NCBI GenBank assembly: GCA_017460915.1
Contig: JAFUAA010000048.1
Location: forward strand, 1 to 64,000
Origin: Bacteroidales bacterium
Lineage (GTDB): Bacteria > Bacteroidota > Bacteroidia > Bacteroidales > F082
Length of the DNA: 64,000 nucleotides
Direction of reading: 5' to 3'
The position numbers and the translations under genes were made by a program. Positions within the stretch are counted from its first letter, which is position 1. Each line of letters begins with the position of its first letter. Under the pieces are notes generated by a model that worked only from the letters and a program-made list of their open reading frames with translations, was not told the DNA's origin and searched no databases. This document shows positions 1 through 64,000 of the stretch, one piece after another.

Positions 1-143
1 AACCGCTCTATCAGCCCTACGCGCTTCATTCGTTGGTACACCTCTTTATATGAAGTGCCCAACATTCGGGCGGTGGTTTCAATACAAGTGGCCACGAAAG
101 TCATAACCACCTGCGTCCTCGATATTTCAACAACATTCTTCAT
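1..143 (-). CDS. DUF3791-like small protein (partial, C-terminus outside window)
   Basis: Reading leftward from an ATG at 143, about 47 residues are open to the window edge, starting MKNVVEISRTQVVMTF. The pattern of a hydrophobic helix with a Cys (VATCIETTARML), then a SYKEVYQRM-type helix and GLIER, resembles the DUF3791 family. That family is often encoded next to DUF3990 proteins, which resemble ADP-ribosyltransferases; no such partner is visible because the window ends here. A good Bacteroidota -7 box lies just upstream and supports the start. The family call is from recollection of the pattern, and the function is unknown. Confidence 0.5.
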   Translation of the reverse strand, partial: MKNVVEISRTQVVMTFVATCIETTARMLGTSYKEVYQRMKRVGLIER

Positions 144-160
144 AATACGACATTCAAGTG

Positions 161-168
161 CAAAGATA
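161..168 (-). promoter_or_regulatory. -7 box for the DUF3791-like gene
   Basis: The minus strand reads TATCTTTG followed by CA, matching the Bacteroidota TAnnTTTG element, about 18 bases upstream of the ATG at 143. Confidence 0.6.
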
Positions 169-292
169 CATTTTCTTTTTGAGATGGGAAGATGTTTTGC
201 GAAAACAACAATGATGGGGAAGTCTTTTTTCAGAAATAGAAAGCAAAATCCAAAATAGGAAAAATAACGTTCTGAAAAGCTACATCACTTAA

Positions 293-322
293 GCAATCCG
301 ATCGCAGGCTTGGGTTGCGGAT
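293..322 (+). repeat. Degenerate copy of the dispersed hairpin repeat
   Basis: AATCCG, a shortened loop, and GCAGGCTTGGGTTGCGGAT are recognisable, but the CAACTCAGGC part of the left arm is missing. It lies between two divergent genes, where a terminator would have no obvious use. A further AAATCCG/CGGATTT pair at about 355-393 may be another eroded hairpin. Confidence 0.6.
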
Positions 323-397
323 GGTTCATTATGCCCCCAGAGAATTTTATACAAAAAAATCCGTAAAATAGGTAATTCTTTTTCTGCGGATTTCTTG

Positions 398-405
398 TAT
401 TTTTG
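398..405 (+). promoter_or_regulatory. -7 box for the CMD-cupin lipoprotein gene
   Basis: TATTTTTG followed by CA matches TAnnTTTG and lies about 48 bases before the ATG at 453. Confidence 0.65.
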
Positions 406-452
406 CACGGACATAATTTATTGGACGATGTGGCTTTTGAAATGATCGAACT

Positions 453-1562
453 ATGAATAAAAAGATTTTGATTCTCGCCGCGGCAGTCGTAATGATGGCT
501 TCTTGCGGCAGCAAAACGGAAACGAAAAAAGAGATGAATACATTGAGTTTCAACAACGAGCAGGCAGTCTGTATGTCAGCCATCGCCTGCAACGAGGCCA
601 AAGCCGACTATGCGGCCTTGAGCCAAGCCCTCAACGAAGGATTAGATGCTGGCCTGACCGTCAGCCAAGTGAAGGAAGCCCTTTCGCAACTCTACGCTTA
701 CACGGGTTTCCCGCGCTCGTTGAACGCCCTCGGCACCTTGCAAAAGGTGTTGGAGCAACGCCAAAACGAAGGCAAAACCACCCTCGAAGGCGAGGACGCC
801 ACGCCGTTGCCGAGCGATTACGACGCCTTGAAGCAAGGCACCGAAGTGCAGACACAGGTGAGTGGTCGCGCCTTTGATTATGCCTTCTGTCCCGCCGAGG
901 ATTACTATCTGAAAGCCCATCTTTTCGGCGATATCTTTGCCCGTGACAACCTCACCTTCGCCGACCGCGAACTTATCACCGTCAGCGCGCTGAGCGGACT
1001 GGAGAATGTGATGCCGCAGTTGCAGGCACATGTGCGCGGTGCCTTGAATATGGGCGTGAGCGAAGCCCAGCTTCGTGCCATTCCCGATGCCCTCGAAGCC
1101 AAAGGCTTGCTTTCTGAAGCGCAACGAACCCGCGCCGCCATCGCCACGGCGGTGGACGGCAAGACCGATGTCGCCTACTCGTCGTCGGTGTGGCCACTCG
1201 GCGAGCCGAATACGGCCTTTGCACAATATTTCGTTGGCAACAGCTACCTCGCCATCCTCGACCAAAGCGGCTTGTGCAACGTCACCTTCGAGCCAGGATG
1301 CCGCAACAACTGGCACATCCACCACGGCGCGGTGCAGATGCTGGTCTGCGTGAGCGGTCGCGGCTGGTATCAGGAATGGGGCAAGGAGCCTGTCGAGCTG
1401 AAGCCTGGCGTGGTCATCGCCGTCCCCGAGGGCGTGAAGCACTGGCACGGCGCTGCCAAGGACAGTTGGATGCAACACCTCACCTACCACACCAACGTGC
1501 AGCCTGGCAACAGCACGGAATGGCTGGAAGCGGTTGGGGATGATCAATACTCAGCACTTTGA
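453..1562 (+). CDS. Carboxymuconolactone decarboxylase-cupin fusion lipoprotein
   Basis: The 369-residue protein starts with a lipoprotein signal (lipobox MASC, Cys about residue 18) and a short polar linker. Two carboxymuconolactone-decarboxylase (AhpD-like) domains follow at about residues 40-110 and 135-215, then a cupin domain at about 265-350 with HIHHG and KHWHGA metal-ligand motifs. Proteins of this arrangement are usually annotated as CMD/cupin oxidoreductases of unknown substrate; a role in thiol or quinone redox chemistry is inferred. A Met at base 534 sits exactly where a cytosolic homologue would begin. The next gene, 27 bases downstream, encodes a flavodoxin-like lipoprotein, suggesting a two-gene redox operon. 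Confidence 0.85.
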   Translation: MNKKILILAAAVVMMASCGSKTETKKEMNTLSFNNEQAVCMSAIACNEAKADYAALSQALNEGLDAGLTVSQVKEALSQLYAYTGFPRSLNALGTLQKVLEQRQNEGKTTLEGEDATPLPSDYDALKQGTEVQTQVSGRAFDYAFCPAEDYYLKAHLFGDIFARDNLTFADRELITVSALSGLENVMPQLQAHVRGALNMGVSEAQLRAIPDALEAKGLLSEAQRTRAAIATAVDGKTDVAYSSSVWPLGEPNTAFAQYFVGNSYLAILDQSGLCNVTFEPGCRNNWHIHHGAVQMLVCVSGRGWYQEWGKEPVELKPGVVIAVPEGVKHWHGAAKDSWMQHLTYHTNVQPGNSTEWLEAVGDDQYSAL

Positions 1563-1589
1563 ATAATCAACAAATAAAACACCATTACA

Positions 1590-2141
1590 ATGAAGAAACA
1601 CATCATGATTTTGGCGGCCATTTTGGGCATCAGCCTGACGGCCTGCTCGCAAGGAAACAACAAGAAAGAAAACAAACAAGCAACACAAACAACAGAAACA
1701 CAGGAGAACAAGGAAATGAAGACACTGGTAGTTTACTTCTCGGCCACGGGAACCACCAAGGCCGCCGCACAACGCCTGGCGAAAGAAAAGAACGCCGACC
1801 TTTACGAAATCACGCCCGAAGTGCCCTACACCGACGCCGACCTCAATTGGCGCGACAAGCAGAGCCGCTCCACCAAGGAGATGACGGACAAGAGCTCGCG
1901 CCCCGCCATCGCTGGCCGTTGCGAGAACATCGCCGACTACGACGTGGTTTGGATCGGCTTCCCCGTGTGGTGGTACACCGCCCCCACCATCATCAACACC
2001 TTCATCGAGGCCCACGACCTGAGTGGCAAGACCTTGTGCGTCTTCGCCACCAGCGGCGGCAGCGGCGTGAGCGGCTCGGCCAACGACCTCAAGAAAGCCT
2101 ATCCGCAATACACTTGGGGTGAGAGCCGTTTGATGAACTAA
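1590..2141 (+). CDS. Flavodoxin-like lipoprotein
   Basis: A 183-residue protein with a lipoprotein signal (lipobox LTAC) and a Gln/Thr/Lys-rich linker to about residue 42. A flavodoxin fold then begins at an internal Met (base 1716) with MKTLVVYFSATGTT, the FMN phosphate-binding loop. The GFPVWWYTAPTI segment and the GSGVSGS segment are typical of the Flavodoxin_4 group. It probably binds FMN and carries electrons or reduces quinones. Its location outside the inner membrane is inferred from the signal and is unusual for a flavodoxin. It lies 27 bases after the CMD-cupin gene and is followed by a hairpin terminator. Confidence 0.85.
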   Translation: MKKHIMILAAILGISLTACSQGNNKKENKQATQTTETQENKEMKTLVVYFSATGTTKAAAQRLAKEKNADLYEITPEVPYTDADLNWRDKQSRSTKEMTDKSSRPAIAGRCENIADYDVVWIGFPVWWYTAPTIINTFIEAHDLSGKTLCVFATSGGSGVSGSANDLKKAYPQYTWGESRLMN

Positions 2142-2178
2142 ACGCTTGCATCGGTATCGCAATATTACAGTGATTTTC

Positions 2179-2212
2179 AAGGCTGTTTTCTGAAAAGAAG
2201 ACGGCCTTTTTA
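2179..2212 (+). terminator. Rho-independent terminator after the flavodoxin gene
   Basis: AAGGC(TGT) pairs with (ACG)GCCTT across an A/G-rich loop and is followed by TTTTTATTAT, 38 bases after the flavodoxin stop. Confidence 0.7.
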
Positions 2213-2243
2213 TTATACCAAGTTTCTACCCATTGACTCCGCA

Positions 2244-2324
2244 ATGCAGCAAGAAGTAATCATAGAAAAAGACTTGTTCAGTTTGGGTTCCGACCGCGTG
2301 GCGGATTATGTGGCGCACATCTAA
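2244..2324 (+). other. Possible 26-codon ORF between terminator and YhcG copy 1
   Basis: An ATG-initiated ORF of 26 codons starts MQQEVIIEKDLF and ends just where the sequence shared with YhcG copy 2 begins (about 2322 here, about 10286 there). It is not recognised. It could be the residual tail of a gene cut by the duplication, or chance. Confidence 0.2.
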
Positions 2325-2361
2325 TAAAAAGTGATAATCTTTCCGAAAACAAAATAATTTG

Positions 2362-2369
2362 TATTTTTG
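2362..2369 (+). promoter_or_regulatory. -7 box for YhcG copy 1
   Basis: TATTTTTG followed by CA, about 45 bases before the ATG at 2414. The surrounding 60 bases are nearly identical upstream of copy 2 and similar upstream of copy 3. Confidence 0.65.
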
Positions 2370-2413
2370 CAAAGTTCAAAACGATAAGACTAATTCGATC
2401 TTGCATAGCATCT

Positions 2414-3430
2414 ATGTTGGAACTTGACAAACACAACAACGAGAACAACTTGCTGGTTTCGCAAGTGGCGCAAATCATTCGCGAAGCGCGACAAACCGCA
2501 TATCGTGCAGTGAATTTCACGATGGTGTTGGCCTATTGGAACATCGGAAAACTCATCGTGGAAGACGAACTGCATTGGGAACGCGCTGACTATGGAAAGG
2601 CCGTGTTGCGCAACCTTTCGCAACGCTTGACCAAAGAGTTTGGCAAAGGCTTTGACGAAAGCAATTTGCGATATATGAGGTTGTTCTACAAGACATTCCC
2701 GATTTGTGACACGCTGCGTCACGAATTGAGTTGGTCGCATTACCGCCGACTCATCAGCGTGGAGAACAGCGATGCCCGGTTGTGGTATATGAACGAAGCC
2801 GCTGATTCGGTTTGGTCAACGCGGCAATTGGACAGACAGATTTCGACATTGTATTACGACCGTTTGCTGGCAAGCCAAAACAAGCAGGTCGTCATCAAGG
2901 AAGCCGAGGAGAAGTTGAAGGCTGTTTCGCCCGAAGATTTCATCAAGGATCCGTATGTGTTGGAATTCCTCAACCTGAAAGACTATCCCGACCTTCGCGA
3001 ATCGGATGTGGAAAAAGGATTGATTAGCAATTTGCAGGACTTCCTTTTGGAACTTGGCAAGGGCTTCTGCTTTGTGGCTCGCCAGAAAAGGATGCGATAC
3101 GACGACGAGGATTTCTATGTGGATTTGGTGTTCTACAACAGCATTTTGAAATGTTATGTGTTGATTGACTTGAAGCTAGGGAAACTGACGCATCAGGATG
3201 TCGGACAAATGGATAGTTACATCCGTATGTTTGACGACTTGATGAAACAACCCGACGACAACCCTACCATTGGACTGATACTTTGCTCTGAAAAGAATGA
3301 AGCCGTTGCCCGCTATTCCGTCTTGAACGATGCCAAACAAATGTTCGCCTCGAAATACAGGCTCACTCTGCCCACCGAGGAGGAACTGCAAGCCGAATTG
3401 ACCGAAGCCCGAAAAACATTGGAGAAATAG
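2414..3430 (+). CDS. YhcG/DUF1016-family PD-(D/E)xK nuclease (intact copy)
   Basis: A 338-residue protein of the DUF1016 (YhcG) family. The N-terminal half is the helical DUF1016_N region, with the AYWNIGKLIVEDE signature at about residues 39-51 and WSHYRRLISVEN at about 108-119. The C-terminal half is the nuclease domain with FYVDLVFYN, then VLIDLKLG, giving D-x(n)-DLK, and DNPTIGLILC. YhcG proteins are frequent neighbours of restriction-modification loci; their cellular role is unsettled. The start at 2414 is supported by the promoter and by conservation in copy 2. The gene is followed, in the same direction, by an AT-rich methyltransferase/endonuclease cargo. Confidence 0.9.
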   Translation: MLELDKHNNENNLLVSQVAQIIREARQTAYRAVNFTMVLAYWNIGKLIVEDELHWERADYGKAVLRNLSQRLTKEFGKGFDESNLRYMRLFYKTFPICDTLRHELSWSHYRRLISVENSDARLWYMNEAADSVWSTRQLDRQISTLYYDRLLASQNKQVVIKEAEEKLKAVSPEDFIKDPYVLEFLNLKDYPDLRESDVEKGLISNLQDFLLELGKGFCFVARQKRMRYDDEDFYVDLVFYNSILKCYVLIDLKLGKLTHQDVGQMDSYIRMFDDLMKQPDDNPTIGLILCSEKNEAVARYSVLNDAKQMFASKYRLTLPTEEELQAELTEARKTLEK

Positions 3431-3532
3431 AAATATAAATAGTTGATTATCAAAATAATAAAATCAAAACAAACAAAGAAAAGTTATTAAACTAACATAT
3501 TATAAATCATAGTGTTTGCTGTTTGTTGGAAT

Positions 3533-3640
3533 AACACTGAAACGTAGGAAATTTCAAAATTACACCGAAAACAGACCGTAAACACCCGCAAAGCGTGGGC
3601 GTTTTGTCTGTGTAATTCGGTTTCCTACGACCGCAGTGTT
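3533..3640 (+). promoter_or_regulatory. Long imperfect hairpin in the leader of the restriction-modification genes
   Basis: AACACTG and CGTAGGAAA on the left pair with TTTCCTACG and CAGTGTT on the right. Inner arms AATTACAC/GTGTAATT and ACAGAC/GTCTGT continue the pairing to a small GCGTGGGC-containing apex. A weak promoter (TAGTGTTTGC at about 3509-3518) lies before it, so it would form in the 5' leader. GCGTGGGC at 3593-3600 can instead pair with GCCCACGC at 3651-3658, giving an alternative fold. A third, direct copy of the left arm (GCACTGTGTTCGTAGGGG) follows at about 3657. It could be a regulatory leader or a small remnant element with inverted ends. Confidence 0.6.
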
Positions 3641-3700
3641 AGGGCAAAATTGCCCACGCACTGTGTTCGTAGGGGACAAATTGCCAAACGCGAAAAAACA

Positions 3701-5161
3701 ATGCGTATGGCAAAGACAGTCAAACAGCACGGACGGGTCTATACTCCCGATTATTTGGTCAAACTTATCCTTGATTTTGGAGGATATGACAATCCTAATC
3801 TATTGGGGAAACATGTCATCGACAACAGTTGCGGCGATGGAGCTTTCCTCAAGGAGATCGTAAAACGATATTGCAGCCAATTCCTTTCAAAGTCCGACGG
3901 TTTGGAAGAATTAAAACGCGAATTGGCATTATATATTCACGGCATTGAATTGGATGCCGAGGAGTGTAAACTATGTGTTCAAAATCTGGATGCTATCGTT
4001 GCGGAATTTGGTCTGTCAAACATCCAGTGGGACATAATCAATGCGGACACCTTGTCGGTTGACAAATATAACGGCAGAATGGATTTTGTCTTTGGCAATC
4101 CGCCGTATGTTCGTGTCCATAACCTTGAAGACAATTATTCTTCTGTCAAGAAGTTCCATTTTGCAGAACAAGGTATGACGGATTTATTCATCGTCTTTTT
4201 CGAGATAGGTTTCAATATGCTTTCAAGAGATGGCGTGATGAGTTTGATTACGCCAAGTTCGTGGTTGACCAGCAAGGCAGGAAGCAATCTTCGAAAATAC
4301 ATCAGACAACATAAGAATTTGTCGGGATTGATTGACTTGGAACATTTCCAGCCATTTGAAGCAACCACCTATATGCTGGTTTCAAGGTTCCAAAGACCGC
4401 AAACCTTTGAAAAGATTGAATATAGCAATTTTGATGGAAACAACCGGACCAAACAATTCCAAAGTTGGCTTTCATTGGAGGAAATAAGCATAGGCGATTG
4501 TTTCTATGTGGCGAATAGTGAGAAACTCGCCGAATTGAGGGGAATAAAAACAGGATCTGCTTACGATTATGTGTCTGTTAAAAACGGTTTCGCGACTTTG
4601 GCAGACAAGGTTTTCATAGGTGATTTCGATTTCACCGAAGGAACAATAAATATTCTCAAAGCCTCAACGGGCAAATGGAGCCGATGTATCTATCCGTATG
4701 ATAATCAAGGGAAACCGTTGCCGTTACACGAGTTTATGAAATATGAAGCGGCTTATCAGCACTTGTTGTCAAATGCTGACAAACTCACAAAAGACAGGGA
4801 CATTGATAGTGATCAATTTTGGTATCTGTTTGGAAGGACGCAAGCATTGAAGGATGTTTCCAAGATGAAATATGCCATCAACACCATCATCAAAGACAAA
4901 GACAGCATTAAACTTGAAAAGGTGCCAGAGGGTAAGGGGCTCTATAGCGGACTATATATCTTGACGGAAATCGGATTCGATGAAATCAGACAACTTATTT
5001 ATTCCGAGGATTTTATAGATTACATCAAATCATTGAAAAACTACAAAAGCGGAGGGTATTACACTTTCGCATCCAAAGATTTAGAACAATACTTGAACTA
5101 CAAAATAAGCGAAAAATATGGACAATCAAGAATTTCTGAAGGTTGTAGGAAACTCTTTTAA
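3701..5161 (+). CDS. N6-adenine DNA methyltransferase of a type II-like restriction-modification system
   Basis: About 486 residues from the ATG at 3701 (another Met follows at 3707); an upstream in-frame start at 3650 would add a region that falls in the hairpin leader, so it was not used. Motif I appears as DNSCGDGAFL at about residue 40 (SAM binding). Motif IV is NPPY at about residue 132, the adenine-methyltransferase catalytic motif. The C-terminal 250 residues probably hold the target-recognition domain. The opening QHGRVYTPDYLV is typical of Eco57I/TaqI-like type II methylases. The last 44 bases overlap the next gene, a putative endonuclease. The region is visibly AT-rich compared with flanking genes, which suggests transfer. 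Confidence 0.85.
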   Translation: MRMAKTVKQHGRVYTPDYLVKLILDFGGYDNPNLLGKHVIDNSCGDGAFLKEIVKRYCSQFLSKSDGLEELKRELALYIHGIELDAEECKLCVQNLDAIVAEFGLSNIQWDIINADTLSVDKYNGRMDFVFGNPPYVRVHNLEDNYSSVKKFHFAEQGMTDLFIVFFEIGFNMLSRDGVMSLITPSSWLTSKAGSNLRKYIRQHKNLSGLIDLEHFQPFEATTYMLVSRFQRPQTFEKIEYSNFDGNNRTKQFQSWLSLEEISIGDCFYVANSEKLAELRGIKTGSAYDYVSVKNGFATLADKVFIGDFDFTEGTINILKASTGKWSRCIYPYDNQGKPLPLHEFMKYEAAYQHLLSNADKLTKDRDIDSDQFWYLFGRTQALKDVSKMKYAINTIIKDKDSIKLEKVPEGKGLYSGLYILTEIGFDEIRQLIYSEDFIDYIKSLKNYKSGGYYTFASKDLEQYLNYKISEKYGQSRISEGCRKLF

Positions 5162-5825
5162 GAAGTTCCTCGAAACGGGCTCTCGTAGCAACGAGAAACT
5201 GAAGATTTTGCACGGAGCAATAGCAAAAGACCTGCGAGAACGCTTGGGAATGGGCTACTCGGTTTGCTCTTTGGGAATCGGAAACGGAAAAGAAGAAAAA
5301 CTCGATGGACGATACATAGACAAAGTGGTTGACATCACTATTAAGCGGGGTCAGAAGTCGATTGCTGGAATTGGCGTAAAATTCGTAATGCAAAACTATT
5401 CCCAAAATTCAAACAACTATTTTGAGAATATGTTGGGTGAAACGGCCAACATACGATGTGCCAATATCCCTTATTTCCAAATCTTTATCATCCCCGATAC
5501 ATTGCCTTATTATAACAAACAAGGTCTGCTTCAAAAATGGGAAGAGTTCACCGTTCACAATGCGATAAAGTACCTTACTTTGTCCGAGGATAACATTCAG
5601 ACCTCTATTCACACACCTACCAAAACCTTATTGTTTGTGGTTCATCTTCCTGAAATCACAAAGCCCATCGCTGACAAATACGATTATGTCGATTATTATG
5701 AAAGCCAGACGGATTTTGTTGTTAGGGAATCATCTGAACGATACGGAAACTTTTCTTCGGCGGTCATCTATAATGACTATGAAGACTTCGCCAACAAAGT
5801 TGTGCATTACATCCAGTTTATGTAG
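5118..5825 (+). CDS. Putative type II restriction endonuclease partner
   Basis: A 235-residue protein whose start overlaps the methyltransferase end by 44 bases in another frame, the usual coupling of a cognate endonuclease. A PD-(D/E)xK-like core can be proposed from VVDITI at about residue 75, followed by GIGVKFV. The acidic residue normally preceding xK is not obvious, so the active site is uncertain. The following QNSNNYFENMLGETANIR-type segment resembles the Asn-rich stretch after the catalytic Lys in some endonucleases such as the PaeR7I/XhoI group; this resemblance is from memory. No specific family is assigned. The role is inferred mainly from context. Confidence 0.65.
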   Translation: MDNQEFLKVVGNSFKKFLETGSRSNEKLKILHGAIAKDLRERLGMGYSVCSLGIGNGKEEKLDGRYIDKVVDITIKRGQKSIAGIGVKFVMQNYSQNSNNYFENMLGETANIRCANIPYFQIFIIPDTLPYYNKQGLLQKWEEFTVHNAIKYLTLSEDNIQTSIHTPTKTLLFVVHLPEITKPIADKYDYVDYYESQTDFVVRESSERYGNFSSAVIYNDYEDFANKVVHYIQFM

Positions 5826-5944
5826 GTCATTACGGTCTTTTCTTTACCTTTACCCTTCTCCACCAAAAGTGAAACAATCCCCGTAAAATGTATAAAAGCA
5901 TTTCCAGTGATTTTTCGTTTTTTTGCAGAAAATACAAAACCGAG

Positions 5945-6007
5945 ATGAACAATGCCGAAATTGCCGACTTGATTGCCGAATGGCTTGAGGAGCATGATTT
6001 GAAATAA
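5945..6007 (+). CDS. 20-residue mini-protein, copy A
   Basis: The ORF reads MNNAEIADLIAEWLEEHDLK and stops. A second copy with the same upstream sequence lies at 13999. About 70 bases upstream (from about 5873) are also shared, including the GCATTTCCAG and TTTTGCAGAAAATA stretches that look like a promoter. Between the copies three codons differ silently and two change the residue, weakly favouring translation. It may be a true small protein or the surviving 5' end of a lost gene. Both copies follow a defence-type module. Confidence 0.4.
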   Translation: MNNAEIADLIAEWLEEHDLK

Positions 6008-6030
6008 AACAGCAAAAAAGCATTCTTTGC

Positions 6031-6070
6031 AAAATCCGCAACTCAGGCGCAGACCGGGATTGCGGATTTT
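6031..6070 (+). repeat. Dispersed hairpin repeat, copy 1
   Basis: AAAATCCGCAA pairs with TTGCGGATTTT, with loop CTCAGGCGCAGACCGGGA, a variant of the usual loop. It lies between convergent transcription units and ends in a T-run, so it could terminate transcription here. Confidence 0.8.
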
Positions 6071-7633
6071 TTATTTCCTCGAAAACACCTTAAAGGCCTT
6101 GCTCATAGTGGGCAGATGGTTCTTGATTTGGGGTTGGTAGCGGCTGGCAAGCAAGATGATTAAAGTAATGATGCCAATCATGGTGGTCGGGCCATACAAA
6201 TTGCGCAAACTCAACATCATGGCGTTTTCCACCACTTCGCTGGCAATGGTGCCGTAGTCGTGGCTTCGGAACGAGACAGCGCTCACTTGCGAACCCAAGC
6301 CGCTGAGGTTTTTGGCCATTTCCATCTTGAACCAATGTCCGCAAAGCGAACTTCCCACCGCCGAGCCTGGCCCGATGCGCACAAAGCCCAAGATGGTCAG
6401 CACTTGGAAACGGTGCTGGAGCGGCACGATGCCCTCGACGTATGTCGTCAGGACGATGAAAATCATCACATGGCCGACTCCATAAAGGAACATCGGCACA
6501 TAAAACGCTTGGATGGGCGTTTGTGGCGTGATGGCAAAAGTCATCATCAAGACATACAGTGTTATGCTTCCTATGCTTATGAAAGTCAGTGGTTTATAGT
6601 TGAAATGCCAGCGGTCGATGGCTTGCACGGAGGAAAAACCACCGAACAAAATTCCCGCCAAAACCCACCATTTCAGATTGGCGATGCTGAGGCTTCCGTA
6701 ATGTAATACTTCCTCGGTGAAGATGTGGTGCAAGATGCTTTCGGTACTCATCATCAGTGCGGCTACAAAAAAGAGTATCAGGATGTTCCAGAGGTTGTGG
6801 TAACGGAAAGCTGGATATTCCAAATAAGGATGCCGATAATGGAACATCCTGTAAACCAGCACGGAAAGTGAGGCGAGAATCACGCCGATGGCGATATGCG
6901 AGTAGGGCGAATGGAACCAGCCGATTTGGTCGCCGTAAACGAAAATGAAGGTGAACGCCATCAAGACAAGTCCCCATAGGAACATACCAATCCAACTGAT
7001 GCCATAAAGCCGGTTGAGCGGCATAAGCCGAATGTCGCGCATCAGCACGAAAACCATCAGAGCCACAAGGAGTTGCAAGCCCATCATCAGATAGTTCATA
7101 TATTGCCAAGACAGGCCGTAAACGACATGGCTGGCCACGATGCCCGACAGTTCGATGCCGCCGAAAACCACCGTGAAAACGATGGCCAAAAAAGGCGCAA
7201 AATTGTAGCGCGGCGACACCTTCATCATGATGGAAGAAAAGCACTCGAACGAGCCCCAAAGTTTCAGGATGCCGAAGATGAAATTGGTGAGGGCCAAAAT
7301 CGGCATAAAGGAGGTATTCAGGCAGATAAGATTGCACAAGACCATTCCCAATGAGACGATGAGCAGGATTTGTTTCGTGGTGAAACGGAATTTGAAGCGA
7401 AACAGCACGGGGAAGGTCACCGTAACGCCAATCATGCCGCAGAAGCCGCAGAAAAGCACATCGTTGGGCGTGAGTGAGGTGGTGGCGGAAATCGGGCCCG
7501 AAAGGCCCATGAAAAGCGCATCCGACATCTGGAAAACAAGCGGGAAAAACAGCGTAATCCAAAAGCGGAGTTTTTCGGGGACGAAGTCCCTATACATCGG
7601 CATAGAGAAGCCTTGTTGTTGATGCTCAGCCAT
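6071..7633 (-). CDS. MFS drug-efflux permease (EmrB-like)
   Basis: A 520-residue polytopic protein with about 14 hydrophobic segments, the size of DHA2-type major facilitator transporters. It is the third gene of a minus-strand operon following a TolC-like channel and an HlyD-like adaptor, with no gap after the adaptor. The three would form an EmrAB-TolC type tripartite pump spanning both membranes. The substrate is not readable from the sequence. No regulator is encoded beside it. Confidence 0.85.
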   Translation of the reverse strand: MAEHQQQGFSMPMYRDFVPEKLRFWITLFFPLVFQMSDALFMGLSGPISATTSLTPNDVLFCGFCGMIGVTVTFPVLFRFKFRFTTKQILLIVSLGMVLCNLICLNTSFMPILALTNFIFGILKLWGSFECFSSIMMKVSPRYNFAPFLAIVFTVVFGGIELSGIVASHVVYGLSWQYMNYLMMGLQLLVALMVFVLMRDIRLMPLNRLYGISWIGMFLWGLVLMAFTFIFVYGDQIGWFHSPYSHIAIGVILASLSVLVYRMFHYRHPYLEYPAFRYHNLWNILILFFVAALMMSTESILHHIFTEEVLHYGSLSIANLKWWVLAGILFGGFSSVQAIDRWHFNYKPLTFISIGSITLYVLMMTFAITPQTPIQAFYVPMFLYGVGHVMIFIVLTTYVEGIVPLQHRFQVLTILGFVRIGPGSAVGSSLCGHWFKMEMAKNLSGLGSQVSAVSFRSHDYGTIASEVVENAMMLSLRNLYGPTTMIGIITLIILLASRYQPQIKNHLPTMSKAFKVFSRK

Positions 7634-8668
7634 TTATTTCATCATCTCGCATTCAACATTCAAGCCAGCGCGCAACTGCTTCATAGCTTCAGCCTCGTTG
7701 TCGCTGTCAAAGGCAATCTTGACGGGGATGCGCTGCTCCGTCTTGACGAAATTGCCCGTCGAATTGTCTTGTGGCACAATGGAATAACGTGCACCCGTGG
7801 CGTTGGAAATGGCTGTGACGGTGCCGCTGAAAACCTGATTGGGCAGGGCGTCGACGGTGATTTTCATCTTCGAGCCGATTTCAATGTTGTGCAACTGCTT
7901 CTCGCGATAGTTGGCAATGACCCAATACTCTTCGTCGCTGACAATGCTGACCAGATTCATTCCGGGTTGGATGAGTTCGCCTTCGTGGATGGTCTTGGGC
8001 GAGGTGTAGCCGTCGCATGGCGCGGTGATGACAGTGTATGATAGGTTGAGTTCGGCGAGGTGGAGCGCGGCTTCGGCAATGGCGATGCCCGCATCGTTTT
8101 GGTCGAGGCGTTGGGTTTGCTCGCTTTTCACCAATCGGGTGCTTTGCTGCTGCTGTTTCATTGTCTCGTAGTTGGCTTTCATGGCCTCGTATTGCGTTTT
8201 CACGGCGTCGAATTGCGCCTTGGTCACGGTCTCGCTCTCGTAAAGGTTTTTATATCGAGTGTAATCGGCCTCGGCGTTTTTCAGACGGATTTCCATTTCG
8301 CGCAGGCTGGCATCGCTCACGGCAATGTTGTTTTGCGTGGTGCGAATGCTCGTGTTCATAGCCGCCTTGCCGACATTGGCGTTCTTGTAATTGGCTTGTG
8401 CCTGAGCCAGTTGCAGGCGAAATTCGGCATCCTCAATGAGTACCAAAGTGTCGCCCTTTTTCACAGGTTGGAACTCGTCAAAGCGGATTTCCTTGATGAA
8501 GCCTGGCACCTTGCTGCTGACGGGCGTAATGTGCTGATACACTTGTGCGTTGTTGGTGTAGGTCGTCTTCATCGTGTGCCAAAATTGGGCGCAGACCCAA
8601 ACGATACCTACTATTAATAATGCGACGACGACAATGTTGGCGACGATTTTCTTGGTTTTCTTTTTCAT
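7634..8668 (-). CDS. HlyD-family membrane-fusion protein (EmrA-like)
   Basis: 344 residues: a short cytoplasmic KKKTKK start, one N-terminal membrane anchor at about residues 10-28, then a biotinyl-lipoyl-like segment (ITPVSSKVPGFIKEIRFDE). Next come a long coiled-coil hairpin rich in Ala/Gln/Lys at about 85-190, the returning lipoyl half (VITAPCDGYTSPKTIHEGE) and a beta-barrel region. This is the standard order for EmrA-type adaptors linking an MFS permease to TolC. It lies 3 bases from the TolC-like gene and abuts the permease gene. Confidence 0.9.
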   Translation of the reverse strand: MKKKTKKIVANIVVVALLIVGIVWVCAQFWHTMKTTYTNNAQVYQHITPVSSKVPGFIKEIRFDEFQPVKKGDTLVLIEDAEFRLQLAQAQANYKNANVGKAAMNTSIRTTQNNIAVSDASLREMEIRLKNAEADYTRYKNLYESETVTKAQFDAVKTQYEAMKANYETMKQQQQSTRLVKSEQTQRLDQNDAGIAIAEAALHLAELNLSYTVITAPCDGYTSPKTIHEGELIQPGMNLVSIVSDEEYWVIANYREKQLHNIEIGSKMKITVDALPNQVFSGTVTAISNATGARYSIVPQDNSTGNFVKTEQRIPVKIAFDSDNEAEAMKQLRAGLNVECEMMK

Positions 8669-8671
8669 GGT

Positions 8672-9979
8672 TTAGAGTTTTCCGGTTAAGTAATGGAGGT
8701 TGAGGTAATAATAATAAATGCTGATTTTCGCGTTGACCCATTCCAATTCGGCGGAAAGCTTGCTGTTGGAGGCATCCAGCATATCGGTGAGCAGGGCCAG
8801 TTCGTTGTCGTAGCGGTTTCGGGTCATACGGTAGTTTTCGTTGGCCAAAGCCAAGGTCTTCTCGCAGATTTCGAGGTTTTTCACCGCCTCTTGGTATTGC
8901 ACAAACACGGCGTGAACGCCATTGTCGACGCCTTCTGCCACAACGGTTTTTTCTTCTTGGCTGCGCTGCACTTCAAGCCTTGCCTTGCGGATGTCGTGAC
9001 TGCTTTTGTAGAGCGACGAGAGGTCGTATTGCAGGCCAAGACCGACAAACCAATAGTTGAAGTTCTTGTTGATGACGGGCACTTCGATGAGGATGGGGCC
9101 GTCCAAGTGTTCCTCGCCCACGAGGGCAAGTTTGGGTCGCCGCGCCGATTGGGCCAGTTTTTCCTTCTCTTCGTTCATACGGATGACGAGGTCGAGTTGC
9201 CGAAGTGCTGGCGCGTTCTGCGAGGCGGACTGTTGCCAATCGTTTTCAGAAATAGTCTGCAAGATGTTGTGTATCAATGTGCTGTCAGGCTCGATTTCAA
9301 CCGAGGTGTCCCAACCGATAGCGTTGGTGAGTTGGTAGTTGAGGATTTCCTTTCCATTGAGGAGTCGGGTGCGTTGCATTTTCAGGTTTTCGAGCTGCAA
9401 CTCATAGCGCGTGATGTCGTTTTTCAGTGCCATACCCTGGGCTTGCCGGTTGCGGATGTCGTCTAGCATCTTTTCCGTGAGGGCGATGTTCTGGTCGAAA
9501 ATGCGGATTTGATTGCCTAATTTGAAGAGGTCAAGATAATGGCCTGCCAGCAGGAAATGCACTTCTTGGCGTTTCTGCTCGTGTTGCAATTGGGCCATTT
9601 GCACACCTAAATCGGCCAATGCGATGCCGCTGTTGAGGGCACCTCCGGCATAGATGACCTGTGCCACTTGCAAGCTGAAGTTATTGCCGAAATGTGGCAT
9701 ATCGATGGGCATTCCGTTGCCGAAATTGCGGTCCCAAAGGTAGCCGTTGCCGATGTAGGAGGCGGAAAGCGAGGCGTTGATGTCGGGCAGGCGACCGCTT
9801 TTGGCCGCGAACAGCCCTTCTTGCGCCGCTTGAACACCGATAGAGTTGGTTCTCAGTGCTTTGTTGTTTTCGTCGGCGAGCCTAAACATTTCGTCGAGGG
9901 TTAGGCTGCGTTTCTGTGCCTGCGCCGATAGGCATAACGCAAACGACAGAAACATCACGAGATGATGTCTGGTTTTCAT
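8672..9979 (-). CDS. TolC-family outer-membrane efflux channel
   Basis: 435 residues with a signal peptide ending near SAQAQK, and two outer-membrane efflux protein repeats rich in Leu, Ala, Gln and Asn, typical of the helical barrel. It is the first gene of the efflux operon. A probable -7 box at 10132-10139 would give an approximately 140-base leader. Confidence 0.9.
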   Translation of the reverse strand: MKTRHHLVMFLSFALCLSAQAQKRSLTLDEMFRLADENNKALRTNSIGVQAAQEGLFAAKSGRLPDINASLSASYIGNGYLWDRNFGNGMPIDMPHFGNNFSLQVAQVIYAGGALNSGIALADLGVQMAQLQHEQKRQEVHFLLAGHYLDLFKLGNQIRIFDQNIALTEKMLDDIRNRQAQGMALKNDITRYELQLENLKMQRTRLLNGKEILNYQLTNAIGWDTSVEIEPDSTLIHNILQTISENDWQQSASQNAPALRQLDLVIRMNEEKEKLAQSARRPKLALVGEEHLDGPILIEVPVINKNFNYWFVGLGLQYDLSSLYKSSHDIRKARLEVQRSQEEKTVVAEGVDNGVHAVFVQYQEAVKNLEICEKTLALANENYRMTRNRYDNELALLTDMLDASNSKLSAELEWVNAKISIYYYYLNLHYLTGKL

Positions 9980-10131
9980 TGGGTGGAATTTGAATAGGTT
10001 ATTGCATATAAATCATCCAGTTAATCCGATTGTTTTAAATATAAAGCGTTGGATTTCAGCTGGTAACAGGATTTACATGCCCGAGGGCAAAACGCGTTCA
10101 TTATACGCTTGAAACTCCGTTTTTCGGGCTG

Positions 10132-10139
10132 CAAAAGTA
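10132..10139 (-). promoter_or_regulatory. -7 box, probable promoter of the efflux operon
   Basis: The minus strand reads TACTTTTG followed by CA. No other minus-strand gene lies between it and the TolC-like start at 9979. The stretch 9980-10376 otherwise holds only this promoter and the duplicated YhcG upstream region. Confidence 0.5.
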
Positions 10140-10376
10140 CGAAAAAAAGGCTTTTTCTTGTTTCTGCCGAACGGAAATTTTGTTCGTTTGCGAGTGAGTT
10201 TTCCTCGCAGGCCTATTTCTCTCGATATGTCTACAACCTCTTGGGGAAATATCCTTCGGAGTTTCGGGAGAAATGATTTCCTCCAAATAAAAAGTGATAA
10301 TCTTTCCGAAAACAAAATAATTTGTTTTTTTGCGGAGTTCAAAACGATAAGACTAATCCGATCTTGCATAGCATCT

Positions 10377-10788
10377 ATGTTGGAACTTGACAAACACAAC
10401 AACGAGAACAACTTGCTGGTTTCGCAAGTGGCGCAAATCATTCGCGAAGCGCGGCAAGCCGCTTATCGTGCAGTGAATTTCACGATGGTTTTGTGGCCTA
10501 TTGGAACATCGGGAAACTCATCGTGGGAGACGAACTTCACTGGGAACGCGCTGACTATGGAAAGGCCGTGTTGCGCAACCTTTCGCAACGCTTGACCAAA
10601 GAGTTTGGGAAAGGCTTCGATGAGCGCGAACTTCGTAAAATGTGCCAGTTTTATCGGTGTTTTGAGATTCGGGACACACTGCGTCCTGAATTGAGTTCGC
10701 CTCGAAATACAAACTCACTTTGCCCACCGAGGAAGAACTGCAAGCCGAATTAGGCAAGGTGAGAAAAATGTTAGATTACCTAAAATAA
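10377..10788 (+). pseudogene. YhcG/DUF1016 copy 2, internally deleted and frameshifted
   Basis: The first ~360 bases, and about 90 bases upstream, are nearly identical to YhcG copy 1. A two-base gain near 10490 shifts the frame after NFTMV. A deletion then joins the sequence matching about 2731 of copy 1 to that matching about 3347, removing some 615 bases and the nuclease core. Both breakpoints share GTT. The end regains the copy 1 tail (LPTEEELQAEL-like, out of frame). The upstream -7 box has also lost its TA. It cannot encode an active nuclease. An LRR-PARG gene follows after 5 bases. Confidence 0.85.
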
Positions 10789-10793
10789 GTGTT

Positions 10794-12867
10794 ATGGAAT
10801 TCGTAATCGAAAACAATAAATTGCTAGAGATAAAAAAACCAGAAAAGGATGTTCATATTCCAGAAGGTGTCACAAGTTTAGACCATGATGTATTCAATTC
10901 ATTAAAAGAAGTAAAGAATGTCTGGTTTCCATCATCATTAATAGATTGTCATGGCGGACGCGTATTGTTGTTTAGAGACCAAGAGAATATTTTCGTCGAT
11001 CCAGACAATCCTATGTTTTCTTCTGATGAGGGTGTTCTATATAATAAAGACTATACGGTTTTTACTCTGTTGCCCGATGAATAAGAGGGGTATCTATAAA
11101 TTAGCTCTAACAACGAAAATGGTTGCCGAAGACGCTTTCTGTTGCAGTTGTCTTGATGAAGTTGTTCTAAATGATGGACTTGAATCTATCGGAAGGTACG
11201 CTTTTTCTGACAACAATATTCGTCATTGGATTTTTATTCCAAAATCCGTAATACATATTGACAAGGAGGCTTTTGTCGGAGAATGGTCTAGTCAAAGCAT
11301 TGTTGTCGTAAAGGACAGTTATGCGCACTACTATGCAAAAAAGAATAGAGTACAATACCGGTGCAAACCTCAACATGGCGAGGTAACATGGAATGAACAT
11401 GAATGGATTACTATGTTCGGAAGAGCTAAATTCAGAGAAGACTATGAAATGATTCGCTCATGGAGGCAAGGCGTTTTTCAATCCACACTTCAAGCAGTTA
11501 AAAAGGGAGAATATATGACCGCACATGGGCATATAATCAAACTACCTCTTAATCATGAGATTCAAAATCGGAGCAAATTCTATTTTAAGGAAACACATCC
11601 AAAGCCGCATTATTCTACCCGATACAATACGCAAATTGCAGCAGTAAACGATGACTGTTTGAGCTTTGCAAGGCGAGTTCATGATGTGGAAGATGAAGTA
11701 TGTGTCCTAAATATGGCGAGTAGAAGAAATCCGGGAGGTGGAGTTTTAAGTGGTGCTGGAGCACAAGAAGAATATTTATTCAGATGTTCTGATTATTTTC
11801 GTTCACTTTACCAATATGCTCCATATGCTTCAGATTATGATATTGAGAAATCAACTTTTTCCTATCCTTTAGACAGGAACTTTGGTGGTTGTTTTAGCCC
11901 CGGTGTAACAGTTTTTAGGGGAACAGAAGAAGAAGGGTATCGGTTTTTACATCATCCCCGGCACATAAATTTTATTGCAGTCGCAGGAATGAATAATCCT
12001 GAATTAACAATGGTAAACGACGAGGAGAGGATAGTTGACAATTTGATAATTGGTATAAAAAAACAAGATTAGAACTATTTTCAGAATAGCAATAGATAAT
12101 GAAAAACATTGATACTTGGCGCTTTAGGTTGTGGTGCTTTTAGGAATCCCCCAAAACATGTTGCCGAACTGTTCAAAGAAGTTATTAATGAATCAGAATT
12201 TAAGAATATATTTCGCAGAGTGTATTTTGTCATTAAAGAAGATCATAACTCACGAGGATGTGGGACTTTTGAGCCATTCAAAGATGTGTTTGGAAGTATC
12301 GGAAAAAAAGAATCGCTGATCCCTGAGCCTCAATTGGTATTGACAGATATAAGTCGCAATTTTAGACATGATGTATATGATATTGATGGTAATAATGATG
12401 GTAGAATTCTACATCAAGAGTGTTTCGGTAATGATTTGTTTTGGAAACTGTATTCAAGTGGCACATTAGAGATTTCGGGTCAGGGTCGTATGCCTGACTA
12501 TATCAATTACTGGGTTTCTTATTTTGGTGAAGGTCAAGCCCCTTGGATAGGATGCGATAAATATGGTGTCATGCCATATAAATTAAAAATCTGTGAAGGA
12601 ATTACTTATGTGGGAGCAAATGCATTTGAAAGTTTTGGCTGTTTGAAAGAGATTTGCTTACCTCAGAGTCTATTGAATATAGGTAAAGAAGCGTTTTTTG
12701 ATTGCTTTAATGTAGAAAGAATAAACATACCACATCGTATGAAGATTGAAGAGTTTGATATTGCAGAATTGCCTTTGTATTATAATAAAAACTATATTCA
12801 AATGGGTGATATGCTCTTGAAGAAAGAGAAGACCTATTCTAAATTTGACATAAAAAAAGAGGAATAA
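10794..12867 (+). pseudogene. BspA-LRR / microbial PARG / LRR fusion, interrupted by frameshifts
   Basis: Three reading segments (10794-11084, 10951-12072, 12109-12867) join into about 690 residues. The N-terminal part has BspA-type leucine-rich repeats (SIGRYAFSDNNI, IHIDKEAF). The middle matches microbial-type poly(ADP-ribose) glycohydrolase (TIGR02452/DUF2263): NPGGGVLSGAGAQEE fits the catalytic GGG-x6-8-QEE signature, and ILGALGCGAFRNPP belongs to its C-terminal half. The C-terminus returns to LRR (ITYVGANAFESFGCLKEI). Breaks are one extra base near 11082, one extra A in an A-run at about 12057 and one missing A near 12105; the last two compensate each other. The expected role is ADP-ribose removal. 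It is visibly AT-rich and follows the YhcG remnant. Homopolymer sequencing error is possible. Confidence 0.75.
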
Positions 12868-12887
12868 TTGGTTAAATATGCAAAACA

Positions 12888-12923
12888 AACCGCAATTCAG
12901 GTGAGTCTTGGGTTGCGGATTCT
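12888..12923 (+). repeat. Dispersed hairpin repeat, copy 2
   Basis: ACCGCAATTCAGGTGAGTCT and TGGGTTGCGGAT preserve both arms and part of the loop. The T-tract is imperfect. Confidence 0.7.
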
Positions 12924-12972
12924 TTCAACAACTTTTTGAAACCTATAGGTTGCACAATTCAAAACAAAGTAG

Positions 12973-12980
12973 TATTTTTG
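12973..12980 (+). promoter_or_regulatory. -7 box for the toxin/HTH pair
   Basis: TATTTTTG followed by CA, 23 bases before the ATG at 13004. Confidence 0.65.
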
Positions 12981-13003
12981 CACCGATGAAAACTTGAATA
13001 CTT

Positions 13004-13546
13004 ATGACTTTTGACAAAGTGATAGAAGACGGCCGCTTGTGGGCAGTCCGTTTTGATAACGACAGAGACAACGCACTCCAAAAAGTGATGTCGCAATGGA
13101 GCGATGCGGAATGGCTTGCCGATTTTTTCACGCAGAACCTTGATGACTTGATTTCCTATTTCAGAATTACCAACATTGAGGATGCCATTTATCAGACCAT
13201 GGAAGATAGGGACGAGTTGGCCTGTATCATCATGGACATTTCTCCCGATGCCAACCTTGACCATTTCTTCCGTCCGCTTGAGAACAATCGTGCAACCGAA
13301 ATGCTACTTGGGAAAGAAAAAGGTCGTCCACATCGCAGGAGTTGGTTGCGGCTGTACGCCATCAAACTCAGCATGGGCATTTACATCATCACAGGTGGTG
13401 CCATCAAATTGACACACACCATGCAGGAACGGGTGCATACTTTGCAAGAGTTGGAAAAGATGGAGAAAGTTAGGAGTTTTCTGATTCGAGAGCATGTTTT
13501 TGACGAAGACAGTTTCATTGATTATCAAAAGGAGATTGAACCATGA
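13004..13546 (+). CDS. Putative RelE/HigB-like toxin with N-terminal extension
   Basis: 180 residues. The last ~80 (RLYAIKLSMGIYIITGGAIK, then LTHTMQER) look like the strand-rich core of Gp49/HigB-type mRNA-interferase toxins, where a sheet is followed by a Lys/Gln-rich helix. The first ~95 residues are an extension not found in short HigB toxins. The stop overlaps the start of an HTH gene by four bases (ATGA), the toxin-first order of HigBA systems. Assignment rests on the C-terminal pattern and the neighbour. Confidence 0.55.
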   Translation: MTFDKVIEDGRLWAVRFDNDRDNALQKVMSQWSDAEWLADFFTQNLDDLISYFRITNIEDAIYQTMEDRDELACIIMDISPDANLDHFFRPLENNRATEMLLGKEKGRPHRRSWLRLYAIKLSMGIYIITGGAIKLTHTMQERVHTLQELEKMEKVRSFLIREHVFDEDSFIDYQKEIEP

Positions 13547-13857
13547 CACAAGAAGAAGCCATTGCTCGTTTGAGCCGTTACCAGTCCGACACGCCCTCTA
13601 CTTGGCGCGAAGATGAAGAAAAACGCCGTCAGGCCAAAACCGAAGGCTGGCTGCAGTATTCCCGCAGAATCGCCATCAAACTGGCACTTGCTATGAAACA
13701 GCAAAACCTTTCGAGGCAGGATGTTGCAGAGCGGATGGGCTGTTCACCGCAATATGTTTCCCGCCTTTTGAAAGGCGAAGAAAACCTCTCGCTCGAAACC
13801 ATCTGCAAATTGGAGGATGCGTTAAACATCTCGATTTTGCAGTATGAGTTTGCATAG
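13543..13857 (+). CDS. XRE/Cro-type HTH protein, probable antitoxin
   Basis: 104 residues. The C-terminal half is a helix-turn-helix of the XRE class (LSRQDVAERMGCSPQYVSRL, then LKGEENLS). It overlaps the preceding putative toxin gene by four bases. The N-terminal ~45 residues may bind the toxin. It is expected to repress the promoter at 12973, as is usual for such pairs. Confidence 0.75.
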   Translation: MTQEEAIARLSRYQSDTPSTWREDEEKRRQAKTEGWLQYSRRIAIKLALAMKQQNLSRQDVAERMGCSPQYVSRLLKGEENLSLETICKLEDALNISILQYEFA

Positions 13858-13998
13858 TGTCGAACGATAAGTTGCAATTAGGTCAAAGCCATACCCAGCG
13901 TTTTTCCGAAAAACCGAAAAATTGGAAAAACTTACCCCGAAATGTATAAAAGCATTTCCAGGGATTTTTCGTTATTTTGCAGAAAATAAAAAAACGAG

Positions 13999-14055
13999 AT
14001 GAGCAATGCAGAAATTGCCGACTTGATTGCCGAATGGTTGGAAAAGAAATTGTAA
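13999..14055 (+). CDS. 18-residue mini-protein, copy B
   Basis: The ORF reads MSNAEIADLIAEWLEKKL and stops. It is the second copy of the element at 5945. Shared upstream sequence begins near 13933 and includes a TTATTTTGC box, which would give a short leader. Its TAA stop is the first three bases of the -7 box for the alcohol dehydrogenase gene, so transcription and translation signals overlap. It may be functional or a truncated remnant. Confidence 0.4.
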   Translation: MSNAEIADLIAEWLEKKL

Positions 14056-14060
14056 TTTTG
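14053..14060 (+). promoter_or_regulatory. -7 box for the alcohol dehydrogenase gene
   Basis: TAATTTTG followed by C, 47 bases before the ATG at 14107. Confidence 0.6.
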
Positions 14061-14106
14061 CGCAGAAATCATCCATCATTAGGACAATAATTAGAAAAAC
14101 AGACCT

Positions 14107-15270
14107 ATGCAGAACTTCAATTACATGACCCCGACGCGTCTCATCTTTGGCGAGGGCGTCGTCGAAAAACTCCCGGAAGTCATGGCTGACTTCGGGAAGA
14201 AAGTCCTCCTCACCTACGGCGGAGGCAGCATCAAGAAAATCGGCCTTTACCAGAAGGTGCTCGACCTGCTGAAAGGCTACGAAATTGTGGAACTCTCTGG
14301 CATCCAGCCGAATCCGAAGTACGACCCCAGCGTCCTCGAAGGCGTGCGCCTTTGCAAGGAACACCACATCGACGTCATCCTCTCGGTGGGTGGCGGCTCG
14401 GTACTCGACTGCTCCAAGGCCATCGCTGCTGGCGCTTGCTACGACGGCGACCCGTGGGACCTGATTTCCTACAAGGTGAAGGCCAAGGCCGCACTGCCCA
14501 TCGTCGACATCATCACTCTGGCGGCCACGGGTAGCGAATACGACGCAGGTGGCGTCATCTCGCGCACCGAGACCAACGACAAGATCGGCTATATCGACCC
14601 GCTGCTTTACCCTCGCGTTTCGTTCCTTGACCCGACGTATACCTTCAGCGTGTCGAAAAAACAGACCGCAGCCGGTGTTGCCGATGCTATGAACCACACC
14701 ATCGAACAATACTTCACCGAGGACACCACCTTGCTCAACGACGGCTTCTGCGAGTCGATGCTGCGCAGCCTGATGGTGAACGGGCGCAAGTGCATCGAAA
14801 ACCCCACCGACTATACCGCCCGCGCCGAGATGATGCTCTGCTGCACCTACGGCTGCAACCGCATCCTCTCGCTCGGCAACAGTCCGTCGGGCTGGCCCTG
14901 CCACGGTATCGAGCACGCCCTGAGCGCCTACTACGACATCACCCACGGCGAAGGTCTGGCCATCATCACGCCGCGCTGGATGAAGCATATCCTGAACGAC
15001 CACACGCTGCCGCGCTTCGTGAAATACGGCATCAACGTGTTCGGCATCGACGCGACGCTGCCCGAGAAGGAAATCGCCGAGAAAGCCATCGACGCGACCT
15101 ACAAGTTCTTCGAGAGCATCGGCATTCCGATGCACCTGCGCGAGGTGGGCATCGACGAGAGTAGGATAGGGGAGATGGCCCATCACATCGCCGTCAACGA
15201 AGGCCTCGACCACGCCTACGCACCGCTCAGCGAAAAGGACATCGAAGAGATTTTGATTGCGAGCCTATAA
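14107..15270 (+). CDS. Iron-containing alcohol dehydrogenase (YqhD/butanol dehydrogenase type)
   Basis: 387 residues, full length for the YqhD/BDH group. The nucleotide-binding GGGSVLDCSKAIAAG lies at about residues 96-110. Metal ligands are visible as DAMNHTIEQYF (Asp, His) and WPCHGIEHALSAYYDITHGE (His residues). YqhD-type enzymes reduce aldehydes with NADPH, often in response to reactive aldehydes. It appears to be monocistronic. Confidence 0.92.
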   Translation: MQNFNYMTPTRLIFGEGVVEKLPEVMADFGKKVLLTYGGGSIKKIGLYQKVLDLLKGYEIVELSGIQPNPKYDPSVLEGVRLCKEHHIDVILSVGGGSVLDCSKAIAAGACYDGDPWDLISYKVKAKAALPIVDIITLAATGSEYDAGGVISRTETNDKIGYIDPLLYPRVSFLDPTYTFSVSKKQTAAGVADAMNHTIEQYFTEDTTLLNDGFCESMLRSLMVNGRKCIENPTDYTARAEMMLCCTYGCNRILSLGNSPSGWPCHGIEHALSAYYDITHGEGLAIITPRWMKHILNDHTLPRFVKYGINVFGIDATLPEKEIAEKAIDATYKFFESIGIPMHLREVGIDESRIGEMAHHIAVNEGLDHAYAPLSEKDIEEILIASL

Positions 15271-15335
15271 AATCCGACACTAACTAATCTATCATTTTCA
15301 AGGTTCAACTATGGGGGTTGCACCTTGTTTTTTCA

Positions 15336-15343
15336 TATTTTTG
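15336..15343 (+). promoter_or_regulatory. -7 box for the CotH-family gene
   Basis: TATTTTTG followed by CG, 22 bases before the ATG at 15366. Confidence 0.65.
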
Positions 15344-15365
15344 CGCCATTAACATCCATAAGGCT

Positions 15366-17387
15366 ATGCGAATCAGAGAATTAATATTGCTTTTTGCCTT
15401 GTTGAGCGGTGCGTCTGTTTCGGCGCAAATCCTCACTGACAGCAACCTCCCCATCGTAGTCATCGAGACGGACGGTGGCGTGACCATCCCCGACGAGCCC
15501 AAAGTGCCCGCCACGATGAAAATCATCTGGCATCAGGACGGCTCGCGCAACTCGCTCTCCGACATCGACAATCTCGAGTTCCTCAATTACGACGGGCGCA
15601 TCGGCATTGAACGGCGCGGTAGCACCTCGCAGATGTATTTCAACAAGAAACCCTACGGACTGGAGACCTTGCAAGAGGATGGCGTTACCAACAACAATGT
15701 CAGCATTTTAGGTATGCCTCCCGAGAACGACTGGGTGCTCAATTCGCTCGCCTTCGACCAAACAGGGATGCGCGACTTTTTGGCCTACGAACTCTCGGAA
15801 CACATCGGGCAATATGCCCCGAGGCGCGTCTATTGTGAGGTGATGATCAACGGTGACTATAAGGGCTTGTATGTCTTCATGGAGAAGATTAAACGCGACC
15901 AAAACCGCGTCAACATTGAGGAAATGGATGCCACTTGTAATAGCCACCCTGAGGTGACCGGTGGCTACATCACCAAGGCCGACCGTGGCAATGGCGACCC
16001 CGTGGCCTGGACCATGCAAGGCTATGGCGGTGGTGGTTGGTGGGGCAACAATTCCACGGATTTCATCCACCATTACCCCAAGCCCGCCGACATCACGGCG
16101 CAGCAAAACAACTACATCCACGGCGTGTTCAACGTGTTGGCCGATGTGGCCAACCGCCACGACGAAAACGACGCCATGGGCCTCCCTTCGGTCATCGACA
16201 TTCCTTCGTTCGTCGACTTTATGATGATTGCAGAATACACCTCCAATGTGGATGTGTATTCCCTCAGCACTTTTTTCCACAAGGACCGCAACGGCAAGTT
16301 GCGCGCGGGTCCCGTTTGGGACTACAACCTCGCTTTCGGCTATGATGCCTTCGGGAGCCGCAGCCGCTACGACGTGTGGCAGTTCGACAATAACGACAAC
16401 ACGGGGCCGCGCTTCTGGAAAGACCTGTTCGACACTGGCCTTTTCCGCTGCTATTTGGCCAAGCGGTGGTTCGAACTGACCGAGGCAGGGCAGCCTTTGA
16501 ACTACGACTTCGTCATCAACCGCATCGACGAAATCAACGCCGTGATTACTGAGGCCGTGGGACGCGACAACCAACGCTGGAACCAGATGGCGCAGCACGA
16601 GCAGTCTGTCAACGACATGAAATCGTGGCTCCAACAGCGCACCAACTGGCTTAACAACCACTTTGGCTCCTACGACGAATGCGACAAAGTGGACCTGCCG
16701 CCTTTGGTCATCTCCAAAATCCACTACCACCCTATGGACTGGTGGGGTATCGACGGCGACCGGTTGGAGTTCGTCGAAATCACCAACAACGGCGACGAAA
16801 CCGTGGACCTGACGGGCGTTTATTTCCGCGAGTTGAGCGTGACCTACGGCTTCCCCAATGGTGCAAGTATCGGCGGCCGCGAAACCCTCGTGCTTTGCTC
16901 TGATTCGCTGATTTTCAGCGAGTATTACGGCATTGCACCATACGGGCAGTATTCCCGAAAACTGTCCAACAAGTCGGAAAACCTTGTTTTAGCCGATGCT
17001 TGGGGCAACATCATCGACGAGGTGCATTACCTCGACACACTTCCGTGGCCGCCCGAGGCCGATGGTCAAGGCCCGTTCCTGATGCTCCAGGACTTGGATG
17101 CCGACAACAGCCTTCCCGAAAGCTGGACCCTCGGCGACGACCTGACCGCGACAAAGGAACTTGCCGAAGCTTCCATGCACCTTTTCCCCAACCCAACGTC
17201 CGGAGACGTCCATATCACTGGTGGAAACATTGATGAAATTCAGGTTTACAACACCTTGGGACAACTCGTAAAGACTTATCATCGGACGAACACGCTTCAT
17301 CTGAGCGACCTCGCCCAAGGCATCTACATCCTACACCTCACCGATGAAAAAGGCGCGACGCGGATGCGAAAAGTGATGGTGAAGTGA
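15366..17387 (+). CDS. Secreted CotH-kinase-family protein with LTD and type IX sorting domain
   Basis: About 673 residues from an ATG that starts a clear signal peptide (MRIRELILLFALLSG, then ASVSAQ). The start upstream at 15318 is rejected because the promoter box lies inside it. Residues ~50-430 match the CotH protein-kinase-like family (NDWVLNSLAFDQTGMRDFLA; VYCEVMINGDYKGLYVFMEK; AGPVWDYNLAFG). A lamin-tail domain follows (LEFVEITNNGDETVDLTGV). The last ~75 residues are a type IX secretion C-terminal domain (LFPNPTSGDVHI ... GIYILHLTDEKG), so the protein is probably exported through T9SS to the cell surface. Its substrate is unknown. Confidence 0.88.
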   Translation: MRIRELILLFALLSGASVSAQILTDSNLPIVVIETDGGVTIPDEPKVPATMKIIWHQDGSRNSLSDIDNLEFLNYDGRIGIERRGSTSQMYFNKKPYGLETLQEDGVTNNNVSILGMPPENDWVLNSLAFDQTGMRDFLAYELSEHIGQYAPRRVYCEVMINGDYKGLYVFMEKIKRDQNRVNIEEMDATCNSHPEVTGGYITKADRGNGDPVAWTMQGYGGGGWWGNNSTDFIHHYPKPADITAQQNNYIHGVFNVLADVANRHDENDAMGLPSVIDIPSFVDFMMIAEYTSNVDVYSLSTFFHKDRNGKLRAGPVWDYNLAFGYDAFGSRSRYDVWQFDNNDNTGPRFWKDLFDTGLFRCYLAKRWFELTEAGQPLNYDFVINRIDEINAVITEAVGRDNQRWNQMAQHEQSVNDMKSWLQQRTNWLNNHFGSYDECDKVDLPPLVISKIHYHPMDWWGIDGDRLEFVEITNNGDETVDLTGVYFRELSVTYGFPNGASIGGRETLVLCSDSLIFSEYYGIAPYGQYSRKLSNKSENLVLADAWGNIIDEVHYLDTLPWPPEADGQGPFLMLQDLDADNSLPESWTLGDDLTATKELAEASMHLFPNPTSGDVHITGGNIDEIQVYNTLGQLVKTYHRTNTLHLSDLAQGIYILHLTDEKGATRMRKVMVK

Positions 17388-17405
17388 TTTAGGTTGATAT
17401 TTTCC

Positions 17406-17413
17406 TATATTTG
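17406..17413 (+). promoter_or_regulatory. -7 box for the helicase fusion gene
   Basis: TATATTTG followed by CA, 25 bases before the ATG at 17439 and only 18 bases after the CotH gene stop. Confidence 0.65.
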
Positions 17414-17438
17414 CACGCAAAATCAGCGAGTTATTCTT

Positions 17439-20400
17439 ATGCCTAGCATCAACGACTACATCAGTACTTTTCGTAAAAGCTTGTTTCCCAATAGGAAAAA
17501 GAATTCAGGAGTCGCTTTTATCGATGTTGAAGTCGGCCTACAAGACAAAAAGGCACACGATTTTGGGGCTCTAAAAGAGCCAGATGTCGAGTTTCATTCT
17601 TCATCGAAAACGGAGTTTTCCAGTTTTATTGCTGATAGCGAATACCTTTGCGGCCACAATATCATTCATCACGACCTTGAGTATTTACGAGACATGGAAA
17701 GCGTTTCGGAGAAAAAGCATATTGACACATTGTATCTTTCGCCCTTGCTATTTCCCAAACGACCTTACCACAGGTTGTTGAAAGACGACAAGTTGCAGAC
17801 TGAGGAGATGAACAATCCACTGAACGATTGCCGCAAGGCTCGCGATTTGTTTTATGACGAAGTGAATGCTTTCAACGCGCTTGCACCTGAGTTGAAATCC
17901 ATTTTTTATGGTTTGCTCCATCAAGTCAAGGAATTTTCGGCGTTTTTTGAGTTTGTCACCTACAGTGATGCAAACCAGCAAATTGAGGCTTCAATTTTTG
18001 AAGTATTTCAAGGGAAGATCTGTCTGCATAGCCCAATATCTTCATTGAGGATCTTGCATCCTGTTGAGCTGGCATACGGTTTGGCACTCATCTCTTGTTC
18101 CGATAGCAGTTCCATCACACCGCCTTGGCTGATGCGCAACTTCCCTTATATCGAAAACGTGTTGAAACTTCTGTGCAATACGCCCTGCCACGACAGCCAA
18201 TGCATTTATTGCGAAGGCCGTCTCAACATCCATAAAGGTTTGCAAAGCGTGTTCGGCTATGAAGCTTTCCGCACCTTTGACGGGGAACCTTTGCAAGAAC
18301 GTGCCGTGCAAGCCGCTGTCGATGGGAAGTCGCTATTGACCATTTTCCCAACAGGAGGTGGCAAGTCGCTGACCTTCCAACTCCCCGCCATCATGGCGGG
18401 ACGGGCTATGCACGGGCTTACCGTGGTGATTTCGCCTTTGCAGTCGCTGATGAAAGATCAAGTGGACCATTTTGCCGAGCAAGGCATCACCGAGGCGGTC
18501 ACCATCAATGGGCTGCTCGATCCTGTAAGTCGCGCCGATGCTTTCGATCGCGTGGCCGATGGCACTGCGACTTTGCTCTACATTGCACCCGAAATGTTGC
18601 GTTCGAAAACCATTGAGAGACTCTTGTTGTCGCGCAATGTGGTGCGTTTTGTCATTGACGAGGCGCATTGTTTCTCCTCGTGGGGGCAGGATTTCAGGGT
18701 CGATTATCTATACATCGGTGATTTCATCCGCAAGTTGCAGGAAACAAAGCGCTTGTCGCACCCCATTCCCGTTTCCTGCTTCACGGCCACGGCCAAGCAA
18801 AAGGTCATTGCTGACATCTGTGACTATTTCAAGCGGAAATTGGACTTGGATCTGGAGCTGTTTGCCTCCTCATCGGCACGCACAAATCTCCAATACTCAG
18901 TCTTCTACGCTGAGACGGAGGAAGATAAATACAACATGCTTCGCGGCTTGATGATGAGCAATCCTTGTCCGACTATCATCTATGTGTCGCGAACCCGAAA
19001 AACGAGAGAACTGGCGCAGAAACTCAGTTCTGACGGATTGTCGGCCCTGCCTTTCAATGGGAAGATGGACCCAAATGAGAAAATCGCCAATCAAAACGAC
19101 TTCATCGCCAACCGAGTGCAAGCCATGGTGGCCACCTCGGCTTTCGGGATGGGCGTAGACAAGAAAGATGTCGGCATGGTGATTCACTACGACATTTCGG
19201 ACTCGTTGGAGAACTATGTCCAAGAGGCGGGTCGTGCTGGTCGCGACCCGAAAACTGCCGCTAAATGCTATGTACTTTATAGCGACCACGATTTAGACAA
19301 ACATTTCATCTTGCTAAACCAAAACAAGTTGAGTATCAGCGAAATACAACAAGTTTGGAAAGCCGTCAAGGATTTTACGAAACAGCGGAAACACATCTGC
19401 TGTTCCGCTTTGGAAATCGCGCGGCAAGCAGGTTGGAACGATGAAGTTGCGGATATTGAGACCCGTGTGCGCACCGCTCTTGCCGCTCTCGAAGAAGCAG
19501 GCTATATCAGTCGAGGCAACAATGTCCCCCACGTTTTTGCGACAGGCATAATGGTGAAAAACATGGATGAGGCGCACAAGCGGATCGAACGTTCCCCGTG
19601 GTTCACCGACGAAAAGGAAAAGCAAAACGCCATCCGCGTCATCAAATCGCTCATTTTGAACAAAAGCAGGGCGTTGGCGACGGACGACGATGCCGAATCG
19701 CGGGTGGATTATTTGGCCGACAGGCTCGGACTTAGCAAGGAAGCGGTCATCAGCACCGTCAATCTGATGCGCCAAGAAGGCATTCTAGCCGATTCGATGG
19801 ATATTTCCGCATATATCGAACACTCCGAAAACAGGTCGAAGCAGATTTTTGAACAATTTGCCAAGCTGGAACAATTCATCATCAGCACATTGGCACAATC
19901 CGAAACCGAATTCTCTTTCAAGAAGCTGAACGACATGGCGGCAGAAGCCAAGATTCCTTCTTCCATTAAGAGAATCAAGACTTTGCTGTATTTCCTTTCG
20001 GTAAAGGCATATATCAGGAAAAAGGAAGATGCACACACTGGTTTGGTTCAAGCTATCTTGAGTCAGGATTTGGAGCAGACACAGAAGAAATGCGAGCGAC
20101 GGTTCGACATTTGCCGATTCGTCATCGACCGTCTATATTCGTTGGCTCTTGAAAAACCATATTCTGATGAAAACCAAGGTGTTATAGTTCAGTTTTCAGT
20201 CATTTCGATGTTGAGGGAATTGGAAGATAGACAAAAGAGCGAACTGTTCCAACAGAACGAAAAACTTCATATTGACGAAATCGAAGATGCCTTGCTGTAT
20301 CTTTCGCAAATCGGATCTGTTAAATTGGAAGGCGGTTTCTTGGTGATTTACAACGCCATGGAGGTGCATCGTCTGAAAGACATGAAGCTGCGCTACAAGG

Positions 20401-22286
20401 TGGAGGATTACAGGATGCTGGATGAATTCTACAAGCAGAAACGCCAGCAAATCCATATCGTGGGCGAATATGCCAACATGATGGTCAAGGATTACGACGC
20501 GGCCTTACAATACGTCCAGGACTATTTCCAGATGGACTATAAGAAGTTCATTTCCAAATATTTCAAAGGAGAGAGATTGGCTGAAATCGACCGGAACATC
20601 ACGCCAGAGAAATACCAAAAACTATTTGGAACGCTTTCCGATAAGCAACGCCAAATCATCAACGACAAACAATCCAAATACATTGTTGTGGCAGCTGGTC
20701 CTGGCAGCGGAAAGACGCGAGTGCTGGTACACAAATTGGCCTCGTTGCTGCTTTTGGAGGACGTCAAGCATGAGCAGATGCTGATGCTCACTTTCTCACG
20801 GGCGGCCGCCACCGAGTTCAAGCAACGGCTGATTGAATTAATCGGAAGCGCCGCCTACTATGTGGAAATCAAGACTTTCCACTCCTTCAGTTTCGATTTG
20901 TTGGGCAAAATCGGCAATTTGGACGACGCGCAAGACGTGGTGCGTCGCGCTGCCGAAATGATAGAACGCGGCGAGGCCGAGCAAGGGCACATCAACAGAA
21001 CCGTTTTGGTCATCGATGAGGCGCAGGACATGGACCAAGACGAATTCGCTCTCGTCAAGGCATTGATGAAAAACAATGAAGAGATGCGTGTGATTGCCGT
21101 TGGCGACGACGACCAAAACATCTACCAATTCCGTGGCTCCGACAGCCGATTCATGCAGGCCTTCATTGTTGAGATGCAGGCCACGAAATACGAGATGACG
21201 GAAAACTATCGCAGTCGCCAAGCCATCGTGAGTTTCGCCAACCAGTTTGCGCAACGCATTTCGCACAGGATGAAGACCTCGCCGTGCGTGTCGGTTCAGA
21301 AAGAAAAAGGCGATGTGCAAATCATTCAGTATCAATCCAGAAACTTGGAAATCCCTTTGGTCAATCATTTGTTGTCGACTTACCAAAACGAACGCGCTTG
21401 CGTCTTGACCAACACCAACGAAGAAGCCGCACGCCTTGTGGGCCTGCTCAACAAACGCGGCATAAAAGCAAAACTGATACAATCGGCTGAAGGCTTCCAA
21501 TTCATCAATTTGGCCGAAGTGCGTTATTTCCTCAAAAAGGTTGACAGCGAATTAACAACCCCAGACATTGACGAGGAGCTTTGGGAAAAAGCCAAGCAAC
21601 AGACGTTAAACCAATACAAGACAAGTACTTGCTTGGATTACATCAAGGAATTTTTTGCTCAATTCGAGCGCACCAACAGCCGCAAGAAATATCGTAGCGA
21701 TTTGGAGGACTTTGTTTTTGAATCAAACTTGGAGGATTTTTTTGGCGACGGACAGCAAACCGTTTTTGTGTCCACCATCCACAAATCAAAAGGTCGCGAA
21801 TTTGACACGGTTTATATGATGCTGAACGACGAACAAGCTAATACTGACGAAAAGACTCGCAAGCTTTATGTAGGAATGACCCGTGCCAAACAACGTTTAT
21901 ACATCCATTGCAATACAGATGTTTTTGCGAAGGCAAACGGCGTTGGCTACAGAATCGATGCCTACGATTATCCCATGCCTGAGGAAATCATGATGCAGCT
22001 CACGATGCATGATGTGTATCTGGATTACTTCAAGGGCAGGAAAAGGCAGGTTTTGCAGCTTCGCAGCGGCATGCCTTTGTGTTTCGATGATGGTATGCTT
22101 CGGCTTCACACAGGTGAGAAAGTGGTTTGCCTTTCGAAACAAAAACGTGATGAATTGCAAGCCTGGGCCGATAAAGGCTATCAAGTGCAGACCGCTAGAA
22201 TAAACTTCATTGTGGCTTGGAAAGGAAAGGGAGAAACGGAAGAAACGGCGGTGGTGCTTCCGGAATTGACGTTGAAAAGAGTTTAG
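17439..22286 (+). CDS. DEDD exonuclease-RecQ helicase-UvrD helicase fusion
   Basis: About 1615 residues. The N-terminal ~170 residues look like a DnaQ-type 3'-5' exonuclease: FIDVEVG, LCGHNIIHHDLEYL, and NDCRKARDLF supply the DEDDh-type acidic and His motifs. A RecQ helicase follows: Walker A PTGGGKSL at about residue 305, DEAHCFSSWGQDFR, and VQEAGRAGRDP. After a RQC-like and linker region, a complete superfamily 1 UvrD/Rep helicase occupies about 1080-1500: GPGSGKTRVL, VIDEAQDMDQDE, GDDDQNIYQFRG, TENYRSRQAI, and YVGMTRAKQRLY. It should unwind and trim DNA during repair or replication restart. Bacteroidota carry similar giant RecQ proteins. The start at 17439 fits the promoter. Confidence 0.9.
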   Translation: MPSINDYISTFRKSLFPNRKKNSGVAFIDVEVGLQDKKAHDFGALKEPDVEFHSSSKTEFSSFIADSEYLCGHNIIHHDLEYLRDMESVSEKKHIDTLYLSPLLFPKRPYHRLLKDDKLQTEEMNNPLNDCRKARDLFYDEVNAFNALAPELKSIFYGLLHQVKEFSAFFEFVTYSDANQQIEASIFEVFQGKICLHSPISSLRILHPVELAYGLALISCSDSSSITPPWLMRNFPYIENVLKLLCNTPCHDSQCIYCEGRLNIHKGLQSVFGYEAFRTFDGEPLQERAVQAAVDGKSLLTIFPTGGGKSLTFQLPAIMAGRAMHGLTVVISPLQSLMKDQVDHFAEQGITEAVTINGLLDPVSRADAFDRVADGTATLLYIAPEMLRSKTIERLLLSRNVVRFVIDEAHCFSSWGQDFRVDYLYIGDFIRKLQETKRLSHPIPVSCFTATAKQKVIADICDYFKRKLDLDLELFASSSARTNLQYSVFYAETEEDKYNMLRGLMMSNPCPTIIYVSRTRKTRELAQKLSSDGLSALPFNGKMDPNEKIANQNDFIANRVQAMVATSAFGMGVDKKDVGMVIHYDISDSLENYVQEAGRAGRDPKTAAKCYVLYSDHDLDKHFILLNQNKLSISEIQQVWKAVKDFTKQRKHICCSALEIARQAGWNDEVADIETRVRTALAALEEAGYISRGNNVPHVFATGIMVKNMDEAHKRIERSPWFTDEKEKQNAIRVIKSLILNKSRALATDDDAESRVDYLADRLGLSKEAVISTVNLMRQEGILADSMDISAYIEHSENRSKQIFEQFAKLEQFIISTLAQSETEFSFKKLNDMAAEAKIPSSIKRIKTLLYFLSVKAYIRKKEDAHTGLVQAILSQDLEQTQKKCERRFDICRFVIDRLYSLALEKPYSDENQGVIVQFSVISMLRELEDRQKSELFQQNEKLHIDEIEDALLYLSQIGSVKLEGGFLVIYNAMEVHRLKDMKLRYKVEDYRMLDEFYKQKRQQIHIVGEYANMMVKDYDAALQYVQDYFQMDYKKFISKYFKGERLAEIDRNITPEKYQKLFGTLSDKQRQIINDKQSKYIVVAAGPGSGKTRVLVHKLASLLLLEDVKHEQMLMLTFSRAAATEFKQRLIELIGSAAYYVEIKTFHSFSFDLLGKIGNLDDAQDVVRRAAEMIERGEAEQGHINRTVLVIDEAQDMDQDEFALVKALMKNNEEMRVIAVGDDDQNIYQFRGSDSRFMQAFIVEMQATKYEMTENYRSRQAIVSFANQFAQRISHRMKTSPCVSVQKEKGDVQIIQYQSRNLEIPLVNHLLSTYQNERACVLTNTNEEAARLVGLLNKRGIKAKLIQSAEGFQFINLAEVRYFLKKVDSELTTPDIDEELWEKAKQQTLNQYKTSTCLDYIKEFFAQFERTNSRKKYRSDLEDFVFESNLEDFFGDGQQTVFVSTIHKSKGREFDTVYMMLNDEQANTDEKTRKLYVGMTRAKQRLYIHCNTDVFAKANGVGYRIDAYDYPMPEEIMMQLTMHDVYLDYFKGRKRQVLQLRSGMPLCFDDGMLRLHTGEKVVCLSKQKRDELQAWADKGYQVQTARINFIVAWKGKGETEETAVVLPELTLKRV

Positions 22287-22340
22287 GAAATCACAGATCT
22301 GAAATCATCGAAACATATTGAAACAAAACCTCATATCCCG

Positions 22341-22943
22341 ATGAAACCCCCATTCCCAATCCTATTCGTCTGTCTGTTTGCAGCCTTGTCGGCTTGTCAA
22401 CCCAATCCGCATGAAAAGGCCATTCGCGCTGCCATTGAGCGACAGCTGTCCACCTACCCCGAGTCCACCTTGCAGGACGTCTACAAGAGCTTCTACCAAG
22501 ACCGTTTCGGGCCAGGCCACATGATTGCCGACACGGCTTCGGCGCGGCAATACCTGATGAAGGAATTAGAAGAAAACGATTGTGCCTCAGTGGATTATTT
22601 CGAACTAACGGGTGCAGAAGGCCGTTTTGTGAGGGTTCATCTTTCAGCCGTCAAGGACAGCGTGATAGGTGCTGAGCAACTTTTGGAGGCTTTCATCCAA
22701 AGCGCCAATCGGCATCAGCTTCAAGACGGCGACTGGGCCTCGGAGTGGGACAATATCGTGAAAATCATCCAAAAGCACAATCTCAAAGTCAACGGTTTCG
22801 AACAAGAGGCGCCGATGCTCAAAGAAACCGCGCAAAACAACCAGGCCGTGCATCACAGCTGCGCCTATAACGAGGCTTACCATCCGCATTACAGGATTGT
22901 GGAGATGGGGCTTTTGGATTCGTTGACAAACCTTACGGAATAA
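22341..22943 (+). CDS. Conserved-looking lipoprotein of unknown function
   Basis: 200 residues with a lipoprotein signal (lipobox LSAC, Cys about residue 19). The most distinctive stretch is YKSFYQDRFGPGHMI at about residue 50. No domain is recognised. It follows the helicase gene by 54 bases and may share its transcript. Confidence 0.7.
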   Translation: MKPPFPILFVCLFAALSACQPNPHEKAIRAAIERQLSTYPESTLQDVYKSFYQDRFGPGHMIADTASARQYLMKELEENDCASVDYFELTGAEGRFVRVHLSAVKDSVIGAEQLLEAFIQSANRHQLQDGDWASEWDNIVKIIQKHNLKVNGFEQEAPMLKETAQNNQAVHHSCAYNEAYHPHYRIVEMGLLDSLTNLTE

Positions 22944-23009
22944 CCCATCGCTTTGTGGGTATAAATGTATCCACGCGACAGCCCATTACCAAACAGCCAA
23001 AAAAATCCC

Positions 23010-23017
23010 TACCTTTG
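23010..23017 (+). promoter_or_regulatory. -7 box for the acyl-ACP thioesterase gene
   Basis: TACCTTTG followed by C, 16 bases before the ATG at 23034. Confidence 0.6.
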
Positions 23018-23033
23018 CCGAAAATTGGAATTT

Positions 23034-23738
23034 ATGTACAGCCTGAACTATAAAGTAACCACCAGCACCTGCGACAGCGAGGGCAGACTCAAGCTGTTCT
23101 CGGCCCTTCAGATGATGCAGGACTGCTCGGAGATGTGGCTCGAAAGCGAGCCCGAAGTGAAAGACTATTTCGCCCGCGAGAATATGGCGCAACTGCTGGC
23201 CTCACGGCAGGTCGAGATTATGCGCGTGCCAGGTTTCAAAGAAGAACTGACGGTGACCACCTCAGTCTACGGCATGAAGCCCATGTTCGGCTTCCGCAAC
23301 ACATTCATCTACGACGCGGAAGGCAAGCCCTGCTACCGCACTTGGAGCATGGGCGCCTTCGTCGACAAGGCCAACGGCAAGCTGAAACGCGTGGACGATG
23401 CCGTGGCCAACACCCTGCTCATCGAGCCACAGCTGGAGATGAACTACAAGAACCGCCGCATCATCCTGCCGAAAACGGGAGGCACGACCTTCGCTCCCAT
23501 CAACGTGATGCGCGCCGACATCGACTACAACCGCCACGTCAACAACGCCAACTACATCCGCATGGCGATGGAGCTGTTGCCCGACGACTTCGTCGTGAAG
23601 GGCCTTCGCGTGGAATACCGCGTTGCCGCCAAACTGGGCGACAGCCTCACCCCTAACCTTTTCAGCATCGACGACGGCTTCATCATCGAGCTTGCCATCG
23701 GCAACGAAGCGAGTGCCATCGTGGAGTTTACATCTTAA
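23034..23738 (+). CDS. Acyl-ACP thioesterase (FatA/FatB-like)
   Basis: 234 residues from the ATG after the promoter box; an upstream in-frame start at 22965 precedes the box and is unlikely. It shows tandem hot-dog folds: the N-terminal one with LFSALQMMQDCSEMW and SRQVEIMRVPGF, and the C-terminal one with IDYNRHVNNANYIRMAMELLP, where the Asn-His pair is the conserved catalytic region. It would release fatty acids from acyl carrier protein in the cytosol. Confidence 0.88.
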   Translation: MYSLNYKVTTSTCDSEGRLKLFSALQMMQDCSEMWLESEPEVKDYFARENMAQLLASRQVEIMRVPGFKEELTVTTSVYGMKPMFGFRNTFIYDAEGKPCYRTWSMGAFVDKANGKLKRVDDAVANTLLIEPQLEMNYKNRRIILPKTGGTTFAPINVMRADIDYNRHVNNANYIRMAMELLPDDFVVKGLRVEYRVAAKLGDSLTPNLFSIDDGFIIELAIGNEASAIVEFTS

Positions 23739-23764
23739 TGCTATTGCTAAACAGTCTTTATCCC

Positions 23765-24040
23765 CTAAGGCTTTTTCGGGAACCACCCTTTCCTGACGCG
23801 TTCGCGTTGCCTGAAAAGCTCCAAGATGGACCAGAATGACGAGAAGGCCACCACACCAAGGATCGTGGACGGTATCATGGCACTCACAAATAATGAAGCC
23901 GCGACGCAGCCCAAACCCACCAATAGAAAGACCCACCAACAGCCCACTCCAAAATGATACTCGGCCTTGATGACGATGGGATGAAACACCCCGATGCAAA
24001 GAAAGGTGGCCGCACCAATAATGATTCCAGTGTAATTCAT
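23765..24040 (-). CDS. DUF4491 small membrane protein
   Basis: 91 residues with three hydrophobic segments, strongly resembling DUF4491 proteins of Bacteroidota: MNYTGIIIGAATFLCIGVFH at the start, AEYHFGVGCWWVFLL, and the ending RKGWFPKKP. Function unknown; expected in the inner membrane. It is convergent with the thioesterase gene. Confidence 0.85.
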   Translation of the reverse strand: MNYTGIIIGAATFLCIGVFHPIVIKAEYHFGVGCWWVFLLVGLGCVAASLFVSAMIPSTILGVVAFSSFWSILELFRQRERVRKGWFPKKP

Positions 24041-24060
24041 GTAGTTAGCAATAGTGGCCG

Positions 24061-24068
24061 CAAAAATA
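24061..24068 (-). promoter_or_regulatory. -7 box for the DUF4491 gene
   Basis: The minus strand reads TATTTTTG followed by CGG, about 20 bases upstream of the ATG at 24040. Confidence 0.65.
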
Positions 24069-24180
24069 CAACTTTACTATGAATAATCCCATATATTTCG
24101 ATTTGGTGAAAAAGAATCCAAAACTTGCGAAATCGGTTGGTGTATGACCAAATATATTCAATCGGAAGGAACAAAATGAT

Positions 24181-24188
24181 TATTTTTG
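24181..24188 (+). promoter_or_regulatory. -7 box for the metallophosphoesterase gene
   Basis: TATTTTTG followed by CA, 27 bases before the ATG at 24216. Confidence 0.65.
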
Positions 24189-24215
24189 CACTTTGATAAT
24201 AATGAACCAGTTAAT

Positions 24216-25331
24216 ATGAAAGATTCAGGTATGGCTGCCTTTATGATTGTCTTTTTTGCCATCATTGGTGTCGCGGTATGGTATATCGCTTCGCGCACGG
24301 CTTGGCTTACGGGGATTCGTCCTCTTTGGTGTTATGTCGGCTTCGGTGCGGCATTGGCCCTTTCGTTGACAGCGATGGGCACCTATGCGGCCAAGTTTAC
24401 CACGGGCATCGTCATGCATCCGCTGACGGTATTTTTTTGCTATCTCTGCGCCGTGCTGGTAATCTTGTTGTTCGTTTACCTTTTGGTGGATTTGGTGCAT
24501 CTCGTCGTGCCCTTTGGGAAAGGCTTTTTCGGCCTTTGTGTTTTGGCTCTGACGCTTTGCACCTCAGTCTATGGATTTATCCATGCGGCTTCGCCCAAGT
24601 TGAAGAAAGTCACGATTGCATTGCCGCATTTGGAGAAGGAAGTCACGGCGGTGCAGCTCACAGATGTCCACTTGGGACATTTCCGTGGCAAACGGCATCT
24701 TCAAAAGTTGGTGGATATGGTGAACAGTGCCAAACCTGATGTTGTTTTGTTTACGGGCGACTTCATCGAGAGTTGGTACAACTGCTCGGAGGAGGTCATT
24801 TCGCCTATGAAGCAACTGAAAGCGCCTGTATTTTTCGTCGATGGCAACCACGACACATACGTGGATGCCGACCTTATCAAGGAAATGTGCCGCAAGGTGG
24901 GAATACGCGTCTTGGAAAACGAGGCGGTGGAATATGCAGGCTTGCAGATTGTAGGCTTGGATTATATGGTGGCCGACGAAAACGCACGCGACGACATGCA
25001 CGCGGCAAAGGGCAAAGAGACCATAAAAAGCACTATGCCCAAGATGGGCGTATCAAGCTCGATGCCGACGGTGGTGTTGCATCACAGCCCCATGGGCGCC
25101 AAGTACATTGAGAAAGCTGGTGCCGACCTTTATTTGTCAGGTCACACCCACGGCGGCCAGTTCTTCCCCGTGACGCTGATCAACAACAGGCTGTTCGAGT
25201 ATAACCGTGGCTTGTACCAGCGCGGCAACATGGCCGTTTATGTCTCTTGCGGCAGCGGCACCTTTGGGCTTCCGCTTCGCATTGGCACCGACAGCGAAGT
25301 CACTGTAATCCATTTGAAACCAAAAGAATAG
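24216..25331 (+). CDS. Membrane-anchored metallophosphoesterase (YaeI-like)
   Basis: About 371 residues. Four hydrophobic segments at the N-terminus anchor a calcineurin-like phosphoesterase domain. The metal-site motifs are in order: LTDVHLGH, FTGDFIES, GNHDTY, LHHSP, and SGHTHGGQFFP. YaeI-type enzymes act on membrane phosphodiester substrates, but the substrate here is not known. The start follows the promoter; an in-frame start at 24186 overlaps the promoter. The next gene starts 3 bases after the stop. Confidence 0.85.
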   Translation: MKDSGMAAFMIVFFAIIGVAVWYIASRTAWLTGIRPLWCYVGFGAALALSLTAMGTYAAKFTTGIVMHPLTVFFCYLCAVLVILLFVYLLVDLVHLVVPFGKGFFGLCVLALTLCTSVYGFIHAASPKLKKVTIALPHLEKEVTAVQLTDVHLGHFRGKRHLQKLVDMVNSAKPDVVLFTGDFIESWYNCSEEVISPMKQLKAPVFFVDGNHDTYVDADLIKEMCRKVGIRVLENEAVEYAGLQIVGLDYMVADENARDDMHAAKGKETIKSTMPKMGVSSSMPTVVLHHSPMGAKYIEKAGADLYLSGHTHGGQFFPVTLINNRLFEYNRGLYQRGNMAVYVSCGSGTFGLPLRIGTDSEVTVIHLKPKE

Positions 25332-25334
25332 AAT

Positions 25335-26426
25335 ATGAAAAAGGCTTTAACCATTGCAGCCATAGCGCTAATGCTCACGGCTTGCACACAAAAAGAATCG
25401 ATTAATCAAAACGAAAACCAAATGACAACATTGAAATTGACACAAGAATGGGACAAGAAGTTCCCCAAGAGCGACAAGGTGAAGCACCAGAAAGTGACGT
25501 TCCACAACAGGTATGGAATTGAACTGGCGGCGGATATGTACACGCCAAAAGGCGCTGCGGGCAAATTGCCCGCCATCGCAGTGAGCGGTCCGTTTGGAGC
25601 GGTGAAAGAGCAAAGTTCTGGTCTCTATGCCCAACACATGGCGGAACAGGGTTTCCTGGCCATCGCCTTCGACCCGTCGTTTACGGGCGAGAGTGGGGGA
25701 GAGCCTCGCCGCATGGCCTCGCCCGACATCAACACTGAGGACTTCCTCGCTGCCGTCGATTTCCTTTCGGACCTCGACAACGTTGACCCCGAGCGCATCG
25801 GCATCATCGGCATCTGCGGTTTTGGTGGTATGGCCGTCAATGCCGCTGCCATCGACCCGCGCATCAAGGCTACCGTTGCTGCCACGATGTACGACATGAG
25901 CAAGATTGCCGCCGAAGGTTACTTTGGCAGCGCCAACAGCCCCGAGGCTCGCATGGAACAACGCAGAGCCGTTGCCGTCCAACGCACCGAGGACTACAAA
26001 AATGGCACCTACAAGCGTGCTGGCGGTGTCGTCGACCCATTGCCCGAGGATGCCCCTTGGTTTGTGAAGGACTATCACGCCTACTACAAATGCCCACGAG
26101 GCTACCACGAGCGCAGCGGCAACTCGACCGACGGCTGGAACATTGTCGGCACGCAGTCGTTCCTCAACCAGCCATTGCTTTGCTGGGCGCACGAAATCGA
26201 GAACCCCGTCCTGCTCGTCCACGGCGAAAAAGCCCACAGTCGCTACTTCAGCGAGTATGCCTTCGAGCGAATGACAGGCACCAACCCTGATGGCAACAGC
26301 ATGACCGTCGACAACAAGGAAATCATGATTATCCCCGGCGCCAGTCATGTGGACCTATACGACGACGAGGCCGGCGTCGTTCCTTACGACAAAATGGCGG
26401 CGTTTTTCAATGAGAACCTGAAATGA
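25335..26426 (+). CDS. Alpha/beta hydrolase lipoprotein (dienelactone hydrolase-like)
   Basis: 363 residues with a lipoprotein signal (lipobox LTAC), a short Asn/Gln/Glu linker and an internal Met at base 25422 where a cytosolic homologue would begin. The hydrolase core has FDPSFTGESGGEPR, a nucleophile elbow GICGFGG at about residue 160 with Cys in place of the usual Ser, LVHGEKAHSRYF, and a catalytic His in GASHVDLYDD. A Cys nucleophile is characteristic of dienelactone hydrolases. It is co-transcribed with the metallophosphoesterase (3-base gap). Confidence 0.85.
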   Translation: MKKALTIAAIALMLTACTQKESINQNENQMTTLKLTQEWDKKFPKSDKVKHQKVTFHNRYGIELAADMYTPKGAAGKLPAIAVSGPFGAVKEQSSGLYAQHMAEQGFLAIAFDPSFTGESGGEPRRMASPDINTEDFLAAVDFLSDLDNVDPERIGIIGICGFGGMAVNAAAIDPRIKATVAATMYDMSKIAAEGYFGSANSPEARMEQRRAVAVQRTEDYKNGTYKRAGGVVDPLPEDAPWFVKDYHAYYKCPRGYHERSGNSTDGWNIVGTQSFLNQPLLCWAHEIENPVLLVHGEKAHSRYFSEYAFERMTGTNPDGNSMTVDNKEIMIIPGASHVDLYDDEAGVVPYDKMAAFFNENLK

Positions 26427-26482
26427 TGCTCTCGTTTTGACCGATTTCTGTCCATTTTGGATGGGAACTATTCGAAAACCAT

Positions 26483-26518
26483 AATCCGCAATTCGGGCGC
26501 AGCCTTGGGTTGTGGATT
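26483..26518 (+). repeat. Dispersed hairpin repeat, copy 3
   Basis: AATCCGCAATTCGGGCGCAG and CCTTGGGTTGTGGATT, between the convergent hydrolase and AraC genes. Confidence 0.8.
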
Positions 26519-26574
26519 TTCGTGTATCCTTGGCACCTTGATTGTTTTTCAAAACATTGCCCTATCGGATTCTT

Positions 26575-27450
26575 TCATTTCCTGTATTCCTTGGGCGAAA
26601 TGCCCGTCACCCGTTTGAAATACTTGCCGAACAACGACTGGTCGGCGAAGCCCATCTCGTCGCTGATTTGGCTGACGCTCATCGCCGTGGAGCGCAGCAG
26701 GACCTTGCTTTCCGTGATGACATAGTCCTCAATCCACTTGGCGGCGGTCTTGCCCGTGGCGGCCTTCACCGTGTTCGACAGGTGCTTGATGCTGATGAAC
26801 AGGGCGTCGGCATAGAATTGCAGTTCGTGTTCGCGTTTGTGGTGAAGCCGCAGCAAGTCCATAAAACGGGTCACGATTTCGTCCTGCCGCGAGGAGCGTT
26901 GCAGTTCCTGAACGGGATAGTTGCGGTAGGTGAAGCCGTAGAACATCGCTAAAGTGAGGTGGCGCGCCGTCTCGAGGCGATAAGGGTTGTCGCGGTAGTC
27001 GATGATGTCCTCCAGCATCTGGTAATAACGGTTGAAGATGAACAACACCTCTTCTTTGAGTTGGATAAGGGGCTTGTGGTAGAAGGACACAAACAGCGCT
27101 TGCGCCAGACTGTTGTCGTTCTGGAACAGCGAGCGGGTGAACTGCCCCGACATAACGACGACCTTCGAGCGGAGGTCGTCGCTTTGCGCGCCGTATTCGA
27201 TGATGGCATCTTCCAAAAAGACGAGCAAGGCGGGTGCTTCGACGTGGAAATGCTGCATATTGATGTTGACATCCACCCAGCCTTTTTCATAAAGGATGGC
27301 CGAAGTGGCGTCCGACTTGAACGGCTCGCCTTCACCAAAGGGACAATGGTAGTCGTTTACCAAAATCACATCGTTGTCGATGCCTTTGTTTTCAAGTGTT
27401 TGCGTGACTTCGGCCTCTTTCAGTTTCAGGGTGCTGACGGTCTTTTTCAT
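26575..27450 (-). CDS. AraC-family transcriptional regulator
   Basis: About 291 residues from MKKTVST (an ATG 9 bases further upstream is also possible). The C-terminal ~100 residues are the AraC double helix-turn-helix (ISIKHLSNTVKAATGKTAAK; QISDEMGFADQSLFGKYFKR; GISPKEYRK). The N-terminal domain probably senses a ligand but has no recognisable subtype. It is divergent from the small repeat-protein gene at 27577, a plausible target. Confidence 0.88.
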   Translation of the reverse strand: MKKTVSTLKLKEAEVTQTLENKGIDNDVILVNDYHCPFGEGEPFKSDATSAILYEKGWVDVNINMQHFHVEAPALLVFLEDAIIEYGAQSDDLRSKVVVMSGQFTRSLFQNDNSLAQALFVSFYHKPLIQLKEEVLFIFNRYYQMLEDIIDYRDNPYRLETARHLTLAMFYGFTYRNYPVQELQRSSRQDEIVTRFMDLLRLHHKREHELQFYADALFISIKHLSNTVKAATGKTAAKWIEDYVITESKVLLRSTAMSVSQISDEMGFADQSLFGKYFKRVTGISPKEYRK

Positions 27451-27541
27451 AAGAAGCAAAATTCTTGGACAAAAATAGTTGTTTTTACCATTTGTTCCAA
27501 AAATAGCGCAAAAAAGTCGAATTTTAGACTGATAATAGTCC

Positions 27542-27549
27542 TAATTTTG
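27542..27549 (+). promoter_or_regulatory. -7 box for the small repeat-protein gene
   Basis: TAATTTTG followed by CA, 27 bases before the ATG at 27577. Confidence 0.6.
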
Positions 27550-27576
27550 CAAGCGAAATCAAACAGGAATATAAAA

Positions 27577-27909
27577 ATGAAAAAATCACTTTTAACATTA
27601 ACCGTGCTGCTGGCCGCCACACTTGGAGCCACGGCCCAAAACACAAAAGAAATGAAAAAAGACACAGTAAAGACAACGATGCAGAACATCGAAAACGGCG
27701 TTGTAAAAGGCTACAAGGCCATTGAAAATGGCGTCGTAAAAGGCTACAAAGCCATTGAAAACGGCGTGGTGAGCGGTTATACCTCCATACAAGACAGCGT
27801 GGTGGAAGGTTTCACCCGAGTGAGCGATGCCTTTATCATGAAATTCTTCGTCAAAGAAGGCGAGACCGTGGAACAGGCTAAGGAGCGCTTGAAAGACGAA
27901 GAGACCTAG
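27577..27909 (+). CDS. Small secreted protein with repeated 11-residue motif
   Basis: 110 residues with a signal peptide ending at ATAQ. The mature part holds three to four copies of an 11-residue unit of the type IENGVVKGYKA, the later ones diverging (SIQDSVVEGFT). The period of 11 suggests amphipathic helices. The C-terminus (EGETVEQAKERLKDEE) is charged. A longer in-frame opening to 26959 runs antisense to the AraC gene and ignores the promoter, so it was not used. Function unknown; control by the divergent AraC protein is inferred. Confidence 0.75.
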   Translation: MKKSLLTLTVLLAATLGATAQNTKEMKKDTVKTTMQNIENGVVKGYKAIENGVVKGYKAIENGVVSGYTSIQDSVVEGFTRVSDAFIMKFFVKEGETVEQAKERLKDEET

Positions 27910-28029
27910 CTGTATCAAGACAAGCAGTAAGTGAAAATCCTTGGCCGGAGGTTTTGACAATCATTGAAAACGAGCCGTGTTCTGCTGCGAATCCATTTGC
28001 GGCAGAACCTTCTTTCATTCCAATCAACT

Positions 28030-30615
28030 ATGCCTAAAAACAGATTTCTTTTACTTGGTTTGTTGTTTTTCATTGCGTTGCCGTTTTCGATGGCGCAGGC
28101 CAAAACGGGAGCTTCGGGCGTGGTGGTCGATGCGCAAACGGGCGAGACTTTGCCTTCGGTGCAGGTCTATTTCGTGGGCACCACCATCGGCACCATCACC
28201 GACCTCGACGGCAATTTCTCCATCGAAAACACGCAAGGCTTGGTCACGCTTTCCTTCCAAATGGTGGGCTATAAAACGCAGATTCTTAGCCTGAAAGCCA
28301 ACAAGATATTAACAAATCAGCGTATTGAGTTGCAAACCGATGTGTATGGCTTGCAGGAAATCGTGGTGAAGCCGCAACGCCTCAAACGTGAGGAACGCTA
28401 TCGGCGCAAAGGCAATCCCGCCGTGGAACTCGTCCGCAAGGTGATTGAACACAAAAACGCCAACCGTATCGAATCGGTGGAATGCTATACCTCAAAGAGT
28501 TACGAGAAACTGATTATGGCTCTCGACCGTTTTGACGTGGATTTCGACAGCAGCCTCTTTTGGCACGAGTTCCAGTTTTTGGAAAAATACATCGACACTT
28601 CGCAATTCAACACCACGCCAACCCTCACCGTTTCCTTGCGCGAGACGATGGCACGGAACGACTATCAAAGTCACCCGATGCAGGAGCGCAAATATGTGAT
28701 TGCCAATCGCTTCCAAGGTATTGACGCCATCCTCGACCGTGAAGGCCTTGCCACCAACATCGACGCGATGTTTACGAAGGTGAACATCTTCGACAACGAC
28801 ATCGAGATTATGCTCAACCGCTTTGTCAGCCCGCTTTCCTCGACCTTGGCGGTGTCGTTTTACCATTATTACATTATGGACACGCTCGATGTTGACGGCG
28901 ACCGCTGTATCGACCTCGCTTTTGCGCCCGTCAATCCGGAGAGTTACGGTTTCACGGGACACCTTTACATCATGAACGACAGCACTTATGCCTTGAAGAA
29001 ATATTCCATCAATGTGCCGCCGTATATCAACATGAATTTCGTCAGCGACTTGGCTATCGAACAGTCTTTCAAACAGTTGGATAATGGATTGTGGGTCAGC
29101 GACAAGACCAATACTTTCGTTCGCTTCTACCTCTTTAAGAACATGCGGCAGATTTACGCCCGTCACAACCTCTATCAGTATGATTATGAGATTGGTGCGA
29201 TGCTTCCCGACTCGTTGATGGTCAATATGAACGGCAACGAGAGTGTGGCTGACAGCGCGCGGAAATATGTCCGCAGCCAATGGAATGCTATGCGACCGCT
29301 GGAACTCACTGGGAAAGAGTCGGTTATCGATAGCCTGATGCCCGAGTTGAGGCGCATTCCCAAGTTTGACGCCGCCATCCGCGTGGGTGAAGTGGCCGTT
29401 TCGGGCTATTTGGCCACCAACCGCGACAGACAAAAAAGCAAGTTCGACTTTGGTCCGCTCTACAACACCTTAAGTTACAACGGTTTGGAAGGCGTGCGTT
29501 TGCGCGTCGGCGGTATGACTACCACCAACCTGCATCCGCATTGGTTTATGAACGGTTATCTGGCTTTCGGCTTCAACGACTTGCGCCTAAAGCACAACGC
29601 CACGCTGATTTACAGTTTCAACGATAAGATGTATCACCCTTACGAGTCGTTGCGACACGCGCTCTATCTGAGCACCTATTACGATGTGGAAGTGCCCGGC
29701 CAGACGTACTCGCTTTTCGACCGCGACAATGTCTTTATGTCGTTCAGTATGGGCACCCCGACACAACGGATGCAGTATGTGCGCCGCACCAAACTCCGCT
29801 ACGAGAAGGAATGGGCCAACCGTTTCAGCGTGGATGCTTGGCTGCAACACGAGAACAACGAGGCGGCAGGCACATTGCATTATGCACGCTTCAATGATGA
29901 CGGAAGTTTGAGCAATATAAAGTATTACAATGACTTGCAATTGGGTCTCACGCTTCGTTTTGCTCCAGGCGAACCGCTCTACAACAACCGTCTCGGGCAG
30001 GAGTCGCCTTTCAATTTAAGCAAGGATACGCCCGTCATAAGCCTGACGCATACGATGGGTTATATGGACGGCCAGTTTTTCTACAACCGCACCGACATCA
30101 ACGCCGAGAAGCGTTTCTGGCTTTCAGCCTTCGGCCACATCGACGTGACGGTGCAGACGGGCATCATCTGGAGCCAAGTGCCGTATCCGAAACTCTACAT
30201 CCCCAACAGCAACCAGAGTCTCTTCCTGACACCGAAGTCGTTCAGCCTTATGCAGCCGATGGAGTTCGTGATGGACCAATATGTCGCCTTCTTCGGCACC
30301 TATTACCTGAAAGGCTGGATCTTCAACCGTATCCCGCTCGTCAAGAAACTGAAACTGCGCGAGGTGGCTTCGTTCAATGCCGTCTATGGCGGTCTCTCGC
30401 AAAAGAACAACCCGACCTTGATGCACGAGGGGCTGTATGTGCTGCCCGAGGGCTGCTCGCCGATGGGCAAGGTGCCGTATATGGAGATGAGCCTCGGCGT
30501 GGAGAACATCCTCAAATTCATCCGCGTGGACTGGGTGCATCGGCTCACCTACACCGACGGACTCTCCAACAAGGAAAAGAACGGTGTAAGACTCACATTC
30601 CGATTAACTTTCTAA
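28030..30615 (+). CDS. DUF5686 / carboxypeptidase-regulatory-like outer-membrane protein
   Basis: About 862 residues. A signal peptide (ending SMAQA) is followed by a carboxypeptidase-regulatory-like domain (GVVVDAQTGETLPSVQVYFV; GTITDLDGNFSI). The remainder is a large beta-strand-rich DUF5686 region ending in an aromatic strand (GVRLTFRLTF), as in outer-membrane barrels. DUF5686 proteins are common Bacteroidota outer-membrane proteins of unknown function. The start at 28030 was chosen over 27964 because it begins the signal peptide. Confidence 0.85.
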   Translation: MPKNRFLLLGLLFFIALPFSMAQAKTGASGVVVDAQTGETLPSVQVYFVGTTIGTITDLDGNFSIENTQGLVTLSFQMVGYKTQILSLKANKILTNQRIELQTDVYGLQEIVVKPQRLKREERYRRKGNPAVELVRKVIEHKNANRIESVECYTSKSYEKLIMALDRFDVDFDSSLFWHEFQFLEKYIDTSQFNTTPTLTVSLRETMARNDYQSHPMQERKYVIANRFQGIDAILDREGLATNIDAMFTKVNIFDNDIEIMLNRFVSPLSSTLAVSFYHYYIMDTLDVDGDRCIDLAFAPVNPESYGFTGHLYIMNDSTYALKKYSINVPPYINMNFVSDLAIEQSFKQLDNGLWVSDKTNTFVRFYLFKNMRQIYARHNLYQYDYEIGAMLPDSLMVNMNGNESVADSARKYVRSQWNAMRPLELTGKESVIDSLMPELRRIPKFDAAIRVGEVAVSGYLATNRDRQKSKFDFGPLYNTLSYNGLEGVRLRVGGMTTTNLHPHWFMNGYLAFGFNDLRLKHNATLIYSFNDKMYHPYESLRHALYLSTYYDVEVPGQTYSLFDRDNVFMSFSMGTPTQRMQYVRRTKLRYEKEWANRFSVDAWLQHENNEAAGTLHYARFNDDGSLSNIKYYNDLQLGLTLRFAPGEPLYNNRLGQESPFNLSKDTPVISLTHTMGYMDGQFFYNRTDINAEKRFWLSAFGHIDVTVQTGIIWSQVPYPKLYIPNSNQSLFLTPKSFSLMQPMEFVMDQYVAFFGTYYLKGWIFNRIPLVKKLKLREVASFNAVYGGLSQKNNPTLMHEGLYVLPEGCSPMGKVPYMEMSLGVENILKFIRVDWVHRLTYTDGLSNKEKNGVRLTFRLTF

Positions 30616-30620
30616 CTTTG
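30613..30620 (+). promoter_or_regulatory. -7 box for the outer-membrane barrel gene
   Basis: TAACTTTG followed by CA; its TAA is the stop codon of the DUF5686 gene. It lies 19 bases before the ATG at 30639. Confidence 0.6.
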
Positions 30621-30638
30621 CAAAATAAATCACAAACA

Positions 30639-31310
30639 ATGAAAACGCGTAAAATACGACTTCTGGCTATCGCCCTCCTGATGGCGATGACGGCAACGGC
30701 ACAAAACCCGACAGAAACCCAACTCCCCGTGGTGAACTGGGGTCTCAAAACACAAGCCAATGCCTCAAATATTCTGCTGAAAGGCCTCCCCAACGAAGTG
30801 CATACTGAAATGGCGTTTGGCGGCGAATTGGGCGGCTTCCTCAATTTCAACATTAGCCAAAGGTTCTTCATCCAATTCAACCTAATGTATTTCGCCGAAC
30901 AGACCCAGATGGTCAGCACGACACAGAACACGCCGCTTTGGACACTTGGCATCGAGGTGCCCGTCTATGCTTTGGCGCGTTTCGGCAGCGTGGAGAGAGG
31001 TTGGTTCTATTTGGGCGGAGGCCCTTACACCGAGTTCTCGCTATGGGCCACGATGGACGACGGCAGCGGTGACACGTTGAATCCCTACAAGCATGTGGTC
31101 GGCATCGACGACGAGACGGGCGAGGAACAATTGGCCATGACCGACAGCCATTCCGGTTTGGGCGTTTTGTTGGGCTACGAACTGCCGTGCGGCCTTCAAT
31201 TCAACGCCAGCGGCCAGTACAGCATCTCCGACATTCTCGCTTTCGCCCATCCGAATACGATGAGTGCCCATCCGCTGAAGGTGATGCTGGGCTTCGGGTG
31301 GAGATTCTGA
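30639..31310 (+). CDS. Outer-membrane beta-barrel protein (PorT-like)
   Basis: About 223 residues with a signal peptide ending TATAQ. Alternating hydrophobic strands, Gly-rich turns, GLKTQANASNILL near the start and a final aromatic strand (KVMLGFGWRF) fit small PorT/OmpW-like barrels. Function unknown. It follows the DUF5686 gene but has its own promoter. Confidence 0.8.
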   Translation: MKTRKIRLLAIALLMAMTATAQNPTETQLPVVNWGLKTQANASNILLKGLPNEVHTEMAFGGELGGFLNFNISQRFFIQFNLMYFAEQTQMVSTTQNTPLWTLGIEVPVYALARFGSVERGWFYLGGGPYTEFSLWATMDDGSGDTLNPYKHVVGIDDETGEEQLAMTDSHSGLGVLLGYELPCGLQFNASGQYSISDILAFAHPNTMSAHPLKVMLGFGWRF

Positions 31311-31332
31311 TGGCTTGGAGTTTTTGAAGTGA

Positions 31333-31374
31333 CAATCCGCAACTCAGGCGCAGGTTTAGGTTGCGGATTTTTTT
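31333..31374 (+). repeat. Dispersed hairpin repeat, copy 4
   Basis: CAATCCGCAACTCAGGCGCA and GGTTTAGGTTGCGGATTTTT; the T-run merges into TTTCTTTGC, a possible -7 element for the next gene. Confidence 0.82.
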
Positions 31375-31410
31375 GTTTCTTTGCAAACTGAAACAAGACC
31401 TATAAATCAC

Positions 31411-32091
31411 ATGGCGAAGAAACTCCTTATAATCACGATTATGACACTTACCGCATTGTATTCCACTGCCCAAATCGATGTGCACAGCCACGCCATCACA
31501 GAGCCGTATCTTGAGTTTGTGAAGGCCAACCTATCGCGGTTGTACTATGACCTCGCCGGCGCGCCCACCGATGCCGCGATTGATGCCCTATTGACCATCA
31601 CCACGCCCGACCATCTCCTTTACGGCTCTGATTATCCGTATGTCGCCAATCCAGTTTTGGTTGAAGGCAAGAAAGCTTTGGAGCAACGGTTGGCTGCACA
31701 CGGACTGAATCCACAAGATGTCTTTTCCGACAATGCGAAACGATTGTTTGGAGAGGAAATCCCATTTAAGGAGAGCGGTGAAAGAATCGTCCGTCTCGCC
31801 GAAATCGAGGTGGAGCCTTCAATGCTTGAGGAATATTTGGTTTTTGCCAGGGAAGTCGGCGAGACCTCCACGAAAGTCGAGCCTGGCGTGCTGACCTTGT
31901 TCTCGATGCAAGACAAAGCCAATCCGTGCAAAATCTACATCCTCGAAATCTATGTCGACCAAGCCGCCTACCAAAGCCACATCCAAACGCCGCATTTCAA
32001 GAAATACAAAGAAGGCACGGCCAAGATGGTGAAGTCGCTGAAGTTAATCGACACGAAACCACTGGTGGGATTGGGGAAATTGGTGAAATAA
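31411..32091 (+). CDS. Truncated amidohydrolase fused to an antibiotic-biosynthesis-monooxygenase domain
   Basis: About 226 residues with a signal peptide (ending YSTAQ). IDVHSHAITEPYLEF is the metal-binding start of an amidohydrolase_2 enzyme, but within 10 residues the sequence jumps to that family's C-terminus (LYYDLAGAPT; LLYGSDYPYVANP; FSDNAKRLFG). Roughly 200 residues, including the central His ligands, are missing. From about residue 130 an ABM-type ferredoxin-like domain follows (EIEVEPSMLEEYLVFA ... ILEIYVDQAAYQSHIQTPHF). The amidohydrolase part is probably inactive; the ABM part may still act. The reading frame is intact. Confidence 0.75.
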   Translation: MAKKLLIITIMTLTALYSTAQIDVHSHAITEPYLEFVKANLSRLYYDLAGAPTDAAIDALLTITTPDHLLYGSDYPYVANPVLVEGKKALEQRLAAHGLNPQDVFSDNAKRLFGEEIPFKESGERIVRLAEIEVEPSMLEEYLVFAREVGETSTKVEPGVLTLFSMQDKANPCKIYILEIYVDQAAYQSHIQTPHFKKYKEGTAKMVKSLKLIDTKPLVGLGKLVK

Positions 32092-32097
32092 AAGGAT

Positions 32098-32139
32098 AAT
32101 TCGCAATCCAGGCGCTGGCTTGGGTTGCGGAATTTTTTT
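32098..32139 (+). repeat. Dispersed hairpin repeat, copy 5
   Basis: AATTCGCAATCCAGGCGCTG and GCTTGGGTTGCGGAATTTTT. Both arms carry the compensatory change ATTCGCAA/TTGCGGAAT, which keeps most pairing. Confidence 0.8.
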
Positions 32140-32278
32140 CATTTGCGGAAACCGCTGAAAAACAGCGTTACTAACCTTTTAGTGCGCGTGTATGGATTTT
32201 GTAACTTGTTGCAGGACAATGATTTTTTGCTTTTCTTTGCAGCAAATTTGAAAGCAACTGAATAAAAGTTAGCCGTAT

Positions 32279-32650
32279 ATGGACAAGAAAGAAATCCTCA
32301 ACGCCACTTTCCCCGATTGTCCCGTGCGCAATGTCATTTCGCGCATCACCGACAAATGGTCATTGTTGGTGCTTTATACCTTAGAGCAACAGGATGTGCT
32401 GCGTTTCAACGACTTGTGGCGACAAATTCCCGACATTTCCCAAAAGATGCTCACCTCCACTTTGCGCCATCTTGAGAATGACGGCATCATCAGCCGCGAA
32501 ACCTTTGCCGAGGTGCCTCCCAAAGTGGAATACCGCCTCACCGAGCGCGGCAAGAGCCTTATGCCCCATCTCGATGCGCTGTTGAGTTGGGGAATGGAGC
32601 ATTTCGAGGATGTCATCAACGATAGGAAAAATCATTTAATTAACAGATAA
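32279..32650 (+). CDS. HxlR-family winged-helix regulator
   Basis: 123 residues matching HxlR proteins: CPVRNVISRITDKWSLLVLY near the start (with the conserved Cys), RFNDLWRQIPDISQKMLTST, and LENDGIISRETFAEVPPKVE. The conserved Cys in this family can act as a redox or electrophile sensor. It lies 29 bases upstream of the Cys-repeat peptide gene in the same direction and probably controls that locus. Confidence 0.9.
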   Translation: MDKKEILNATFPDCPVRNVISRITDKWSLLVLYTLEQQDVLRFNDLWRQIPDISQKMLTSTLRHLENDGIISRETFAEVPPKVEYRLTERGKSLMPHLDALLSWGMEHFEDVINDRKNHLINR

Positions 32651-32679
32651 TCAAATTGTTTAACTAAAATTTCACTACA

Positions 32680-32874
32680 ATGAAAAGATCAGAATTCGGA
32701 GGCTTCGTGGCCTCGTTCGCAATGAGAAGTTCAAGTGCTTGTGGCAGTGCCTGTGGCGCCGCCGAACCCAAGAAAGAAGAGAAGCCCTCGGCCTGCGGCA
32801 GCGCTTGCGGTGCGGCAAAACCTAAAAAAGAGGAAAAGCCGAGTGCCTGCGGCAGCGCTTGTGGAGCCAAGTAA
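32680..32874 (+). CDS. SACGSACGA-repeat peptide, putative RiPP precursor
   Basis: 64 residues: a leader of about 17 residues (MKRSEFGGFVASFAMRSS), then three cores SACGSACGA separated by two near-identical Lys/Glu/Pro spacers (PKKEEKPS). Six Cys occur in evenly spaced ACGx units. The three repeats use different synonymous codons, which indicates selection on the protein. A radical SAM/SPASM gene begins 10 bases downstream, so the Cys-rich cores are probably modified, for instance by thioether crosslinks. I recall an ACGX-repeat precursor class in protein-family collections; this has not been checked. No export gene is adjacent. Confidence 0.8.
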   Translation: MKRSEFGGFVASFAMRSSSACGSACGAAEPKKEEKPSACGSACGAAKPKKEEKPSACGSACGAK

Positions 32875-32884
32875 AAACAAGGCT

Positions 32885-33910
32885 ATGCAGTACTTTTCCT
32901 TCCAGTGGCATATCACCGACTATTGCGACCAACGTTGCAAGCATTGTTACATCTTCTCCGAGGGTCACCCTGAGTTGCTTTCTGTCAGTTTGGATTGTGC
33001 CATGACGGTGATTGACAACTGTTTGGAAATGTGCAAAAAGATGGGCGATCGCTTCCCGTACTTTTACATTACGGGAGGCGACCCCGTTTTGCATCCGCAG
33101 GTGTGGGACATTCTCGCCTATGTCAAGGAAAAGGGCATCCCGTTCACGATTCTGGGCAATCCCTTCCACCTGACCGACGAGGTGTGCCAAAAACTGAAGT
33201 TTTACGGCTGCGAGAAATACCAGTTGAGCATTGACGGCAACCGCGAAACGCACGACTATATGCGCAAGCCTGGCTCGTTCGACACGACTTTGGAGAAAAT
33301 CGAGGTGCTACACCGCAACGGCATCCGTGTGGCCGTGATGACTACCGTCTCGGGCGTGAATGCCGACCAGATGCCGGAAATCATCGATACGGTGGTGAAA
33401 CACGAAGTGGATGTTTTCGCCTTCGCGAGATACTGCCCGACGAGTTTGGAGAAAAGTGCCCACCTCACGCCGCAACAATACCGCCAAGTGTTGGACACTT
33501 GTTGGAAAAAGTATATGGAGTACGGCGACAACTGCAAGACCACTTTCAACCTGAAAGACCACCTTTGGGGCTTGTACTTGCACGAAATCGGCGAGTTCAA
33601 GATTCCCGAAGGTTTGGACGACGACACCGTCTACGACGGCTGCAATTGCGGTCACGGCCATTTCACCATCCTGCCCAACGGCGATGTGATGGCCTGCCGC
33701 CGCTTCGACAGCGTGGTGGGCAATGTCTTCGAAACGCCGCTCTACGACCTTTGGACCTCGCCCAAAATGGATTATTATCGCCAATACGAGAAGTTCGAGA
33801 AATGCGGCAAGTGCGAATTGTTACGGTTCTGCCGAGGCTGTCCCGCCGTGGCGTATGGATACACGCATGATTTTTACGCTGCTGACCCGCAGTGTTGGCG
33901 AGAGATTTAA
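32885..33910 (+). CDS. Radical SAM/SPASM enzyme, putative maturase of the ACGx peptide
   Basis: About 341 residues. The start at 32885 is preferred; upstream in-frame starts lie inside the peptide gene. The radical SAM motif CDQRCKHC (CxxxCxxC) is at about residues 14-21, with YITGGDPVLHP following. The C-terminal SPASM region has CNCGHGHFTILPNGDVMACR, GNVFETPLYDLW, and CGKCELLRFCRGCP, ligands for auxiliary Fe-S clusters. Such enzymes install thioether or other crosslinks on ribosomal peptides. Adjacency to the Cys-repeat peptide, 10 bases upstream, supports that role. Confidence 0.88.
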   Translation: MQYFSFQWHITDYCDQRCKHCYIFSEGHPELLSVSLDCAMTVIDNCLEMCKKMGDRFPYFYITGGDPVLHPQVWDILAYVKEKGIPFTILGNPFHLTDEVCQKLKFYGCEKYQLSIDGNRETHDYMRKPGSFDTTLEKIEVLHRNGIRVAVMTTVSGVNADQMPEIIDTVVKHEVDVFAFARYCPTSLEKSAHLTPQQYRQVLDTCWKKYMEYGDNCKTTFNLKDHLWGLYLHEIGEFKIPEGLDDDTVYDGCNCGHGHFTILPNGDVMACRRFDSVVGNVFETPLYDLWTSPKMDYYRQYEKFEKCGKCELLRFCRGCPAVAYGYTHDFYAADPQCWREI

Positions 33911-33933
33911 ATAATGCAGTATTTGTTTTTTTG

Positions 33934-33941
33934 TATTTTTG
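33934..33941 (+). promoter_or_regulatory. -7 box for the DUF488 cassette
   Basis: TATTTTTG followed by CA, 24 bases before the ATG at 33965. Confidence 0.65.
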
Positions 33942-33964
33942 CAGCATTGAAAAATGGCTTGATT

Positions 33965-34513
33965 ATGGCATCATCTACTTTATATTCAATCGGTCATGGT
34001 AATAAAACATTTGAGGAGTTTGAAAGAGAATTATGCTCTTTTGGCATACAATATCTTATTGATGTAAGAACAAAACCATACTCCAAATGGAATCCCACAT
34101 TCAATCAAAATATGCTTAAGTCTTTATTACAAAGAAATGGCTATATCTATGTGTACATGGGGGATAGCATTGGTGGTATGCCAAGTGATACTTCATGCTA
34201 TACCGATGGGCATATTGATTATTCAAAAGTTAAAGAAAAGGATTTTTTCAAGGCTGGTTTGATGAGATTGCTGACAGCTGCTGAAAAAAAGTTACGGGTT
34301 GCTATCATGTGTAGCGAATCTGAACCCGAAAAATGCCATCGTAGCAAACTAATCGGACAGGAGTTGATGAAATATGAGATATCGCTTAATCATATTGTTG
34401 GTGTTGGGAAAATACAATCACAAGAAACAGTTATGGCCATTCTGACAAGAGGGCTTGGTACTATGACCCTGTTTGGAGAAGAAACCTTTGTATCACGAAA
34501 AGCTTATTTATAA
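33965..34513 (+). CDS. DUF488 family protein
   Basis: About 182 residues. DUF488 hallmarks are LYSIGHGNKTFEEFERELCS at the start, LIDVRTKPYSKW, and CSESEPEKCHRSKLI near residue 120 (the CxExxPxxCHR motif). The function is unknown; the paired Cys and His suggest a metal or thiol site. The stop overlaps the next start by one base (TAATG). It is the first of three genes in an AT-rich cassette with its own promoter. Confidence 0.88.
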   Translation: MASSTLYSIGHGNKTFEEFERELCSFGIQYLIDVRTKPYSKWNPTFNQNMLKSLLQRNGYIYVYMGDSIGGMPSDTSCYTDGHIDYSKVKEKDFFKAGLMRLLTAAEKKLRVAIMCSESEPEKCHRSKLIGQELMKYEISLNHIVGVGKIQSQETVMAILTRGLGTMTLFGEETFVSRKAYL

Positions 34514-34973
34514 TGAAAGTCTATACAATTGGAGTGTATGGTTCAACGGAACAGCAATTCTTTGGCAAACTGATTGAAAACAAAATAGACACATTTTGTG
34601 ATATTCGTCAACGTCGAGGAGTACGAGGAGGTGAATATGCCTTTGTGAATAGCAATTATTTACAAAAGAAACCAGATATGGCCATATAATAGAATTGGCT
34701 CCAACAACCGAAATAAGAGAAAAGCAGAAAGCGGCAGATATGAAGAATGGAGAACGCAAACGCGATAGAACACAATTAGGATACACATTTATCCGAGAAT
34801 ACAAGAAACATATAGAGAATTATGATTTTGATGCTCTCGCTTCGTATTTGGACGATATAGGAGCAAATCGGATTGTGTTCTTCTGCGTTGAGCAATACCC
34901 AAGTGCTTGCCATCGTTCCATTGTCGCAGAAGAATTACATAAGAGATTCAATTTTGATGTAATACATTTGTGA
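34513..34973 (+). pseudogene. Second DUF488 gene, frameshifted
   Basis: The first segment (MKVYTIGVYGSTEQQFFGKL ... DTFCDIRQRRGVRGGEYAFV) runs to a stop at about 34689. The remainder continues in another frame (RYGHIIELAPTTEIR ... FFCVEQYPSACHRSIVAEEL) to 34973. The CVEQYPSACHR motif is intact. The break lies near 34675, just after LQKK, where a short stretch seems to have been lost. If real, the gene is inactive unless frameshifting occurs; an assembly error is possible. Confidence 0.75.
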
Positions 34974-34974
34974 A

Positions 34975-35628
34975 ATGAGCAAAGTACTGATAGTATCTAA
35001 AACACGCATGGCCGATGACAAAGTTTGCGTCGGAGGTGTAGATGTTGAATGGAAAAGGTCTGTTCGGCTGATGAAGGCAGATGGAAAACATGAAAAAGTA
35101 TCAGAATGTCCGTGTGAGATATATGATGTGTGGGATTTGGACTACATTAATTCGAATCAACGTCCTACACCTCATGTTGAAGATGTCAATGTGATTAGCA
35201 GACAGAAGAAGAGCGTGTTGAAGGATGAAATAAGGCAGGTAGGTAAACTTTCTCAATTGCTGAAACAAACCAACATTCCTGTATTCAATGGGGGACTTCT
35301 GTCTGTATTTGACAGAACACTAAAAGCAACACAATACGGTACATTGTTCATAAACAAAGAAAATGTTCCGTCATACAGCACTTGTTTTTGGATTTGTGAC
35401 AGAGATGTCCACCGAAGAGATTTCCGAGGAAAGCATCGTTACAATTACAACGATGGTTCAAAACAATGGGGATATAACATCTCATATGTTGGCCTGACTG
35501 ATGCTATTGATATTATTCCGCAAGGCTCATTGATTAGGCTTTCTTTAGCACACCGGTGGTCACCAGAAGATTCAGAGGATGAAGAAAGATGTTATTTACA
35601 ATTGTCAGGATGGTTTAAAAATGAGTAG
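34975..35628 (+). CDS. Dual-OB-domain-like protein of a DUF488 cassette
   Basis: 217 residues starting one base after the second DUF488 stop. The sequence (KVLIVSKTRMADDKVCVGGV; SVRLMKADGKH; YEIYDVWDLDYI-type region; IRLSLAHRWSP near the end) resembles proteins annotated as dual-OB (DuOB) domain proteins, which I recall next to DUF488 genes. OB folds suggest nucleic-acid or nucleotide binding. Function and cofactor are unknown. Visibly AT-rich, like the two preceding genes. Confidence 0.65.
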   Translation: MSKVLIVSKTRMADDKVCVGGVDVEWKRSVRLMKADGKHEKVSECPCEIYDVWDLDYINSNQRPTPHVEDVNVISRQKKSVLKDEIRQVGKLSQLLKQTNIPVFNGGLLSVFDRTLKATQYGTLFINKENVPSYSTCFWICDRDVHRRDFRGKHRYNYNDGSKQWGYNISYVGLTDAIDIIPQGSLIRLSLAHRWSPEDSEDEERCYLQLSGWFKNE

Positions 35629-35635
35629 TTTAACA

Positions 35636-36604
35636 ATGAAAGCTATCATCCTCTACCATCGTTGCTCCGCCGATGAAATGCGCGTGAGTGAAATCCCGAT
35701 TCCCGAAGTGAAGCTAGGCTGGGTCTTGGTGAAAATCCACGCCGCCGGGCTGAACCATTCCGAGGCTTTGCTGCGAATGTTTGAAATCGAGAACGACTAT
35801 ATCCAGAAGCCCATCGTGCCGGGCATCGAGTGCGTGGGCGAGATAGCAGACCCTTCTGACAGCCATTTTTCGAAAGGCGACAAGGTCATCGCGCTGATGG
35901 GCGGAATGGGACGCTCGTTCAATGGCAGTTACGCCGAATACGCCTTGCTCCCTGCGGCCAATGTCTTCAAAGTAGAAACCGACTTGGACTGGATTTCGTT
36001 GGCCGCAGTTCCCGAGACTTATTTCACCGCCTACGGCTCGTTGACGGAATGCCTGCTGCTCAAAGAGGGCGACACGCTTTTGGTGCGCGGCGCGACCAGT
36101 ACCGTCGGACAAGCCGCCGTCCAACTCGGCAAGGCGATAGGCGCAAGAGTCATTGCCGCTTGCCGCAAGGAAAAAGACTTTGACCGCCTGAAAGCCATCG
36201 GTGCGGGTTTCTGCTGCATCGACGACGGCAATTTGGCGGAAAGCCTGCCCACGGAAATGCGCCCGAACAAGGTTTTGGAACTCGTTGGGCCGGCGACTTT
36301 ACAAGACAGCCTCTGTTGCGTCACGCGGCCTGGCTATGTCTGCAACACGGGCATCCTCGGAAACGTCTTCACCGTGGAGCATTTCGACCCCATCAAATAC
36401 ATCCCCAACGGCGTGTTCCTCTCGGGCTTTTTCTCCAATTTCCCGACAAAAACGACCATTGACGCGATGTTTGATTTGATCAATAAAACACACATCAAAC
36501 CATTGTATGCCAAGGTTTTCGGATTAGACGAAATTGCCCAGGCGCACGCTTTGTTGGAGAAAGGCGGCGCAGGTGGGAAAATCATTTTGAAAATCAACGG
36601 ATAA
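35636..36604 (+). CDS. Zinc-independent medium-chain dehydrogenase/reductase (quinone oxidoreductase-like)
   Basis: About 322 residues from MKAIILYHR; an in-frame ATG at 35621 is an alternative. The GroES-like N-domain (GLNHSEALLRMFEI; PGIECVGEI) and a Rossmann domain (LLVRGATSTVGQAAVQLGKA) are complete. It lacks the usual catalytic-zinc Cys/His set, as in quinone oxidoreductases. The base composition is back to that of the surrounding chromosome after the AT-rich cassette. Confidence 0.88.
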   Translation: MKAIILYHRCSADEMRVSEIPIPEVKLGWVLVKIHAAGLNHSEALLRMFEIENDYIQKPIVPGIECVGEIADPSDSHFSKGDKVIALMGGMGRSFNGSYAEYALLPAANVFKVETDLDWISLAAVPETYFTAYGSLTECLLLKEGDTLLVRGATSTVGQAAVQLGKAIGARVIAACRKEKDFDRLKAIGAGFCCIDDGNLAESLPTEMRPNKVLELVGPATLQDSLCCVTRPGYVCNTGILGNVFTVEHFDPIKYIPNGVFLSGFFSNFPTKTTIDAMFDLINKTHIKPLYAKVFGLDEIAQAHALLEKGGAGGKIILKING

Positions 36605-36633
36605 AAGATTAACGGCTATTTTTCTATACATCG

Positions 36634-36670
36634 AAATCCGCAATTCAGGCGCAGGCTTGGGTTGCGGATT
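36634..36670 (+). repeat. Dispersed hairpin repeat, copy 6
   Basis: AAATCCGCAATTCAGGCGCA and GGCTTGGGTTGCGGATT, between convergent genes. Confidence 0.82.
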
Positions 36671-36718
36671 ATTTTTCGTTGTCGATGGCGTTCCCGTCGT
36701 ACGTTTCGAATAAAGCTT

Positions 36719-37633
36719 TCAAGCCGACTTCAGCCGATATTCTGCTGGGGTCATTCCGGTCTCTTTCTTGAAGAAACGGCTGAGATGCTGCTGATACTGG
36801 AACCCGAGGCTGTAGGCCACCTCGCCGATGCTTTTCGATGAGTCAGCGAGTTCCCGTTTGATGGCGTCAAGGGTGTGCTGTTTGATGTGCTCTTGCGCGG
36901 TCTTGCCTGTCTCTTTTTTGATGAGGTCGCCGAAATAATTGGGCGAGAGGCAGAGCTCGGAGGCGCAATAACGCACCGTGGGCAGACCGTTTTTCGTGGC
37001 GTTGTCGCCCTCGAAATAATGTGACAAAATCTTCTCGAAACGCATAAGCAGGTCGGAGTTGACGACCTCGCGGGTGATGAACTGCCGTTCGTAGAAACGC
37101 AGCAGGTGGTCGAGCAGGATTTCGATGTTCGACACCACGAGGCGGCGCGTCAGGCGGTCGATGTCGTGGTTGAGTTCGGTCTGGATTTCGCCAAGGCAAT
37201 GCAGGAAGACCTCGCGCTCGCGTTCCGAGAGGTGCAGGGCCTCATTCGCCTGATAGTCGAAGAAAGTGTATTCCTTCAGGTTCCTCGCCAGCGAGGTGCC
37301 GTGAATCAGCTCGGGCGCGAAAAACAAGCCCCAGCCGACGGGTTGGAACAGCTCATTGGCCTCGTCGCCCAAGGCCGTGTTGGTCGGCGCGATGCCCACC
37401 ACCTGCATCGGGGCGGTGCATACCACCGAGCCTTTGTCGTAGTCGTAGCGCGAGCGTCCGTAGATGATGTCGCAGAATTTCTCGTCCTTCAACATCACGC
37501 TGTAGAAGCCGTTGGTGTGCAGCATGTGGTGCATCGGGCGTGCATCGTCCAAGTGGACTACACTCACCATCGGATGCAGGGTCCCCACACCCAGCATGTC
37601 ATTAAACTGCTGTATGGTCTCGTAATGGATCAT
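36719..37633 (-). CDS. AraC-family transcriptional regulator
   Basis: About 304 residues from MIHYETIQQ; the longer opening to 37789 crosses the promoter box and was not used. The C-terminus has the AraC DNA-binding domain (ASELCLSPNYFGDLIKKETG; VAYSLGFQYQQHLSRFFKKE; TGMTPAEYR). The N-terminal domain is of the cupin-like sensor type found in similar Bacteroidota regulators. It is upstream of and co-directional with a flavodoxin gene and an SDR gene. Confidence 0.88.
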   Translation of the reverse strand: MIHYETIQQFNDMLGVGTLHPMVSVVHLDDARPMHHMLHTNGFYSVMLKDEKFCDIIYGRSRYDYDKGSVVCTAPMQVVGIAPTNTALGDEANELFQPVGWGLFFAPELIHGTSLARNLKEYTFFDYQANEALHLSEREREVFLHCLGEIQTELNHDIDRLTRRLVVSNIEILLDHLLRFYERQFITREVVNSDLLMRFEKILSHYFEGDNATKNGLPTVRYCASELCLSPNYFGDLIKKETGKTAQEHIKQHTLDAIKRELADSSKSIGEVAYSLGFQYQQHLSRFFKKETGMTPAEYRLKSA

Positions 37634-37652
37634 TTTCTTGAAAAAGTTGGTG

Positions 37653-37660
37653 CAAAAATA
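37653..37660 (-). promoter_or_regulatory. -7 box for the AraC gene at 37633
   Basis: The minus strand reads TATTTTTG followed by CA, about 20 bases from the ATG. Confidence 0.65.
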
Positions 37661-37706
37661 GCAAAAAATGCCATTCTTGCACCGATGGTTGGTTTTCCGA
37701 TATGCC

Positions 37707-38312
37707 TTAAAGCGATTTGAGCCATTTCTCCACTCTGGCGCGACCGCTGCGTACGTCGTGACCGGCGATGGCGAAGCTGCCTGTGACATTGGCTTTCGGG
37801 AAGGCGCGCTTCACGTCGCTGACGCAGCTGGCCAATCCACTGCCTTCGTGGGTGGTGAAGGGGATGACGGTCTTGCCGTCGAGGTTGATGTCCTTGAACA
37901 GGGTGAACATCACCTGCGGATAGGTGCCCCACCACACTGGGCCGCCGATGAAGACGGTGTCGTACTGGCTGAGGTCGGGAGCTTGGCCTTCGTAAGGCGG
38001 CAGCTCGCCGTTGTTGGCCTCTTCCTTGGCGAGGTTGATGAGCGGCATGTAGGCCATGCCGTCGTACTTGTGGGTGACGATTTCAAACTGGTCGGCACCG
38101 ATGATGTCGCTGATGTAGTCGGCCACGATTTTGGTGTTGCCGACCTCGATGTTGCCTACGCTGTAGTTGTCGCCAGCGTGGGAGAAGAAAATAACGATGG
38201 ATTTGCTCATTGCTTTACTGTTTGTTGGTTTGACTTCTTGCTTGTTTTGTGCATGGCAGCCCGTGGTCATCAAAAGCGCCACAACTGCCATAAGAATTGA
38301 TTTTGTTTTCAT
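37707..38312 (-). CDS. Flavodoxin-like lipoprotein
   Basis: 201 residues with a lipoprotein signal (lipobox TTGC), a short polar linker and an internal Met at base 38210 where the flavodoxin fold begins (SIVIFFSHAGDNYSVG). Other motifs: FIGGPVWWGTYPQVM and PFTTHEGSGLASC. Member of the Flavodoxin_4 group. It is 15 bases downstream of the SDR gene, so the two probably share an mRNA. Confidence 0.87.
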   Translation of the reverse strand: MKTKSILMAVVALLMTTGCHAQNKQEVKPTNSKAMSKSIVIFFSHAGDNYSVGNIEVGNTKIVADYISDIIGADQFEIVTHKYDGMAYMPLINLAKEEANNGELPPYEGQAPDLSQYDTVFIGGPVWWGTYPQVMFTLFKDINLDGKTVIPFTTHEGSGLASCVSDVKRAFPKANVTGSFAIAGHDVRSGRARVEKWLKSL

Positions 38313-38327
38313 TTGATTATCAATTTA

Positions 38328-39164
38328 TTAATGCGTCGTTTTCAGGTATTGCAAATCTCCGTACCAATAACTGGCCGTGCAACCGCCATCGATGAGGATG
38401 TCGGCACCGTTGATGAAGCGGCCACGGCTGCTCATCAGGAACTCGGCCAAGTCGCCCACTTCGTCAGGCGTGCCAGCGCGACGGGCGGGCATCCCCTTGA
38501 TCATATTCAGGTAGCCGTCCTTGCGCGGACCGTGCAGCTCGTCGTTGGCCAACGGCGTGATGATGATGCCCGGGCTGATGCTGTTGATGGTGGCGCCGCG
38601 CAAGCCCCAACGGTTGGCTTCGTACATCACGCGGAGCACATTGCAGCGCTTGGAGTATTGGTAGGCCTTCAGCGTGTCGGTGATTTCCTTCAGGAAAGGC
38701 AACTCCAGCAGTTCCTCGCAAGGTGTCATTGCCAAGGCATCGTTTTGCTCTTGCGGCAAGGCGGGCAGGCGGTGTCCGCTCTGCGACGAGATGATGATGC
38801 CGCTGCCGCCCTCGGCAATGACCTTGCCGAACTCCTCCATCAGCACGCTGGTGCCGTAGAGATCGACTTGCAGGATGTGGTGCACGGGCGCTTGCGACGG
38901 CGACACGCCAGCGGCGTTCACCATATATCTCACTTCGCCTTTGCCGATGGCGAACTCCACGAGTCTCAAAGTGTCCTCTTTCGAGCCGAGGTCGCATTGG
39001 AGGGTCGAGCACTCATAGCCCGCGTCTTCGAGGGTTTTCGCGGCCTTTTGGGCGTTGTCGAGGCTATAGTCGGCCAAAACGATGTGTTTTCCCGCCGACA
39101 CTCTTCGGATAATGGCTTGTCCGATGCTTCCCGCACCGACCAAAACGGATACTTCTTTTTTCAT
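38328..39164 (-). CDS. Short-chain dehydrogenase/reductase
   Basis: About 278 residues from MKKEVSVLVGAGSIG. The nucleotide-binding motif is GAGSIGQAI and the NAAGVSP segment is present. The usual YxxxK dyad appears as YQYSKRCNVL. The end GRFINGADILIDGGCTA is typical of SDRs. Substrate unknown. First gene of a two-gene unit with the flavodoxin lipoprotein. Confidence 0.87.
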   Translation of the reverse strand: MKKEVSVLVGAGSIGQAIIRRVSAGKHIVLADYSLDNAQKAAKTLEDAGYECSTLQCDLGSKEDTLRLVEFAIGKGEVRYMVNAAGVSPSQAPVHHILQVDLYGTSVLMEEFGKVIAEGGSGIIISSQSGHRLPALPQEQNDALAMTPCEELLELPFLKEITDTLKAYQYSKRCNVLRVMYEANRWGLRGATINSISPGIIITPLANDELHGPRKDGYLNMIKGMPARRAGTPDEVGDLAEFLMSSRGRFINGADILIDGGCTASYWYGDLQYLKTTH

Positions 39165-39593
39165 CTGTTTGTTGCTTTTGATTTTACGGTGCAAAAGTGA
39201 AACAATTTTTCCAATTTCCTTGTGAATTAATTACCGAAGTTTTTACCAAAATCGCGGATTTTAGTTTATCCTTGGCACATAGTTTTGCTATTCCAAATAT
39301 AATGTGTGCTTTTGCAAGGTGAAAAAGGATGCGACTATGATAGCGAAACATGCCCAATGAGGGTTCGACAACCTTGAAAAAGCAAGCAGTTGCATCGAAA
39401 ACATGGATTTGGATGTCAACAAATTCTTCAACTTGATGGAGGACATGGTGGACAAGCATTACGAAGCAAAATCGAGAGCAAGACCTACAGCGTAAAGTCA
39501 TGACAATCTCTGCTAAGAGGCAGACATGCGCTATTATAGCCGTGTCTGTCCATTAAAACGGTTAAAAGTTTGCGAAATCACTGGGAAATTTTG
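39165..39593 (+). other. Gene-poor stretch with a small ORF remnant
   Basis: No convincing gene. A 30-codon ATG ORF at about 39403-39495 (MDLDVNKFFNLMEDMVDKHY) is open upstream without another start, back to a TGA, so it may be the tail of a lost gene. A weak minus-strand box for the SDR gene lies near 39190. Confidence 0.3.
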
Positions 39594-39601
39594 TAACTTT
39601 G
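39594..39601 (+). promoter_or_regulatory. -7 box for the GyrI-like gene
   Basis: TAACTTTG followed by CA, 36 bases before the ATG at 39637. Confidence 0.65.
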
Positions 39602-39636
39602 CAACCGATTAACGAAGCAGATAAAGCAGAATTTAC

Positions 39637-40260
39637 ATGGCATTTGATTTCAAAAAGGAATTTAAGGAGTTCTATCTCCCCGCAAGCAAACCTGCCATAG
39701 TGACGATGCCCGTGATGAACTATCTAGCTGTTCGCGGCAAGGGGAATCCCAATGATGAGGGCGGCGAGTACAAGGCCTCCCTGGAGCTGCTGTACGGAAT
39801 CGCGTTCACCATCAAGATGAGCAAAATGGGAGACCATCGGATTGAGGGGTACTTTGATTATGTGGTTCCTCCGCTGGAGGGGCTTTGGTGGGCAGAGAAC
39901 GGCGAGGTGGATTATGCCCATAAGGAAGACTTCCAGTTTATCTCGATGATCCGGCTTCCAGACTTTGTGACCCGGGAGGATTTCGATTGGGCGATTGCCG
40001 AGGCCACCCGCAAAAAGAAGAAGGACTTCTCCAAGGTGGAGTTCTTTCATTTTGAGGAGGGCAAGTGCGTACAATGTATGCACATCGGCTCGTATGACGA
40101 CGAACCTGCGACGATAAAGGCTATGGCGGATTACGCCGAGAGTCAAGGTTACAAGATGGCCATCAGTGAGCACCGCCGTCATCATGAGATTTATCTGAGC
40201 GACCCGCGCAAGACTGCTTCGGAAAAGTTGAAGACCATCATCCGCTATCCCATCGAGTAA
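39637..40260 (+). CDS. GyrI-like small-molecule-binding protein
   Basis: 207 residues resembling the stand-alone GyrI-like (SHS2-fold) family: FYLPASKPAIVTMPVMNYLA and VRGKGNPN near the start, then YGIAFTIK, VVPPLEGLWW, and HIGSYDDEPATI. The C-terminus (HRRHHEIYLSDPRKTASEKL) is typical. Such proteins bind or hydrolyse hydrophobic small molecules. No DNA-binding domain is present. Confidence 0.88.
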   Translation: MAFDFKKEFKEFYLPASKPAIVTMPVMNYLAVRGKGNPNDEGGEYKASLELLYGIAFTIKMSKMGDHRIEGYFDYVVPPLEGLWWAENGEVDYAHKEDFQFISMIRLPDFVTREDFDWAIAEATRKKKKDFSKVEFFHFEEGKCVQCMHIGSYDDEPATIKAMADYAESQGYKMAISEHRRHHEIYLSDPRKTASEKLKTIIRYPIE

Positions 40261-40339
40261 ATTCCAATTTATCCGCCCCGCGATTTCATAAATATCCATA
40301 AATCTCATGGCAAAAGGTGATAATCTCACGGATTATTCG

Positions 40340-40347
40340 TACCTTTG
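40340..40347 (+). promoter_or_regulatory. -7 box of a candidate noncoding RNA
   Basis: TACCTTTG followed by CC, with no ORF of useful size downstream before a strong terminator at 40616-40676. Confidence 0.5.
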
Positions 40348-40353
40348 CCATCG

Positions 40354-40676
40354 GTTCGAGTGCTGAACGCCATCGGGAGACCCAAATCGTTGTCGGGAAG
40401 AGATTGACAGGCATCGGAATGCTCCCGACGATGAAAAGAAACGATTGAGGGATGAAAACTCGTTCCCAACGAAGAGGAGAGAAAATAGAGGCTCGTCAGG
40501 GCTTCCCGACGAAAAAAAGAGGCCGTCGCGCCCCCTTAACGGGCATTCAGATTTTAACATTTGAGACAAAGAGGACATGAAGTTAAACCCGTATTAAAAA
40601 CAGCTATCGACTATGATGGTCGTGGGGACAGGCATTTGGGTATACAATCTACAACCCGTTCCCACGGCCATTTTTT
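40354..40676 (+). ncRNA. Candidate structured noncoding RNA of about 320 nt
   Basis: A -7 box at 40340 and a terminator at 40616-40676 bound a stretch without a real gene. Several segments can pair: GTCGGGAAG near 40394 with CTTCCCGAC near 40504, and CATCGGGAG near 40370 with CTCCCGACGATG near 40422. CGTTCCCAACGA near 40452 is a further related word. A six-codon ORF (MKLNPY) lies at 40577-40597, just before the terminator, so a leader/attenuator for the NTF2-like genes is an alternative. No motif of RNase P RNA, tmRNA or SRP RNA was recognised. Confidence 0.4.
40616..40676 (+). terminator. Strong hairpin terminator
   Basis: ATGGTCGTGGGGAC pairs with GTTCCCACGGCCAT over 13-14 positions and is followed by TTTTTT. 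Confidence 0.75.
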
Positions 40677-40769
40677 GAACCAAACAGAAAGAAAACTTGG
40701 ACCAAATAGAAAAGTCGGTTTGGCGGAATAGTATGACCTTTGCAGCGTCAAATCAAAAGCAAAGGAAAA

Positions 40770-41153
40770 ATGAGAAGTAACATCGCAGATTACAACGCAG
40801 TCGTTGAGGCTGCAAGCAAGTTCACCCGCAGCGTTGCCGAGGGCAACAGCAAGTATGCAAAGGAATTGTTCACCGAGGACGCCTGCCTGTTCGGTTTCCT
40901 GAACGGCAAGCTCGAACGCGGCAGCATCGAGCAGTTCTATCACAATGTGGATACCATTGGCGCCGGTGAGGGCTTCAAGACCCGCATCGACGTGCTGGAG
41001 CTGGAAGAGACGATGGCCGTCGTCCGTGTGCTCGAAGAGGGCTGGGGCGGCAGCATCGACTTCACCGACGTGCTCCTGCTGCTCAAGATCGACGGCGAGT
41101 GGAAGTGCGTGGCCAAGGCCTACAACCAGAATTCAAACACGATTCAAAAATAA
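40770..41153 (+). CDS. NTF2/SnoaL-like protein (lumazine-binding-like)
   Basis: 127 residues with the cone-shaped NTF2 pattern: an N-terminal helix (VVEAASKFTRSVAEGNSKYA), KELFTEDACLFGF, a central helix (IEQFYHNVDTIGAG), and C-terminal strands (FTDVLLLLKIDGEWKCVAKA). The last strand is typical of the Lumazine_bd_2 group. Substrate unknown. It forms a tandem pair with the related gene 15 bases downstream. Confidence 0.82.
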   Translation: MRSNIADYNAVVEAASKFTRSVAEGNSKYAKELFTEDACLFGFLNGKLERGSIEQFYHNVDTIGAGEGFKTRIDVLELEETMAVVRVLEEGWGGSIDFTDVLLLLKIDGEWKCVAKAYNQNSNTIQK

Positions 41154-41168
41154 TAAGGAGAAACCGAA

Positions 41169-41525
41169 ATGAAACAGAACGAAACCGTACAAGGCATCCT
41201 GAATGCCATCGAACTTTATGCTGAGGCAGGTCGCAAAGCCAGCCGCGAAATCGGACAGAAAGCCTTCACGAAGGAAGCCACGATGTCGTGGGTCGAGAAG
41301 GGCGTGATCACCACCGTGCCCATCAACACGCTGTTTGACGTGATAGAACAGACCGGCGAAGAAGAAGTGACCTACACCGTCGAGGATGTCACCGTCGCAG
41401 GCAATGTGGCCTTCGTGCGCATCTCGTCTTGGTTCAGCAAGCTGACCACCTTCAACGATATGTTCACCTTGGCCGAACAAAACGGCGAGTGGAAGATTGT
41501 GAGCAAGATTTACAGCGTGAAGTAA
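41169..41525 (+). CDS. Second NTF2/SnoaL-like protein
   Basis: 118 residues, a paralogue of the preceding gene: FTKEATMSWVEKG, INTLFDVIEQTG, VAFVRISSWFSKL, MFTLAEQNGEWKIVSKIYSV. It is probably co-translated from the same mRNA. An AraC gene follows, separated by an inverted repeat with a promoter. Confidence 0.82.
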   Translation: MKQNETVQGILNAIELYAEAGRKASREIGQKAFTKEATMSWVEKGVITTVPINTLFDVIEQTGEEEVTYTVEDVTVAGNVAFVRISSWFSKLTTFNDMFTLAEQNGEWKIVSKIYSVK

Positions 41526-41538
41526 TCCGCAAGTCTGC

Positions 41539-41576
41539 TATGGTCTGCAAGATTCTTCGTAATTTTGCAGACCATA
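41539..41576 (+). promoter_or_regulatory. 12-bp perfect inverted repeat around the AraC promoter
   Basis: TATGGTCTGCAA at 41539-41550 is the exact reverse complement of TTGCAGACCATA at 41565-41576. The -7 box lies in the spacer and enters the right arm, so the predicted start site is within that arm. It could be an operator bound by the AraC protein itself, a terminator of the NTF2-like operon, or both. Confidence 0.65.
41560..41567 (+). promoter_or_regulatory. -7 box for the AraC gene at 41591
   Basis: TAATTTTG followed by CA, 23 bases before the ATG. Confidence 0.6.
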
Positions 41577-41590
41577 TTTGTTTTTGCAGT

Positions 41591-42457
41591 ATGATGAAGA
41601 TAACCAAATTCCCATCGGCCTTGATTAGCGGTGATTGCACCACGTCGTCGCTCGTGTTGGACGGCGGCAGCATCATCGACCAGTGCATCGTGACTGCTGG
41701 CGAGCGCGGCACATTCTTCCTCGAACAGCATTTGCTCTATGTCGTGCTGGGTGGATCGGTAAAGCTGACCTGCGGACGGCAGTCGTGGACGGTGGGCAAG
41801 AACGAGATGATCCTGCTGCGCAAAGCGCATAGCGTCAGCTACGAGAAGCAAGGCTCGGCCGAAACGGGTCTTTTCGAGAGCCAGCTCTTTGCCATCAACG
41901 ACGAGCTGCTGAAGGATTTCCTCACCTCGCAAGACGTGAAAATCCCGCCGATGACGGAGGAGCTGGGTGCACAAGTCAGCCCGATGAGTGAGCGGATGGT
42001 GGCCTACTGCTGGTCGCTGGCGCCTTATTTCAACGACCCGTCGCAAACCAATCCCGGCCTGTTGCGCCTCAAGGTGATGGAGCTGCTCTACAACGTGATG
42101 GACTGCTCGAAGAACATCTTCCGCCAGATGCTGCAACTGCGCCAACCCGTCAAGACCGACCTTCACCGCGTGGTGGAGGAAAACTACACTTCGCCCATTT
42201 CCATCGACGAACTGGCCTATCTCTCGGGCCGCAGCCTGTCGAGTTTCAAACGCGAGTTTCAGGACATCTACGGCGAGTCGCCCGCCCGCTGGATTCGCGA
42301 GCAAAGGCTTCGGAAAGCCCATGAAATGCTACAAACCACATCCCTTTCCGTGGCCGACATCGCCTACAGCCTCGGCTTCGAGAACCCCACCCATTTCAGC
42401 CGGATTTTCAAGGAAAGCTATGGTATGCCGCCTTCTTCGGTGGTTGGGCAAGGATGA
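41591..42457 (+). CDS. AraC-family transcriptional regulator
   Basis: About 288 residues from MMKITKFPSAL; a longer opening to 41429 runs through the previous gene and was rejected. The N-terminal cupin-like domain (LYVVLGGSVKLTCG; RKAHSVSYEK) probably senses a signal. The C-terminal AraC domain shows ISIDELAYLSGRSLSSFKRE, IYGESPARWIREQRLRKAHE, and IAYSLGFENPTHFSRIFKES. Likely regulates its own promoter and neighbouring redox genes. Confidence 0.9.
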   Translation: MMKITKFPSALISGDCTTSSLVLDGGSIIDQCIVTAGERGTFFLEQHLLYVVLGGSVKLTCGRQSWTVGKNEMILLRKAHSVSYEKQGSAETGLFESQLFAINDELLKDFLTSQDVKIPPMTEELGAQVSPMSERMVAYCWSLAPYFNDPSQTNPGLLRLKVMELLYNVMDCSKNIFRQMLQLRQPVKTDLHRVVEENYTSPISIDELAYLSGRSLSSFKREFQDIYGESPARWIREQRLRKAHEMLQTTSLSVADIAYSLGFENPTHFSRIFKESYGMPPSSVVGQG

Positions 42458-42464
42458 TTTTTTG

Positions 42465-42472
42465 TAATTTTG
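42465..42472 (+). promoter_or_regulatory. -7 box for the flavin reductase lipoprotein gene
   Basis: TAATTTTG followed by CA, only 8 bases after the AraC stop and 28 bases before the ATG at 42500. Confidence 0.6.
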
Positions 42473-42499
42473 CACAAAATCCAAACAAACTCAATAAAA

Positions 42500-43189
42500 A
42501 TGAAAAAGCTAGCATTAGCATTGTTGGCCTTGGCAGCCGTGGCCTGCACCAACACAAAACAAGAAAACAACGAACAACAAAACATCAACCCGCAAAACGA
42601 AACTACTATGGAACAGAAAATCAACGATGTGGCCGGGCGCGTGAACTTCGGCGCAAAACAAGCCCTTGTGACGACGCCCCAACCCTGCGTGATGATTGCC
42701 ACCTGGGACAAAGACCACAACCCCGACGTGATGATGGCCGCCTGGGCCGCACAGTTGGACTACAACCAAATCGTCATCAGCCTGAGCAAGCACAAAACCA
42801 CCGACAATCTGGAGCAGACTGGTGCCTTCACCGTCAGCTTCGCCGACGAGCGCAACGTGGCCGAATCCGATTATTTCGGCCTCGTGAGCGGCAACCAAGT
42901 GCCCGACAAGGTGGCCCGCGTCGGTTTCAGCGTCACGCCCAGCCCCAATGTGGATGCGCCCATCATCAACGAGTATCCGCTCACATTGGAATGCAAGGTG
43001 GTGAGTTTTGAGGACGGTATGCTCATCGGCGAGGTGGTGAACCAAAGCGCCGACGAAAGCATCCTGACCAACGGCAAGGTGGACCTGACCAAACTCAAGC
43101 CCATCGTCTTCGATGCCGCTGCCGTGTGCTACCGCGCTCTCGGCGACAGCGTCGGCCAGGCCTGGGGCTCGGGGAAGAAGTTCCAGTAA
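42500..43189 (+). CDS. Flavin reductase-like lipoprotein
   Basis: About 229 residues with a lipoprotein signal (lipobox AVAC), an Asn/Gln-rich linker and an internal Met at base 42608 where the enzyme domain begins. The FMN-binding split-barrel domain shows CVMIATWDKDHNPDVMMAAW, KHKTTDNLEQTGAFTVSF, YFGLVSGNQVPDKV, and the C-terminal CKVVSFEDGMLIGEVV. It probably binds FMN outside the inner membrane. Regulation by the adjacent AraC gene is inferred. Confidence 0.87.
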   Translation: MKKLALALLALAAVACTNTKQENNEQQNINPQNETTMEQKINDVAGRVNFGAKQALVTTPQPCVMIATWDKDHNPDVMMAAWAAQLDYNQIVISLSKHKTTDNLEQTGAFTVSFADERNVAESDYFGLVSGNQVPDKVARVGFSVTPSPNVDAPIINEYPLTLECKVVSFEDGMLIGEVVNQSADESILTNGKVDLTKLKPIVFDAAAVCYRALGDSVGQAWGSGKKFQ

Positions 43190-43210
43190 ACGAGAATCTT
43201 TTCATCGCAT

Positions 43211-43252
43211 AAATCCGCAACTTGAGCGCAGGCTTGGGTTGCGGATTTTTTC
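43211..43252 (+). repeat. Dispersed hairpin repeat, copy 7
   Basis: AAATCCGCAACTTGAGCGCA and GGCTTGGGTTGCGGATTTTT; the T-run continues directly into the -7 box of the next gene. Confidence 0.82.
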
Positions 43253-43253
43253 G

Positions 43254-43261
43254 TAATTTTG
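43254..43261 (+). promoter_or_regulatory. -7 box for the AraC gene at 43270
   Basis: TAATTTTG followed by C. The ATG lies only 8 bases beyond the box, so the mRNA would be nearly leaderless. Confidence 0.6.
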
Positions 43262-43269
43262 CTCCCACT

Positions 43270-44094
43270 ATGGCAAACCATTGGGAAACGGAAATCGGAT
43301 GCAACCTGCTGAACACGCTGAAAGACAAGCGGCTGCCTTCGGAGTTTATCGAAGGCTACCATGTGCATATCCTAGTGCGTAAAGGCTCGATGTCTTTTTC
43401 CGACGGGAAAAACGAATTCGTCTCCACCAAAGACGACTTGGTGATTTGGCAAATGTCGAATTCCATCCAAAAGGTGTCGTATTCACCCAATTTCGAGGCG
43501 GATTTTCTGTTGGCTTCGCCTGAGTTCCTTTCGGCGTTCAACCCCGAAATGGCGTGGGCTTCGAAAGGGTTTGTCTTCATCCGCTTGAATCCATCGTTTC
43601 ATCTTGACGAAGAAAGCAAATGTTTGATAAACAGCGATTTCAACCTTTTTTGCGCTCGGCTTGTCCAACCCGACTCACCTTTCCGTCGCGAGATTGTCGG
43701 GCGGGTGATGCAGGTGTTTCTCTACGACCTTTGGACGGTGTATCGTCACGGGCTTTCGCAAATGAAAGCCGCCGACAACACGGCGCAGACCTTTCTCCGC
43801 TTTCTCGGAATGGTTTCGGAAAATGCGGTGCGTGAGCGCGAAGTGGCTTTCTATGCCGACAAACTTTGCATCACGGCCAAATATCTTTCGCAAATCAGCA
43901 GACAAATCACAGGCTTACCTGCCTCGCAATGGATACAGTTCTACGCCACCTTCGAACTCGTTTCACTACTCAACGACACCACCAAATCGCTGACGGAAAT
44001 CGCTGATGCAATGGGATTTAGCACTATGTCGTTCTTTTCGCGCTATGTCAAGAAGGTGTTGGGCAAGACGCCGACGGAGTATCGTCAAAAGTGA
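43270..44094 (+). CDS. AraC-family transcriptional regulator
   Basis: About 274 residues from MANHWETEIG. The N-terminal sensor domain (GYHVHILVRKGSMSFSDGKN) is cupin-like. The AraC domain is YADKLCITAKYLSQISRQIT, ASQWIQFYATFELVSLLNDT, IADAMGFSTMSFFSRYVKKV, and GKTPTEYRQK. The gene is followed by a palindrome and promoter driving an acetyltransferase-aldo/keto reductase operon, its likely target. Confidence 0.9.
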   Translation: MANHWETEIGCNLLNTLKDKRLPSEFIEGYHVHILVRKGSMSFSDGKNEFVSTKDDLVIWQMSNSIQKVSYSPNFEADFLLASPEFLSAFNPEMAWASKGFVFIRLNPSFHLDEESKCLINSDFNLFCARLVQPDSPFRREIVGRVMQVFLYDLWTVYRHGLSQMKAADNTAQTFLRFLGMVSENAVREREVAFYADKLCITAKYLSQISRQITGLPASQWIQFYATFELVSLLNDTTKSLTEIADAMGFSTMSFFSRYVKKVLGKTPTEYRQK

Positions 44095-44136
44095 CTTTCT
44101 TCCATTTGTGACATTTCCTCTGAAATTTGGATAAAG

Positions 44137-44150
44137 CCCGCCTTGGCGGG
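44137..44150 (+). promoter_or_regulatory. Palindrome CCCGCC-TT-GGCGGG in the promoter spacer
   Basis: The 14-base palindrome lies between the expected -33 position and the -7 box at 44157, a typical place for a repressor operator. It could also act as a short terminator of the AraC gene. Confidence 0.55.
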
Positions 44151-44156
44151 TCGCTG

Positions 44157-44164
44157 TACTTTTG
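44157..44164 (+). promoter_or_regulatory. -7 box for the acetyltransferase-AKR operon
   Basis: TACTTTTG followed by CA, 48 bases before the ATG at 44212. Confidence 0.65.
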
Positions 44165-44211
44165 CACCGTGAAACGAATCACGAAGAAAGTATCATCTAA
44201 ATCTCAACACA

Positions 44212-44763
44212 ATGGAAGCAAAAATAGTTGACCCGAGAATGACCACCGCCGAGGAACACGCCGAGGGCGTGCGCCAGGCACAGACCCTTTTCAAGTTGAA
44301 CCACACGATGCCTTACACCGAGGAATACAACTCCTTGGTGAAGGACCTCTTTCGCGACAACCTTGACGAAGGCGGCTGGATTATGCCCGGCCTCACCGGC
44401 GTTTGTTTCGACAAGGTGAAAATCGGGCGCAATGTGATGATTATGAACAACTGCCTGATGATGGGTCGCGGCGGCATCACCATCGACGACGGCGCGATGA
44501 TTGCCGCCAATGCGCAACTCATCTCCAACAACCACGACCTCTACGACCGCCAAATCCTGATTTGCAAGCCTGTGCACATCTGCAAGAATGCCTGGATTGG
44601 CGCTGGAGCCACCATCCTGCCGGGTGTCACTGTGGGCGAAAATGCCGTGGTTGCCGCCGGTGCGGTTGTCACTAAAGATGTCGCCCCAAGCACCATCGTG
44701 GGCGGCAACCCTGCGAAGTTCATTAAGGAAATACCATCTCAACCTAATACCGTAAACCAATGA
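44212..44763 (+). CDS. Hexapeptide-repeat acyltransferase (maltose/galactoside O-acetyltransferase type)
   Basis: 183 residues. The N-terminal helices (FKLNHTMPYTEEYNSLVKDL) precede a left-handed beta-helix of hexapeptide repeats ([40 protein letters not shown]). The catalytic His appears in SNNHDLYD. It uses acetyl-CoA to acetylate a sugar or similar acceptor. The stop overlaps the aldo/keto reductase start by four bases (ATGA). Confidence 0.88.
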   Translation: MEAKIVDPRMTTAEEHAEGVRQAQTLFKLNHTMPYTEEYNSLVKDLFRDNLDEGGWIMPGLTGVCFDKVKIGRNVMIMNNCLMMGRGGITIDDGAMIAANAQLISNNHDLYDRQILICKPVHICKNAWIGAGATILPGVTVGENAVVAAGAVVTKDVAPSTIVGGNPAKFIKEIPSQPNTVNQ

Positions 44764-45683
44764 AAAAGACAATCTTAGTCGCATCATTATTAATTCTTTA
44801 CGCTATGATAACAAATGCACAACAATCTTACCTCACGCTCAACAATGGCGTGAAAATGCCCCAATTCGGCCTTGGACTTTATATGATTCCTGAAGGCGAT
44901 GTGGCTTACAACTCCGTGAAAACCGCCCTCGAAAGTGGCTACCGTCACTTCGACTGCGCCCATGCCTACCAAAACGAACGCAGCCTTGGCCGCGCCATCA
45001 AGGATAGCGGCGTGGAACGCGACAGCCTCTGGATTACCAGCAAACTGTGGCCCAACGAATACGGCAAAGGCAAGACCTTGAAGGCCATCGACCGCATGTT
45101 GGGTCGCCTCGGCCTGGACTACATCGACCTCGTTTATTTCCATCAGCCTATGGGCGACTTCGCGGGCGGTTGGAAGGAAATGGAGCAGGCGCTCGCAATG
45201 GGCAAAGTCCGCGCCATCGGCATTTCCAACTTCGACACCAGCGACAACCTTTTCGACCAACTCCTCGCCTCAGCCAAGGTGAAGCCGCAAATCATTCAGA
45301 TTGAGTGCCATCCTTACGCCCAGCGTAAGCACTGGCAGGAACGCTGTGCCGCCGAGGGCATACAGATTGAGTGCTGGTTCCCCTTGGGAGGCCGCGACTC
45401 GAAAGGCGAAATCTTGCGCGACAAGACCATCAACGAGATTGCCAAGGCGCATGGAAAGTCGGCGGCGCAAGTCATCATTCGTTGGCACATGCAAGAGGGC
45501 TTCTCGGTCATTCCAGGCTCTTCCAATCCTGCACACATCAAGGAAAACATCGATGTGTTCGACTTCGCCCTTTCCAATGTCGAAATGCAGCGCATCCGTG
45601 CCTTGGACAAGGAATCACGTTACTTCAATATGCCCTACGAACAACAAGTGAAGTGGTTTAGCGGTTGGAACCCAACGGATTGA
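44760..45683 (+). CDS. Exported aldo/keto reductase
   Basis: 307 residues with a Sec signal peptide (MKKTILVASLLILYAMITNA). The AKR barrel motifs follow: FDCAHAYQNE (catalytic Asp and Tyr), ITSKLWP (Lys) and LVYFHQP (His), then VRAIGISNFD and the NADPH-binding GSSNPAHIKEN. AKRs are normally cytosolic and use NADPH, so an export signal is odd. It is translationally coupled to the acetyltransferase gene. Confidence 0.88.
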   Translation: MKKTILVASLLILYAMITNAQQSYLTLNNGVKMPQFGLGLYMIPEGDVAYNSVKTALESGYRHFDCAHAYQNERSLGRAIKDSGVERDSLWITSKLWPNEYGKGKTLKAIDRMLGRLGLDYIDLVYFHQPMGDFAGGWKEMEQALAMGKVRAIGISNFDTSDNLFDQLLASAKVKPQIIQIECHPYAQRKHWQERCAAEGIQIECWFPLGGRDSKGEILRDKTINEIAKAHGKSAAQVIIRWHMQEGFSVIPGSSNPAHIKENIDVFDFALSNVEMQRIRALDKESRYFNMPYEQQVKWFSGWNPTD

Positions 45684-45709
45684 ACGGAAACGAAATAAAA
45701 GAGTCTTTA

Positions 45710-45751
45710 AAATCCGCAATTCAGGCGCGGGCTTGGGTTGTGGATTTTTTT
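45710..45751 (+). repeat. Dispersed hairpin repeat, copy 8
   Basis: AATCCGCAATTCAGGCGCGG and GCTTGGGTTGTGGATTTTTT, after the aldo/keto reductase and before YhcG copy 3. Confidence 0.82.
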
Positions 45752-45792
45752 CATTGTGTTGCAATTCTTTGAATGGATTTCGAAATAATTTG

Positions 45793-45800
45793 TACTTTTG
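45793..45800 (+). promoter_or_regulatory. -7 box for YhcG copy 3
   Basis: TACTTTTG followed by CC, 17 bases before the ATG at 45817. The flanking AATAATTTG and AAGTTCAAAA stretches match the copy 1 promoter. Confidence 0.6.
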
Positions 45801-45816
45801 CCAAGTTCAAAATGAT

Positions 45817-46861
45817 ATGGCAGACCTGACCTTACATAGCAACACGGAATCCTTCATCGGCGACATCAAGCGGCTGGTGGAGCAAGGACGCAACGCGGCC
45901 TACGGTGCCGTGAACGCCATGATGATCGAAACCTACTGGCGCATCGGCCAACGCATTGTGGAGCAAGAGCAAAACGGCAAGGAACGGGCGGAATATGGGA
46001 CGCAGTTGATTAAATCGTTGTCGGAAGTGCTGGTTGCCGATTATGGCAACAACTTCAACGAAAAGAATTTGCGAGCGTTCCGCAGTTTGTACCTGTTATT
46101 TAGCGATTTGGAGATTTGGAACACGCGTGTTCCAAATCTTACTTGGTCACATTATCGGGCATTATTAAGGGTTGGTGACGCGGATGCGCGTATTGGTATC
46201 TGCACGAGGCTTCAAAAGAAATGTGGAGCGTCCGGACACTTGACCGCAACATTGCTTCCCAATACTATTACCGTTTGTTGCAATCGCCAAATAAAGATGC
46301 GGTGATGGATGAAATGCGCGAAATTACAGAGCAGTTTCAGGCTGACAAGCGCGAAATCATCAAAAGTCCAGTCGTGGCGGAGTTCTTGGGACTGCCAAGC
46401 AATTCGGCTTTCACTGAAACGGAGTTGGAACAGGCCATTATCCACCATCTCAAGGATTTTCTTTTGGAGATGGGAAAAGGGTTTGCATTCGTGGCCGAGC
46501 AGCAACATATCCGGACAGAGGAGAATGATTACTTCATTGATTTGGTGTTTTACAACTATCTGCTGAAAAGTTTTGTCCTTATCGACCTCTAAACCACCCG
46601 TTTGTCGTATCAGGATGTGGGCAGATGGATATGTATTTGCAGATGTATGATGATTTGCGCCGTCCAAAAGGTGACAATCCTACGATTGGTATCATTTTGT
46701 GCTCCGAAACCGATGGCGATGTGGTGCGGTATTCCACTCTGGCGAGAAACGACAAAATGTTTGCTGCCAAATACCTCACCTATATGCCCACCGAAGAAGA
46801 ACTGCGCCGCGAAATAGAGCAACAGAAGGAATTGTATAGGTTGCAGCAAGAGAACAAGTAA
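45817..46861 (+). pseudogene. YhcG/DUF1016 copy 3, decayed
   Basis: The N-terminal half reads MADLTLHSNTESFIGDIKRL ... YWRIGQRIVEQEQNG ... TWSHYRALLRVGDADAR, then loses one base near 46190. The next segment (MWSVRTLDRNIASQYYY ... FIDLVFYN ... VLIDL) ends in TAA at 46590-46592, where DLK of copy 1 has the catalytic Lys. A further one-base loss near 46622 is followed by MDMYLQMYDDLRRPKGDNPT to the stop at 46861. Three independent lesions argue for real decay. It is a paralogue, less similar to copy 1 than copy 2 is. An AT-rich cargo follows 24 bases downstream. Confidence 0.85.
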
Positions 46862-46885
46862 TTGATAATCAAAATAATATTGTAA

Positions 46886-47551
46886 ATGGACGATAGTAGA
46901 ATAACATTACAAGAACATCTTGATAAATATGGATGGCTTAGAAGCAGAATGGTTGCAAAAAGCATTCTAATTGATGAAGTTGAAATTTATGGTTTCATAA
47001 ATTGCAGTAAGGAAATGCTTGATGAATATAAAACTAATGAGTATAAATTACTTGGAATTGTAGATAAAGACCCAAGCCGACAAATAATACAATGCAATTA
47101 CATATACCAAATCATAGAATGGTTTGATGGAAACAAAGCTCAACAAACGGGCCTTGCAACTCCAATATATGTTGGACTACGAAAGTGCGTAGTAGATACT
47201 GAAATTAATGTCGAAGAATTATACATTCCAGACCTCATCAATCACAAACTTTATAAGGATATTCGTTCACGGAAAGGAACTGGGATTGTGGTAACAGAAC
47301 AATTGGTGAATAAATATAAATCAAAGGTGTGGACTGAACATAATATTTTGATAAAAAATGGCAAAGCGATGATGCCTATTCACAAGGGTGATATTTTATG
47401 TCAACACATTATGGATAACTCTATAAAAAGCATAGGACAAGAATTGCTTGCGGTGTGCAGGTATATTCACAAAACAACGGGACGCATGTGCTATACCCAA
47501 TATGGATTAGACGAGTTGACCGTCAAAAACGAAGAATATGATTTACTTTGA
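46886..47551 (+). CDS. Unrecognised protein in YhcG-linked AT-rich cargo
   Basis: 221 residues, no signal peptide or membrane segment, and no domain recognised. The sequence is rich in Ile, Lys, Asp and Tyr; distinctive stretches are HLDKYGWLRSRMVAKSILI and GTGIVVTEQLVNKYKSKVW. There are scattered Cys but no metal-binding cluster. It overlaps the next gene by 14 bases. The base composition contrasts with the neighbouring chromosome, suggesting acquisition together with the following gene. Confidence 0.6.
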   Translation: MDDSRITLQEHLDKYGWLRSRMVAKSILIDEVEIYGFINCSKEMLDEYKTNEYKLLGIVDKDPSRQIIQCNYIYQIIEWFDGNKAQQTGLATPIYVGLRKCVVDTEINVEELYIPDLINHKLYKDIRSRKGTGIVVTEQLVNKYKSKVWTEHNILIKNGKAMMPIHKGDILCQHIMDNSIKSIGQELLAVCRYIHKTTGRMCYTQYGLDELTVKNEEYDLL

Positions 47552-47960
47552 GGCATTGGGGCAAATGTTTGACTTCGGCAAGTTCAAGGGTTGCGACCTC
47601 GGCGAAGTACTAATGTGTTCTCCCGATTATGTGCGATGGGTTATGGAGAATGTAGAAGGAAACAAGTGCGCATTTTCTGACAAGGCGATAGAACAAATAC
47701 ATGCAATATTTCCCAACTTTGATTTTGATGGTGAATTAATGAGCAAGATAAAAGAGGGACAGGAGAAATATGAAGAAATGGTGTATTTTGATGAATGGAC
47801 GGAAGAAATGTTCGAATCAGAACAAAACATCGGGTGTGATGACGAAGATACCTATGAGAGATATAACGGTTCATATGCGCAAGATGAAATGGGATATAGT
47901 GACGATGATATAGATACAATCTTCGACGGCGACCCGTCAGCCTACTGGAACATTGATTAA
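47538..47960 (+). CDS. Protein with exodeoxyribonuclease X-C-like motif and acidic tail
   Basis: 140 residues. FDFGKFKGCDLGEVLMCSPD followed by YVRWVMENVEG resembles the small FGKHKG...DPxYxxW module found at the C-terminus of ExoX-type exonucleases. The C-terminal ~60 residues are strongly acidic and end YSDDDIDTIFDGDPSAYWNI, a tail I recall from other Bacteroidota proteins. No nuclease domain is present. It probably works with the overlapping upstream protein. Confidence 0.6.
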   Translation: MIYFEALGQMFDFGKFKGCDLGEVLMCSPDYVRWVMENVEGNKCAFSDKAIEQIHAIFPNFDFDGELMSKIKEGQEKYEEMVYFDEWTEEMFESEQNIGCDDEDTYERYNGSYAQDEMGYSDDDIDTIFDGDPSAYWNID

Positions 47961-47985
47961 AACATGTTTGTCGAGTCGTTATGAA

Positions 47986-48051
47986 GTATTTCTTCCATTT
48001 GTGACATTTCCAAAGAAACATGGAAGTAAAATAGTTGGCTCCGAGAAGGAC
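47986..48051 (+). pseudogene. Fossil of an acetyltransferase 5' region
   Basis: TTTCTTCCATTTGTGACATT matches 44096-44115, and ATGGAAGTAAAATAGTTGG matches the first codons of the acetyltransferase gene at 44213. The promoter and palindrome between (44119-44210) are deleted. Only about 66 bases remain, so it is a scar of a duplication or rearrangement. Confidence 0.6.
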
Positions 48052-48062
48052 TATGGCATCTA

Positions 48063-48677
48063 CTATATCTTCTTCAGCTGTGCTTTGATGAGTTTGGGCA
48101 TATCGCTGTAATGCAGGCCAATCATCGCCATCAGCGAGCGTTGCATACAGGCGAAACAGGAAATGAAAATCAGCGGGCCGCACACGTAGTCATACCACGC
48201 ACAGAGGTGATTGCCAGCCAAATAGACAATCAGCCCAATGGCGATAACAGCTTGCGTCTCAGCCGTCACCATACCAGGCGTATAGCACTTCTTCAGTTGG
48301 AAAATGCGGATGCCGGCGATGTGGATGAAGCCCTCGAAAAGCGAGAATGTCGCCATCGCCACGGCGAACATCGGAAGGCGGTCGCCGAAGAAGAACGGGA
48401 CGACCCTCATCACGAGGAGGAACACGCCTGTTGACAAGCGGCTGCCGCGTTTGGTCTCGTCGTCAATTTGCCGTTGCAGCATACCGCTCATAAGGTCCAG
48501 GAAACCGCCCGGATAATGTCTCTCTTCCCACTCGTGCAGGATGTAGATGAATGACAAACCGACGGCAAACTTCTGAATCACAGTCAGCTGGGGCATAAAA
48601 ATAGCCACCAAGACAATCAGCAGCATGGCAATCACGGTGTAGATTTCCAATGCGTAATGTTTCATAAATTTCCACAT
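48063..48677 (-). CDS. HXXEE-domain membrane protein
   Basis: 204 residues with about five hydrophobic segments. LHEWEERHYPGG at about residues 47-58 contains the HxxEE motif that names the family, and further Glu/His residues (FSLFEGFIHIAG) lie in membrane helices. Function unknown, perhaps metal-dependent catalysis in the inner membrane. Confidence 0.75.
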   Translation of the reverse strand: MWKFMKHYALEIYTVIAMLLIVLVAIFMPQLTVIQKFAVGLSFIYILHEWEERHYPGGFLDLMSGMLQRQIDDETKRGSRLSTGVFLLVMRVVPFFFGDRLPMFAVAMATFSLFEGFIHIAGIRIFQLKKCYTPGMVTAETQAVIAIGLIVYLAGNHLCAWYDYVCGPLIFISCFACMQRSLMAMIGLHYSDMPKLIKAQLKKI

Positions 48678-48799
48678 AACAGTATGGTTTTAATGTTGAA
48701 CGATGACGTTTGCAGATTTGCTGCAAAATAACTGCTTTTGTACGAATTTCCCAAGAACAAAATTCGCCGCGCCATTTTGTGGACATTGCGTCAAACGGG

Positions 48800-48840
48800 A
48801 ATCCGCAACTCGGGCGCAGGCTTGGGTTGCGGATTTTTTT
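48800..48840 (+). repeat. Dispersed hairpin repeat, copy 9
   Basis: AATCCGCAACTCGGGCGCAG and GCTTGGGTTGCGGATTTTTT. It lies between divergent genes, so it does not end any transcript in the plus direction. Confidence 0.82.
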
Positions 48841-48929
48841 GTTTCTTTTCAGAAGAAAAACTTACGGAAACTGTAACTTTTTCGAGTCTAATCCGTATAA
48901 CTCGTGTTCAACATCTAAAATTTTGCTGT

Positions 48930-51239
48930 ATGAAAAAATTGTTCCTTATCCCCATCGTTTGCCTGACTGCCTTAGCAGCACAAGCACAAAACATCAACGG
49001 GCGCATCATCGACGAAAAAGCCCAGCCCTTGCCTTTTGCCAATGTGGTGCTACTTTCATTGCCTGACTCAACATTCATATATGGCGCCGTTTCCGATGCC
49101 GATGGATTGTTTTCCATCAAGACCGAGAAGCCTCGTGGACTGCTGAAAGTGTCGAGCATCGGCTATGTCACCCAATTCATCAATTGCCAAGGTGGAAATA
49201 TGGGTGACATCACCTTGATGACAGACCAGCAAATGTTAGGTGAGGTGGAAATTACAGCCCTGCGCCCCACCTACAAAATGACCACCGATGGCGTTGCCAC
49301 GAATGTGGAAAACACTGTATTGAGCAAAGCCGGAACTGCAGAGGGTGTGCTGTCCAAAATTCCTGGCCTGACCAAAAAGGGCGATGGTTTTGAAGTGTTT
49401 GGCAAAGGCACACCGCTCATCTACATCAACGGGCGTGAGGTGCGCGATGCCTCCGAACTCGACCAACTGAAATCGGAAGACGTCAAGAATGTGGAAGTCA
49501 TCACCAATCCAGGCGCAAGTTACGACGCTTCAGTGAAATGCGTGGTCAGAATCCGAGCGAAGCCCGCACAAGGCGAAGGTTTTGGCTTCGATGCTCGCTC
49601 CTCGTATTATCAATCAGAGAACACCGACCTCGTGGAACAACTCAACTGGAACTACCGCCACAACAATTTGGATGTGTTCGGCACACTGCATTATTCATTG
49701 ACCAACATCCGCTGGCAAAGCATCACCACAACAATCGTTCCTGCCGATACCTTGTGAGAGCAGCGGTTCATCCAAGACAACCGCATCAAAAGCTGGGCTT
49801 CGCGTAATGTGATTGGTGCCAACTACGCCTTCAACGAGAACCATTCCATTGGTTTCCGCTACAATTTCACACTCCGTCCAGACAGAATCGAAACACCCTG
49901 GTCGTCAAGCGACATCACGGCCAACGGACACTATTTTGACCACATGGAAAACATCGTCGAAGGCAGAACCGCTTACCGACCCGCTCATATTGTAAACGCC
50001 TATTACAGAGGCAAAATCGGTGATGCGGAAATCAACTTCAACACCGATTATTTGAGCAATGATAGCCACGAGCACTCTCTTTTCAACGAGCAAAGCGACA
50101 GTCAGGAAAGCCGCATCTTTACCTCGGAAAACATCGTGAAGAACCAACTTTTTGCCTCGAAACTCACTGTAGATCATCCGCTTTTCGGCGGCAATCTGAC
50201 GGCAGGTGCGGAATATACCAACACCCACCGTAACGACGACTACATCCAACCCGAAAACTATGTGCCAACCTCTTTTGCCAAGTTGGAAGAATCGAATATA
50301 GCACCTTTTTTGGAATACAGCCTTGAAACACCTTTAGGCCAACTTTCTGCTGGCTTGCGTTATGAATGGGTGAAGTTCGACTATTTTGAAAACGACCTCC
50401 ACATTGACGAGCAAAGTCGCAGTTTTGGCAACCTTTTCCCCAGTTTTTCTTTCGCCACACAAATTGACCAAGTGCAACTGCAATTGAGTTATGCCGCCAA
50501 AACTCGCAGACCCACTTATAACCAATTGAGCAACAACATGGGTTACGGCAACCGTTTCTTGATGCAGACAGGCAACCCTTACTTGAAGCACGAATATGTC
50601 CACGACCTCACTTTGGCAGGTCTTTGGAAGTTCCTGCAATGTTCGATAAGTTACAACGACCGCAAAGATGCCATCATCATGTGGTCCAAGCCTTTGGAGG
50701 GACATAGCAGCGTGACCGTCATCACGCAAACGAACATCCCATCTTTGAAAAGCGTTTCGGCAATGGTGGCCGTTGCCCCGAAATTCGGCATTTGGTCGCC
50801 CCAACTCACCGTCGCGATGGAAAAGCAATGGTTCTCGCTGCACACCTCCATGGGTGATTACGACTTGATTCGTCCTATTTTCCAATTCAGTTTGGACAAC
50901 AGTTTTGAGTTTGGTCACGGCTGGGTGGCATCGATTGATGGTTGGCTGACCACCATTGGTGACCAGGAAAACGGCTCGTTTGCAGGAAAAGCTGGGTCTC
51001 TCAATGTAAGCCTCACCAAGACCTTTTTTGACGATAGGCTTTCCATCCGTTTGCAAAGTTACGATTTGCTTGGGATCGAAAAAAACAAAATGCTATCCTA
51101 CTTTGACGGCATCCAAACCGAGCAAATCAGCTGGAGCGATAGTCGCGAAATAGGCCTCACCGTGCGCTACAAGTTCAACACCACAAAGAGCAAGTACAAA
51201 GGCACTGGTGCGGGGAATGAAGAGAAGGAGAGACTGTGA
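48930..51239 (+). pseudogene. Outer-membrane beta-barrel receptor interrupted by an in-frame TGA
   Basis: About 769 codons. Signal peptide (ending AAQAQ), carboxypeptidase-regulatory-like domain (GRIIDEKAQPLPFANVVLLS), a TonB plug-like domain (GVLSKIPGLTKKGDGFEVFG; PLIYINGREV; VEVITNPGASYDA), and an outer-membrane beta-barrel (OMP_b-brl_3-like) to the end. A TGA at 49755-49757 stops translation at residue ~275, but the frame continues directly (EQRFIQDNRIKSWASRNVIG) to 51239. The shortened product would lack most of the barrel. The second part has an ATG at 49809. A single substitution or base-call error would explain it. Confidence 0.82.
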
Positions 51240-51271
51240 TCGTTTTGAATCCGTGATATGGTTCGGCAAGA

Positions 51272-51313
51272 CAATCCGCAACTCAGGCGTAGGCTTGGGG
51301 TTGCGGATTTTTT
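51272..51313 (+). repeat. Dispersed hairpin repeat, copy 10
   Basis: CAATCCGCAACTCAGGCGTA and GGCTTGGGGTTGCGGATTTT, with an extra G in the loop. Confidence 0.82.
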
Positions 51314-51378
51314 ATAGGTTCCGTAATATTTTCAATTTTTTCAGCGAAATTGGGCAAGGGGAATTGGAGCAAAACACC

Positions 51379-51386
51379 TATTTTTG
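51379..51386 (+). promoter_or_regulatory. -7 box ahead of the RibD-like remnant and acetyltransferase
   Basis: TATTTTTG followed by CG, 21 bases before the ATG at 51408. Confidence 0.55.
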
Positions 51387-51407
51387 CGCAAAATTCATCA
51401 TACGACT

Positions 51408-51560
51408 ATGAGACCTTATTTGATTTGTCACATGGCAGCATCGCTCGACGGCCGCATCGACTGTGCCATGACGGAAGTGATTGGCGGCGACGAATATTAC
51501 GAAACCCTGGAACAACTTGGTGCGAAGACCGAAATCAACGGCACGGTGGAGATGCGGTAT
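51408..51560 (+). pseudogene. N-terminal remnant of a RibD_C/dihydrofolate-reductase-like gene
   Basis: MRPYLICHMAASLDGRID, then GGDEYYETLEQLGAKTEING, is the start of a RibD C-terminal/DHFR-like reductase. After about 50 residues the similarity ends and the frame runs to 51617 into the next gene. About 130 residues of the domain are missing, so it is not functional, though its promoter may now serve the acetyltransferase. Confidence 0.7.
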
Positions 51561-51613
51561 AAAGTCTTAAAAATGACATTCCTAATGTCGAGAAATCACA
51601 TAAGACAAACACA

Positions 51614-52162
51614 ATGAATGAACAACCCACTGGAAAAACTTACGTCGGCAGCGACGAACTCTATGCCGATGTGAAACGCTGTATGGCGTTGGTGGCCGAG
51701 ATGAACAACGGCTACAAGAGCGAAAGCGAGGTGCGCGACTACCTGCGCGAAATCACCGGCTCGGCGATTGACGAGACCGTGCGCGTGTTCCCGCCTTTCA
51801 ACATCAACTACGGCAAAAAGACGACTTTTGGAAAGGGCAGTTTCGTCAATTTCGGTTGTACCTTCCTCGCCCTCGGCGGCATCACCATCGAGGAAGGCGT
51901 GTTCATCGCGCCGCACGTGGTGCTGGCCACGGAATACCACCCCGAAGACCCCGAAACTCGGCATTCGCTGCTCACCAAGCCCATCGTCATCAACAAGAAT
52001 GCCTGGATTGGTGCCAATGCGACCATTCTCGCTGGCGTTACCGTAGGCGAAAACGCCATCGTCGCAGCAGGCGCAGTGGTCAGCAAGGACGTGCCTGACA
52101 ATACTATCGTGGGCGGTGTCCCCGCAAAGGTGATTCGGGAGATAAAGCACCATAAAAGTTGA
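51614..52162 (+). CDS. Hexapeptide-repeat acetyltransferase (Maa/NodL type)
   Basis: 182 residues. N-terminal helices with [20 protein letters not shown], then the beta-helix ([55 protein letters not shown]). The catalytic His is in [11 protein letters not shown]. Related to, but distinct from, the enzyme at 44212. It probably acetylates a sugar using acetyl-CoA. Confidence 0.9.
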
Positions 52163-52190
52163 TGTTTTTTCGGATTTGGCGAAGAAAGAT

Positions 52191-52198
52191 TATCTTTG
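52191..52198 (+). promoter_or_regulatory. -7 box for the rhodanese-MBL lipoprotein gene
   Basis: TATCTTTG followed by CA, 60 bases before the ATG at 52258. Confidence 0.6.
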
Positions 52199-52257
52199 CA
52201 GAGAGATATATGACGGCTTTTCCGTATCTTTACCGCCTCGAACAAACACATATTATT

Positions 52258-53316
52258 ATGAAGAGGATAATCACTAGTTTACTTGCCCTCTTGGGCTTGG
52301 CTGCATGTAGTCAACAAGGTTATGAGAACATGGATGTCAACGCTTTTGCATCACGCATTGCTGATCAAGATGTCGTTCTGCTTGATGTGAGAACCGCCGA
52401 CGAATACGATGACGGCCACATTCATGACGCAATCAACATCGATGTCAAACAGGACGGTTTCATCGGAAAAGCGCAATCAATGCTGCCTATTGATAAAACA
52501 ATTGCCGTATATTGTCGTGGTGGGAAACGCTCTGCCAACGCCTCGGGGATGCTTGTCAAAGAAGGTTACAAGGTCGTGAATCTGGAAGGCGGTATCATGG
52601 CATGGAAAGATGCGGGTATGCCCATTGAGAAAAATGAAAGTGCATACGAGGTCGATGGCTTTACAACCCAAAGCGGCAGGACAGTCAAGTTCCACGCTTT
52701 GACTCACGCCAGCATCAGAATTGAGTATGACGGCAGGGAAATACTGGTCGACCCCGTGACGAAATTAGGCGAAAAGACCATTGACTACACCGCCATGCCC
52801 CAAGCCGATTACCTCTTCGTCACCCACGAGCATTTCGACCATTTCGACACGTTGGCCATCAAGCAACTCACAAGTGACAAAACACAGCTTATCACCAACC
52901 GACGTTGCGCCGACATGTTGGGTTATGGCACTGTGATGGCTAATGGCGATGTGCTTCAGTTGGCCGACAACTTTACTGTTGAGGCTGTTCCCGCTTACAA
53001 CATCGCTCAAGAGCACCTGCAATTCCACCCCAAAGGTCGCGACAACGGTTTCATCTTCACCCTCGACGGACTGAGAATCTATGTTGCTGGCGACACCGAA
53101 GACATTCCTGAAATGGCCAACATCAAGGACATCGATGTTGCATTCTTACCTTGCAACCAGCCCTACACCATGACGGTCGAGCAACTCATAAATGCGGCAA
53201 GAATGGTCAAGCCGAAGGTGCTGTTTCCTTATCATTATGGCCAAACTGACGTCAGCAGCATCCCATCACAATTGGAAGCCGACGGAATCGAGGCAAGGAT
53301 TAGGCATTACGAATGA
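52258..53316 (+). CDS. Rhodanese-metallo-beta-lactamase-fold fusion lipoprotein
   Basis: About 352 residues with a lipoprotein signal (lipobox LAAC). A rhodanese domain spans about 25-115 (DVVLLDVRTADEYDDGHIHD; active-site loop CRGGKRS). An MBL-fold domain of the UlaG/YtnP-like kind follows (THEHFDHFD; VAGDTEDIPEM; FPYHYGQTD). The two domains suggest sulfur transfer linked to a hydrolase, as in persulfide dioxygenase fusions, but the MBL type here is closer to UlaG-like hydrolases. Predicted location is the periplasmic side of a membrane. Confidence 0.87.
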   Translation: MKRIITSLLALLGLAACSQQGYENMDVNAFASRIADQDVVLLDVRTADEYDDGHIHDAINIDVKQDGFIGKAQSMLPIDKTIAVYCRGGKRSANASGMLVKEGYKVVNLEGGIMAWKDAGMPIEKNESAYEVDGFTTQSGRTVKFHALTHASIRIEYDGREILVDPVTKLGEKTIDYTAMPQADYLFVTHEHFDHFDTLAIKQLTSDKTQLITNRRCADMLGYGTVMANGDVLQLADNFTVEAVPAYNIAQEHLQFHPKGRDNGFIFTLDGLRIYVAGDTEDIPEMANIKDIDVAFLPCNQPYTMTVEQLINAARMVKPKVLFPYHYGQTDVSSIPSQLEADGIEARIRHYE

Positions 53317-53323
53317 TCCACAT

Positions 53324-53929
53324 TCATCTTTTCCACGCTCCTATCACCTCACCAATGTATATGGTGTGGATGCCAGGTTCAAAACCGTCGTACCATTGTT
53401 TGGGAGTGTCGTTTCTGAAGTCCTGTTCCATTTGGTGCCAAGCCGTCATGGTTTCGCATTCAATGACGAGATTGGCCTCCTCGTAATAGGGAGTTCCATG
53501 CTCGGTATAGGCTACATGTAAGCCAAGTGCTGCGGCTTTGTCGCCATCACGCCCGCTGTTCTTTCCCATATACTGCCAGACGGAAGGGTCGTCGAATTGC
53601 ATGATGGTGAATCGGGGGTACTGCTCCATAAACTCCCAAGTGTAGCGACCGGGCGCCACATAAACGGTAATGGCTGGACGGTTGTGACCAAGGTAGTTTC
53701 CGATGCCGCCCCATCCGATGGTCATGGCGTTGTTCCGAGTGGTGTCGCCGCTGCAAAGGATGAGGTTTTCTGTAAACCACGTGAAACCGTTTTTCTCAAA
53801 CGCTTTCTGCACGTCGAAAGCGGTCAGTTCATTGCTTTCCTTGCTCATAGTTGGTTGTTCTTGCTTCTGGTGGTTGCAGCTTGTGGCCAGCAATAGGGCG
53901 AGGGCTGCTAAGATTAATTGTTTTTGCAT
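53324..53929 (-). CDS. Flavin reductase-like lipoprotein (second)
   Basis: About 201 residues from MQKQLILAAL, a lipoprotein signal (lipobox ATSC). An internal Met at base 53848 marks the start of the enzyme part. NLILCSGDTTRNNAMTIGWG, AITVYVAPGRYTWEFMEQYP, and IGEVIGAWKR fit the FMN-binding split barrel. Upstream in-frame starts to 54124 lie before the signal peptide and were not used. Convergent with the rhodanese-MBL gene, 7 bases apart. Confidence 0.83.
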   Translation of the reverse strand: MQKQLILAALALLLATSCNHQKQEQPTMSKESNELTAFDVQKAFEKNGFTWFTENLILCSGDTTRNNAMTIGWGGIGNYLGHNRPAITVYVAPGRYTWEFMEQYPRFTIMQFDDPSVWQYMGKNSGRDGDKAAALGLHVAYTEHGTPYYEEANLVIECETMTAWHQMEQDFRNDTPKQWYDGFEPGIHTIYIGEVIGAWKR

Positions 53930-54023
53930 ATCGTTCTGTTTTATCTGCGCATTTTTTCGATTAGCACTTTGTGTTGAGGGATTAATGTCAATGGCCGTTA
54001 TGGCTGCAAATCGTTTCATGCCG

Positions 54024-54031
54024 CAAAAATA
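54024..54031 (-). promoter_or_regulatory. -7 box for the flavin reductase lipoprotein gene
   Basis: The minus strand reads TATTTTTG followed by CGG, giving a leader of about 85 bases to the ATG at 53929. Confidence 0.55.
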
Positions 54032-54158
54032 CAAAAAACGCAGGCTCAAAGCATATCTCGGTCGTGTGCTTTCGTGATTTTTTCTGTGGACTTCTAAAAA
54101 TATATGGATTAAGTAACTGTTCAAAACTAATATGCATAATCAATTGACATGGGACACG

Positions 54159-54192
54159 AGACGGGGGCAATGACTCGCTTCCCGCGTCTTTT
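54159..54192 (+). terminator. Possible hairpin terminator in a gene-free stretch
   Basis: AGACGGGGG pairs with CCCGCGTCT with one mismatch, then TTTTA. No plus-strand gene ends here, so it could end a small RNA or be a relic. Confidence 0.35.
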
Positions 54193-54199
54193 ATGAAAC

Positions 54200-54207
54200 T
54201 AATTTTG
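54200..54207 (+). promoter_or_regulatory. -7 box for the broken small secreted-protein gene
   Basis: TAATTTTG followed by CT, 11 bases before the ATG at 54219. Confidence 0.45.
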
Positions 54208-54218
54208 CTCATCTACTT

Positions 54219-54457
54219 ATGAAAATGCGTTATTAATCTTGTTGGCCTTTGTTTGTGTAGTTCCTCTACGAGCGCAAGAACAATTGGAAGCCGAACTCAT
54301 CGGGGACAGCAGATGTTCTGTCGCCCTGCTGCCTATCGTCAAAGTGCCCGACTGCATGATGAGATTTATTGGGACTTCACGGAAAATGTTACCAAAAGAC
54401 ATCGTCGAAACACCAGATGGCGAATTCCTGATCATGCGAATGAAGAATATTTGGTGA
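54219..54457 (+). pseudogene. Remnant of a small secreted protein gene
   Basis: After ATGAA the sequence is one base short of an open frame that reads NALLILLAFVCVVPLRAQEQ, a clear signal peptide, followed by about 60 residues (LEAELIGDSRCS ... ETPDGEFLIMRMKNIW). In the other frame a YWDFTENVTKR stretch suggests more frameshifts. The family is not recognised. Confidence 0.4.
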
Positions 54458-54639
54458 AGAGGATGAAAGGGACGAATGAAGTTAGTTTGAGCTTGCGGAG
54501 TTTTGTGTTGTGCAGTAAACGAGGAGGGTGCTCCATGGAAATCAGGTTTTTGTGAATCGGTTGACACGAGTGGGGGGAGTTCGAGGAAAGAAAAATCCAT
54601 AACCGATTGATAATCAATTATGGATTGGTGGATAATTTG

Positions 54640-54711
54640 TAGCCCAACTAGGACTCGAACCTAGATTTAAAGTTTAGGAAACTTCCGTTCTATCCCTTGA
54701 ACTATTAGGCC
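54640..54711 (-). tRNA. tRNA-Arg (anticodon CCU)
   Basis: The minus strand folds as a cloverleaf: acceptor GGCCTAA/TTGGGCT with G-U pairs, D-stem GTTC/GAAC, anticodon stem GAAGT/ACTTT with loop TTCCTAA (anticodon CCT), and T-arm CTAGG-TTCGAGT-CCTAG. Discriminator A; CCA is not encoded. Confidence 0.93.
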
Positions 54712-54777
54712 ATCGATTGCTTTGTTTCCTGCAATGACGCTGCAAAGGTACGACTTTTTTTGAAACAAAGGCAAACA

Positions 54778-55539
54778 TTATTTCAACTCAAGCACGATGG
54801 GGCAGTGGTCCGACTGCATCACTTCGGGCAGGATGTCAACGGCGGCAATGCGGTCGCGGAGGTTGTCGGTCACCATGTGGTAGTCGATGCGCCAGCCGAG
54901 ATTTTTTGCTCTGGCACCGGCGCGGAAGCTCCACCAACTGTAGCGGTTGGGTTCCTTCACCAAATGCCGGAAGCTGTCGACGTAGCCGTCGCTGAGGAAG
55001 TTGGTCATCCATTGGCGTTCCTCGGGCAAGAACCCTGATGAGGTGTCGTGCTTTCGCGGGTTGTTGATGTCGATATCCTCGTGGCAGATGTTGTAGTCGC
55101 CCGAAAGCACCAGTTGCGGCCTCTCCTTGCGTAATTCGTTGACGTACTGGCGGAAAAAGTCGAGCCACACCATCTTGAAGGCTTGGCGTTCGTCGCCTGT
55201 GGTGCCCGAAGGATGATAGACGCTCACCACCGAAAGGTCACCAAAGTCGGTGCGGAGGAAGCGGCCTTCGTTGTCGTAAATTGGCTCGTTCATGCCGTAA
55301 ACCACGTTGTCGGGCTCCTGTTTCGTGATGAGTCCCACGCCGCTGTAGCCTTTCTTTTGGGCGGGGAACCAATAGTGATGATAGCCCATCATCTCGAAGT
55401 CCATCAAGGGGATTTGGTCGGGTGTGGCTTTCAGTTCCTGGAAGCAGAGCACGTCGGGTTGGTAGTCGTTGATCCATTGCAGCAAGCCCTTGTTGATGGC
55501 CGCACGGATGCCGTTCACGTTATAGCTGACGATTTTCAT
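54778..55539 (-). CDS. xth: Exodeoxyribonuclease III
   Basis: 253 residues, full length for the ExoIII/AP endonuclease family. Catalytic motifs: SYNVNGIRAAI, CFQELKATPDQ (Glu), YHPSG, LSGDYNICHEDID (Asp/Asn), and the C-terminal RIDYHMVT and SDHCPIVLEL (Asp-His). It removes nucleotides 3'-5' from duplex DNA and cuts at abasic sites during base-excision repair. Next to tRNA-Arg, same strand. Confidence 0.95.
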   Translation of the reverse strand: MKIVSYNVNGIRAAINKGLLQWINDYQPDVLCFQELKATPDQIPLMDFEMMGYHHYWFPAQKKGYSGVGLITKQEPDNVVYGMNEPIYDNEGRFLRTDFGDLSVVSVYHPSGTTGDERQAFKMVWLDFFRQYVNELRKERPQLVLSGDYNICHEDIDINNPRKHDTSSGFLPEERQWMTNFLSDGYVDSFRHLVKEPNRYSWWSFRAGARAKNLGWRIDYHMVTDNLRDRIAAVDILPEVMQSDHCPIVLELK

Positions 55540-55653
55540 AGTCTTCTGATTTAATTTGCGAAAATAGCGAAAAAATCGTTTCTTTTTTCATCGCACCTTA
55601 CTTTTTCCTATTTTAGCGGCCTAAAAACGAGCAAAACCGTGTTAAAGGGCAAG

Positions 55654-57417
55654 ATGAACCAATGGATTGACCGCTTCAACTCTTGGCGGGCGATGCATAT
55701 GACCGACCGTCGCTTCATGCTGTTGCTCAGCATGCCGACGGGATTTTGTGCTGGTGCTGCCGCTGTGATTATCAAGAAATTGGCGCACGGCATCCGCGAC
55801 TTGGTCATCAATGCGCAGTTCAACTATTCGCATTTCTTGTATTTCATTTGTCCCGCCATCGGCGTCTTGCTTACCAATTTGTTCTGCAAATATGTTTTGC
55901 GGAAAGAAGTGGGGCACGGCATTCCAGGCATCCTTTACGCCATTTCGAAAAACAAGGGCAAGGTAAGCCGCCGCAGCACTTGGTCGAGCATCATCACCAG
56001 CGCCTTGACGGTCGGCTTCGGCGGTTCGGTGGGACTGGAGGGCCCCAGTGTTTCGACGGGTGGCAGCATCGGTTCCAACATCGCACAATTGCTGAAACTC
56101 GACTACAAGCACACTATCCAGCTCATCGGCATGGGTGGCGCGGCGGCGTTGGCGGCCATCTTCCAGGCTCCCATCACGGGCATTGTCTTTGCCCTTGAGG
56201 TGTTTATGATCGACTTGTCGCTCAATGCGATAGTGCCCATCATCGTGTCGGCCTTTGTCGCCATCCTGACGGCCTATTTCTTCTTGGGCCAGACGGTAGA
56301 ATATCCCGCCGCCATCGCCGAAGGTTTCATCCCGAGCAATGCTATCTATTATATCGGTTTGGGACTCTTCGCAGGCTTGGTTTCGGCCTATTTCCTGAAA
56401 GTCAGTTTCAGTGTCGAGAAAAACTTCAAGAAAATAGAATCGCCATGGGTGCGTTTCCTTATTGGAGGTTCTCTTTTGGGTATATTAATCTTCCTGTTTC
56501 CAGCCCTTTACGGCGAGGGTTACGAAGCCATCAACTCGGCTTTGCGTGGCGACTACAGTCCCATCTTTGGCAATCCGTGGTTCGCGCGTTTCAAGGATTT
56601 CGACCTGATTGTCATCATCCTCTTCGCAGGAATGATTTTGCTGAAAGCCTTTGCCACCGCCTTCACTTTCGGTGCTGGCGGCGTGGGTGGCACCTTTGCT
56701 CCGGCCTTGTTCATCGGGGCGTTTACGGGGCTTTTCTTTGCCACCTTGGTCAATTATCTCGGCATTGCTGAACTCGACCCAACCAAATTCGCCCTTGTCG
56801 GGATGAGCGGCCTCGTGGCGGGTATGCTTCATGCGCCACTGACAGGCATTTTCCTCATCGCAGAAATCACCAACGGCTATGCGCTCATCGTCCCGCTGAT
56901 GATTGTTTCGGCCTTAGCTTATGCCATCAACCGACTGTTTTTCAACCATTCCATCTATACCAATGCCGTGGCCGAAAAAGGCGTTGAGGTGACGCACAAC
57001 AAGGACAAAAGCATTCTCAACATGATGGCTATCAACCAATTGATAGAGACTAACTTTAGTTCTATTGACCCTGACTGTCTTTTCCGTGATTTGTTGCCGC
57101 TGGTCTCTTCTTCGAAGCGCAACATCTTCCCCGTGGTCGACAAGGAGGGTTTTTTCTGCGGTCATGTGCTGTTTGATGACATTCGCGGCATCCTTTTCGA
57201 TTCGAAATATTATGACCAATCAATCCAGAATTTCGCAGTCCTGCCCGATTATGTCATCCACCCCGAGGAACCGATGGAGGAGATTGTGCATAAGTTCCAG
57301 AAATCAGGGAAATACAACATTCCTGTCATTCAAGGCGGGAAGTATCTGGGATATATCTCGCGAGCCAATGTGTTTTCGGCGTACCGCAACATGATGAGCG
57401 AGATCTCGGAGGATTAG
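55654..57417 (+). CDS. ClC-family chloride channel/transporter with CBS domains
   Basis: About 587 residues from MNQWIDRF (a GTG at 55639 is an alternative start). Many membrane helices carry the ClC selectivity-filter segments: GGSVGLEGPSVSTGGSIGS and GAGGVGGTFAPALFIGAFTG, with AAALAAIFQAPITGIVFALE. After about residue 435 two CBS domains follow (DCLFRDLLPLVSSSKRNIFP; YVIHPEEPMEEIVHKFQKSG). It would move chloride, perhaps coupled to protons, across the inner membrane, with nucleotide sensing by the CBS pair. Confidence 0.92.
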   Translation: MNQWIDRFNSWRAMHMTDRRFMLLLSMPTGFCAGAAAVIIKKLAHGIRDLVINAQFNYSHFLYFICPAIGVLLTNLFCKYVLRKEVGHGIPGILYAISKNKGKVSRRSTWSSIITSALTVGFGGSVGLEGPSVSTGGSIGSNIAQLLKLDYKHTIQLIGMGGAAALAAIFQAPITGIVFALEVFMIDLSLNAIVPIIVSAFVAILTAYFFLGQTVEYPAAIAEGFIPSNAIYYIGLGLFAGLVSAYFLKVSFSVEKNFKKIESPWVRFLIGGSLLGILIFLFPALYGEGYEAINSALRGDYSPIFGNPWFARFKDFDLIVIILFAGMILLKAFATAFTFGAGGVGGTFAPALFIGAFTGLFFATLVNYLGIAELDPTKFALVGMSGLVAGMLHAPLTGIFLIAEITNGYALIVPLMIVSALAYAINRLFFNHSIYTNAVAEKGVEVTHNKDKSILNMMAINQLIETNFSSIDPDCLFRDLLPLVSSSKRNIFPVVDKEGFFCGHVLFDDIRGILFDSKYYDQSIQNFAVLPDYVIHPEEPMEEIVHKFQKSGKYNIPVIQGGKYLGYISRANVFSAYRNMMSEISED

Positions 57418-57440
57418 TAGGGACGCAACGAATGCGTCCG
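57417..57440 (+). repeat. Second-family palindromic repeat (GTAGRGACGC type), copy a
   Basis: GTAGGGACGCA and TGCGTCC form an inverted repeat between the convergent ClC and TadA genes. Confidence 0.55.
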
Positions 57441-57445
57441 TTTCG

Positions 57446-57889
57446 TTATCGTTTCTGTTTGAAAAATTCCGTCAGCAAAGCGAGGCATTCCTCGCGCATC
57501 ACACCCGTTTCGGTTTTCGTTTTTGGGTGTAGCATGTGGCCTAAACGCGAAAAACCGTTTTTCGGGTCGTCGGCAGCCCAAACGACCTTCCCGATGTGCG
57601 AATGGCACAAGGCTCCGGCGCACATAGGGCAGGGCTCCAAGGTAACGTAAAGCGTGCATTCGTCCAGGTATTTCGCACCCAGCGCGTTGGCTGCCGCAGT
57701 GATGGCCAACATCTCGGCGTGGGCGGTCACGTCGTTGAGGGTTTCGGTTTGGTTGTGGGCGCGAGCAATGACTTTGTTGTTGCACACCACGATGGCTCCG
57801 ATGGGGATTTCGTCGGCCTCAAAGGCATGCAGCGCCTCTTGATAGGCCTGTTTCATGTAATATTCGTTGGAGAAAACGGATAATGTCAT
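57446..57889 (-). CDS. tadA: tRNA adenosine deaminase
   Basis: 147 residues of the cytidine-deaminase fold: zinc ligands in AHAEMLAI (HAE) and EPCPMCAGAL (PCxxC). NNKVIARAHNQTETLNDVTA is typical of TadA. It converts A34 to inosine in tRNA-Arg(ACG). It lies 6 bases from the nitrilase gene and probably shares its mRNA. Confidence 0.93.
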   Translation of the reverse strand: MTLSVFSNEYYMKQAYQEALHAFEADEIPIGAIVVCNNKVIARAHNQTETLNDVTAHAEMLAITAAANALGAKYLDECTLYVTLEPCPMCAGALCHSHIGKVVWAADDPKNGFSRLGHMLHPKTKTETGVMREECLALLTEFFKQKR

Positions 57890-57895
57890 ATTTCA

Positions 57896-58726
57896 TTAAG
57901 GGTTGGTAGAGACGCAAGATTTTGCGTCTTTACAAGTTAAAATGTCAAATTCATCCCAATCCGGACCCAGAGGGAATTTCTGTCGGAAATGTTGCAGTTT
58001 TTCACCGTCCAAGGTGCAATGTAGCACGGCTTCTTGGTAAGGCTCGGCTTTGGAAATGACCTCGCCGCGGGCGTTAATCACTTGTGATTCGCCGCTGTAG
58101 TGCAGTCCGTGAGCATCTTCGCCCACACGGTTCACGCCGATGAAATAGGCTTGGTTCTCGATGGCGCGGGCTTGGAGCAACGTGTTCCAAACGTTCATCC
58201 GCGAATTGGGGAAGTTGGCCAAATAGACCCCCAAATCGTATTCGTAAGCCCCGTTTTCATAGCGGTTTCGCGCCCAAATGGGGAAGCGAATATCGTAGCA
58301 AACCATCGGCTTGATCTTCCAGCCTTTCAGTTCCACAATTAGTTGTTTTTCACCACGTTTCACCAGTTGGTCTTCGCCGCCCATCGTGAAGGTGTGCCGC
58401 TTGAAATAAAGTTCGTAGGAGCCATCGGGGCGCATCCAGACGAGGCTGTTGTAGTAATGCCCGTCTTTCTCCAAAGGGAAGGTGGCGCAAATCACAGCAT
58501 TCTTTGTTTTAGCTTGATTATGAATCCATTGCATCGTTAGTCCATCTTCGTTTTCAGCGAAAATTTTGGGCTCTACGGGAAAACCAGTCGTAAATGTTTC
58601 GGGCAAGAGAATCAAATCGGTTTCAGGCTTGATTTGTTCCAGCAACTCGCTGAAATACACGTAGTTAGTGGCTTTATCCTCCCATCTGAGGGCGGCTTGG
58701 AGGTAGGCGATGTTGAGGTTTGGCAT
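57896..58726 (-). CDS. Nitrilase-superfamily amidohydrolase (omega-amidase-like)
   Basis: 276 residues. The catalytic triad is visible: Glu in LLPETFTTGF, Lys in YFKRHTFTMGG, and Cys in VCYDIRFPIWARN. The pattern matches YafV/NIT2-type omega-amidases that remove ammonia from alpha-ketoglutaramate. The last ~12 residues (CKDAKSCVSTNP) are encoded by a palindromic repeat that runs into the gene end, so the native C-terminus has been replaced or extended. Divergent from the small lipoprotein gene. Confidence 0.9.
   Translation of the reverse strand: MPNLNIAYLQAALRWEDKATNYVYFSELLEQIKPETDLILLPETFTTGFPVEPKIFAENEDGLTMQWIHNQAKTKNAVICATFPLEKDGHYYNSLVWMRPDGSYELYFKRHTFTMGGEDQLVKRGEKQLIVELKGWKIKPMVCYDIRFPIWARNRYENGAYEYDLGVYLANFPNSRMNVWNTLLQARAIENQAYFIGVNRVGEDAHGLHYSGESQVINARGEVISKAEPYQEAVLHCTLDGEKLQHFRQKFPLGPDWDEFDILTCKDAKSCVSTNP
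57905..57934 (+). repeat. Second-family palindromic repeat, copy b, inside the nitrilase 3' end
   Basis: GGTAGAGACGCAAGATTTTG followed by CGTCTTTAC is an imperfect palindrome. It supplies the final codons of the nitrilase gene. Confidence 0.65.
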
Positions 58727-58746
58727 AATTTGTGTTTATTGCAATG

Positions 58747-58754
58747 CAAAAATA
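58747..58754 (-). promoter_or_regulatory. -7 box for the nitrilase-TadA operon
   Basis: The minus strand reads TATTTTTG followed by CA, 20 bases from the ATG at 58726. Confidence 0.65.
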
Positions 58755-58766
58755 GAAAATTAATCT

Positions 58767-58774
58767 TACTTTTG
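58767..58774 (+). promoter_or_regulatory. -7 box for the lipoprotein-AsmA operon
   Basis: TACTTTTG followed by CC. It lies 12 bases from the divergent box at 58747-58754, so the two promoters face away from each other in a compact arrangement. Confidence 0.6.
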
Positions 58775-58816
58775 CCGAAAAATTCGATTTACTACAGCAA
58801 CTTAAACGACGACCTG

Positions 58817-59221
58817 ATGAAAAAACTGCTTCACATCTCTTTGGGCTTGGCCATGGCTTTCTGCCTTAGCGCCTGCGGTGGATTAGAGGTTGATGTCGAT
58901 GATTTCGACGAGGCCGACCTTTATGGCAAGTGGCAGGAAGGCACGGTCTTTGAACGCTATTATGCCCAACCCTTCGACCATATCCTTCCCAATGGTGACT
59001 CCGTGCAAGTGAACGGCTTCACTTGGGACGAAAGCGACGACATTAGCGAAGAGGAAGCCCAACCTTTCAACTGGAGTTTGACGGGATCCACGTTGAAGCA
59101 TGAGCATGTGGGAACATTTGTTACCGTGCCGAAACTTTATACCATCACTACATTGAATTCCAACGAGTTGATATACAATGATGATTATGGAACAACACAT
59201 CACTTTTCAAGAGTTTTCTAA
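58817..59221 (+). CDS. Small lipoprotein of unknown function
   Basis: 134 residues with a lipoprotein signal (lipobox LSAC) followed by an acidic stretch (VDVDDFDEADLYGKW) and a small beta-rich domain that resembles lipocalin-like Bacteroidota lipoproteins (LYGKWQEGTVFERYY; LYTITTLNSNELIYND). The AsmA gene begins at the next base after its stop, so the two are coupled. Confidence 0.7.
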   Translation: MKKLLHISLGLAMAFCLSACGGLEVDVDDFDEADLYGKWQEGTVFERYYAQPFDHILPNGDSVQVNGFTWDESDDISEEEAQPFNWSLTGSTLKHEHVGTFVTVPKLYTITTLNSNELIYNDDYGTTHHFSRVF

Positions 59222-62200
59222 ATGAAAAAGGCATTAAAGATCATAGGTATCACTTTGGCTTCGCTTGTGGGGCTGGTACTCATTGTGGCGGTCGTTGCGG
59301 TGACGATGCTCACTTCATCGGGAAGGCTGACCAAGATGGTCAAAAACTACGCGCCAAAATTCGTCAATTGCGAGATGCAATTGGGCAAGGCCGACCTCAC
59401 TTTGTTCAAGACCTTCCCCAACATCGGAGTGGAAATCGAGAACGTGGCGCTCATCAACCCGATGCCAGGCTCGCCGTCGGACACTTTGGCCAATATCGAC
59501 AACCTGATTGTGGTGGTCGATGCCAAGAAGTTCTTGAAAGAGAAAGAAATAGCGGTCAGAAAGTGCATTCTCGATGATGCTTTCGTCAATCTTTATACGG
59601 ATTCCATCGGCAACAGCAATTTGGATGTCTTCAACACGAAGGAGGATAACGATACGACGACTTCCTCTTTTGATTATTTGGTTAATATTGAAGAAGTTAA
59701 TCTCAAGAATTCCACTTTGCTTTATGCTGACGACCGCAATGGAATGACGGTGCGAATGCATGGCCTCAATCTCGATTTGACGGGCAAAATGCAGGAGAAT
59801 GACATTGACGCGGTTTTGGCTTTGAATGCCGAGCGCTTGGGATTGAAAATGAAAGCCATACAGCTGGCAACCAACGGTATGAATCTTGATTTTGATGGCG
59901 AAGTCAAGCAAATGGATGTAATCGATGGCACGCTGAAACTCAGCACGCCCGACATCAGCCTGGATTTCGGCGAGCCTTACTTGGAAAACGACACGTTGAG
60001 CCTGAACCTGCCTTTGCAATTCGGGCTTTCCGATTTGAAAGGGCATCTCAACAAGGCCCAAATTGGCCTGAACCGCTACCTTATTAATATTGACGGCGAT
60101 GCCGAGATGGCAGAGAATGGAGACATCAATCTTGATTTGGATTTGAATTCCAACACTTTAGTCATCGAAGATGTATTGACCTATCTGCCTGAGAAGTTGC
60201 AAAACCGACTCAGTTCCATTGAATATGCCGGGAAGTTGAGTCTTACGGGAGCGGAAGTGAAAGGCACATATAATGACAGTCTGATGCCTCTGATTTCTGC
60301 TAAGGTGCTGACCGACAATGCAAAAGTGAACATCTCAAGCCTGCCTTATCCGATTACCGAAATCAACTTGGATGCCGATTTGGATTTGGACCTGAATTCG
60401 GATGCCAACAGCGTGACAGTCAACAGCTTGAAGGCCAAGTTCAATTGTAGCGATTTGAATGTCAGTGGCGTGGTGGATGATTTGTTGGGCGATATTGGCT
60501 TGAAACTCAACGTGAAAGGTGATGCCCCGATGACGGATGTGAAAGGTTTCCTGCCGAAGAACATGAAACTCGGCGGGCGCACGGATTTGAATCTGACCAC
60601 CAATTTCACCGTCGAGGAGCTGATGAAGTCGTTGGACGACTACAACCTGAACCGCCTCAAAGCCAATGGAGCCTTGAAAATCAAGGACTTTGCTTTTGAT
60701 ATGGACACCATCCATGCGACGTCGCCTTTGTTGAACGTCGGGCTGACCTTGCCTGCTTCGGTAAAGCAAAAGGGCCAAAAAGGTGCTTACATCGCTCTCA
60801 ATTCCAGTCAGTTGGAGGCGCGGATGGGCAAAAGCGTCAACGCACAGCTCAAAAATCCCGACATCAAGCTCTCGGCAGATAATTTCAAGGGTGGAGTGGA
60901 GAAGATGCTCTTGGATGCCGCATTGAATTTCAGTAAGTTGGATGTGGTTTATGACGATATTACGGCGAAGATGGAATCGCCAGCCCTCACCTTGGTGACC
61001 ACGCCCGAAAAGAATGCCAAGGGGCTGAATGTCCGCGTCACCCTCGACGGTAAAAACGTCGAGGCCAAGAAAGGAAAGGAATATGCCTTGAATACCAATT
61101 CGTTGAAAGTCAACGCATCGGTGAATCAAAACAAAGCCAAGAAAGACTTCCTGAACCAATGGAATCCTTCGGCCGACTTCATGCTGGGTAATGCCTTGGT
61201 GCAGATTGACGGCCTCGACGAGGACATCCATATCAGCAACATCGATTTTCTTTTCAACTCCCACGAGCTCGACTTCAAGAAAAGCACTTTCCGCATCGGC
61301 AAGTCCGACATGAGCCTGCAGGGTAGCGTGGTGGGCATCAAGGAGTGGATGGAAGGGCACGACAACATGATGAAAGGCGAGTTGCAGCTCACCTCCGACA
61401 TGCTCGATATCAACGAGATTATGGACTTGACCAGCGGTTTGGGACGTAAGGATGACGATGCCACTTTGGCGACAAGCTCAGCGACCGAATCCAAGGAGGA
61501 CGAGCCTTTCCTTGTGCCCGAAGGCGTTGATTTCACTTTCGGTATCAAGACGAAACGGTCGGTGTATGACAACTTCGACCTCAATAACTTGAGCGGCACG
61601 ATGACGGTGAAGGACGGCACGCTCATCCTCCAGGAAATCGGTTTCACCAACAAGGCTGCCGAGATGCAGCTGACGGCCATGTACCAGTCGCCGCGCCCGA
61701 ACAACCTCTTCCTTGCCATGGATTTCCACCTTTTGAATGTGCAAATCAATGACTTGCTGACGATGATTCCATACATCGACACATTGGTGCCGATGCTCAA
61801 GACCTTCGATGGGCAAGCCGAGTTCCACATTGGGGCTGAGACCAACCTCAAGTCGAACTATGAGCCCAAGATTTCGACCTTGCGCGCCGCCGCCGACATC
61901 GAAGGCAAGAACCTGACCGTGAACGACAAATTCACTTTCACGAAGATCACCGACATGCTGGACGTGAGCACCAATGGCGAGTACCGTGTGGACAGCCTTG
62001 ATGTGCAACTTACCGCCTTCAAGGATGAAATCGACCTTTGGCCTTCGCAAATCGCCATCGGGAAATATAAGGTGACGGTGGACGGTCGCATGACTTTGGA
62101 CAAGAACGGCGAATATCACCTCTCGGTGACGCAATCGCCACTGCCGGTGCGCCTCGGCTTGAAGATTTCGGGACCGTTCAACAGCCTGAAATATGAGGTG

Positions 62201-62314
62201 GAGTCGTGCAAATATCCGAACCTATACAAGCCCAACAAACGCAGCGACACCGAGCAGATGTACTTCGAACTGAAGAAGAAGATAGCCGACCGATTGAAGA
62301 GCAATGCCCGATAA
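59222..62314 (+). CDS. AsmA-family protein
   Basis: 1030 residues with one N-terminal membrane anchor (about 7-30) and the AsmA opening TSSGRLTKMVKNYAPKFVNC. Long repetitive beta-rich grooves follow (LNLDLTGK, LSLTGAEVKG, MDLTSGLGRKDD), as in AsmA/TamB-like proteins that bridge the two membranes and are thought to carry lipids. The C-terminus (LPVRLGLKISGPFNSLKYEV) matches the AsmA C-terminal region. It starts immediately after the lipoprotein stop. Confidence 0.88.
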   Translation: MKKALKIIGITLASLVGLVLIVAVVAVTMLTSSGRLTKMVKNYAPKFVNCEMQLGKADLTLFKTFPNIGVEIENVALINPMPGSPSDTLANIDNLIVVVDAKKFLKEKEIAVRKCILDDAFVNLYTDSIGNSNLDVFNTKEDNDTTTSSFDYLVNIEEVNLKNSTLLYADDRNGMTVRMHGLNLDLTGKMQENDIDAVLALNAERLGLKMKAIQLATNGMNLDFDGEVKQMDVIDGTLKLSTPDISLDFGEPYLENDTLSLNLPLQFGLSDLKGHLNKAQIGLNRYLINIDGDAEMAENGDINLDLDLNSNTLVIEDVLTYLPEKLQNRLSSIEYAGKLSLTGAEVKGTYNDSLMPLISAKVLTDNAKVNISSLPYPITEINLDADLDLDLNSDANSVTVNSLKAKFNCSDLNVSGVVDDLLGDIGLKLNVKGDAPMTDVKGFLPKNMKLGGRTDLNLTTNFTVEELMKSLDDYNLNRLKANGALKIKDFAFDMDTIHATSPLLNVGLTLPASVKQKGQKGAYIALNSSQLEARMGKSVNAQLKNPDIKLSADNFKGGVEKMLLDAALNFSKLDVVYDDITAKMESPALTLVTTPEKNAKGLNVRVTLDGKNVEAKKGKEYALNTNSLKVNASVNQNKAKKDFLNQWNPSADFMLGNALVQIDGLDEDIHISNIDFLFNSHELDFKKSTFRIGKSDMSLQGSVVGIKEWMEGHDNMMKGELQLTSDMLDINEIMDLTSGLGRKDDDATLATSSATESKEDEPFLVPEGVDFTFGIKTKRSVYDNFDLNNLSGTMTVKDGTLILQEIGFTNKAAEMQLTAMYQSPRPNNLFLAMDFHLLNVQINDLLTMIPYIDTLVPMLKTFDGQAEFHIGAETNLKSNYEPKISTLRAAADIEGKNLTVNDKFTFTKITDMLDVSTNGEYRVDSLDVQLTAFKDEIDLWPSQIAIGKYKVTVDGRMTLDKNGEYHLSVTQSPLPVRLGLKISGPFNSLKYEVESCKYPNLYKPNKRSDTEQMYFELKKKIADRLKSNAR

Positions 62315-62316
62315 TT

Positions 62317-62386
62317 ATGGCTTATGACTATGGTCTATGGCTGCCCTCACATGAAGGCATGCCATAGGCCATCTGCTATAAGCCAT
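62317..62386. terminator. Bidirectional hairpin between convergent genes
   Basis: ATGGCTTATGACTATGGTCT on the left pairs over most positions with GCCATAGGCCATCTGCTATA and AGCCAT on the right. It separates the AsmA gene from the convergent regulator. Confidence 0.65.
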
Positions 62387-63104
62387 TAATGATTTCCTCA
62401 AAGCTCCGTTCGTCCTGTAGGCCGTTCATCTTTTCCTGTTTGATGCGCGACTTGCGGCGGGCGTAGGAGTTGGTTTGCAGGTTCATCAGGATGGAGATGA
62501 CCTGGTTGCTGAAGCCTTGCTTGGTGAGACAGCAGATTTGCAGGTCGCTCTTGGTTAGGGCGGGATATTGCGCCGTGAGCCGTTGGGTGAAGTCGCCATA
62601 AACCTTGTCGATGAGCGCGACGAAGTCGTCCCATTCGTTTTCTTTCAAGTCGAAGTCCAAGGTGGAGGCCGTGATTTGCTCGGTGAGGACCAAGGCGGTC
62701 ACATACACCTTGTTTTTCTTCAGTTCGGCTTCCAGTTGATTCTTCATTTCCTCCTCTTTCAGCTTGTTGCTCAGCGTTTTCTGTCGCAACAGCAGCAGAA
62801 CGAAGGCCAAAGCCACGACAAGCGCGCCAAGGATGAGATAAAGATAGAGGCTCTTCAGCTTTTGCTCGGCTTGCATGTCGTTTTTCTGCATTTGCAAGTC
62901 GTATTCGGCCTTGATGCGTTGCATCTGTTCGCTTCGGTGTTCGCGGTCGGCCTGCATCATGTTCTCGTTGAAAAGTTTGTGACATTCAAGGGCTTTCTGG
63001 TAGTCGCTTTGGAACTGGTAAAGGTAATGCAGGCTTTGGTAGGCCGCCATTCTAACGCCTGCCAGCGACAACAATAGGGCTATGATGATTCTACTGGGTT
63101 TCAT
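62376..63104 (-). CDS. Membrane-bound regulator with C-terminal HTH (TPR-type, shortened)
   Basis: 242 residues. It resembles the C-terminal half of Bacteroidota TPR-HTH membrane regulators: one TPR-like helix pair (YLYQFQSDYQKALECHKLFN), a coiled-coil (MQRIKAEYDLQMQKNDMQAE), a membrane segment (YLYLILGALVVALAFVLLLL), a second coiled-coil and a LuxR-like HTH (ALTKSDLQICCLTKQGFSNQ; YARRKSRIKQEKM). Usual relatives have several TPRs before this, so the N-terminus seems shortened; MKPSRIIIALLLSLAGV looks like a new start. It overlaps the type IX gene upstream by four bases. Confidence 0.7.
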   Translation of the reverse strand: MKPSRIIIALLLSLAGVRMAAYQSLHYLYQFQSDYQKALECHKLFNENMMQADREHRSEQMQRIKAEYDLQMQKNDMQAEQKLKSLYLYLILGALVVALAFVLLLLRQKTLSNKLKEEEMKNQLEAELKKNKVYVTALVLTEQITASTLDFDLKENEWDDFVALIDKVYGDFTQRLTAQYPALTKSDLQICCLTKQGFSNQVISILMNLQTNSYARRKSRIKQEKMNGLQDERSFEEIINGL

Positions 63105-63781
63105 CGTTTCACGAATTTCATTGTTTCGTTGCCCACGTTGATGAAATACATGCCTTCAGGCAACGATTCGATATTAATCTGTTGCGTTTCAGCATTGATG
63201 CTGCCTTGCAGCAGGGTTTGCCCCACCAGGTTGGTGATGCGATAGGTTTGGTCTGGTAGAGACGTTGCGCGCAACGTCTGTACAAACAGGACGTTGTTGG
63301 CAGGGTTGGGATAAACCGTTAATGTCCTTGTGTCCGTCGAAGGGCCATTCTCTTCCAAGCCGTGCCATTGTTCATAGATTTCGTCGCAATCCTCTTCACC
63401 GTATTTGAAAAACATTTCGTCCTCCAACCAGTAGCAGCGCAGGCCTTCCACACGGTAGCCCTTGCCTAGGTTCATCATTTTTTCGGGGAAGAAGCTGGTC
63501 AAATGGCCGATGCCGCAAACAATGTTGCCACTGAAGAGGTCTTCGGGGGCGTTCACTTTTAGCATTCTATAGATTATGCCCTCGTATTCGTAGTTTTCCA
63601 CGGCATCGACGTGCATGGTGATGCTTTCTGTGCCGACCTTGATATCCCATTCGTCTCCCACCTCGGCGGCATAGTCGTAAAGCACCGTGAATTCTTCCAA
63701 ATCCTTGTTCCACCAATACACTCTGCCGTTGCGTTCAAATATGTATTCTTGGATTGTCCGTAGTGGTATAGGATAATTCAA
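63101..63781 (-). CDS. Type IX secretion C-terminal-domain protein lacking a signal peptide
   Basis: 226 residues. The C-terminal ~75 residues are a type IX sorting domain (LTVYPNPANNVLFVQTLRAT; INIESLPEGMYFINVGNET). The N-terminal part (YIFERNGRVYWWNKDLEEFT; VGDEWDIKVG) is typical of the middle of such secreted proteins, and no signal peptide precedes it. It overlaps the upstream partial gene by 47 bases in another frame. It may be the frameshifted tail of that gene. Confidence 0.6.
   Translation of the reverse strand: MNYPIPLRTIQEYIFERNGRVYWWNKDLEEFTVLYDYAAEVGDEWDIKVGTESITMHVDAVENYEYEGIIYRMLKVNAPEDLFSGNIVCGIGHLTSFFPEKMMNLGKGYRVEGLRCYWLEDEMFFKYGEEDCDEIYEQWHGLEENGPSTDTRTLTVYPNPANNVLFVQTLRATSLPDQTYRITNLVGQTLLQGSINAETQQINIESLPEGMYFINVGNETMKFVKR
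63255..63284 (+). repeat. Second-family palindromic repeat, copy c, inside a coding region
   Basis: GGTAGAGACGTTGCGCGCAA followed by CGTCTGTAC is a near-perfect palindrome. It lies in frame inside the type IX domain gene and encodes QTLRATSLP on the minus strand. Confidence 0.65.
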
Positions 63782-64000
63782 TCTTGTTGATATTTCCTTT
63801 GTATGAGTATAGCAAATCGTTTTGTTGCTTCAGATGGTCTTCGTTGTAGAGATAAAAATCGGCTTGCCATACGCCATTCACCCAAGCTTCGCCATCCCAT
63901 TTCTCGAAAGTGATCATGGAAGGATACCCCATTTCGTCCAATTCATAAACCGCACGGTTGGCATTGATCCATCCGTTTTCTTGCCATGTTTTGATTTCAG
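63735..64000 (-). CDS. Secreted-type protein fragment (start outside window)
   Basis: Open from the window edge to a stop at 63735. The translation (TWQENGWINANRAVYELDEM; FEKWDGEAWVNGVWQADFYL; YSYKGNINKIELSYTT) has the Trp/Asp/Gly-rich repeats seen in long type IX-secreted proteins. The frame closes where the next gene's frame opens, so the two may be parts of a single frameshifted gene. Confidence 0.55.
   Translation of the reverse strand, partial: EIKTWQENGWINANRAVYELDEMGYPSMITFEKWDGEAWVNGVWQADFYLYNEDHLKQQNDLLYSYKGNINKIELSYTTTDNPRIHI

Follow-up and report, generated by a model that had tools for sequence, protein, structure and literature searches.

Genomic context of an ACG-repeat peptide and its radical SAM enzyme: an HxlR regulator and linked oxidoreductases

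The acgA-acgM gene pair in the window, the whole 64,000-nucleotide stretch of Bacteroidales DNA analyzed here, is a member of the NCBIfam ACGX system (TIGR04341 and TIGR04340). The pair has already been named by NCBIfam, but it is uncharacterized and the names carry no function. What is new here is the genomic context of this known pair, which consists of an HxlR regulator and an "only-if" linkage to oxidoreductases. On balance, the ACGX system is probably an intracellular redox peptide module controlled by HxlR, with the window locus as one of its members. The linkage is found in both bacteria and archaea and across three major lineages, and in its light what was presumed to be a secreted peptide becomes a redox system that can be tested and whose partners have names. 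A literature search for the ACGX pair returned no paper, and neither "ACG" nor "HxlR" occurs in the searched text of a survey of Bacteroidales RiPPs (PMC10352776).

The acgA-acgM locus and its relatives

The acgA gene (32680–32874, forward strand) encodes a 64-residue ACG-repeat precursor peptide with a TIGR04341 score of 40.5 bits (cut-off 28). It is followed on the same strand by acgM (32885–33910), which encodes a 341-residue radical SAM/SPASM enzyme (PF04055, PF13186) that scores 558.8 bits against TIGR04340 (cut-off 400). Comparison with the ACGX models was one of the checks proposed in a preliminary description of this DNA, and it places both genes in the system. Three SACGSACGA units occupy residues 19–27, 37–45, and 55–63 of AcgA and are separated by spacers of Lys, Glu, and Pro. 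The residues of the three cores are identical and their codons differ. The acgM start is the ATG at 32885 and its stop codon ends at 33910, which leaves a gap of exactly 10 bases between the two open reading frames. The preliminary description had reported the 64-residue peptide with three cores, the 10-base gap, and the codon differences, and all of these were reproduced from the window sequence. The window acgA differs from that of locus L003 by 26 synonymous and 1 non-synonymous codons out of 64. Because both scores lie above the family cut-offs and the codon differences from L003 are mostly synonymous, the acgA-acgM observation is not due to chance. The peptide has a single match in its own genome, a 95.67% complete assembly. 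The CX3CX2C and SPASM cysteines of AcgM are invariant in an alignment of 31 sequences, from which L026 was left out for its one in-frame stop.

The discovery set consisted of 37 loci, several of them close kin, found in Bacteroidota, Clostridia, and methanogens. L035 was dropped before counting because its 226 bits fall short of the 400-bit family cut-off, and L036, L037, L039, and L040 were dropped because they lie on the same contigs as L002, L003, L006, and L004. L014 was kept in the counts; it is labeled Oscillospiraceae, its enzyme groups with Bacteroidales, and its contig is probably mis-binned. A peptide is located upstream of the enzyme in 34/37 loci, and the preliminary pairing of an ACGX-repeat precursor with a SPASM enzyme under an HxlR regulator is thus conserved. 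The peptide was not seen in L031 and L033, which have merely 4 and 96 bases of upstream sequence. In L026 the 163 bases upstream contain no ACG unit and acgM has an internal stop, so this may be a decayed locus. In each of seven loci outside the discovery set, some of them close kin (L068, L074, L075, L076, L079, L081, and L082), the peptide is accompanied by a divergent HxlR, an oxidoreductase adjoining acgM, and an exact GTWAC-N6-GTWAC site.

The cysteine content of AcgA ranges from 3 to 12 per peptide, and both 3-Cys peptides are truncated by contig ends. Two archaeal precursors score 10.4 and 11.4 bits on TIGR04341, below the cut-off of 28, and the annotation of one precursor from archaea reads "hypothetical protein". 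These sub-threshold archaeal precursors suggest that current annotation understates the breadth of the ACGX family. At E ≤ 1e-30 there are matches in four plasmid records, two of which represent versions of a single record; the ACGX system can thus be carried by megaplasmids. In the record of a Roseburia plasmid the genes are named acgA and acgM. Phage cargo was also considered and was set aside, with no relative found in a pattern-based scan of viral contigs.

Oxidoreductases encoded near acgM

An NAD(P)H or flavin oxidoreductase from one of three families is encoded within 2.5 kb of acgM in 35/37 loci, the exceptions being L026 and L030. It comes directly after acgM in 33/37 (16 MDR, 13 nitroreductase, and 4 PNPOx-ferredoxin); in L022 and in the window it is near, yet not directly after, acgM. 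The window gene encodes an MDR-family NAD(P)H:quinone-oxidoreductase-like enzyme (35636–36604; TIGR02824, 161 bits, below the 296.8 cut-off) and starts with the ATG at 35636, on the same strand and 1.7 kb from acgM. This enzyme is absent from the preliminary description. The intervening segment (33914–35628, forward strand) holds a cassette of DUF488, short DUF488-like, and DuOB ORFs; the first and last carry Pfam names and the middle one is DUF488-like by resemblance only. In the sister locus L002 the cassette is missing and the MDR gene follows acgM directly; L002 is 94.7% identical to the window at the acgM end of this junction and 91.8% at the MDR end. The DUF488-DuOB cassette is taken as an insertion between acgM and MDR that lies outside the system, and we infer that the window MDR is a dedicated partner of acgM displaced by this insertion.

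MDR is present in 6/99 genomes of the genus, and these are exactly the six with acgM (Fisher p = 9e-10). In Methanosphaera, acgM is found in 10/20 genomes and MDR in 9/20, all with acgM (p = 1.2e-4). No MDR ortholog without acgM was found in the 99 genomes of the genus or the 20 Methanosphaera genomes. A clostridial nitroreductase of at least 280 bits, a level set after the scores were seen, occurs in 4/5 acgM genomes and 0/65 others (p = 5e-6). At the looser level of E ≤ 1e-15 there are nitroreductase matches in 15/70 clostridial genomes, 11 of them without acgM. One genome without acgM (G584) has a close nitroreductase copy, but it is truncated. The genomes and loci behind these only-if counts are non-independent samples. 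Because the oxidoreductase adjoins acgM, transfer of the whole cassette could yield the only-if pattern without biochemical dependence. Likewise, the occupation of one slot by three unrelated oxidoreductase families means that shared regulation fits as well as a shared cofactor.

The HxlR regulator and a putative operator

The regulator that had been described as directly upstream of the pair was confirmed as a 123-residue HxlR-type winged-helix protein (32279–32650, forward strand; PF01638, E = 3.4e-31) with a cysteine in a DCPVRN motif. An HxlR gene lies within 2.5 kb of acgM in 28/37 loci, and 8 of the 9 loci without one have a contig end within 1.05 kb upstream of acgM. The DCPVRN cysteine is invariant in 18/18 aligned HxlR proteins from ACGX loci. 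These loci have the trait of HxlR redox regulons, a conserved N-terminal cysteine with an oxidoreductase nearby, the latter being displaced in the window. Chance adjacency of HxlR to acgA-acgM was ruled out because the window gene is the sole HxlR match in its own genome at E ≤ 1e-5. HxlR is found in 21/99 genomes of the genus and only 3 of those have acgM (p = 0.11), which counts against the module. The HxlR genes of the genus without acgM lead other cargo, for example an MBL-fold-like protein and SIR2.

This other cargo, and the recurrence of the HxlR neighbor while the oxidoreductase family changes, would be expected of a stress cassette without a shared cofactor. AcgA would then be a sacrificial thiol or metal trap, similar to metallothionein, that is merely co-regulated by HxlR with detoxifying reductases. 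The range of cysteine counts also suits a simple sink, with the end-truncated peptides setting its lower limit. We judge this explanation unlikely, since a radical SAM enzyme would be superfluous for a pure trap and, in the genomes searched, neither MDR orthologs nor a complete close nitroreductase were found without acgM.

A palindrome, GTWAC-N6-GTWAC, located between the regulator and the peptide is common to archaea and Clostridia and is a putative operator. It is exact in L010–L013 and has 2–3 mismatches in the clade of the window, and in the Bacteroidales set a spacing of 14 scores as often as a spacing of 6. The data thus do not support an operator shared within the clade of the window. 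The operator test covered the loci with an extracted region, which leaves out L009, L024–L026, L030, L033, and L043. No paper combining the HxlR family, quinone, nitroreductase, and thiol was found in the literature.

Location and proposed role of AcgA, and comparison with known systems

Of 136 candidate neighbors (at least 110 residues, within 4.5 kb), 103 were scanned; the remainder were the window's own neighbors and a number of very long or short candidates. Among the families shared by at least two of the 103 neighbors, with 25 of 109 families listed, there was no transporter or leader peptidase, although isolated occurrences are possible. No signal-peptide-like stretch was found in 28 AcgA peptides. 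Together with the redox neighbors and the occurrence of MDR only with acgM, these results make AcgA likelier to be intracellular than exported. The preliminary description had offered distant export genes or action inside the cell; the evidence leans away from the first and toward the second, and this is a leaning only. An exported RiPP, an antimicrobial or signal of the sactipeptide or ranthipeptide type with its transporter and protease encoded elsewhere, would be in keeping with the closest solved relatives of AcgM, which modify peptides (SkfB, then 5v1q and 5wgg). Asp or Glu also stands at +3 or +4 of 100/130 non-doublet cysteines, a pattern comparable to PapB substrates (PMC9413430). The missing export functions and the conservation of the redox neighbors render export quite unlikely.

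Within 4.5 kb, SIR2 and/or Zn-macrodomain genes are present in 12/37 loci, and in 11/25 of those whose 3′ sequence runs to 4 kb or more. On the Roseburia plasmid they form one codirectional run with acgA-acgM-nitroreductase-4Fe4S. This neighborhood raises the idea that AcgA serves an ADP-ribosylation switch as its carrier substrate, in the part played by lipoylated GcvH-L in the extended SirTM operon. However, the pair is missing in over half of the loci long enough to include it, the window genome (G000) has no Zn-macrodomain match at E ≤ 1e-30, and SIR2 follows HxlR with acgM absent at 8 loci of the genus. Such a role is very improbable.

In the favored intracellular redox module, HxlR would hold the operon down until an electrophile or oxidant acting at the conserved cysteine releases it, as expected from its family. 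The operon would yield AcgA, whose ACG repeats are set, in bacteria, on charged Pro/Lys/Glu spacers. AcgM is predicted to modify these repeats through a radical reaction, probably at Cys or neighboring residues. Mature AcgA would stay in the cell and may serve with an NAD(P)H or flavin oxidoreductase dedicated to it, the gene for which usually comes right after acgM. This partner would differ by lineage: a quinone-reductase-like MDR enzyme, a nitroreductase, or an FMN/ferredoxin protein. In some lineages, Clostridia above all, genes for a sirtuin and a zinc macrodomain hydrolase follow in the same region; in other settings this pair has been linked to oxidative stress.

A possible, if doubtful, extension of this module is that gut anaerobes make a new ribosomal redox cofactor or electron carrier from AcgA as its precursor. 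The multi-unit AcgA matured by AcgM would be the private redox partner of dedicated MDR, nitroreductase, or PNPOx-ferredoxin enzymes under a thiol-sensing HxlR, common to bacteria and methanogens and parallel to mycofactocin while evolutionarily separate from it. In Clostridia it might also be a SirTM/Zn-macrodomain carrier substrate. If mature AcgA is a redox carrier, it would be a further redox cofactor of ribosomal origin beside PQQ and mycofactocin, this one in rumen and gut anaerobes, methanogens included.

Two other assignments of AcgM were rejected. A role in anti-phage defense was set aside with a score of 65 bits (E = 1.7e-18) on viperin models, far below the 559 bits for TIGR04340. 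Membership in SbtM was set aside with 183 bits versus 350; among the matches listed, the literature on SbtM held unrelated uses of the letters only.

HxlR quinone and electrophile regulons include those of YodB, HypR, and QorR. ACGX loci are like these regulons in having a conserved-Cys HxlR beside quinone-oxidoreductase- or nitroreductase-type enzymes. We know of no radical SAM peptide pair in the YodB, HypR, or QorR regulons.

The pairing of a radical SAM enzyme with a Cys-containing precursor is shared with ranthipeptide and sactipeptide systems (PapB, SkfB, and CteB). PapB substrates have a Cys-X3-Asp/Glu pattern (PMC9413430). Part of the AcgA cysteines are in CX2-3[D/E] patterns, and in the window only the first of the three units has D/E at +3/+4. 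AcgM scores 63 bits on the PapB model NF047865 (cut-off 340). It has no N-terminal peptide-recognition domain like that of its solved relatives; SkfB, 5v1q, and 5wgg (the latter two being SuiB and CteB) align only from residue 100–136 on. Unlike the ranthipeptide and sactipeptide systems, ACGX loci have no recurrent export genes among the 25 of 109 neighbor families listed.

The 12/37 ACGX loci with a sirtuin and/or Zn-macrodomain near oxidoreductases resemble SirTM/Zn-macrodomain operons (PMC4518038, PMC11490716). They differ from SirTM operons in having no GcvH-like or lipoate-ligase family among recurrent neighbors (25 of 109 families listed).

Mycofactocin is a ribosomal redox cofactor with oxidoreductases that occur only with the system (PMC3023750). 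Mycofactocin and ACGX share a sporadic distribution that reaches archaea, a PqqE-like radical SAM maturase, and a small precursor with a Cys-Gly motif and without a signal peptide or transporter. Both also have only-if oxidoreductases, which for ACGX are MDR in two genera and nitroreductase in one family (at a post hoc level) and are locus-linked. AcgM scores 76.9 bits on the mycofactocin maturase model TIGR03962 (cut-off 265). AcgA is a multi-unit repeat with a linked partner enzyme, whereas the mycofactocin partners are dispersed.

The window locus and its family

The HxlR regulator ORF (32279-32650, forward strand) is followed on the same strand by acgA (32680-32874), which encodes the 64-residue precursor peptide, and by acgM, the radical SAM/SPASM enzyme gene that runs from an ATG at 32885 to 33910. 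These positions and the 10-base gap between peptide and enzyme agree with the preliminary description, as do the identical residues and differing codons of the three SACGSACGA units. That description also proposed a comparison with the ACGX models, and both genes score above the NCBIfam cut-offs: the peptide reaches 40.5 bits with TIGR04341 (cut-off 28) and the enzyme gives a full-length match to TIGR04340 at 558.8 bits (cut-off 400). Among the 64 peptide codons there are 26 synonymous and 1 non-synonymous differences from the related locus L003, and there are 6 and 1 from the sister locus L002. This synonymous excess indicates purifying selection on the window peptide as a protein. A Roseburia plasmid record names the genes acgA and acgM, and a search of the open-licence PubMed Central literature found no paper on the ACGX system or on the combination of HxlR, radical SAM enzyme and precursor peptide. 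The family already has a name, and the locus in the window adds an unexceptional new member to it.

A cassette at 33914-35628, made up of ORFs for a DUF488 protein, a short DUF488-like product and a DuOB protein, parts acgM from the quinone-oxidoreductase-like MDR gene (35636-36604, forward strand) and is not in L002. Among PADLOC's candidate defence models, PDC-M45B matches the first DUF488 protein of the cassette (E 7.6e-48). Upstream, 31414-32091 joins part of an amidohydrolase to an ABM monooxygenase domain, within a stretch (~31375-32097) that L002 lacks; L022 has an ABM protein as well, there next to acgM.

Precursor and enzyme across loci

The discovery set comprised 37 loci: 32 from genome contigs, the window, L038 and three plasmid loci. 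The preliminary description proposed an examination of neighbour conservation, and an ACG peptide lies upstream of acgM in 34 of the 37. The peptide is cut by the contig start in L014, L017 and L021, a run of N falls inside that of L020, and L031 and L033 retain just 4 and 96 bases upstream of acgM. No ACG unit was found in the three forward frames of the 163 bases upstream of acgM in L026, a Methanobrevibacter contig. This locus (1-1162), possibly a decayed one, has an in-frame stop within acgM and no oxidoreductase within 2.5 kb.

In 32 distinct peptide readings, Gly follows 205 of 209 cysteines and Ala precedes 191. Another Cys stands at +4 (CX3C) for 79 cysteines, and an acidic residue (Asp or Glu) occupies +3 or +4 for 100 of the 130 outside CX3C. 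The N-termini vary between lineages. A simple hydropathy scan detected no signal-peptide-like stretch in the 28 Met-starting readings, and the highest 10-residue Kyte-Doolittle mean was 1.65, a value that the window peptide shares. Two archaeal peptides score 10.4 and 11.4 bits with TIGR04341, under the cut-off of 28, and one archaeal precursor is annotated as a hypothetical protein. On plasmid pNP174 of Methanosphaera sp. ISO3-F5 (L042 8995-10019), acgM is annotated as two separate ORFs, and BREX genes lie a few kb downstream.

In an alignment of 31 AcgM sequences there is no variation at the CX3CX2C cysteines (14, 18 and 21) or at the C-terminal cysteines (253, 255, 271, 307, 310, 316, 319 and 337). 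The match to the radical SAM domain begins at residue 10, and alignment with the solved relatives SkfB, 5v1q and 5wgg starts only at residues 100-136; AcgM therefore has no space for an N-terminal domain of the recognition type that these relatives have. Identity to the window enzyme ranges from 96 to 56% and is ~61% for archaeal AcgM. The five archaeal sequences form a single clade (support 100/99), and phylum labels need 3 changes on the tree (minimum possible 2, shuffled mean 12.7). The ~61% window-archaeal identity, the sporadic occurrence and the megaplasmid copies suggest that the system was transferred among gut anaerobes.

The HxlR regulator and a candidate operator

HxlR lies within 2.5 kb of acgM in 28 of the 37 loci, several of which are close kin, so neighbourhood counts are not independent. 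The contig ends within 1.05 kb upstream of acgM in 8 of the 9 loci without it; the ninth, L030, is a genuine exception, its HxlR gene lying 6 kb away. In 12 Bacteroidales loci HxlR lies upstream in the same orientation. It is divergent in L016, L022, most Clostridia and those Methanosphaera loci in which that side is present, and downstream in L024, L026 and L033. Position and orientation thus vary between loci, which indicates that the association with acgM survived rearrangement. Within the window's genus, HxlR occurs in 21 of 99 genomes, just 3 of them with acgM (Fisher p 0.11; this and the later p-values assume independent genomes, an assumption that does not hold); contigs end near acgA in the other three acgM genomes. 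A sirtuin gene follows HxlR at eight genus loci without acgM (L049, L051, L052, L054, L055, L056, L058 and L062), and in six of these an intervening protein is present that we take to be MBL-fold-like. Metagenome contigs often end near the HxlR gene or the acgA start (L004, L006, L046, L047, L048, L056, L059, L060 and L061), perhaps because strains differ in the cargo that follows HxlR.

The palindrome GTWAC-N6-GTWAC was first noticed by eye and then counted in extracted regions. In the HxlR-acgA interval, 4/4 archaeal regions (L018 and L042 being near copies) have an exact site, and 5/6 clostridial regions have one with no more than one mismatch, in L032 at a second, asymmetric location. In Bacteroidales, in the regions upstream of HxlR, it is exact in 4/11, all from L010-L013; at that level it was not found in L016, in L022 or in another 13 HxlR regions of the genus. 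Base shuffles expect 0.04, 0.16 and 0.19 archaeal, clostridial and Bacteroidales occurrences, and 0/500 reached the observed count. When spacings of 0-15 were compared, spacing 6 alone stood out in archaea (every other at most 1/4) and spacing 13 gave 4/6 in Clostridia. The Bacteroidales case is weak because spacing 14 scores as often (4/11) as spacing 6. The window and its closest kin have the palindrome only with 2-3 mismatches, and no operator is therefore claimed there. Seven loci from outside the discovery set, some of them close kin (L068, L074, L075, L076, L079, L081 and L082), all combine an exact palindrome with the peptide, an oxidoreductase adjoining acgM and a divergent HxlR.

The HxlR Cys is invariant in 18/18 HxlR proteins. 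With the HxlR regulators YodB, HypR and QorR as precedents, derepression through HxlR would be thiol-based.

Linked oxidoreductases and the role of the peptide

An oxidoreductase gene lies within 2.5 kb of acgM in 35/37 loci and directly after it in 33 (16 MDR quinone-reductase-like, 13 nitroreductase, 4 PNPOx-ferredoxin); in L004, L006 and L015 a PNPOx-ferredoxin gene sits between acgA and acgM. In the window's genus, acgM and MDR (E <= 1e-25) occur in the same 6 of 99 genomes (Fisher p 9e-10). In Methanosphaera, the genus of the L020 genome, acgM is found in 10/20 genomes (nine above the cut-off, the tenth a split copy) and MDR (E <= 1e-40) in 9/20, every one with acgM (p 1.2e-4). PNPOx-ferredoxin adjoins acgM in G535, the acgM genome without MDR. 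One clostridial family has acgM in 5/70 genomes. A nitroreductase probe at E <= 1e-15 matches 15/70, of which 11 lack acgM; with a threshold of >=280 bits, set once the scores were known, it matches 4/5 acgM genomes vs 0/65 others (p 5e-6), and the next full-length match scores 110 bits. The fifth acgM genome, G522, has MDR (L032). G584, without acgM, carries a close but truncated nitroreductase (80% identity across 60 residues) adjoining macrodomain and sirtuin genes, perhaps what is left of a decayed locus. At L103 1360-2887 a truncated nitroreductase precedes macrodomain and sirtuin genes without acgA or acgM; this may be a decayed ACGX locus.

Within 4.5 kb there were 136 further neighbour candidates of 110 aa or more, 103 of which were scanned with Pfam. 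Among the 25 of 109 families listed, none occurs in more than four neighbours; the recurrent ones are AraC-type HTH (4), AAA_14 (3) and nitroreductase (3), followed at two each by Cys/Met PLP enzymes, aldo/keto reductase, AAA, DUF4143, CMD, CarboxypepD_reg, flavin reductase, two aminotransferase models and Fer4_9. Transporters and leader peptidases are absent from the listed families found in at least two of the 103, a level at which single occurrences are possible.

In the sets searched, the oxidoreductase is linked to acgM and found only with it. We infer that the ACG units of AcgA would be modified and that the modified peptide would be used inside the cell with the oxidoreductase. The peptide could instead be a thiol or metal trap merely co-regulated by HxlR with the reductases. 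This alternative stays alive because linkage alone could explain the co-occurrence and because the oxidoreductase family changes between lineages. The redox context, archaeal precursors and shared regulatory site, new to the literature as far as our searches show, alter the most likely role of the ACGX system. For mycofactocin, oxidoreductases found only with the system predicted a ribosomal electron carrier (PMC3023750), and by this precedent a cofactor role for the ACGX peptide is plausible.

Of the 37 loci, 12 have sirtuin and/or Zn-macrodomain genes within 4.5 kb; among the 25 loci whose 3' side extends at least 4 kb, the number is 11. A Zn-macrodomain search of the window genome gave no match at E <= 1e-30. 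In some loci, chiefly clostridial, this arrangement near acgM can be compared with the SirTM operon, in which a lipoylated carrier protein is ADP-ribosylated (PMC4518038, PMC11490716). AcgA might, speculatively, be likened to that carrier.
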